In this document: positions 1-28,352 of the stretch, piece by piece
Position numbering within the stretch: position 1 is the stretch's first letter
Layout of the letters: each line of letters opens with the position of its first letter
Source of the DNA: a virus
DNA: 28,352 nt
Reading direction: 5' to 3' (one strand)
IMG/VR virus record: IMGVR_UViG_3300030090_005709
Location: 1 to 28,352 of that record
Made by a program: the position numbers and the translations under genes
Notes under the pieces: model-generated
Seen by the model: the letters and a program-made list of their open reading frames with translations, nothing else
Database searches by the model: none
What the model was told of the DNA's origin: nothing

Positions 1-2
1 CA

Positions 3-992
3 AATAATAGAGAAAAATTTAGATATGCAGTAATTCACAGTGAGTCCACTCAGGGAAACTTTCTTAGAAACGGTCAGATGAGGAGCTTTCCAGAACGTTC
101 TCATGAGCATTTATTTTATGCAGACATCCCAACTCATACGAGAGGTAATTTCGACCATAGGTCTGAGTCTGACAGAGAGGGTGATGCTATTGAAAATGAA
201 ACTCCAATTACAGGAGATGAGGTTTCTTTAAATAAGGCCACACGCTTTACTGGTAGGCTTAAAAGATTCTATAGACGAAAAGTCCCACCAACAAAGGCTG
301 CAATGGAACAAATATATGGTGGAAGATTGCCATCATCAGTCACCCATGGTGTAACTGGCGTATCGGAAGGTTTTGATAATCCAGAAATACTTTCAGCGTA
401 TATGGGGCACAGACATCAAGGAAATGGTGGATGGATGCACATTGGTGATCAACTAGATGATTCAGGCGCAGTAGACGTTGGAATCAAACAGCAAGAATTT
501 GTACGTGAACATTTATTTGGCCATTACAAAAATAATTGGTTTCATGAGTTCCAAGGGCCTACTTTTTTGGGTTGGCCCCAGTCTTATTGGATGATGAAAG
601 GATATTGGACATACCATGATGGTGAGCTCCAAAAGATTCGTCGATTGGATGAAACAGGACCAAGACAAAGCATCAGAATCTATCGACCACCCAGTCGTGA
701 TATGGACATCGAGATTCGATATCTCAGCCGACCAAAACGACTTGTAGCAAACGGTGATACGCCCGAGTGGCCTCCACAGTATCATCACCTTCTGGTTTAC
801 ATGGCGTTGGCAGACATCTGCTTACAGCACGGCATGAATAATCAAGCCACACTTTACCAAAGAAAGTCGGAAGATCTTTTGGACCGTATGAAGCAAAAAT
901 ACTTGTCTCGCACCAATCGAAAGTATGTTCGACAAGGCTTCAGCAGATCAATCATGTCCGGTGAGCGTTTTGGCATTCCAAGCAAGGTTTAA
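3..992 (+). CDS. Neck / head-tail adaptor-like protein (5' end outside window)
   Basis: The frame is open from the first complete codon in the window, so the gene starts upstream. The first in-frame ATG, at 78, lacks a convincing ribosome binding site and is probably internal. About 329 residues are visible. The N-terminal part is polar with no recognised motif; the middle is rich in aromatics (FLGWPQSYWMMKGYWTYHDG). The C-terminal part, around nt 765-900, reads PPQYHHLLVYMALADICLQHG followed by a basic amphipathic helix. This helix pattern, after a short Pro-rich turn, is common at the C-terminus of podovirus head-to-tail adaptor or neck proteins. Its place directly before a nozzle-like gene supports that role. 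The family assignment is inference from pattern and position. A stop-to-ATG gap of 2 nt to the next gene suggests co-translation. Confidence 0.6.
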   Translation, partial: NNREKFRYAVIHSESTQGNFLRNGQMRSFPERSHEHLFYADIPTHTRGNFDHRSESDREGDAIENETPITGDEVSLNKATRFTGRLKRFYRRKVPPTKAAMEQIYGGRLPSSVTHGVTGVSEGFDNPEILSAYMGHRHQGNGGWMHIGDQLDDSGAVDVGIKQQEFVREHLFGHYKNNWFHEFQGPTFLGWPQSYWMMKGYWTYHDGELQKIRRLDETGPRQSIRIYRPPSRDMDIEIRYLSRPKRLVANGDTPEWPPQYHHLLVYMALADICLQHGMNNQATLYQRKSEDLLDRMKQKYLSRTNRKYVRQGFSRSIMSGERFGIPSKV

Positions 993-994
993 AA

Positions 995-3900
995 ATGGAT
1001 ACTACCCGCTTTCAAGTTTTCGGTTTGAGAGGTATCGATCAGCGTTGGTTTACTGATGGTACAGACGCTCTCAATATTGAGGACATGTTTTTCACAGCAA
1101 ATGATTCGTGGAGAACATCGGGTGGTTTTGTCCAACTGTACAAGTACCCATATGTGAAATCTACTCCTGAGTTCGACGGGTTAACCATTCTGACTGGCGA
1201 CTGGGAAATCGGAGTGGTGGAGTCTATTGATCCAAGTGATCCTTCGGCTTCCGACTTTTTCGATTACGGATTTGGTGACGGCATATCAGACATACTAGAG
1301 GGTTCTGGTGGTTCTGGTGGTTATGATGGTCCTGATTTTGTTGAAGTTAGCGCATCCACAGTGCCACCAACTGAGCGTGGAGACACCGATGGCGATGGTC
1401 AACTTGACTACATAGACGGCGATGATGATGCTGATGGAATTCTGGATATAAGTGACATTGGTTTCAGTAGGTTTGGAGGGACTTCGAGGACAGCATCAGA
1501 CTGGGAAACCAGAAGAAGCGTTGATACAGGGTTTACACCAGCTAGATTTGCAAACAGTGACAGCTTGATACGGCAGTTTGCTTTGGCATTAGATGTTACC
1601 GGTACGGTAGGTACTAGCTATGATGGATCAACTGTCACAGGGTCTGTCGGAAGAATTTTTACTGGTCCAGAGGGTGGAACCGATTGGAGTGAATCACCAG
1701 ACAACCCTGTATGGAGACAGCTAGTTCGTTTTTATGGATGGGACTATGTCGGTGGTACGACTGGTGGTTTTATCACAACAAGTGGATATTATGGTGCTGA
1801 GACAGAAGCCGACAGACTTAGATTTGTTACTGCCATCGATAAAGCTAGAGCAACCTTCAATTTGTACAAAACGGCTGGAGCTTCGTATCTTAGTGACGAA
1901 TATGGTGACAACTGGGAAATAGAAATCGGATCCAATGTAAGGTTTGACGGTGATGATGGAACATACGCAATCTCACCATATACGGCTGGTAGCGTTGAAT
2001 GGTACACAGACGATGACGGAATTCCTCGACCAGTCGGATTTTATGATGCTGACGAATCAGACCGTACTGACCTGCTACCTTATGGTCTCGATGCTATCGG
2101 CGCTAGCGGTCCGATCGTATCGGGTATTGGTAGCAAAGCATTAGAAGGGTATTTTAATGCTAGTCAATTGAAAGAAGGATTTACATATGAAAGTGATCCA
2201 TTCTTTTCCTACATGTTTCCCGACAGTTCTTCATCCACAGACACCAGTGGTGGTGGTTCGGACTCTTCTACGGACCCAAGTGGCGCAACGTATGATTACG
2301 ATTTGGAAGATGGAGAAACCGGTGATCTTACTGACTTTGTAGATCTCGATTCAGTCAATCCCTATAGCGATACGGAAGGCTCAGATAGAGTAGATTCAAC
2401 TTTAAAAGACCCGTCTGCTTACGTGAACTTATCTTTTGAAGAAATCAACTCTCTTCATTGGTTTTGTCAGCACAATGGAGCAAGACAGTTTTTGGTGTAT
2501 GAGACAAAAAACTCTGCCTATAGGAATTCATCTGGAGTTTTTGAACCAACTGGTGAGTGTACCCTCAAAGTTTTTGATGGATCAAAAGCAAAAGCCGATG
2601 CAGAATCTGTTTTGGATTTGGTTCCAGAGAAAGTTCTTTACGAGTTCAAAGATCCGTATGGCATTGGTTGGGGCTCAGCAAAGAAAAGAAAAATCAGACA
2701 TCGCACGGCATCTCAACTTTCAGTACGGTCTCAGTCCCAGTGTTACGGTGGCCGACTTTACATGGCCAATGGTTTTGACGAGGCAATCGTATTTGATGGA
2801 ACATCCGTTGAAAAAGCCGGTTTTGTAGATTTGCCACCAGCTCCATCAGTCAAATCTAGTGGTGCTATGAACTCTATGACCATCCCTGTGGCGGTCGGTG
2901 ATGCATCGTCTGACTTCAGTCTGAAGTCCGATGACGATCACAAGTTTCCAATTAGTAAAGGATTTTATGGGAAGCACTTTCCCGTACAGTATTTTGGTCT
3001 TGGATCATCCAGTAATGCAGAAATTGGTGTTGGAAGGTATAGAATCAGGGACGAAGGCGATGATGCTAAAATAAACACCGATGCCGAATTTACTGAAAGA
3101 ATCCAAATGAAGATTCATTACTACGGAGACCCACAACATGACACTCGGAAATGCGGATTTCAGTACAAAATCACTTATGTAAATGAGCGTGGTCAAGAGT
3201 CTGCACCTTCAATGTCTAGTTCATTGGCGATCATTGAAAACGGAAGCAACAGCGAGAAAAACCGTGCAGCCCATGGTAAGGGGCTGGTTGGCTTAGATAT
3301 TCCGCTTGGACCAAAAGAATGTGTTGCTAGAAGAATATACAGAACCAGAAACTTGTACAGTTCAGCTGGTAATCTTTACTCTGTTGGCGATCAGCAGTCG
3401 TTTTACTTTTTGGATGAAATCCAAGACAACATGACGACGACATATATTGACGCCAAACCAGACACTTCTCTTGGTGAGCTTTTGGAAACAAGAGACTTAG
3501 GCAACTTTCCACCAGGAAGTAAGTTTTTGGCAGTGTTCAAAAATACAATGTTTGTTGCTGGCTCATCACTGAATGAAATCAAATATTCTGCACCACTTTT
3601 TCCAGAGGTTTTTCCCGAGGACAACATCATCAATGTTGGTGATGATGACGGTGGTCAGATCATGGGCATGAGGGCTACCAAAAACGCTTTGATTGTTTTC
3701 AAGCAAAGAGGAATTTACTTGGTAAAAGGAACACCAAGTTCTGGATTTCAATCATTTACTTTGAATAAAGATGTCGGCTGTATAGCTCCAAATTCTATTG
3801 CAGAGGTGCCTGGTCTTGGGCTGATGTTCTTGAGTGAGAGCTCTATATATTTGTTGGAGGGCGCTCTCGAAAATACCGGCACTCCAACCGCAGTGGTTGA

Positions 3901-4726
3901 GGTTGGTCGGGAAATACCAGAAATCCTTGAAACGATAAATAAATCTGCAGCAATTCGTTCGTCTGCAACGGTGTATCAAAAAGACAAAGAGTACTGGCTT
4001 TCTGTTCCGACTATCGGCTCAAGTAAAAACAACCTTTGCTTGATATATCATTATGAAATTGGCTCTTGGAGTATTCGTAGACATTTTCCTGCCGACTGTA
4101 TGATTACAACACAGGATCACCGTGGATACTTAATTATGGGCAGTAATGACGTTCAAAACGAAAGTAGAGCCGGATTGCTTGTATATACAAGAGGATCAAA
4201 CAAAAAAGGTTCTATCACGTTGTCAAGAACGGTTACTTCTTTCGATGCTAATGGGAATCCTTTGAGCTTTACTACCACATCAGAAGATTCAATACTCACT
4301 GAATCTTTATATGAAACAATTAACGTCGATTATCAAAGTGTATTTACAAACTTTAGGCCAGCCCATGTGTTTGCATACAATGTTGGATACGGAGACCTTA
4401 GCTTGTCTGTGAACACTAGAGTCAATCGGTCTATTGATCTTTCAAGACAACGCTTCCAAGATGCACCACAGCAGGATCCAAACGAACATTATCCTGTGTA
4501 TGGTTCTGCATTTTATGACAAAGATTCTTGGACAGCGTATAGACCAATTGTGACAAGATTTGATGTATCGACAACACATAAGGGTCCAGTCAGAGAACTT
4601 TCGGTTCAATTTAGATCCCAACCTGGCGAAAAATTTGAGATCATTGGCTACGATCTAGAAGCCAAGGTTGGTGAGCACAGAAACATCAAACCTCTTACGA
4701 CGGCGTTAAGGTCTTCACGGAGGTAA
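995..4726 (+). CDS. Large tail nozzle-like structural protein with inserted Ca2+-binding loops
   Basis: This 1243-residue protein starts 2 nt after the previous stop. Its second half (about residues 840-1000) carries repeated beta-blades such as NALIVFKQRGIYLVKG and GLGLMFLSESSIYLLEG. These resemble the propeller-like repeats of podovirus tail nozzle or tube proteins (P22 gp10 / T7 gp12 type), which close the tail and interact with fibres. Residues 130-154 form two back-to-back Ca2+-binding loops of the D-x-D-x-D-G-x-L-x-x-x-D type (D130/D132/D134/D141 and D143/D145/D147/D154), similar to thrombospondin type 3 repeats. A Ser/Thr/Gly/Asp-rich linker lies near residues 408-445. The protein is long for a nozzle, and the first 480 residues look like an inserted or appended domain. 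Nozzle identity is inferred from the blades and gene order; the Ca2+ loops are read directly. Confidence 0.65.
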   Translation: MDTTRFQVFGLRGIDQRWFTDGTDALNIEDMFFTANDSWRTSGGFVQLYKYPYVKSTPEFDGLTILTGDWEIGVVESIDPSDPSASDFFDYGFGDGISDILEGSGGSGGYDGPDFVEVSASTVPPTERGDTDGDGQLDYIDGDDDADGILDISDIGFSRFGGTSRTASDWETRRSVDTGFTPARFANSDSLIRQFALALDVTGTVGTSYDGSTVTGSVGRIFTGPEGGTDWSESPDNPVWRQLVRFYGWDYVGGTTGGFITTSGYYGAETEADRLRFVTAIDKARATFNLYKTAGASYLSDEYGDNWEIEIGSNVRFDGDDGTYAISPYTAGSVEWYTDDDGIPRPVGFYDADESDRTDLLPYGLDAIGASGPIVSGIGSKALEGYFNASQLKEGFTYESDPFFSYMFPDSSSSTDTSGGGSDSSTDPSGATYDYDLEDGETGDLTDFVDLDSVNPYSDTEGSDRVDSTLKDPSAYVNLSFEEINSLHWFCQHNGARQFLVYETKNSAYRNSSGVFEPTGECTLKVFDGSKAKADAESVLDLVPEKVLYEFKDPYGIGWGSAKKRKIRHRTASQLSVRSQSQCYGGRLYMANGFDEAIVFDGTSVEKAGFVDLPPAPSVKSSGAMNSMTIPVAVGDASSDFSLKSDDDHKFPISKGFYGKHFPVQYFGLGSSSNAEIGVGRYRIRDEGDDAKINTDAEFTERIQMKIHYYGDPQHDTRKCGFQYKITYVNERGQESAPSMSSSLAIIENGSNSEKNRAAHGKGLVGLDIPLGPKECVARRIYRTRNLYSSAGNLYSVGDQQSFYFLDEIQDNMTTTYIDAKPDTSLGELLETRDLGNFPPGSKFLAVFKNTMFVAGSSLNEIKYSAPLFPEVFPEDNIINVGDDDGGQIMGMRATKNALIVFKQRGIYLVKGTPSSGFQSFTLNKDVGCIAPNSIAEVPGLGLMFLSESSIYLLEGALENTGTPTAVVEVGREIPEILETINKSAAIRSSATVYQKDKEYWLSVPTIGSSKNNLCLIYHYEIGSWSIRRHFPADCMITTQDHRGYLIMGSNDVQNESRAGLLVYTRGSNKKGSITLSRTVTSFDANGNPLSFTTTSEDSILTESLYETINVDYQSVFTNFRPAHVFAYNVGYGDLSLSVNTRVNRSIDLSRQRFQDAPQQDPNEHYPVYGSAFYDKDSWTAYRPIVTRFDVSTTHKGPVRELSVQFRSQPGEKFEIIGYDLEAKVGEHRNIKPLTTALRSSRR
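1382..1456 (+). other. Tandem Ca2+-binding loop coding segment in the nozzle-like protein
   Basis: Codons 130-154 encode two consecutive loops, DTDGDGQLDYID and DDDADGILDISD, separated by one Gly. Each has Asp at positions 1, 3, 5 and 12, Gly at 6 and Leu at 8. The layout resembles thrombospondin type 3 repeats common in extracellular proteins. Confidence 0.65.
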
Positions 4727-4727
4727 A

Positions 4728-5585
4728 ATGGCTTGGAAGTTTAAACAGGAAATGGTCCAAAATGGACAGGTCATCGAGCCGTCTGAGTTTCGAAATAACG
4801 TCAATGAATTGATTGGAGAATTCAACGGGATGTTGGATTCCGACAACATTGGATTTTCTGCTGTAGACACACCAATGATACAGAGAGGTGCATTTACAGA
4901 AGTGTACTCATCAAACGTTGACCCGAGAGCTGCGTATCATTTTAACTATACTGAAGGCGCAGGCTGGGTAAACTCGGCAATTATGAGAAGAGATGGAAAT
5001 GCAGTCAGTGGTGCGGAAGAAGATTTCTATGAGTACTGTGTTTCTTTGCAGCAGTATGGTCTTGCTGATGACACGAAGCTCGCGTCATCTGATATTAGTG
5101 ACTATGTAAAAATAAATCTTCCATCATGTTCATTTCATGGAACATCAGATGGTCTTGTAAAAGCAGAGTTTTCTGGTTTTATTCAATGGCTACCGATCAA
5201 TTATGGCCATGATTATGACAATGATGATTACCTTGTTGCGCACGGAACTTGGAGAGATGACTACCCATATAAAGCAGATCTACAAAAAAGATTGAGACTG
5301 GCTCATGCTGATATTTTATGTAGTCAGTGGCGCATCGTAATCAATGGTCAGGCTGTTGCTGAGAGCGGATTTCTTGGATCAGAACATAGCAGTCATCCGA
5401 TATATTTGGTTGGTGCAATACCAGTGGTGAAAAGTTCTGAAATCAACGTTCAAATACAAGGTAGGTTCGTTTGGTTTTCTCCTTTGACTCACGAAATAAA
5501 GCCAGCGAGTAGTCACGGGGCGCCAATTAGAAGAGATTGCACTTTGTGTTGTCCTGTTTTGGTTTCAACATATAGGAAAAGATAA
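4728..5585 (+). CDS. Putative tail structural protein, first of three similar genes
   Basis: This 285-residue protein starts at an ATG preceded by ACGGAGG, which lies inside the end of the nozzle-like gene. The N-terminus (about residues 10-45) is a short helical stretch containing NNVNELIGEFNGMLDSDNIG, a style seen at the start of phage fibre and collar proteins. The rest is beta-rich, with strands FSGFIQWLPIN, QWRIVINGQAVAESG and NVQIQGRFVWFSP, and ends in a basic strand with two adjacent Cys and VLVSTYRKR. No enzyme motif is visible. Its layout resembles the next two genes. Position after the nozzle suggests a tail knob, collar or fibre-attachment role, by inference only. Its stop overlaps the next start as TAATG. 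Confidence 0.55.
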   Translation: MAWKFKQEMVQNGQVIEPSEFRNNVNELIGEFNGMLDSDNIGFSAVDTPMIQRGAFTEVYSSNVDPRAAYHFNYTEGAGWVNSAIMRRDGNAVSGAEEDFYEYCVSLQQYGLADDTKLASSDISDYVKINLPSCSFHGTSDGLVKAEFSGFIQWLPINYGHDYDNDDYLVAHGTWRDDYPYKADLQKRLRLAHADILCSQWRIVINGQAVAESGFLGSEHSSHPIYLVGAIPVVKSSEINVQIQGRFVWFSPLTHEIKPASSHGAPIRRDCTLCCPVLVSTYRKR

Positions 5586-6565
5586 TGCCCAAAGTAAATC
5601 CATTCGGACCAGATGATTTTTTGGAAGGTAAAATTGTTAGAAAAAAGAGTTTTACCGATTTCAAAAGGAGAATCGAAGCTGTTGAATCGATTGTAGACCA
5701 AGACAACATTAGACAAGAAGGGCTGGATCGTAGAAATTTTAGTTCTTCAGCTTGGCACGAACCTTTTAATCTTACTGATCACAGACTGTATGTTGATGAA
5801 ACACCTGCTGAATTGCCGAATACTGATGGAGAATGGGATAAGGTTCCAAGAGACAGCACAATAACCGGACCATTTTCCGATGGTGATTCTACTCCAGAAA
5901 CTTATGCAATGATTGGTATTCCATGGACTCCAGAAGTTGATAGCCATTTAATTGTTAGAGCATCAGGAGTCATAAGCACAAGGCAGAAATTTTTTGTTCA
6001 TTTGGACAACTACTTTGTTGATATTGGACTCAGAATACGATCTGTCGAGGAAGATGGTCGTACTGTTTCTAGATGGGACCGTAACGTCGTAGAGGATGGT
6101 TACGTTTGGCCTTACCAAAGAATATCTCTAAACGCAGCGTATAGCAGTCTTGCTGAGCAAGGTTTTAGAAGGTCCGCTTCTGACTGGAGAGGATACAAGC
6201 TCGATAGAGCAGGCAAAATGGAAGATCCAGACCCAGCAGAAGAGGAAAGAAAAGACGAAGGACATGCAACTGAGTGGATGTACGATCGAAAGACATACAT
6301 GTACTACAATTTTCATCTGCTGTACCATCTTTCTTCTGATTACAACGCTGGACAAGCACACCGACTTCAAACAATACCGACTGGTGGCGATCTTAGGTGT
6401 GATTTAATGTATAGAACTAGTCATTCAACTAAACAATTATCAGACTCTGTTGATAGTTCTTTTCAAAGGTCTGATCACATTACTGGCAAAACAACAAAAG
6501 AAAAAAGCAGCTTTTCTCCTATTTTGAGAAGTTGTATGGTTTCATTTCAAAAAATAAAACGGTAG
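5585..6565 (+). CDS. Putative tail structural protein, second of three similar genes
   Basis: This 326-residue protein begins in a 1-nt TAATG overlap, so translation is probably coupled to the preceding gene. The N-terminal helix has the DQDNIRQEGLDRRNF pattern, common where fibre or collar proteins begin and matching the DSDNIG of its neighbour. The middle holds beta strands (HLIVRASGVISTRQKFFVHLD, FVDIGLRIRSV). A charged insert at about residues 205-232 contains PDPAEEERKDEG. The C-terminus SFSPILRSCMVSFQKIKR parallels the basic final strand of the previous protein. I do not recognise a named family. The similar plan and adjacency suggest a tail subassembly built from related sandwich domains. 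Low sequence identity leaves open that the resemblance is convergent. Confidence 0.5.
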   Translation: MPKVNPFGPDDFLEGKIVRKKSFTDFKRRIEAVESIVDQDNIRQEGLDRRNFSSSAWHEPFNLTDHRLYVDETPAELPNTDGEWDKVPRDSTITGPFSDGDSTPETYAMIGIPWTPEVDSHLIVRASGVISTRQKFFVHLDNYFVDIGLRIRSVEEDGRTVSRWDRNVVEDGYVWPYQRISLNAAYSSLAEQGFRRSASDWRGYKLDRAGKMEDPDPAEEERKDEGHATEWMYDRKTYMYYNFHLLYHLSSDYNAGQAHRLQTIPTGGDLRCDLMYRTSHSTKQLSDSVDSSFQRSDHITGKTTKEKSSFSPILRSCMVSFQKIKR

Positions 6566-6569
6566 GACA

Positions 6570-7580
6570 ATGGGATTTAGTTGGGACACAGAAGGACTTG
6601 AAGCCTCAAGTCGTTTGCAAGATCTTCATATATCTTCTGCCGAAGATGCGTTGACTCGATTTATAAACAACGGGATTAGAAGAACTGAGCTTAGAACTGA
6701 TGGTGGAACTTATGATGGATCTGAAAAAAACCTATATGAAAAACAAGGGTGGTTGAAATCAGAGCAAATTTATAAGCCTGAGTTCTACGGATCTCCATCA
6801 CCAAGGATGGATGCTGTCAGCGGACACTGTCATTTTAGAGAGACAAACAACGACTTTAGCAAGAGTGCTCTTTTTCAAGCAGACGTTTCGGGTTCTGACT
6901 ACCAAGCTATTCCTGGTCTTTGCACTCGAATCAAGTTGCATCACAAGGCTGCTGTATATGTTCATACAAGCTTTTATGCATACGAAATAGGCGGCTTGGC
7001 CGACACGTACAGTCTTTCTCATTTTGGACGTGGAATCACTGATAGGCTGCCATACGCAGGTTACCACGGTTCAACTGCTGCAGACTTTAGGTTGATGATC
7101 AATGGCAGCACAATGTCCAGCACAAAAAGAAAAGTTTTTGTTTCTACACTTGAGCCGTTTCCGGCAGCATTTGGTGATAGTAGAATCAAAGATGGTGATG
7201 ATGCAACAACATCTAATTATGGATCTATTGAAAGCCACATCAGTTTTGATGAGCCCAACTCAGCAACAGATAAAGACAACCAAATGAATGACGGGCAGTT
7301 GTTTTTCAACATGCTTTCAAGGCATCAACATTTTTTAACTTATGCAACAAAACTAGAGCCAGGTATTCACGACATTGGTATGGCCTGCAAACCAGCCAGC
7401 CAAAGCGATGTATTTACGCTGCAGTTGCGTCAATATGACAATCAATCTGACAGCGTCCAAATGATGAAATACTATGGCGTCGAAGCCGGTGAAATGCCTG
7501 AGTTCAAGCGAAAGAAGCACATTTTTGTTGTTGCCAGAAACCTCGTTGTCGATTCTTATTATTACGAAACTGATTCTTGA
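6570..7580 (+). CDS. Putative tail structural protein, third of three similar genes
   Basis: This 336-residue protein starts 4 nt after the preceding stop, with GGACA just upstream. The N-terminus (residues 15-40) has a helix DLHISSAEDALTRFINNGI. Beta strands follow: TRIKLHHKAAVYVHTSFYAYEIG, then DFRLMINGSTMSS, which lines up by eye with WRIVINGQAVAES in the gene at 4728. The C-terminus KKHIFVVARNLVVDSYYYE again ends in a basic beta strand. It is the last gene before a 63-nt gap with a candidate promoter, so it may close a transcriptional sub-block. Function is unknown; a virion tail component is inferred from context. Confidence 0.5.
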   Translation: MGFSWDTEGLEASSRLQDLHISSAEDALTRFINNGIRRTELRTDGGTYDGSEKNLYEKQGWLKSEQIYKPEFYGSPSPRMDAVSGHCHFRETNNDFSKSALFQADVSGSDYQAIPGLCTRIKLHHKAAVYVHTSFYAYEIGGLADTYSLSHFGRGITDRLPYAGYHGSTAADFRLMINGSTMSSTKRKVFVSTLEPFPAAFGDSRIKDGDDATTSNYGSIESHISFDEPNSATDKDNQMNDGQLFFNMLSRHQHFLTYATKLEPGIHDIGMACKPASQSDVFTLQLRQYDNQSDSVQMMKYYGVEAGEMPEFKRKKHIFVVARNLVVDSYYYETDS

Positions 7581-7582
7581 TA

Positions 7583-7594
7583 GACATCGATGTC
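7583..7594. promoter_or_regulatory. Perfect 12-bp palindrome in the intergenic gap
   Basis: GACATCGATGTC is an exact palindrome starting 3 nt after the stop of the preceding gene and about 25 nt upstream of the candidate -10 element. It could be an operator half-site pair or a small mRNA structure. Nothing identifies a binding protein, and a palindrome this short can occur by chance. Confidence 0.2.
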
Positions 7595-7617
7595 ATCATG
7601 TCTTTGAGTTTAGAAAA

Positions 7618-7626
7618 TGTTAGAAT
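7618..7626 (+). promoter_or_regulatory. Candidate extended -10 promoter upstream of the internal-protein genes
   Basis: TGTTAGAAT matches the sigma-70 extended -10 layout (TG, one base, TAnnnT). It lies in the 63-nt gap before the ATG at 7644. No good -35 hexamer sits at the standard distance, as is usual for extended -10 promoters. The case is helped by similar elements in the two other clear gaps (12743 and 19751/19770). Confidence 0.3.
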
Positions 7627-7643
7627 GAAATCGGAGTCCCGAT

Positions 7644-8153
7644 ATGAGCATTGAAAAGTACGAACAGGCTGGACGAAGAGCCGGTAGACTCGAAGGCGAG
7701 GCCATGGGTCGAGCTACGGGCAAGGCCAAGGGTTCTGCTGTTGGTGGTGCGGCTGGAACTGTTGGTGGCGCTGTACTTGGTCAGATTTTAATTCCTATCC
7801 CTGGCGTTGGTGCTGCTGTTGGCGCAAGCTTGGGTGGTACTGTTGGCGGTTTTCTCGGCGGTGTTTTTGGTGGCAAAAAGGGCGCGAAAAAGGGCGCGAA
7901 AAAAGGCGCGAAAAAAGGCGCTAGAGTAGCACGAAGAGAATACCGTCAAATGCATAGGGATAAACTTCGGAAGCAAGAGGCCAGTGAATTGAAGGCAAGA
8001 GCTGAGATTGAGCAGGCAAATACTGCAGCAATCCTTGCGAAGAAAATGTCCGATGACCAAATCTTGCAAGGCTCTATGGCTGAACCATTCCCTGTTTCCT
8101 CAGAATACGGTGGAAGTCAGTTTGATCAATTTGAACGTAGACGATTTGGGTGA
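7644..8153 (+). CDS. Glycine-zipper membrane-active virion protein with GAKK repeats
   Basis: This 169-residue protein starts at an ATG with CGGAG 8 nt upstream. Residues 31-77 are almost all Gly, Ala, Val, Ile and Leu with repeated small-x3-small spacing, a glycine-zipper pattern typical of membrane-inserting helices. A basic stretch, residues 77-98, follows: three perfect GAKK tetrapeptides (80-91) and then Arg-rich sequence. The C-terminal half is a charged helix. Short proteins of this type, encoded ahead of larger internal proteins, match the role of small ejection proteins (T7 gp14-like) that insert into the host envelope. A holin or toxin role is less likely given the position among structural genes. 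Membrane activity is inferred from composition. Confidence 0.6.
   Translation: MSIEKYEQAGRRAGRLEGEAMGRATGKAKGSAVGGAAGTVGGAVLGQILIPIPGVGAAVGASLGGTVGGFLGGVFGGKKGAKKGAKKGAKKGARVARREYRQMHRDKLRKQEASELKARAEIEQANTAAILAKKMSDDQILQGSMAEPFPVSSEYGGSQFDQFERRRFG
7881..7916 (+). repeat. Three tandem 12-bp repeats encoding GAKK
   Basis: The unit GGCGCGAAAAAA occurs three times in a row (7881, 7893, 7905); the first copy has G as its last base. A partial copy, GGCGCT, follows at 7917 and a related GGCAAAAAG precedes at 7872. The near identity at synonymous positions suggests recent slippage-type expansion. Copy number may vary between relatives. Confidence 0.85.
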
Positions 8154-8158
8154 ACGAT

Positions 8159-9310
8159 ATGAGTAATGGAACTGTGAAAGAAAAAGATGAAGATGATGAT
8201 CTCCTGACGGAATCAATGTTTGAGTCTACGTCTAAAGAAAACGAGCCAAGCAATATCAGACGTGAACTTGCTGAACAAAGAAAACGAGATGAGGCAAAGC
8301 GTGCGGCCATTCTTGGTGCAGGCGGTCTTGTGGGTGCAGGATTACAGGCTCTAAACATGCGGTCTATCTTCAAAGACCCAACGATTACTTCCATGCAAAG
8401 AGATCTGGCTTCTGCAGCAGCAAGGACAAGAGAACGCGGCCCTGTAATGACTGAAAGGGAAGAGCAAGACATTGTAGAAAGTGTTGTAGCTCCAGTACAA
8501 AGACGAGTAGAGGCTGTTTCTGATGAAGTACAGGCCAGGGCTGCATCTACCGGTGATACGTCTGCTCGAACTCAACTCCAAGCAGAAGCGTTTGGATTGA
8601 AGCAAATTAGTGATCAAGCATTGAAAGGCAGGGCCTTGGCTGCACAGGAAAAAGTTGTCCGTCGATCTGAACGCAGAGCCAGAATCGAGCAGGCAAAAAG
8701 AGAGCGGGATGAGATTCGCGCAACAATGCTTGAGCTCCGAAATGCGTACATTCGTGAGCCAACACACAAGTTCATTGGTGAAGTTGCTAAGTTTGCTGGC
8801 ACAATGTTTGGTTATTCAGCATCCAGAGGGTACGAGCCTGAGTACAGAATGGCTCGCGAAAAGGGTGCTACCGCAGATGAATTGAAGCAGCTGAAGCAAA
8901 TGGAAGGCAGATTATTCGCTCGTAAGAAGATGAGGGACTATCTCAAAAACGTCGTTATGGATAAAGACAATGAGCCTGACCCAAGACAACAAAGAGGTCA
9001 AGGCTCAAGAACCAGGGCGACAGAAGAGGGCCTTGCTGACGAACAAACTCGACGAGATGCGTTGAATCAGCCTCCTCCACAGTTCGAATACGTTGAAGGT
9101 GAAACTGCTGCTGTAATGGAGCCTGGAGATACTGTTATGGATCGAGCACCTAAAGGCAGATATCGTGGTGTTGTGTACGAGATGCTGGAAGGCGGTGACA
9201 TTCAGTTTGAGTTGGGTGGAGAAATAAAAACAGTAAATAAAGATGAAAATCCAAAAGCGCATGCTGCGATTATGGAACTTTATAGATCAAAAACGCTGAC
9301 GGGAAGTTGA
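8159..9310 (+). CDS. Helical candidate internal virion protein
   Basis: The chosen ATG at 8159 has GGGTGA upstream and gives 383 residues. An in-frame GTG at 8150 would add three residues and overlap the previous stop. An acidic start is followed at about residues 45-65 by a Gly/Ala-rich hydrophobic patch (ILGAGGLVGAGLQAL) that could touch membrane. A long charged coiled-coil region follows at about residues 80-195. The C-terminal 60 residues look like a small beta domain (GDTVMDRAPKGRYRGVVYEM, GDIQFELGGEIKTV). No catalytic motif is visible. Placement between the glycine-zipper protein and the other helical proteins suggests an ejected or core protein. Its stop overlaps the next ATG as TGATG. 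Confidence 0.5.
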   Translation: MSNGTVKEKDEDDDLLTESMFESTSKENEPSNIRRELAEQRKRDEAKRAAILGAGGLVGAGLQALNMRSIFKDPTITSMQRDLASAAARTRERGPVMTEREEQDIVESVVAPVQRRVEAVSDEVQARAASTGDTSARTQLQAEAFGLKQISDQALKGRALAAQEKVVRRSERRARIEQAKRERDEIRATMLELRNAYIREPTHKFIGEVAKFAGTMFGYSASRGYEPEYRMAREKGATADELKQLKQMEGRLFARKKMRDYLKNVVMDKDNEPDPRQQRGQGSRTRATEEGLADEQTRRDALNQPPPQFEYVEGETAAVMEPGDTVMDRAPKGRYRGVVYEMLEGGDIQFELGGEIKTVNKDENPKAHAAIMELYRSKTLTGS

Positions 9311-9861
9311 TGGCACCCCGCTCGCTAAATCGCCGCGAGTACGGGGAGTTCAAGCAGATGCTGCAGCAGGCTCTTCGAGAGATTCGTTTGCCTGGTGGGA
9401 TTATTGATTCAGATCATATTGTTCCCGGCTCGATTGACCCATCGCTCTGCAACATGGATGCAAATTGGAACTTTAAAGGCGTTGTGACGGCTGGTGCAGT
9501 GAGACTGAATGAGATTCAGAGTCGAATCAACAAAATCGTTCAGGACGCAAACCAACCAGAGGAATCACAACAAAAGAATAGAGTTGTAGAGTTGGATGAT
9601 AGGGCGAGTGCAGGAGATGAGGATATTTATTTTCTCGATGCACGAACCAACTCGAACGTTTTGACTTTGCCACCAGTCGCTCAAAATGTAGGTCGAAAGA
9701 TATACGTCAAGCGAATAGACAAAGATAGCAATAAGATATGTCGCGTTATAACCTCTGGAGAAGACAAGCTTGATGACACATCTGGTATCGAGCTTGATGC
9801 CAAAGAAGCAGTAATTCTGATAGCATCAACCAAGCAATGGTACGTTTTTTCTAGCTTGTAG
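9310..9861 (+). CDS. Short fibre-like tail protein with C-terminal beta domain
   Basis: This 183-residue protein starts at the ATG of a TGATG overlap with GGGAAG upstream; the in-frame TTG at 9307 is less likely. The N-terminal third has IIDSDHIVPGSIDPS and NWNFKGVVTAGAVRLNEI, a style typical of marine phage fibre and tail-attachment proteins. Residues 95-183 hold a beta domain with DIYFLDARTNSNVLTLPPV, GRKIYVKRID and EAVILIASTKQWYVF, a pattern seen at the C-terminus of many phage fibres where it trimerises or binds ligands. Its place inside the internal-protein cluster is unusual for a fibre. It might be a tail plug or a fibre-attachment knob. Fold class is likely; exact role is unknown. Confidence 0.55.
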   Translation: MAPRSLNRREYGEFKQMLQQALREIRLPGGIIDSDHIVPGSIDPSLCNMDANWNFKGVVTAGAVRLNEIQSRINKIVQDANQPEESQQKNRVVELDDRASAGDEDIYFLDARTNSNVLTLPPVAQNVGRKIYVKRIDKDSNKICRVITSGEDKLDDTSGIELDAKEAVILIASTKQWYVFSSL

Positions 9862-9873
9862 AAGGATTTTGAT

Positions 9874-11832
9874 ATGGCACGGGTAACAGGAAAATACGAT
9901 GTACGAATGAGAACCCAAGGCCCCAGTGCCTTTAGTGAGTTCACGTCTGCATACTTGAACGTGGCAGTCCCTTTGAACAAGGAGAGATATATTCGTGAGC
10001 TGGAGTACGCGAGCCCGAAACGGGCGTATTCCGAACTAATGCAGGAAAAAGAGTATCGTAGAACCCTTATGCAAGATCTTCTGAAGCTTCAGCAGCCCAG
10101 TGGTAGGCAGTCAAGTGGTGGATCATTTCGTAGAAGTAGAGTCAAAGACACAAGAAAAGCAGGAGAATTTATCGACAAGTTACGAGATGAGCATCTAGAA
10201 GCCCAAGCGGAAATGAAAACTGGGCGAGATCAAGTCGAAGATCCAGATGTTTCTACGATTGTCGAGCACCTTAAAGGTGGTGATTTGGATTCAGCAACAA
10301 ACCAAATCAAACGTATTACTAAAGATTTTGGTGATTCAGAAAAAGTTGGGTATGGACTTGGTGTTCTTCAAGAGGCATCAAGGCAACTTGACTCAAATCA
10401 ACAAAAACAATTGAAGTTAGCACTTCAAAAGAGTCAGGCTTTTATTCGACAAGACACAAAACTGCGAGTGGACCTTGACAAGACAGAGGAAGCAAACTCC
10501 ATCATTTTCAGAACATTTCAAGGCCCTACAGTCACGGAGCTTGCAGATGGCAGAAAGGTTCGTTTTTCAAAAACGATGACGGATAGCGACATAAAAACCT
10601 ATTACGATCTAAGAGAACCAAAAGAGACACAAACGGTCACCAGCCCACTTGGCAGAAGAAAAACGACTGACAACAGTACAATCATTGCTGAGTATCAAAA
10701 AGCAATTAAAGATTCTACTGCTAAAATTAAATCACTTGAGGGTGAGTACAACGCCGCACGACAAAACTATCAAAACCTTCTACGGGGTCCAAGTTTCAAC
10801 CTGGCGTTGTCTGCAACAAGAGAAGTGCCGTCTAAATTTGGTGAAACGCTGGATAACTTCTCACTGCTTCGTCAATCAGATCCAGACTTCGCATCAGAAT
10901 TTTTGAACCAGGCCAAGACTAGATTTGAAGCTCCAAACCTGTACGATGACTTTGAAACACTGCCAATGGCGCAAGGTGTGTCTCCAATCGATATGATTTT
11001 GGATTCTGCTAAGAACATGTCATTGCTGACTAGAGGCCCTTCAGCAGAATCATCAGATTTTTCACAGGTTTCAGATGATGATGTAAATATGCTCGCTGAA
11101 GAAGCAAAGAGGCTGAGTCAAATTGTAAATTCTCCACTGCACAGGGGTTTTGCAAAAAACCAAACCGTAACTATCGGCGGCGATGAAGATGGTGATGGCA
11201 TTATCGGATCAGGCGAAAGTGAAGAAATAGAAATACCTTTGACTGATTTTATTACAAACACTGCGAGTGCTTTTGAAAAACGAAATGATCCAGAACAAAG
11301 ACGTGCAATTGCCGAAAGCTTTACCGATGGAATGTTTTCTTATGAATCTGGTTTGGATGATAAAACAATCAAGTCATTACAAATTGAAGGCAACTCAAAC
11401 CAAAAGGTTTCAGGTGTTCTTAGAAATATGATTAAGGAAATCGATTATGGGGCAAAAACTGGCGATCAGTCTTACGCGCTAAATGCTATTAATGAAGCCA
11501 ACCAGCTTTTAAGTTCATCTTCGTTTGGCGGTGCTGCTTTAATGGAAGCACAAAGTATGTCTGAACAATTTAGAAGGCTTCCAACGGAAAAACAAAATAT
11601 CGCCATTTACAATGCAAGAGCAAAAGAATTAGCTGATCAACTTGATTTAATAAATGCGAAAAATGTTGTTGGGGAAGCGATAGACTATAATTTGCCTACC
11701 GAAAAAGAAACCGAACAAGGTACTCCAGAGGGCGACACCATAGAAACTGGTGAAGGCGCCAGAGGAGAAGGTGTGTTTGGATTTCTACCTGTGTTCTCTA
11801 CAGAGCCGAGAGGCCGTGACGACCGCCGTTAA
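9874..11832 (+). CDS. Candidate internal virion protein with a canonical EF-hand loop
   Basis: This 652-residue, mostly helical, hydrophilic protein starts at an ATG preceded by AAGGA. Low-complexity Ser/Gly/Arg sequence lies near residues 70-90 and long charged helices follow. Residues 437-448 (DEDGDGIIGSGE) fit the full EF-hand pattern: D at 1, 3 and 5, G at 6, I at 8 and E at 12. Glu/Gly-rich sequence leads to the C-terminus. Size and position before the giant protein parallel the middle member of the T7 gp14-gp15-gp16 ejection set, but I see no specific sequence match to it. No transmembrane segment or enzyme motif was found. Confidence 0.5.
   Translation: MARVTGKYDVRMRTQGPSAFSEFTSAYLNVAVPLNKERYIRELEYASPKRAYSELMQEKEYRRTLMQDLLKLQQPSGRQSSGGSFRRSRVKDTRKAGEFIDKLRDEHLEAQAEMKTGRDQVEDPDVSTIVEHLKGGDLDSATNQIKRITKDFGDSEKVGYGLGVLQEASRQLDSNQQKQLKLALQKSQAFIRQDTKLRVDLDKTEEANSIIFRTFQGPTVTELADGRKVRFSKTMTDSDIKTYYDLREPKETQTVTSPLGRRKTTDNSTIIAEYQKAIKDSTAKIKSLEGEYNAARQNYQNLLRGPSFNLALSATREVPSKFGETLDNFSLLRQSDPDFASEFLNQAKTRFEAPNLYDDFETLPMAQGVSPIDMILDSAKNMSLLTRGPSAESSDFSQVSDDDVNMLAEEAKRLSQIVNSPLHRGFAKNQTVTIGGDEDGDGIIGSGESEEIEIPLTDFITNTASAFEKRNDPEQRRAIAESFTDGMFSYESGLDDKTIKSLQIEGNSNQKVSGVLRNMIKEIDYGAKTGDQSYALNAINEANQLLSSSSFGGAALMEAQSMSEQFRRLPTEKQNIAIYNARAKELADQLDLINAKNVVGEAIDYNLPTEKETEQGTPEGDTIETGEGARGEGVFGFLPVFSTEPRGRDDRR
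11182..11217 (+). other. EF-hand-type Ca2+-binding loop coding segment
   Basis: Codons 437-448 of the gene at 9874 encode DEDGDGIIGSGE, a complete 12-residue EF-hand consensus loop (D437, D439, D441, G442, I444, E448). Flanking helices are plausible but not certain. Confidence 0.6.
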
Positions 11833-11848
11833 TAATTAGGAATATAAA

Positions 11849-12730
11849 ATGGCTGAAGAAGTAATAGATGACAATGATGCGTTTTTTCACGCTTTGACGA
11901 AAAATAAGTTTCGTAAACGACGGCCTGTTGGAACAGGTCGAACTGGTAATCGTCAAGCGACACCTGCGGGTATGCCTGAAGCGGAAGAGGTTGTCGATAG
12001 TCCTGTAGACATGGACCGCCTGTTGGTGGAGAACATTGCTGGTGACTACCTGGGTGAAAACAAGCAGTCTGAGATAGCCGCAAATGACTACAGAAACCAA
12101 AGAGCAGAGGAAGAGTTCTTTGGTGCTCAATCGATGGCCTACAACGAACCTATGCCTGCTGATCTTGTGGACATTCAACCAGGCTCCGCAGGTAGAGTCA
12201 AAGAACTGAATGAAGAGAAGATACGGAACATGGCGTCACAAAACATTTTTCCAGATGTATTCAAAGAATGGACTGGAACAAATGAGCGAACGTTTTACTC
12301 TATGAATGATTCTTTTGAAAAAGAGCGTTTTCTGCGTCGATTGAAAGATCAAATGGATCGAGAGTACAACGTTGATAAGCGACGTTCTGAAATATATGAT
12401 CAGATCATCTCGCCTACGGCAAGAACCTTATACGGAACGGCTACTACAGCGGCTCCACTAGCGTTCAAGTACACAAGATTTTTTAGCTTACCTGGGCTTG
12501 TCAGTTTGGCTGCAGAAAAATTTGCCGCGCCATACATCAAAGAAAAATATGGTGACTTCAAAAACTTCATGGAAAAAGTAGAGCGTCTTGACAAAACAGA
12601 GGCAGAGCTCAAAGAACTTCAAGAAGATTTTGAACAACTAAAGTCTATAATGGAAGACTCAGGTTCAAGTGAGCCACGAAGCGTTGAAAGCTTGGAAGAT
12701 CAATACGACAAGGGAAGCGTTAGTCTCTAA
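11849..12730 (+). CDS. Candidate internal virion protein, coiled-coil C-terminus
   Basis: This 293-residue protein has an acidic N-terminus followed by a basic patch (KNKFRKRRPVGTGRTGNR). Residues 185-235 contain moderately hydrophobic, Ala/Thr/Gly-rich sequence (YGTATTAAPLAFKYTRF, LPGLVSLAAEKFAAPYI) that may form amphipathic or membrane-touching helices. A coiled coil follows (KVERLDKTEAELKELQEDFE) with an acidic tail. I do not recognise a family. It directly precedes the giant protein and could be its partner or chaperone in the virion core. It ends 38 nt before the next gene, in a gap with a candidate promoter. Confidence 0.45.
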   Translation: MAEEVIDDNDAFFHALTKNKFRKRRPVGTGRTGNRQATPAGMPEAEEVVDSPVDMDRLLVENIAGDYLGENKQSEIAANDYRNQRAEEEFFGAQSMAYNEPMPADLVDIQPGSAGRVKELNEEKIRNMASQNIFPDVFKEWTGTNERTFYSMNDSFEKERFLRRLKDQMDREYNVDKRRSEIYDQIISPTARTLYGTATTAAPLAFKYTRFFSLPGLVSLAAEKFAAPYIKEKYGDFKNFMEKVERLDKTEAELKELQEDFEQLKSIMEDSGSSEPRSVESLEDQYDKGSVSL

Positions 12731-12742
12731 TCAGTCCGAACC

Positions 12743-12751
12743 TGTTATTAT
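12743..12751 (+). promoter_or_regulatory. Candidate extended -10 promoter upstream of the giant gene
   Basis: TGTTATTAT contains the extended TG and a TATTAT hexamer with one mismatch to TATAAT. It lies 18 nt before the ATG at 12769, and the ribosome binding site GAGGGG lies between them. A transcript start would fall about 10 nt from the start codon, so the leader would be very short. No clear -35 is seen. Confidence 0.3.
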
Positions 12752-12768
12752 GCCTCTGAGGGGTTCTC

Positions 12769-15700
12769 ATGGCTGACGAAAACACATATTTGTATTCTGG
12801 TGACCTATCTGAAGATGACCTCCTGTTGTTAAATAGCTACGGCAGTAGAGGTGTCCCTAAAATAGAAGATTTTTCGGTTGATATGAAGGAACCGGAAGTG
12901 CCTGTACAGCCGGAAGTGGCTGTGCCTGCATCCGAGTTGGTATCTCAGTATAGATCGGGATTTGAGAGACCTTTAGAAACTGCAGAAAAAGAAGATCAAG
13001 CAGAAGATTGGGCTGAGCGTAGAAGGGCGTTCTACGAAGATGCAATCAACGAGGGTCGCAGCCAAAAAGAGGCAATCGAGGAATCTAGAATCCGTGCAAA
13101 CGGATCTATGCTCACTGGTCAGTATGGAGTTTATGATCGTCCAGATGAACAACTAACGGGTGAGACTGGAGTAACAGTTGCTGTTTCTAAGGCACTTGGT
13201 GGAAGAAGAGCGATAGATATACAGCGTAGACCAACAGATCCTGAAACCGGACAGACACAAGACATCTCAGCAGCGAACATCCAAGATCGGCGGGATTCTG
13301 CTAAAGAGTTTCAAAAAATACTCGAAACAGAAGGTTTGTTTGCTGCAGGCAAAAAAGCATTTTCAAGCAAACCAATGACCTTGGATGAAGCCAAGGAAGT
13401 CGGAATTGGTGCTGGTCGTCAGACGTTTTTTGGTCGAGATCAAGAAGCCGAAGATGAACAAGAAGGGTTTTACATTCCGTATGGAATCAAAAACCTGGAC
13501 GCACTGGCAGAGCGTGCAGCAGTAAAAGCAATGGTTCCAAGCATGTTTGCGAACTTGTTTTTGGACGATGATGAAATGGAAGCGTATCTGAAAGAATACA
13601 GAAACGTAGTTCCAACACAAAACTTTTCAGCGTTGGTTGAAAAAGTTGAATCGAGCAAAGAACAAGGGATGACTGAGTCCGAGATTGAGCAGGAGCTTAT
13701 GCCTGAAATCAGCTCGATTCTTTTGATGCAAACATATGAAGATTTGCCAGCAGCATTCCAACTTGAGAAACCCTCAGTATCTAAGTTCAAATCATTTTTA
13801 GAATCAAACCCTGAAGCGTTTAGCGAAACCAGAGACTCTGCACTTTTTGAAACAATAAAAGCTGTTGATCTTGGTGAGTCTGACAAAGAGATTCAGAAAA
13901 AACTGAACGCTGTTGCTTTTGGATCGTTGCCAGAAGAGGTTTGGGCTGGTTCCACTGGTTCACCAAGGGCAGCATTGAAAGAAGCGGTGAGGGCTGCAGG
14001 TCGCGTTATTGAGGCTAAAGGCAGAGGTGGTAAAGTAGGCCGCGCTCTTGCAACGACTGTCGCTTCACCGATGTTTACCCAGGAGAAGATTCAAGACGAA
14101 TACATGGTGGTTGAAAGCACAATCGGTAAAATATTCCGATCTTTGGGTGTTTTCACTGAGGGTGCTGCAGAAGCAAGGCTTCCATTCGATATTCCAATCA
14201 CACCAGCAAGTCGCGATTTCTACTATGATCTTGGTATTCGTGGCCAAGACTCGACATGGCTTGCTCGAATGCTTGCAAATATTGAAACTGGAAACATCGG
14301 CTTCATGATGCACGCAACCGATGAAGCCCGTGCCCGTGGGTATAAAGAGGGTGAAGGTGGGTTTCAGGCGGCACTTTTTTTAGGTGGTGCTTTAGACTTT
14401 TTGATTCCATGGGAAAAGTTCCATTTTTCACCAGCAGCACATACAGTAAAAGGTGCGTCTAGAGGGGCGTACCTGGTTCGTACTGTTGGTGCCAAGGGAT
14501 TCAAGCAACGTGCATTTTTGGCCGGGTACTCTCCAAAAGTATACGACATGATTTATCGTGTTCATGAACGCTCAACGATGTCGTTCAATCGCCTTTCTGA
14601 TCAACTGCCAGTAAACCCAAAGGTGGGTGACATTGATCGTCTTATGGCTCAAGATGACGCAGCTCAGACGGCAAAGGCACAAGGTCTTCCCAGGACCACA
14701 GATGAACAAGGAAACGAAATCGTAGCCATGTCTCTGCAAGATCGTGACTATTTGGATCAGTTGTCACGGAAAATGAAACAGGGTGAGTCTTTTATTGATG
14801 CCGCTGAATCTTTGAAGTCTGACTTTAAGCCAAACGTTTTCGATACAGCGGCTGATGCGGCGATGGCCGTTGTAAAGCATCTTGTTGAAACAGATGAGGC
14901 CGGGACCATATTCAAGAAGTCTGGTCGGGATCCTAATGGTGTGATTCCGTTCGAAATGGACATTCAGGTCCAAAGAACATTGGCTGCTGCTGGTTTTGAC
15001 CCTGCAGAGGTAATCAACATTGTTCGAAAGCGTACAAACTCAAACAGAGAAGCGTACCTTCAGTCTTTGCGTGTTTTGTCTAAAACTGGAGATGATGACA
15101 CTGTCGATTTGCGTAGTTCTCCTGAGTACGTTTCTTTCCGTAAGAAGCTCGATGATCTTGTAGAGTCAGGTGATTTGCTTGATGAAGAGAAGATTGTACT
15201 GCTTAATATTATGGAAACCAGGGCATACAATGCTGCAGGTTTAGATAAAATCAAGACAATCAAAGAGCCATCTGACTTTTTCAAGCAAGCGAAGGTTGAA
15301 AAAGTACAAGGTAAGTTGGAAGATGGATCTGATGGACCAAGCTCAATCAAAGTAAAGTCTGGAAAGATTTTTGAAATCGATCAATCAGACGTTGTTGATT
15401 TCATAGACTTCTTGAAATCGGACGACATGATTTCGATCAACCGACTTTTGGACAACGATCAGTCACTGTTGGTTGCTTTGATGGGTAAAGGCTGGGTGGA
15501 TTCCTTTACTAAAAACAGTTTCAAGAGAGAAACAAACCCCAATCCACAATCTAAACTGCCTAAAACACGACTCACCGACGAGGGCAAAATCGAAGTCGAG
15601 CGAGTTTTAAGGTCTTTGTTTGACGCAGAGGGTAACCTTTCTGCTCAAAAATCGAACGCAAAACAGTTGTTCGAAAACATGACTGCAGTGTACGCCCGCA

Positions 15701-18700
15701 TGGATGAAAAGCTGAAAAAAGCTATGATTCCTGAAACCAAAAAGGCAATGTTGGATACCACTCTACGGCCCGATCGCTTTTTTAGAAACGGTCTGATCGA
15801 ACGAAACATGCGTCAGTCGTATATCCCTGGCTCGACAGTAAGAACTGCAGCCGATGACATGCAAGTTTTGCAAGAGGGGTTGGTAGCCAAGACTGGTCGT
15901 AAGCGAGTTTTTTCAGATGTAGATGTCAATCCAGACTATGTCCGTCAAGGGTTGGGCCTAACAGAAGATACTGTCGAGGTAGATGCTGTTGATCTTTACG
16001 CTCGATCGATTGGGTATGTCTTAGGCGAAACAATGAAGATGAAAGAGGCTACTGCCCTTTTTCGTGGCATGGACATTGTTCGATTGACTCCAGCATCTTT
16101 TGCAAGAAGGGATCAGGTCAAATCGATTCGCAAAAAAGTAAACGCCAAAATGGCATCTGTTCTTGGTATCAAAAAACACAGCACAATATCCAAGGGCGAG
16201 TTTTTGGATGCCAAGCAACTTAAAGCGATGGCTGATCCAGAGTCCAGCACTTTGCAATTAAACGAAGCACAGCAAGCACAATTTAAAGTGTTTCTGCAAC
16301 AACTGGCTTCAGAGCCTATAGTCGGCACGAAGATACCAAACAATCTAATGGGGGCAGGCGCAGATTTAGAGCGTGTATCTTTTCTCGACTACAACCGCGT
16401 AATCGAGCTCTTGATGGATGTTGAGGCTGGTGTACATGCCCGTAGAACGGTTTACACAGAGGCAATACCACGGTCTTTGGCGTATTCATTACTGAATACA
16501 TTTAGGTCTACAGCTATTGATGTAGCTAGTCGAAGTGAAATCGTAGGTGATGTAATCAAAGGTATCGAGTCAAGATTCAATTTAGATGATCCTTTGTCAT
16601 CAGTTCGACCTGAGTTCAAGGAGCTTTTTCAGCGTCATCTGTCTGAGGTTGGTCTCGTTCGTGATGAGGTGATTCAACTGGTTCGTTCTGCAAGAAGAGA
16701 AAAGCCTGATATCGCCATTGAGGCGATTTTCGACAAGCTAAGAAATAATCTTGAAGCAGATATGCGTATCGAAAAAGAACAGGTACGTCTTTTGATGGGT
16801 GAGGCCGATTTAGTTTATGGAAACCCTCACAAAAAAGGCCTTTTAGATATTATTTCAAAATTCACTGATGCCGAGAAAAAACGAATTGAAACTTTAGCGG
16901 GTGTTGAAGATGAAGTTGATTTTCAGCCTATGCAGCCAAGTGAAAGAAAAATTGCAGCAGGAGCCGATGTTAGAGAACAAGCTGCGGTTCCAACCAGTCA
17001 ACTGGTAGAAGATACATTTGCTTTACCAGGAACATTACGTGATCCAGATGCAGCAGCATATGTTCCAATAGCTGAAGGTGAGTCTAGACTCCAATACTTG
17101 ACGAAAACAAGCACAAGAGAGCAACTTCAATACCTTTGTCGTTCTTTTGGTGGGATAAATGGACTTACAAAACAAACGGACGTTGCTCTTTCCATTTTAG
17201 AAAGATTTACTACTGAATCTGGAATAACTGACGTTTCTAAGCTGACAGATGAAAATAGAGTTGTTTTGGGTCAAGCTCTTTTCAAGATTCAAGAGCAATT
17301 GGAGCAACAAAAAAGATACGTCGTACAAAGAGGATCAGACATTCTTGAATCTTTAGGTGGCTCAAGAGCACAATTAAACAAGGCTGATGATGTAGTACTA
17401 AGCACTGCTTACATACTGTTCCATGAAGGTGGCGAGGGGTGGAAAAACTTGCTTCTTTATGCCGCAGGCAGAGGAAAAGATTTAGGTTTCGATCCAGATA
17501 AGATCTCTAAATATAGTCCCGCGCAAGCATATTTAGAAATGGTTGTTCGAATGATGGCGAGGAACAAACTTCAAAATATGTTTGATGACATGATCCGGGT
17601 CGGCATGCCTGGAGCAAACGAAAACTATCGAATACCAAAAGCTGTTGTAACGCCCATGAATGCGAAGTATTCGATTGATGCTCCACACGCATTTTATGAC
17701 CGCGTGAAAGGATACATGAACAGTATTTTCAATGAGTCTCAAGATGTAAGTGAGATTAAAAAATTAGAAGATGGGTCTACTCGACCTGTGGAGCCTGTTT
17801 TGCCCACAGGAGAAGGCTTTGATTACAGGTTTGCTCCATACGAAAAAAAAGGTCGGAGAACATTTAGACATGGGCAATCTTTCCAAGATTTAGAAGCAAG
17901 GATTGCAGCCGAAGAGGTCTTGGTGCGATTCGGTATGAGATCAAGGTCTGCTGAAGATGGCCTTACGATGATTGAGTTTCCTGATGGAAGCCAAACCTAT
18001 GGACCCCAAGGTCTTGCTGATGAGCTTCAAAATGCATTGAACAGGGCGGCAAACATTGGTGCTGCTTATGGAACCAAATCCGCTATGGTGCTTGACCCAG
18101 CAACCGTTGGAACACCGTATGTAGACATTCCGAAAACTGCTCGAGTAAAGACATATACAGGCTTGGCCGATGCAGTCACAGCTCTTTCAAAGTTTTTCCC
18201 GGTAACGTTCCGCAATATTAAAAGAGGTATTACAACCGGATTATTTGTACCCAACCCTGCTTACTACACGGCAAACTTTATGGGTGGTGCGTTGCAGTTA
18301 ATGACTGCAGTTGATCCGATTAAGGCCACTGGAATGCTCATCAAGAACCCCAGGATGACATTGGCTGTGGTGTCTAGAATGTTTGGAGAGGGCACGTATA
18401 AACCATCGCCAAATCACATGATTATCTCTAAAAACGGAATGATCTACAACGCTGATCAGATCACCGAAATGGCGATGCAGTACCGACTCAATTCAAGCTT
18501 TATTCAAGCTGAAACTCAGCGAGGTATGGCTGATGACATTAAAAAGTATATTCGCGAAAACCAAACGCTTACCAGTAACAAAATCGTGGACTTTGCGAGT
18601 GCTTGGAATGATCAGCTTGCTGAGTGCGCAACGGCGATTGATAACTTTTATCGAGTATCCATTTTTATCGATGGTCTCAATGATGGCGTATCTCCAGTAC

Positions 18701-19740
18701 AAGCGTCCAACTTGGCAAAACGAGCTGCCTTTGACTACGGAGCACTGACCGACTTTGAAAAGAAGGTGATGAGAGACACAATCATGTTCTATAGCTACAT
18801 GCGAAAGAACATGGATTTGTTCATGGATACACTGCTGACAAACCCATCGCGTGTCACAAATCAACTCAGAGTCACAAACGGCATTCACAGAGCCAACATG
18901 GAAGAAGATCCACAGGTTGTGCTTCCTGGTTATCAACAAGAACGACTTGCTGGTGCTTTTAAACAAGCACTGTTCAACAAGCATGCATATGATCAAAGAA
19001 TGTACATCATACCGCCGATACCCATTATGGATTCGGTCAATATTTTTATGGATGTTTACGATGCATTCAAGGGTGACGAAGAAGCGGAACGGATGTTGTT
19101 CACCAGACTGGTTCCATGGGCGCAACTTCCAGTTGTCATGGCGCTAGATGTTGATCCTTTTTACGGTCAAGAGTTGTCACGGTTCCAAAAGGTTCCGCAG
19201 TTTTTTCTTGAATGGGACTTGGCGGTAACTGGAGGCATGCTGAGAAGACAACTCGATGTACAGCTATACACGCCCAGGAATCAAAGGTTGAGGCTTGTAG
19301 AGGGCGATGATGATCGCCAAATGTACTTGGCCAAAAACGGCGAGCTCTGGTATTTTATTAGAAATATTGTTCAATTACCAGGCTTGGGTGGTCGTTCGCT
19401 TGTCATTCTTGAGCAGGCAGACAGAGCAAACATGGGTGTAGTTGAGTTTGTTACTGAGGTGCTTCAAAACGGAAGAATGTTCTTAGAGAATGCCGACTTG
19501 GTAGATAAAGTTTCAGACGACTTCTTGAAAGGCGACACCGCCAGCCCGAGAGTTGGTTTGACAGAATTCGATGAAATGCTTGCAATTTTTGGTGTTAGAG
19601 CAATTAATGTTAAAAACTTGGAGCAAGTTCGTAGAGAGCTGCGTAAAGAAAACAACAGGAACTTCAAAAAGTTGCATCCGATCTCACAAAACAAATACGA
19701 GCAACGCAAAGACAAAGAAATTAGGGTAAAACGTGACTAA
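12769..19740 (+). CDS. Giant virion (ejection-type) protein, 2323 residues
   Basis: The largest gene of the window starts at an ATG with GAGGGG 7 nt upstream. The protein is mostly helical, nearly Cys-free, with disordered acidic/Pro-rich sequence at residues 30-60. Around residues 1820-2030 there is a recognisable phage module: NPAYYTANFMGGALQLM, then FDYGALTDFEKKVMRD and MFYSYMRKNMDLFMDTLL. I know this signature (N-terminal hydrophobic turn, then LTxFE and FYxYxRKN) from very large phage structural proteins, often called polyvalent or internal proteins. No lytic transglycosylase, protease or ADP-ribosyltransferase motif could be found by eye. Length and position before the fibre genes correspond to T7 gp16-type ejection proteins, which are usually shorter. 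Virion role is likely; ejection function is inference. Confidence 0.65.
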   Translation: MADENTYLYSGDLSEDDLLLLNSYGSRGVPKIEDFSVDMKEPEVPVQPEVAVPASELVSQYRSGFERPLETAEKEDQAEDWAERRRAFYEDAINEGRSQKEAIEESRIRANGSMLTGQYGVYDRPDEQLTGETGVTVAVSKALGGRRAIDIQRRPTDPETGQTQDISAANIQDRRDSAKEFQKILETEGLFAAGKKAFSSKPMTLDEAKEVGIGAGRQTFFGRDQEAEDEQEGFYIPYGIKNLDALAERAAVKAMVPSMFANLFLDDDEMEAYLKEYRNVVPTQNFSALVEKVESSKEQGMTESEIEQELMPEISSILLMQTYEDLPAAFQLEKPSVSKFKSFLESNPEAFSETRDSALFETIKAVDLGESDKEIQKKLNAVAFGSLPEEVWAGSTGSPRAALKEAVRAAGRVIEAKGRGGKVGRALATTVASPMFTQEKIQDEYMVVESTIGKIFRSLGVFTEGAAEARLPFDIPITPASRDFYYDLGIRGQDSTWLARMLANIETGNIGFMMHATDEARARGYKEGEGGFQAALFLGGALDFLIPWEKFHFSPAAHTVKGASRGAYLVRTVGAKGFKQRAFLAGYSPKVYDMIYRVHERSTMSFNRLSDQLPVNPKVGDIDRLMAQDDAAQTAKAQGLPRTTDEQGNEIVAMSLQDRDYLDQLSRKMKQGESFIDAAESLKSDFKPNVFDTAADAAMAVVKHLVETDEAGTIFKKSGRDPNGVIPFEMDIQVQRTLAAAGFDPAEVINIVRKRTNSNREAYLQSLRVLSKTGDDDTVDLRSSPEYVSFRKKLDDLVESGDLLDEEKIVLLNIMETRAYNAAGLDKIKTIKEPSDFFKQAKVEKVQGKLEDGSDGPSSIKVKSGKIFEIDQSDVVDFIDFLKSDDMISINRLLDNDQSLLVALMGKGWVDSFTKNSFKRETNPNPQSKLPKTRLTDEGKIEVERVLRSLFDAEGNLSAQKSNAKQLFENMTAVYARMDEKLKKAMIPETKKAMLDTTLRPDRFFRNGLIERNMRQSYIPGSTVRTAADDMQVLQEGLVAKTGRKRVFSDVDVNPDYVRQGLGLTEDTVEVDAVDLYARSIGYVLGETMKMKEATALFRGMDIVRLTPASFARRDQVKSIRKKVNAKMASVLGIKKHSTISKGEFLDAKQLKAMADPESSTLQLNEAQQAQFKVFLQQLASEPIVGTKIPNNLMGAGADLERVSFLDYNRVIELLMDVEAGVHARRTVYTEAIPRSLAYSLLNTFRSTAIDVASRSEIVGDVIKGIESRFNLDDPLSSVRPEFKELFQRHLSEVGLVRDEVIQLVRSARREKPDIAIEAIFDKLRNNLEADMRIEKEQVRLLMGEADLVYGNPHKKGLLDIISKFTDAEKKRIETLAGVEDEVDFQPMQPSERKIAAGADVREQAAVPTSQLVEDTFALPGTLRDPDAAAYVPIAEGESRLQYLTKTSTREQLQYLCRSFGGINGLTKQTDVALSILERFTTESGITDVSKLTDENRVVLGQALFKIQEQLEQQKRYVVQRGSDILESLGGSRAQLNKADDVVLSTAYILFHEGGEGWKNLLLYAAGRGKDLGFDPDKISKYSPAQAYLEMVVRMMARNKLQNMFDDMIRVGMPGANENYRIPKAVVTPMNAKYSIDAPHAFYDRVKGYMNSIFNESQDVSEIKKLEDGSTRPVEPVLPTGEGFDYRFAPYEKKGRRTFRHGQSFQDLEARIAAEEVLVRFGMRSRSAEDGLTMIEFPDGSQTYGPQGLADELQNALNRAANIGAAYGTKSAMVLDPATVGTPYVDIPKTARVKTYTGLADAVTALSKFFPVTFRNIKRGITTGLFVPNPAYYTANFMGGALQLMTAVDPIKATGMLIKNPRMTLAVVSRMFGEGTYKPSPNHMIISKNGMIYNADQITEMAMQYRLNSSFIQAETQRGMADDIKKYIRENQTLTSNKIVDFASAWNDQLAECATAIDNFYRVSIFIDGLNDGVSPVQASNLAKRAAFDYGALTDFEKKVMRDTIMFYSYMRKNMDLFMDTLLTNPSRVTNQLRVTNGIHRANMEEDPQVVLPGYQQERLAGAFKQALFNKHAYDQRMYIIPPIPIMDSVNIFMDVYDAFKGDEEAERMLFTRLVPWAQLPVVMALDVDPFYGQELSRFQKVPQFFLEWDLAVTGGMLRRQLDVQLYTPRNQRLRLVEGDDDRQMYLAKNGELWYFIRNIVQLPGLGGRSLVILEQADRANMGVVEFVTEVLQNGRMFLENADLVDKVSDDFLKGDTASPRVGLTEFDEMLAIFGVRAINVKNLEQVRRELRKENNRNFKKLHPISQNKYEQRKDKEIRVKRD

Positions 19741-19759
19741 GAATCGACTATGATATATT
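19733..19759 (+). promoter_or_regulatory. Candidate promoter for the receptor-binding gene block
   Basis: GTGACT (19733-19738, four of six matches to TTGACA) is followed after 15 nt by an extended -10, TGATATATT (TG at 19751, hexamer 19754-19759). The spacing is one or two bases short of optimal. A second extended -10, TGATATTCT, lies at 19770-19778. Both are in the 78-nt gap before the ATG at 19819. Confidence 0.35.
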
Positions 19760-19763
19760 CTGC

Positions 19764-19778
19764 AAAACGTGATATTCT
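19764..19778 (+). promoter_or_regulatory. Second AAAACGTGA copy overlapping an extended -10
   Basis: The 9-mer AAAACGTGA occurs at 19728-19736 and again at 19764-19772, 36 bp apart start to start. In the second copy its TGA begins the element TGATATTCT. The pair might bind a regulator or reflect promoter duplication; evidence is only the repeat itself. Confidence 0.2.
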
Positions 19779-19818
19779 ATCCCCGCAATCCCTTTCCCAT
19801 TCCCAATTGGAGTAAACA

Positions 19819-20637
19819 ATGTCAATCATTCCCAAACTTACTGGCGGGCGGCGCCTTATCCACGATGCAATCACAGAAGGTCGATGGATTTCTCGAGGCG
19901 GCCCAGGAAACTATGTTGAAATCTTTAGTGATTTTGTTCAAGACGTAGGCGAAACTGCTGTTCTTCCATTTGTTGTTAGTGAGGCTGGTAGCACAAATGC
20001 TACTGGTGATTTTATCGATTCACCAGACGGTGTACTTCGACTTCTTCACACCACCGATAATGAAACACAAGCGATGCTTCTTAGCCTTGGTGGAACAAAC
20101 GCAATTTCACCAACTCAATCTGTTATCTTTGAGTCGCGTGTAGCAGTAAACCTGAATACTGATTCTACATTCGATACAAGTAGCGTTTATGAAGTGGTTG
20201 TCGGATTGGCTTCTGCAGGCTCTGCGGCCAGTGTTTCAGCAGGCGCTTTTGACGGCTTTGCTGATACTGTTGCATTCCGTCTTGGTGGTGGCGCAACAGC
20301 AGCAAATCACATCTACGTTGAGGGTGATGATGGCACTACTGATACTGCGCCAACAGATACCGGAATCGACTTCGTATCTGGCACATATGTCACTTTGAAA
20401 ATCGATATGACCAACCTTTCCAGTGTAAAGTTCTTTATTGATGGTACACGGGTTTTGGCGTCAACTACCTTCGATTTCAGTGCAATGGCTGCAACTGACT
20501 ACCTGGAGCCGTACATCTTGTTTGCTCGCACCAACACTGGTGGTACTGAACGAGCTCACTCTTTGGATATCGACTATGTTCACGTTAGCTCTTTGCGGAC
20601 TGGAACAACTGGTGGACTTGGCCAAGGCGGTAACTAA
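19819..20637 (+). CDS. Lectin-like jelly-roll (LamG/concanavalin-type) virion protein
   Basis: This 272-residue protein starts at an ATG with TTGGAG upstream. Residues 35-262 show the alternating strands of a concanavalin-like lectin fold: QSVIFESRVAVN, SVYEVVVGLASAG, DTVAFRLGGG, TYVTLKIDMTNLSSVKFFIDG and YLEPYILFART, ending with LDIDYVHV. This fold occurs in phage capsid decoration and tail receptor-binding proteins, where it binds carbohydrate. It opens the fibre block and is followed by other adhesin-like genes, so a surface-exposed glycan-binding or decoration role fits. No active-site residues of a glycanase are evident. The N-terminal 35 residues may be the virion anchor. Confidence 0.6.
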   Translation: MSIIPKLTGGRRLIHDAITEGRWISRGGPGNYVEIFSDFVQDVGETAVLPFVVSEAGSTNATGDFIDSPDGVLRLLHTTDNETQAMLLSLGGTNAISPTQSVIFESRVAVNLNTDSTFDTSSVYEVVVGLASAGSAASVSAGAFDGFADTVAFRLGGGATAANHIYVEGDDGTTDTAPTDTGIDFVSGTYVTLKIDMTNLSSVKFFIDGTRVLASTTFDFSAMAATDYLEPYILFARTNTGGTERAHSLDIDYVHVSSLRTGTTGGLGQGGN

Positions 20638-20667
20638 GCCTTGACCTCTTAACTTTCGGAGGATCTT

Positions 20668-21159
20668 ATGGCTCAAGGGTTCATTAAGAACAAAACGCAA
20701 CCAACGATTACTTATAACAATTGGAGTGATCCAATTAAGTTGTATGCAACTTCATCATCAGACGCAGGTCACGACTCTAAGTCAAGAAAAATGCCTCAGT
20801 CTTGCTCGATTTCTCATCTCGACATTGTGTGGGAAAATGTAGCAAACAGCGCAGACCTTCTTTACAACTTGCGTCTGACTTACGATGAGGCTGGTAATGA
20901 TCCAGTTGTCCCTGGCTTGAATAACTTGAAGCCAAAAAACGGCAGGAACCATGGCAGCGCAGACGAAAACGTTAAATTTCAATCTATTGAAATGGGTACT
21001 CGTTATTTTCTGAGCTGCCCTTCCACTCAGACTGAAGCTGGTGCAGTATTTCTTTTTGTGTACCCATTTATCAGTGGGACTGCCGATTCTGACGCAGACA
21101 ATACTCAGACAAAGCTACGAACGGCTCGACTTCACTGGCGCGATAACGACGGAAAGTAA
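20668..21159 (+). CDS. Small structural protein of unknown family
   Basis: This 163-residue protein has a strong ribosome binding site (GGAGG, 9 nt upstream). It appears beta-rich, with strands such as SISHLDIVWEN, LLYNLRLTYDEAG and AVFLFVYPFISG, and two Cys. No signal peptide, membrane segment or catalytic motif is seen. Its position between a lectin-like protein and the long fibre suggests a virion surface or fibre-associated component. I do not recognise the family. Confidence 0.5.
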   Translation: MAQGFIKNKTQPTITYNNWSDPIKLYATSSSDAGHDSKSRKMPQSCSISHLDIVWENVANSADLLYNLRLTYDEAGNDPVVPGLNNLKPKNGRNHGSADENVKFQSIEMGTRYFLSCPSTQTEAGAVFLFVYPFISGTADSDADNTQTKLRTARLHWRDNDGK

Positions 21160-21171
21160 AGGTGGTAAATT

Positions 21172-24100
21172 ATGCCAAGTTTCTTTAAACAGGACTTAAA
21201 TATCGACACCTTGAACACCACAGGTGATGTCGAGATTGAAGGTAACCTGACTGTAACTGGTACAACCACTACGGTCAGCACCACAAACACTGTCGTTTCC
21301 GACAAGCTTATTGAGTTGGGTAACGGAACAAGCGGTAGTCCTTCTGGTGACGCTGGTATTATTATTGAGCGTGGTTCGAGCAACAACGCAGCAATCATTT
21401 GGGATGAGAGCGCAGATACCTTTGTTGTTGGAACCACTACAGCTACCGGTGCAAGTACGGGCGATCTTTCGGTAACAGATGCTGCATTAAAGGCTTCTGT
21501 TATTACTGCGTCCACCAGCTTGACCCTTGCAAGCGGTGCTACAGTTACTGCGATCAATGACGAAGACAACATGAGCAGCAACAGTGCAACTGCTCTGGCC
21601 ACGCAGCAAAGCATCAAGGCTTATGTTGACTCTCAGACGTCCGGTGCCGGTAACATGGACAACTGGATTCTTGAGGATGACGACGGCACCGAAGTCACCG
21701 TATCCAACGGTAAGGAAGTAAAGTTTATTGGTTCTGGTATTACCACCAACTTTACAGATGTTTCTGATGGTAGTGATGCTGATCCGTTTGATCTTACGTT
21801 TACTGTAGATGCCGCACAGACTGGTATTACATCGATTCTGGCAACAGACTTAAAGATCGGTGAAGACGAGCAAACTAAAATCGATTTTGAAACTGCCGAC
21901 CAAATTAACTTTTACGCGAACAATGGTAAGCGCGTAACGATTGATTCATCCGGCTTAACGATTGACAGTGGTAGTCTTGAAACGGCAACAATCGACTACA
22001 CTGATGGTGATCTGGCGATCACAATTGCAGACGGTGGTGGGATTACAGCAGCCAATGGGATTACCTCTACCGCAGCAGCGAACACCTTTGGCGCCACATC
22101 TTTCAACGATGCCAACATTACTAATGTCGGTGACATCGCTTTGGATAGCATTTCGGCAGACGGCACGGACATTAATGTTGCAGTGAGCGATAACTCTGCA
22201 ACAGCGTTGACGATTAAGCAGGGCAGTGACGCCTACCTTATTGTCGATACTGCCAACAACAGTGAGTCTGTTGCAATTGGTACTGGAGTAAGTGGCACGG
22301 CGATTTCAATCGGCCACGGGACATCTGAAACTACGGTCAACGACAACCTGACTGTAACTGGTGACTTGACCGTTAATGGTACAACAACCACGATTAACTC
22401 CACGACACTCACTGTAGACGACAAGACTGTAGTTATTGCTTCCGGAGCTTCGGATTCTGCCGCTGCTGATGGGGCTGGGATTTCTATTGATGGTGCCAGC
22501 GCCACACTTACTTACGCGCATTCAGGCACAAAGTTTGTAACGAATAAGTCTCTTGATGTAACAGGAACACTTACTGCAACGAACCTTGCAGGAACGCTGA
22601 CCACAGCGGCTCAAACAAACATCACAAGTGTCGGTACATTGACAGCACTTACTGTTGACGATGTTGCCGTAGATGGCAAGGTCATCACGATGACGGGGTC
22701 AACTAACGACACAGCGACATTGACCGCAGGAACGAACGGTACTCTTACAATCGCCACAGTTGACGACGATGGTAATGATGATGCCGATCTTACGCTTGAT
22801 ATTGATGGTGACATTGTTCTTGATAGTGCTGAAGGTAAGTGGCGCTTTAAGAAGGCTACAAGTGGTCGACTAAAGATTGACGAAGCCAACAGTGGTGACG
22901 TTCAAATCGAACTTGCACAGGCCGACAAAAAGCTTGAGTTCAAAGGTACAGATGGTTCAAGCGCAGTTACTGCCCTTGAGTTGGATATGGCTTTGGCAGG
23001 CAAGGCCACTTTCGGTGGCGACTCTCAGTTCAACGGAAATGCAACCTTTGGTGTAGATGACACAGGTGTAGACGTTCGCATCTTTAGTGCCACCACAAAC
23101 GAAGGTGTCCTTTATGATGCTTCTCAGGATGAGTTGGGGCTACTGCTTACAACAAAACTGAAGTTCCACGACATTGGTGGCGGCGAAGAAATCTTTGCGT
23201 CAGCAGACGGTCACTTGGAAGTAAACGCTGGAACCACCTTGGACATGACCGCACCTACGGTCGATGTGAACGCAAGCACAGCGATTACACTGGATACGCC
23301 AAGCGTAACAATCTCATCGGCTACCTCGGAAAAACCAGACGTTATTATTAAGAACACCACAAACGATGCAAATGGCGCACGACTTCAGTTTGTCAAAGAT
23401 AAGGGCGCTGCTGGTGCAGATGGTGACGACATTGGCGTGATTGAGTTTATCGGTGATGACGCAGCTCAAACACAAACCTCGTTTGCGAAGATTGTCGCTG
23501 AAGTATCCGAAGCAGACGATTCAGATGAGGCAGGTAAGCTTTCATTCCTTGTGGCTGAAAGTGACGGAACAAACACAGCACTAACTGCTGGTTTGGTTAT
23601 CGAAGGCGAACACGCAACTGATGGCCAAGTAAACGTTACTCTTGGTGCTGGCGTACAGTCAATCACAAACACAAGCGGTAAGTTTGGTGTTTTTGACACG
23701 TTGCCAATGACGGCGATCAATGTTGTCAACAACTACAACACAGTCACTTTTGAGAACCAACTTGCCAGCGGTGAGGGTGGTGGTCGTGTCATGCGCTACA
23801 GCCCTGGTGCTGATGATACCCTGACTGTAGGCGAACTTTATTTCCTCCACACTGACGGAACATGGAACTCCACAGACGCTAGTGCTGTAGCAACTGGTGC
23901 TACTCAACTTCTTGGTATTGGTTTGGGTAATGCACGCACAGCCGGTTGCCTTATGGAAGGCTTCATTCGTATTCCAGCAGCGTCGATAGAGGGTACACCG
24001 GGAAGCGGTGCTGTAGACGGTCTGCCTTTATATGTAAGTGAAACTGCGGGCCATATAACATTTACACGACCCACTACAGGAAGTGCTTTTGTCAGAATCG

Positions 24101-24177
24101 TAGGCCATGCGATTGATGACCACAGTAATGACGTGCTGATTTACTTCAACCCATCAAACAACCACGTTGAGTTGTAA
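21172..24177 (+). CDS. Long repetitive tail fibre
   Basis: This 1001-residue fibre starts at an ATG preceded by AAAGGTGG. It is dominated by Thr, Ser, Asp, Gly, Ala and Val with short beta repeats. Two related modules stand out: residues 25-95 (NLTVTGTTTTVSTTNTVVSD, then DAGIIIERG, AIIWDESADTFVVG) and residues 392-466 (DLTVNGTTTTINSTTLTVDD, then GAGISIDGASATLTY). This module is frequent in fibres of marine cyanophages, pelagiphages and related metagenomic phages. Residues 845-1001 form a distinct C-terminal domain (GRVMRYSPGADDTLTVGELY, then VRIVGHAIDDHSNDVLIYFN), likely trimerisation or tip attachment. It presumably forms a trimeric beta shaft for host recognition. The gene overlaps the next one by 1 nt (TAATG). 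Confidence 0.85.
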   Translation: MPSFFKQDLNIDTLNTTGDVEIEGNLTVTGTTTTVSTTNTVVSDKLIELGNGTSGSPSGDAGIIIERGSSNNAAIIWDESADTFVVGTTTATGASTGDLSVTDAALKASVITASTSLTLASGATVTAINDEDNMSSNSATALATQQSIKAYVDSQTSGAGNMDNWILEDDDGTEVTVSNGKEVKFIGSGITTNFTDVSDGSDADPFDLTFTVDAAQTGITSILATDLKIGEDEQTKIDFETADQINFYANNGKRVTIDSSGLTIDSGSLETATIDYTDGDLAITIADGGGITAANGITSTAAANTFGATSFNDANITNVGDIALDSISADGTDINVAVSDNSATALTIKQGSDAYLIVDTANNSESVAIGTGVSGTAISIGHGTSETTVNDNLTVTGDLTVNGTTTTINSTTLTVDDKTVVIASGASDSAAADGAGISIDGASATLTYAHSGTKFVTNKSLDVTGTLTATNLAGTLTTAAQTNITSVGTLTALTVDDVAVDGKVITMTGSTNDTATLTAGTNGTLTIATVDDDGNDDADLTLDIDGDIVLDSAEGKWRFKKATSGRLKIDEANSGDVQIELAQADKKLEFKGTDGSSAVTALELDMALAGKATFGGDSQFNGNATFGVDDTGVDVRIFSATTNEGVLYDASQDELGLLLTTKLKFHDIGGGEEIFASADGHLEVNAGTTLDMTAPTVDVNASTAITLDTPSVTISSATSEKPDVIIKNTTNDANGARLQFVKDKGAAGADGDDIGVIEFIGDDAAQTQTSFAKIVAEVSEADDSDEAGKLSFLVAESDGTNTALTAGLVIEGEHATDGQVNVTLGAGVQSITNTSGKFGVFDTLPMTAINVVNNYNTVTFENQLASGEGGGRVMRYSPGADDTLTVGELYFLHTDGTWNSTDASAVATGATQLLGIGLGNARTAGCLMEGFIRIPAASIEGTPGSGAVDGLPLYVSETAGHITFTRPTTGSAFVRIVGHAIDDHSNDVLIYFNPSNNHVEL
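21244..21261 (+). repeat. 18-bp direct repeat in fibre gene, copy 1
   Basis: AACCTGACTGTAACTGGT encodes NLTVTG and recurs exactly at 22345-22362. The surrounding protein module is repeated in a diverged form, so this marks an internal domain duplication. Confidence 0.8.
22345..22362 (+). repeat. 18-bp direct repeat in fibre gene, copy 2
   Basis: Exact second copy of the sequence at 21244-21261, about 1.1 kb downstream and in the same frame. It could mediate recombination that shortens the shaft by about 367 residues. Confidence 0.8.
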
Positions 24178-25319
24178 TGTCTTACGCTAAATACAACGGA
24201 GTAGCGAAAGCCGACATCGTCAAGATTGACGGAGCCGCTGTTGCGAGTATTGCTAAGTGTGACGGTGTAGAGGCTGGTGCTGCCACAGCAACCAACTGGG
24301 TAGTTGCTGGCGATGATGGTCATGTTTTCTGGTGTGGAGCAGATCCTACTGGAACATGGACTGAATACGACAACTGGCAAGGGGATGGAACTCCAAGAGC
24401 CTATGATATTGCGGCAGGCAAAGATGCTAATGGAGATATTATCTACGTCATGAGCCGAGACAGCATCAATGGCGAATTACAAGTCAGCGGTTCAAATGTC
24501 GAAAGTTCTCATTTTTGGACGAAAGTAACCATCGCTGGAAGCGGTGATCAAGACCAGTATCGGATTATTTGGTGCGATGATGGCTCGACATCTGGTGTGT
24601 GGTTGGCTGTTGGTCGGCAAGCAAACCCATCAAATGCAAGATCCGGTGTTCAAAGGTCTACAGACGGTGGAGCCAATTGGACTAATATTCAGTTGGATGG
24701 ACTCACTGGACACAACACTGGGTTGGGTATCCAGGCCATGTGCTTCGGCAATGGTGTCGTAATGATGGCTCAAGAGAACCGTATCTACACCAGCACAGAT
24801 TACGGTGCTAACTGGTCAGTATCTACACCATTTTCGTCTGATGCGCCTACAGCAGCAAGATGCCTTACCTACACTAACAACAGTTTCGTTTTGATTTACG
24901 GTCGGTCTGGAGAGATTCGCGCTCGATCTTGTGCTGACTCCGACCTCACTGATTGGGGTGGTGAGTCAACAATGAACACTGATACTCGAAACCCTGGAAA
25001 CACGTTTGAGGACAAGATCAACGTTGCCTCTGCTAACGGAAGGGTTGCACACATCACAGCAAATGATGAGCACTGTTCTCGTTTTGACGTGAGTGGCAAA
25101 ACAATCAGCAACATTGCAATGACTGATCTTGGTATGAACTCTCAGCGTCATGCAGAAGATATTGAAACAGATGGCACAAACTGGATCATCTGCTCAAGGC
25201 TTGGCGATATTTGGCGCAGCACTGATAACGCCGTGACATGGACAAAGATCAAAACAGATGCTGGTGGCAATGCAGATCATGGACAAGCGATCTGTTCCAA
25301 TGTACTTTTACCACTTTAA
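24177..25319 (+). CDS. Asp-box beta-propeller, candidate receptor-binding tip protein
   Basis: This 380-residue protein starts in a TAATG overlap with the fibre gene. The first 30 residues (YNGVAKADIVKIDGAAVASI) are a short repeat used by marine phage tail proteins, likely for attachment. The rest contains Asp-box motifs (S-x-D-x-G-x-x-W): RSTDGGANWTNI near residue 160 and TSTDYGANWSV near 206. A degenerate RSTDNAVTWTKI lies near 348, and the N-terminal WVVAGDDGHVFWCG looks like another blade. Asp boxes mark sialidase-like and BNR propellers. The usual sialidase Arg triad and RIP motif are not apparent, so binding rather than hydrolysis is more likely. Coupling with the fibre suggests the two assemble together. 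Confidence 0.65.
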   Translation: MSYAKYNGVAKADIVKIDGAAVASIAKCDGVEAGAATATNWVVAGDDGHVFWCGADPTGTWTEYDNWQGDGTPRAYDIAAGKDANGDIIYVMSRDSINGELQVSGSNVESSHFWTKVTIAGSGDQDQYRIIWCDDGSTSGVWLAVGRQANPSNARSGVQRSTDGGANWTNIQLDGLTGHNTGLGIQAMCFGNGVVMMAQENRIYTSTDYGANWSVSTPFSSDAPTAARCLTYTNNSFVLIYGRSGEIRARSCADSDLTDWGGESTMNTDTRNPGNTFEDKINVASANGRVAHITANDEHCSRFDVSGKTISNIAMTDLGMNSQRHAEDIETDGTNWIICSRLGDIWRSTDNAVTWTKIKTDAGGNADHGQAICSNVLLPL

Positions 25320-25328
25320 GGAGACACC

Positions 25329-25541
25329 ATGGATACTTTGAAAGCGAAACTCGCATCCCGTAAATTTTGGGCTGCATTCCTTGGGGCACTGATGCCTCCA
25401 GTCTTGGCTTTTTTGGGCGAAGATATTGCACTTGGTGAAGCATTGAAGCTTTCTGCTGGCGTGTGTGTTTCTTACATCCTGGGTCAAGGGTATGTAGATG
25501 CCGCTGAGAAAAAAGCTGTAGCCTCAACACCTGAAGAATAG
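25329..25541 (+). CDS. Holin-like small membrane protein
   Basis: This 70-residue protein has a good ribosome binding site (AAGGAG). A basic amphipathic start (KAKLASRKFW) leads into a hydrophobic segment at residues 13-30 and a second at 39-57, then a charged tail. The SRKFW start and YILGQGYVDAAEKK end are typical of a small two-helix phage membrane protein family often annotated as holin. In that role it would form inner-membrane lesions that release the endolysin. Its place at the head of the lysis block supports this, though no functional motif proves it. Confidence 0.55.
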   Translation: MDTLKAKLASRKFWAAFLGALMPPVLAFLGEDIALGEALKLSAGVCVSYILGQGYVDAAEKKAVASTPEE

Positions 25542-25550
25542 GATACTAAA

Positions 25551-25757
25551 ATGGCTGGATTGACACCAGAAGACGAACAATTTTTGGATCAGGCCAAAGC
25601 AAGTGGGGTTACCAACGCTGGACAGCTTGCCATTTTGCTGAAGCAAGATCAGATGAAGCGGCGAACACAAGCTCCACTTCCAGATGCAACGATTCCAGAT
25701 CTTGAAAAAATAGGCACTAAACCCAAACAAGAACAACCAGAAACAGAACAAAAGTAG
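25551..25757 (+). CDS. Small hydrophilic protein of unknown function
   Basis: This 68-residue protein has AGGA upstream of its ATG. The N-terminal half is helical (LTPEDEQFLDQAKASGVTNA, then GQLAILLKQDQMKRR) and the C-terminus is Pro/Gln/Glu/Lys-rich and probably disordered. No membrane segment or known motif is visible. Tight packing (9 nt after the previous stop, 3 nt before the next ATG) supports it as a real gene. Confidence 0.5.
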   Translation: MAGLTPEDEQFLDQAKASGVTNAGQLAILLKQDQMKRRTQAPLPDATIPDLEKIGTKPKQEQPETEQK

Positions 25758-25760
25758 TAA

Positions 25761-26117
25761 ATGGCCCTTTCAAAGACCAAGTTTGAAGATGCGTTTAAGT
25801 ACGAAGTTGTACAAGAAACTTCATGCGACAATACTGCAATTGTGAATGCAACTTCTAAGTCTGGTCACATCTACGCTATTCATTTTGTTAACAGCAATAA
25901 CGCCGCAAGCCTGAAGCTTTTTGATTCTGAAGTTGTGAGTATGGGATCGACTAATGCTGACATGGTTTTTAGAATAGCCGCCAACTCTACTACAATGATT
26001 GAAATACCAGATGGTTTGCCTTTCACGTATTTGAGTTTTGCTGTCACTGCGAACCCAAACCCACAAGACAACACGGCTCCAGCAGCTGGTGTTAATGTTC
26101 GATTTTTGGTGCAATAA
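25761..26117 (+). CDS. Small beta-rich virion-type protein, first of a similar pair
   Basis: This 118-residue protein starts 3 nt after the previous stop with no clear ribosome binding site, so translation may rely on coupling. Strands include GHIYAIHFVNSNNAASLKLF, ADMVFRIAANSTTMIEIPDG and VNVRFLVQ. The order (G-x-IY-x-I, N-N, LK, D, F, then P-x-G and a closing strand) is shared with the next gene. A small beta-sandwich virion protein is likely. The function is unknown and its placement inside the lysis block is unusual. Confidence 0.5.
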   Translation: MALSKTKFEDAFKYEVVQETSCDNTAIVNATSKSGHIYAIHFVNSNNAASLKLFDSEVVSMGSTNADMVFRIAANSTTMIEIPDGLPFTYLSFAVTANPNPQDNTAPAAGVNVRFLVQ

Positions 26118-26515
26118 TGGCTTCCGTTACTACATCTGCATTGACTGAGCTCGGCGGTAAATTTGTTTTGAACCGATCTGCCAAGGGTGGCGACAACGAC
26201 ATTGCATCGCAAAAAAATGTACTGACTGGAAGCGGGACTATCTATTTGATAGAAATCGACAATGAGGCAAACTCTGTTCCTGTTTATCTGAAAATAGTAG
26301 ATGGAACCAATGCAACGCCATCTACAAGCACTGCAAATGGAGCGGGAACACCAGACTATTCATTCAAAGCTCCAGCTTTTGATAAAATGTGCTTTTCATT
26401 TCCTGCTGGCGTTGCTTTATCAACTGGTCTTACATACTGGGTTACAACTGGTCCAAACGTTGGAACAGATACCAATGCAACTTCTAACGTAATCGTAAAG
26501 ATTCTTTGTGCTTAG
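26117..26515 (+). CDS. Small beta-rich virion-type protein, second of a similar pair
   Basis: This 132-residue protein starts in a TAATG overlap with the preceding gene. GTIYLIEIDNEANSVPVYLKI parallels GHIYAIHFVNSNNAASLKLF next door. Both continue through a hydrophobic-Pro-Gly segment (FSFPAGVALSTGLTYWVTT versus IEIPDGLPFTYLSFAVTA), a Pro-Asn pair and a final beta strand. This suggests an old tandem duplication. No enzyme motif is seen. It may be a decoration or fibre-associated protein. Confidence 0.5.
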   Translation: MASVTTSALTELGGKFVLNRSAKGGDNDIASQKNVLTGSGTIYLIEIDNEANSVPVYLKIVDGTNATPSTSTANGAGTPDYSFKAPAFDKMCFSFPAGVALSTGLTYWVTTGPNVGTDTNATSNVIVKILCA

Positions 26516-26525
26516 GGTGAAAGAG

Positions 26526-26912
26526 ATGGAACCAGTCAGCTTGACCGTGATTGCCGTTATAGCGTCACTGAGCGTCGGCTTTGGTGCTGGCTGGGGCCTG
26601 AAGCCTGATGCTGGTGTAAAAGCGATTGAGGCGCAAACTGAGGCAATTAAAGAGCTAAACAGTGGAAACCAAGAGCTTGTTTCTCAAGTTCAGCAAGTTG
26701 CAATCACTGATGCAGAGCGTGAAGCTTCTATTGCAGACAAACTCACTGACATGCCACCACCTTGTATTAAGGATGTTGGTGGAGACCCCATGTCATTGCA
26801 GTGTATGTGGGCATTGTGCATTCGTACTGGTGAAACAGATAAGCAACGATGTGAGCCATCTAAGTTGACGGATAAGCTACTCGGGTCTTATAACTGTATT
26901 GAGCCTCAATAA
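26526..26912 (+). CDS. Signal-anchored coiled-coil protein, candidate inner-membrane spanin
   Basis: The ATG at 26526, with AGGGTGA upstream, gives 128 residues; an in-frame GTG at 26508 overlaps the previous gene and is less likely. Residues 3-24 are a hydrophobic N-terminal anchor, followed by a helical region (about 30-70) suited to a coiled coil. The C-terminal part holds five Cys, including CMWALCIRTGETDKQRCEP. Type II anchor, periplasmic coiled coil and a Cys-containing C-terminal stretch match i-spanins (Rz-like), which fuse inner and outer membranes at lysis. No embedded lipoprotein (Rz1-like) gene was found by eye in the other frames. Spanin identity is inference from topology and location. 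Confidence 0.45.
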   Translation: MEPVSLTVIAVIASLSVGFGAGWGLKPDAGVKAIEAQTEAIKELNSGNQELVSQVQQVAITDAEREASIADKLTDMPPPCIKDVGGDPMSLQCMWALCIRTGETDKQRCEPSKLTDKLLGSYNCIEPQ

Positions 26913-26922
26913 AGGAGTCACC

Positions 26923-27213
26923 ATGGAACTCAAGGATTTAGCCGTACCTGGAATTACCGTGGTCTTTGCAGCCGGTATTTCGTTTGCTTCTTTTGAGTCT
27001 GCTGCTTCTGATGTTGAAGAGCTCGATCAACGGGTTGAAGTTCTTGAATCGAAGTCAGGCAAGCAAGAGGTGGTTGATGTCAAGATTGAAGGCATTGAGA
27101 ACCGTCTTGAAAAGATGGAAGATATTGTTCAAAAGCTTTTGGACAACCAGCAGCAACAAGCGATTAACATTGCCCAAATCTGCCAAGCCACAAACGCAGA
27201 ATGTAGCTCGTAA
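26923..27213 (+). CDS. Single-pass membrane coiled-coil protein of the lysis block
   Basis: The ATG at 26923 has AAAGGAG 7 nt upstream and yields 96 residues; the in-frame TTG at 26899 is rejected. A short N-terminus leads into a moderately hydrophobic segment at residues 6-27. A strong heptad-like coiled coil follows (VEELDQRVEVLESKSG, then IEGIENRLEKMEDIVQKLLD). The C-terminus has two Cys. It might be a holin regulator, a spanin partner or a second coiled-coil envelope factor. No lipobox is present, so it is not an obvious o-spanin. Its stop is 1 nt from the endolysin start. Confidence 0.45.
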   Translation: MELKDLAVPGITVVFAAGISFASFESAASDVEELDQRVEVLESKSGKQEVVDVKIEGIENRLEKMEDIVQKLLDNQQQQAINIAQICQATNAECSS

Positions 27214-27214
27214 C

Positions 27215-27790
27215 ATGAGGCCATTTCTTCTTGATTATGTGGCTTCTCTTGGTCATACCGTTTTTGAGTCAGGTGAGTACAACCTGAATATTATCGGCAT
27301 TCGTAACCGTAATCACAAAGCCAACAGCTTTGATGACCGCATGTGTGTGGTGTTCAAAGACGAACAGGGATGGATTACCCGTACATGGGAATGTACCACT
27401 GAGCCTGGAAAATATTGGCTTGAGAATCCCACTCGCGTCGAAGGAACTGCTATTCTTGTACCTGGTCAATATCGATCTGTTTGGAAGATCGACAAGCACA
27501 AGGGACAGTATGACGCGCTCTGCCAAAGGAACGGTACGGTCAAAACTTACCGAGACAGCAATAAAGACGACATTGTTGATCTTGATGTACAGTCTATTAC
27601 TGAAGGCTATTATGGAATCAATATCCACAAAGCTGGGTCGGCGTCTACGCAAGTAGATAAGTGGTCTGCTGGTTGTCAGGTATTCAGTCACAGCAAAGAC
27701 TTTGAAGAGTTCATGTCGATTTGCTACGCAGCTCGCAATAAATGGGGCAACGCTTTTAGCTATACTCTGATTGATGAACCGGAGTTCTAA
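27215..27790 (+). CDS. Candidate endolysin with YkuD-like H...SAGC motif
   Basis: The ATG at 27215, one nt after the previous stop, gives 191 residues; an earlier in-frame ATG at 26966 would overlap the preceding gene almost fully and is rejected. No Shine-Dalgarno sequence is visible, so coupled translation is likely. Key residues are H138 in YGINIHKAG and S151-A-G-C154 in KWSAGCQVF. They resemble the H...(S/T)HGC catalytic motif of YkuD-type L,D-transpeptidases, with shorter spacing and Ala in place of the second His. I recall WSAGCQVF proteins of this size as recurrent in phages and bacteria, usually unnamed. An EF-hand-like segment, DSNKDDIVDLD, lies at residues 114-124. There is no signal peptide, so export would depend on a holin. 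Peptidoglycan cleavage is inferred. Confidence 0.5.
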   Translation: MRPFLLDYVASLGHTVFESGEYNLNIIGIRNRNHKANSFDDRMCVVFKDEQGWITRTWECTTEPGKYWLENPTRVEGTAILVPGQYRSVWKIDKHKGQYDALCQRNGTVKTYRDSNKDDIVDLDVQSITEGYYGINIHKAGSASTQVDKWSAGCQVFSHSKDFEEFMSICYAARNKWGNAFSYTLIDEPEF

Positions 27791-28095
27791 TGGAATCCCT
27801 GGTAGACACATTGCTATCAGGGGGTCATCTTGGCGTTTTCGCGGCCTTTCTGGTCTATCAGTTCATGGCGATGCAAAAACGACTGGACAAGCTTGTAGAG
27901 GGCTTTCAAGAGCAGCTTGATGAGATCCGCAAAGAATATGATGCACGTTCTGAAAAGATGCGTGAGCGTTACGATCGCGTCATTCAAGAGTATCGAGATA
28001 CAAATGACAGTCAGTCCAAAGACTTTTTGATCACTCGTACCAAGGTACACAACGACATTGTCAGCAAACTCGACCGTCTGTTGGAAAAAAAATGA
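27790..28095 (+). CDS. BhlA/UviB-like holin candidate
   Basis: This 101-residue protein begins in a TAATG overlap with the endolysin gene. Residues 12-27 (HLGVFAAFLVYQFMAM) are a single hydrophobic segment. A long, highly charged coiled coil follows to the C-terminus (LDKLVEGFQEQLDEIRKEYD, then RERYDRVIQEYRDTND). A short N-terminus, one membrane segment beginning with GVFAAFLVY and a charged helix is the plan of BhlA/UviB-type holin-like proteins. It may be a second holin or an antiholin to the gene at 25329. Its stop lies at the base of the minus-strand terminator hairpin. Confidence 0.5.
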   Translation: MESLVDTLLSGGHLGVFAAFLVYQFMAMQKRLDKLVEGFQEQLDEIRKEYDARSEKMRERYDRVIQEYRDTNDSQSKDFLITRTKVHNDIVSKLDRLLEKK

Positions 28096-28125
28096 CCCAT
28101 GCAGGTCGTGACACCTGAATGGGTC
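28085..28125 (-). terminator. Intrinsic terminator for minus-strand transcription
   Basis: Arms GACCCAT (28094-28100) and ATGGGTC (28119-28125) enclose a second stem, CAGGT (28102-28106) with ACCTG (28113-28117), closing a 6-nt loop. Read on the minus strand the hairpin is followed by A and then eight consecutive T (28092 down to 28085), the classic Rho-independent layout. On the plus strand it is followed only by GAGTTTGAAT, so plus-strand termination would be weak. The hairpin overlaps the stop codon of the last plus-strand gene. Confidence 0.7.
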
Positions 28126-28151
28126 GAGTTTGAATCCACGAGTTTGATAAA

Positions 28152-28172
28152 AGGTTTAGACCATCCAAACCT
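28152..28172. other. Small stem-loop in the convergent intergenic region
   Basis: AGGTTT (28152-28157) pairs with AAACCT (28167-28172) around a 9-nt loop. On the minus strand the 3' arm runs into TTTTATC, so it could be a second, weaker minus-strand terminator. A shorter hairpin, CACC/GGTG, lies at 28185-28198, and ATAAC/GTTAT lies at 28219-28232; these short ones could be chance. Confidence 0.3.
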
Positions 28173-28241
28173 AATATTGAACAACACCAATAAAGGTGGA
28201 TCGATAATCATTTAACAGATAACGATTGTTATGTAAACTCA

Positions 28242-28309
28242 ACCCCCCACCCGGTAGGAATCGCCCATTTCAGCCCCCGAAATGGGATTAGGCGACGTGG
28301 GTGGGGGGT
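28242..28309. other. Compound inverted repeat (11-bp outer arms, 8-bp inner hairpin)
   Basis: ACCCCCCACCC (28242-28252) is exactly complementary to GGGTGGGGGGT (28299-28309). Between them CCCATTTC (28264-28271) pairs with GAAATGGG (28279-28286) around a 7-nt loop. No T-run follows on the plus strand; on the minus strand only TGAGTTTACA follows. It may be a terminator, an RNA-protecting structure or a DNA element such as an origin or recognition site. The plus strand also holds G-runs (28284-28314) that could form a G-quadruplex competing with the hairpin. Confidence 0.6.
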
Positions 28310-28320
28310 CAAGGGGATGA

Positions 28321-28352
28321 TTAGACTTTCTTCGCTGGTGCTGCACCTTGGG
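28321..28352 (-). CDS. 3' end of a minus-strand gene (partial)
   Basis: Read on the minus strand, the window edge is open and ends QGAAPAKKV followed by TAA (28323-28321). An Ala/Pro/Lys tail is common at phage protein C-termini. The terminator-like structures just downstream on the same strand support a real minus-strand gene ending here. Only nine complete codons are visible, so no function can be given. Confidence 0.45.
   Translation of the reverse strand, partial: QGAAPAKKV

Follow-up and report, generated by a model that had tools for sequence, protein, structure and literature searches.

A candidate phage endolysin with a predicted L,D-transpeptidase (YkuD) fold in an IMG/VR virus and its relatives

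Which gene breaches the cell wall of the host when infection ends is the question raised by the window analysed in this study, by which we mean the whole stretch of 28,352 nucleotides of IMG/VR record IMGVR_UViG_3300030090_005709. This record is a genome fragment that carries on its plus strand, at 27215-27790, an open reading frame whose translation gives 191 amino acids plus a stop. The original prediction had pointed to an endolysin with H138 and S151-A-G-C154; the translation gives all of these residues at exactly those positions, and they are conserved in the relatives described below. The proposed catalytic dyad is encoded on the plus strand at 27626-27628 (H138) and 27674-27676 (C154), the S151-A152-G153-C154 run at 27665-27676, and V156, which occupies the position where transpeptidases have an Arg, at 27680-27682. 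One base separates the stop of the upstream gene from this gene, and its own stop overlaps the start of the next one (TAATG). A longer frame starting at TTG is also present, but in many relatives the open frame starts at the same MRP. Against 11 of 80 viral relatives the gene shows a pN/pS of 0.06-0.20 and thus evolves under purifying selection. The computed basis of our reading consists of the fold, the invariant residues, the position of the gene in a P2-like lysis slot and the domain fusions. On this basis we consider it probable that the gene is the endolysin of this phage, built on an L,D-transpeptidase (YkuD) fold and cutting rather than joining; its role as the lysin in this particular phage, the hydrolysis and the bond that would be cut are what we infer from that basis.

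By sequence, residues 28-189 match phrog_3000 (E 1e-37), a PHROGs family without a function name and labelled as of unknown function, and residues 39-173 match more weakly phrog_33083, which is named 'endolysin' (E 5.7e-14). Both belong to the same sequence family as the window protein, phrog_33083 being longer (456 positions) with the shared domain at positions 297-435. Profile searches of Pfam and NCBIfam gave no credible family over the 191-aa protein; matches to Sod_Cu in Pfam (E 0.068) and SodCCaul in NCBIfam (E 0.095) were taken as chance. The YkuD model PF03734 is absent from the seven Pfam families matched by any of 16 members, while Tlde1_dom (PF10908), which we take to be another YkuD-type Pfam model, weakly matches one of the 16 (E 0.032). 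Sequence searches of the PDB returned only apparently unrelated chains and no YkuD-type chain. By tblastn we found 26 named phage records with a homologue, from crAss-like phages, Bacteroides phages, Pseudoalteromonas phages ACA1 and ACA2 and a prophage, as well as Bdellovibrio phage phi1422 and two very large uncultured phages. The homologue is annotated as hypothetical in 23 of these records and as a peptidoglycan-binding domain 1 protein in one, and two records carry no annotation. Scans added 161 viral stretches, at least 583 of 600 in a further scan, and 137 of 162 in bacterial genome contigs. Our literature basis is formed by passages of PMC10612066, PMC13284279, PMC8310338, PMC5017753, PMC12729407 and PMC8263019, and the literature search, with subscription papers mostly outside its reach, met no assay of this family. 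Phage lysins of YkuD type do appear in these passages: a gut survey names a GH25 / choline-binding / YkuD protein, and PhaLP recognises YkuD among its catalytic classes, with 10 entries and a definition by PF03734, PF10908 or cd16913. The window protein (P0001) differs from that class, as neither PF03734 nor PF10908 matches it at E<=1.

Conservation within the family singles out the same residues as the original prediction. In an alignment of 112 sequences with a mean column identity of 26%, the invariant columns number 21 and include H95, R113, D114, H138, S151, G153, C154 and V156. The patterns that fetched most of these rows contained GIN[I/C]H, so that the invariance of G134-H138 in the scanned rows is by construction; S151, G153, C154, H95, R113 and D114, however, lie outside these patterns. 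H138 and C154 are also kept in all 10 pattern-free rows of a smaller alignment (A1, 16 rows), which represent 10 of the 26 named phage records obtained by tblastn. The His together with an (S/T)-x-G-C motif is found in 16 of 16 A1 rows and, with the same caveat about the patterns, in 112 of 112 rows of the larger alignment. The separation between His and Cys in these 112 rows is 16 in 27, 17 in two, 18 in 70, 19 in five and 20 in eight, so the short spacing that had been singled out in the window protein is real, at the low end of the range of 16-20, but the commonest spacing in the family is 18. The position before the Gly, where a second His had been expected, holds Ala in 111 of 112 rows and Glu in one, and never His (Ala 13, Leu 2 and Glu 1 in A1). 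The Ala noted there is therefore confirmed. Five of ten YkuD controls have His at this position (the others S 2, I 2 and V 1); these controls are drawn from eleven matches in five of six genomes, with L262 dropped before the count. As described in part of PMC12729407, the oxyanion hole is formed by the backbone NH of the Cys plus that of another residue (His352 in LdtMt2). With backbone NH groups to hold the oxyanion, the enzyme can probably tolerate the loss of the second His side chain. With 18 as the commonest spacing and a second His that appears dispensable, the view that spacing and absent second His are atypical for the YkuD fold is not supported.

The predicted structure connects the family to YkuD enzymes. 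The AlphaFold2 model, computed on alignment A2, has a pLDDT of 96.5 and a pTM of 0.92. Foldseek against the PDB gave nothing at E<=1e-3, with Pgp2 ranking first at E 0.15 among unrelated chains; in BFVD five models matched at E<=1e-3, one of them named 'Lysin [uncultured marine phage]' (E 1.3e-14). When 995 of Foldseek's best chains were re-aligned with VIA-align, 56 chains reached Z>=5 and eight reached Z>=8, the best being Pgp2 (9.0), Csd6 (8.8) and Bd1075 (8.7, presumably an L,D-carboxypeptidase), followed by two transpeptidases at 8.2; differences in Z under 1 are counted as ties. The 43 VIA-align rows listed are L,D-transpeptidases, L,D-carboxypeptidases, DpaA, YkuD and Tlde1a, with ambiguous titles for 4xxt and 1zat, the latter of which we take to be Ldtfm. 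Pgp2, Csd6 and Bd1075 share the fold at only 10-16% identity in the structural alignment. A comparison of a predicted structure with YkuD had been proposed together with the original prediction, and the AlphaFold2 model indeed matches YkuD-fold enzymes by VIA-align. Profile comparisons by hhalign with the YkuD controls gave nothing significant: with the ten-control set, H138 and C154 fell opposite the His and Cys of the controls at E 0.12 and 0.11 (two references), compared with 0.43 and 0.42 for reversed controls; another ten-control profile comparison paired C154 only, a three-sequence control set paired other regions by default, and global mode gave nothing. The structural matches indicate that, on the evidence of the model, the window protein has the L,D-transpeptidase (YkuD) fold.

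The residue two positions after the Cys (C+2) bears on whether such an enzyme would cut or join. It is Val in all 112 rows and in 15 of the 16 A1 rows, with Thr in phi1422, and in this respect the family departs from the L,D-transpeptidase class, in which it is Arg. According to passages of PMC8263019, DpaA-like proteins mostly have Ala or Asn at C+2 where transpeptidases have Arg, and L,D-carboxypeptidases likewise lack this Arg; Pgp2 and Csd6 are placed there in the group without it, as the window protein would be. Since Val stands where transpeptidases carry Arg, the sequence predicts that the window enzyme is a hydrolase, perhaps an L,D-endopeptidase. This prediction is tempered by our own controls, only four of ten of which have Arg at C+2 (the others N 2, A 2, T 1 and P 1; the dropped L262 also has R). 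L,D-endopeptidase activity is reported in part of PMC12729407 for two YkuD enzymes and was not seen in others, and DpaA showed no such activity in the passages of PMC8263019 used here. The same comparisons raise two other readings of the fold. The enzyme could be an ordinary L,D-carboxypeptidase or transpeptidase whose role in infection is to modify the host wall, not to lyse the cell. Its best fold matches are in fact cell-shape L,D-carboxypeptidases (Z 8.7-9.0), tied with the two transpeptidases at 8.2, but trimming of terminal D-Ala would leave the crosslinks closed, the Val at C+2 speaks against transpeptidation, and the lysis slot and the fusions to lysozyme and peptidoglycan-binding domains favour degradation; we therefore regard mere wall editing as very unlikely. 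Alternatively, the protein could act like DpaA (LdtF), a PG-Lpp amidase, freeing outer-membrane proteins from peptidoglycan and so aiding rupture of the outer membrane while another, unseen enzyme degrades the wall. DpaA is among the fold matches (Z 7.9), and the C+2 Arg is absent from both DpaA and the window protein as it is from DpaA-like proteins in general (PMC8263019, in the part used), although the window family has Val rather than their usual Ala or Asn. Against this function stand three observations detailed below: in P2-like phages the family gene sits in the slot that holds a muramidase in C5a, it is fused in a huge phage to a baseplate-hub OB domain, a place at which one would expect an enzyme that cuts the wall, and the scanned part of a near-complete relative holds no standard lysin. 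We consider this function unlikely.

The position of family genes in P2-like relatives points to lysis. We searched 159 loci with the tail proteins of ACA1; 29 matched. In 28 of these both tail tube and tail chaperone were found, and without exception the family gene sits between these two flanks. The 28 loci, which include near-duplicates and one broken frame (L156), are not independent events, because the gene itself served to find them and several of them are closely related. Among 75 phage records with an ACA1-like tail tube, four relatives were inspected (phiO18P, SI7, HP2 and C5a). The interval, taken up to the tape measure gene in phiO18P, holds a DksA-like protein, holin, methylase, endolysin and spanin in that phage; in SI7 and HP2 it holds holin, endolysin and spanin, and in C5a a DksA-like protein, a muramidase and further small genes. 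The corresponding slot of locus L227 has a DksA-like protein (recognised by eye; its counterpart in L199 matches PF01258 at E 3.7e-9), the family gene, a hydrophobic protein and an HP1-family holin. The last (9093-9362, PF16080, E 5.2e-10) is the only Pfam holin match among nine hydrophobic proteins that lie in P2-like slots or are called holin, ACA1 gp23 included. In ACA1 itself, the authors of that genome state, in the passages available, that the lysis module is absent from the tail genes, that two holins have been relocated, and that endolysin and spanins were unidentified. We find that gp35, within the tail tube-chaperone slot and not adjacent to the ACA1 holins, is a member of the family and hence a candidate for the endolysin that those authors did not identify; its separation from the holins and the reported lack of a lysis module among the tail genes speak against this assignment. 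The location among tail genes also agrees with a further reading, a virion-associated wall enzyme used for entry, as does the OB-domain fusion in LR756502 (L090). However, in the four inspected relatives this site in the tail region is where the lysis genes are usually found, and the window protein is small and free-standing, beside holin-like and weakly spanin-like genes, so we judge a role in entry to be quite unlikely and retain the endolysin reading. Across diverse viral loci, small hydrophobic neighbours are hardly enriched, amounting to 18 of 218 neighbour genes (8.3%) compared with 10 of 176 others (5.7%), and one is present in 13 of 40 loci; this test began from 159 loci, 59 of them in A2, which form 44 clusters, 40 with enough flank.

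Within the window, the original prediction had placed the gene between coiled-coil membrane genes and a holin-like gene. Upstream on the plus strand lie a spanin candidate at 26526-26912 (start taken as ATG 26526, compared with GTG 26508 in the ORF list), with an N-terminal hydrophobic helix, a coiled-coil-like appearance by eye and a weak match to the Rz-like spanin family phrog_2466 (E 0.14), and a small protein at 26923-27213 (start taken as ATG 26923; the list starts at TTG 26899), with the same two features by hydropathy and by eye; a similar gene lies directly upstream of the lysin in L054 and L071. Downstream, at 27790-28095 on the plus strand, with its ATG overlapping the lysin stop, a 101-aa protein again has an N-terminal hydrophobic helix and looks coiled-coil-like by eye, weakly matches the Rz-like spanin family phrog_1327 (E 0.004) and has a counterpart at the same place in L001, L005, L054 and L071. 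As a holin this downstream gene is the poorer choice, and the better one is the 70-aa protein at 25329-25541 (plus strand), which has two hydrophobic segments by hydropathy, matches the holin family phrog_9987 (E 1.2e-4), lies 1.7 kb upstream of the lysin gene and has a similar gene in relative L001 (3280-3492). Eighteen ORFs of the window were scanned with PHROGs and eight with Pfam. The frame at 7644-8153 matches families named 'tail associated lysin' (E 9.7e-8) and 'endolysin' (E 4.8e-5), and was rejected as a lysin, its low-complexity stretch being one that several tape-measure families match as well. A 2323-aa protein encoded at 12769-19740 was scanned whole and has no credible Pfam or PHROGs match.

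Domain fusions give a further view of what the family does. Ten members were scanned: PG_binding_1 is over the cut-off in L132, L221 and L239 and below it in L217, L214 carries a Phage_lysozyme fusion, and the other five have no lysis-related domain. The L214 protein (7434-8579, 382 aa, Desulfonema magnum) joins a phage lysozyme (PF00959, E 2.9e-45) to the lysin-family domain. In L090 (3068-4582, from LR756502, a 642-kb phage record), a 504-aa baseplate-hub-like protein carries the family domain at its C-terminus, and its N-terminal baseplate OB domain matches PF04717 over the cut-off and phrog_430 (baseplate hub and tail lysozyme). An insert in L089 had looked peptidoglycan-binding-like by eye, and Pfam found no such domain in it. 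Two phage lysozymes are encoded elsewhere in LR756502, and among bacterial loci amidases adjoin the family gene in L229 and GH108 in L244, which indicates that the family domain is not always the sole wall enzyme. Phage_lysozyme was found in one of ten records, three of them crAss-like (LR756502, twice); Amidase_2 and Peptidase_M15_4 were found in none of ten, a slightly different set with four crAss-like records, and PF00959, PF01510 and PF13539 gave no match in G001, G002 and G006. A search for GH108 gave no match and its controls were equally silent, so it is uninformative. The relative G002, of 71,561 bases and classed as linear in IMG/VR, is probably near-complete because its ends agree over 375 bases at 95.7%. 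In this genome we found no lysozyme, amidase or lysin peptidase among 25 of 30 families listed per library in a scan of 90 of 106 ORFs, the 16 shortest being left out and a 2418-aa and a 555-aa protein being covered in part. Its sole lysis label is one member of phrog_33083, presumably the lysin homologue itself. The fold, the P2-like lysis slot, the wall-binding and lysozyme fusions and the lack of a standard lysin among the scanned ORFs of this relative together support both the proposal of a lysin on a YkuD-like fold and its placement outside the lysozyme, amidase and M15/M23 classes.

On these grounds we propose the following mechanism. The window protein has no hydrophobic N-terminal segment by hydropathy and, as a soluble endolysin, would reach the periplasm once the holin has opened the inner membrane. 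With the oxyanion held by backbone NH groups the second His would be dispensable, and Val at C+2 would let water, rather than an amine, resolve the acyl-enzyme. If the meso-DAP-D-Ala bond inside 4-3 crosslinks were then cut, as by an L,D-endopeptidase, the wall would open. Such a scheme offers a testable function and a predicted active site for a phage family to which PHROGs assigns no function, and it suggests candidate lysins for crAss-like and Bacteroides phages, in which the genes are annotated as hypothetical but for one record; if L,D bonds are cut, the lysin would also work by a chemistry that the common lysozyme, amidase and M15/M23 classes do not cover. We further speculate, as a tentative idea that may well prove wrong, that a widespread unnamed family of L,D-endopeptidase lysins is the missing endolysin of crAss-like, Bacteroides and Pseudoalteromonas phages, that it has been reused on the tail hub of a huge phage, and that with a DUF2589 pair it forms a chromosomal module in Bacteroidota, perhaps for the release of cargo by controlled opening of the wall.

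The link to DUF2589 begins at the very end of the window, where 28321-28352 on the minus strand holds the end of a convergent DUF2589 gene running off the window; its final nine codons, ahead of the stop, read QGAAPAKKV as does the end of the L005 protein. Between the convergent genes, at 28238-28315 (no strand assigned), lies a GC-rich hairpin and possible terminator, with -41.1 kcal/mol for 28230-28330 (z -2.34, one of 200 shuffles folding as well). A convergent DUF2589 gene also lies 0.3-2 kb downstream in L001 (6299-6904), L005 (7651-8256), L017 (5385-5990), L054 (5596-6201) and L071 (6905-7510). DUF2589, assigned by tblastn with a Pfam-identified member, is found, often as a pair, near the lysin-family gene in phage relatives and in 15 of 80 bacterial loci (L177, L181, L183, L188, L192, L195, L200, L202, L206, L209, L221, L225, L231, L234 and L242). 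All 19 DUF2589 copies in eight genomes sit at the lysin-family locus, these genomes having been chosen for the link; G002, however, is a counterexample with its DUF2589 gene about 31 kb from the lysin gene. The structure model of DUF2589 is poor (pLDDT 53.6). In the Bacteroidota loci L188 (8001-16500), L192 (7923-16276) and L206 (1162-4667), the family gene is followed by DUF2589a, a protein of about 95 aa, DUF2589b and varying genes, a run which, as read from the translations, looks like a module with changing cargo.
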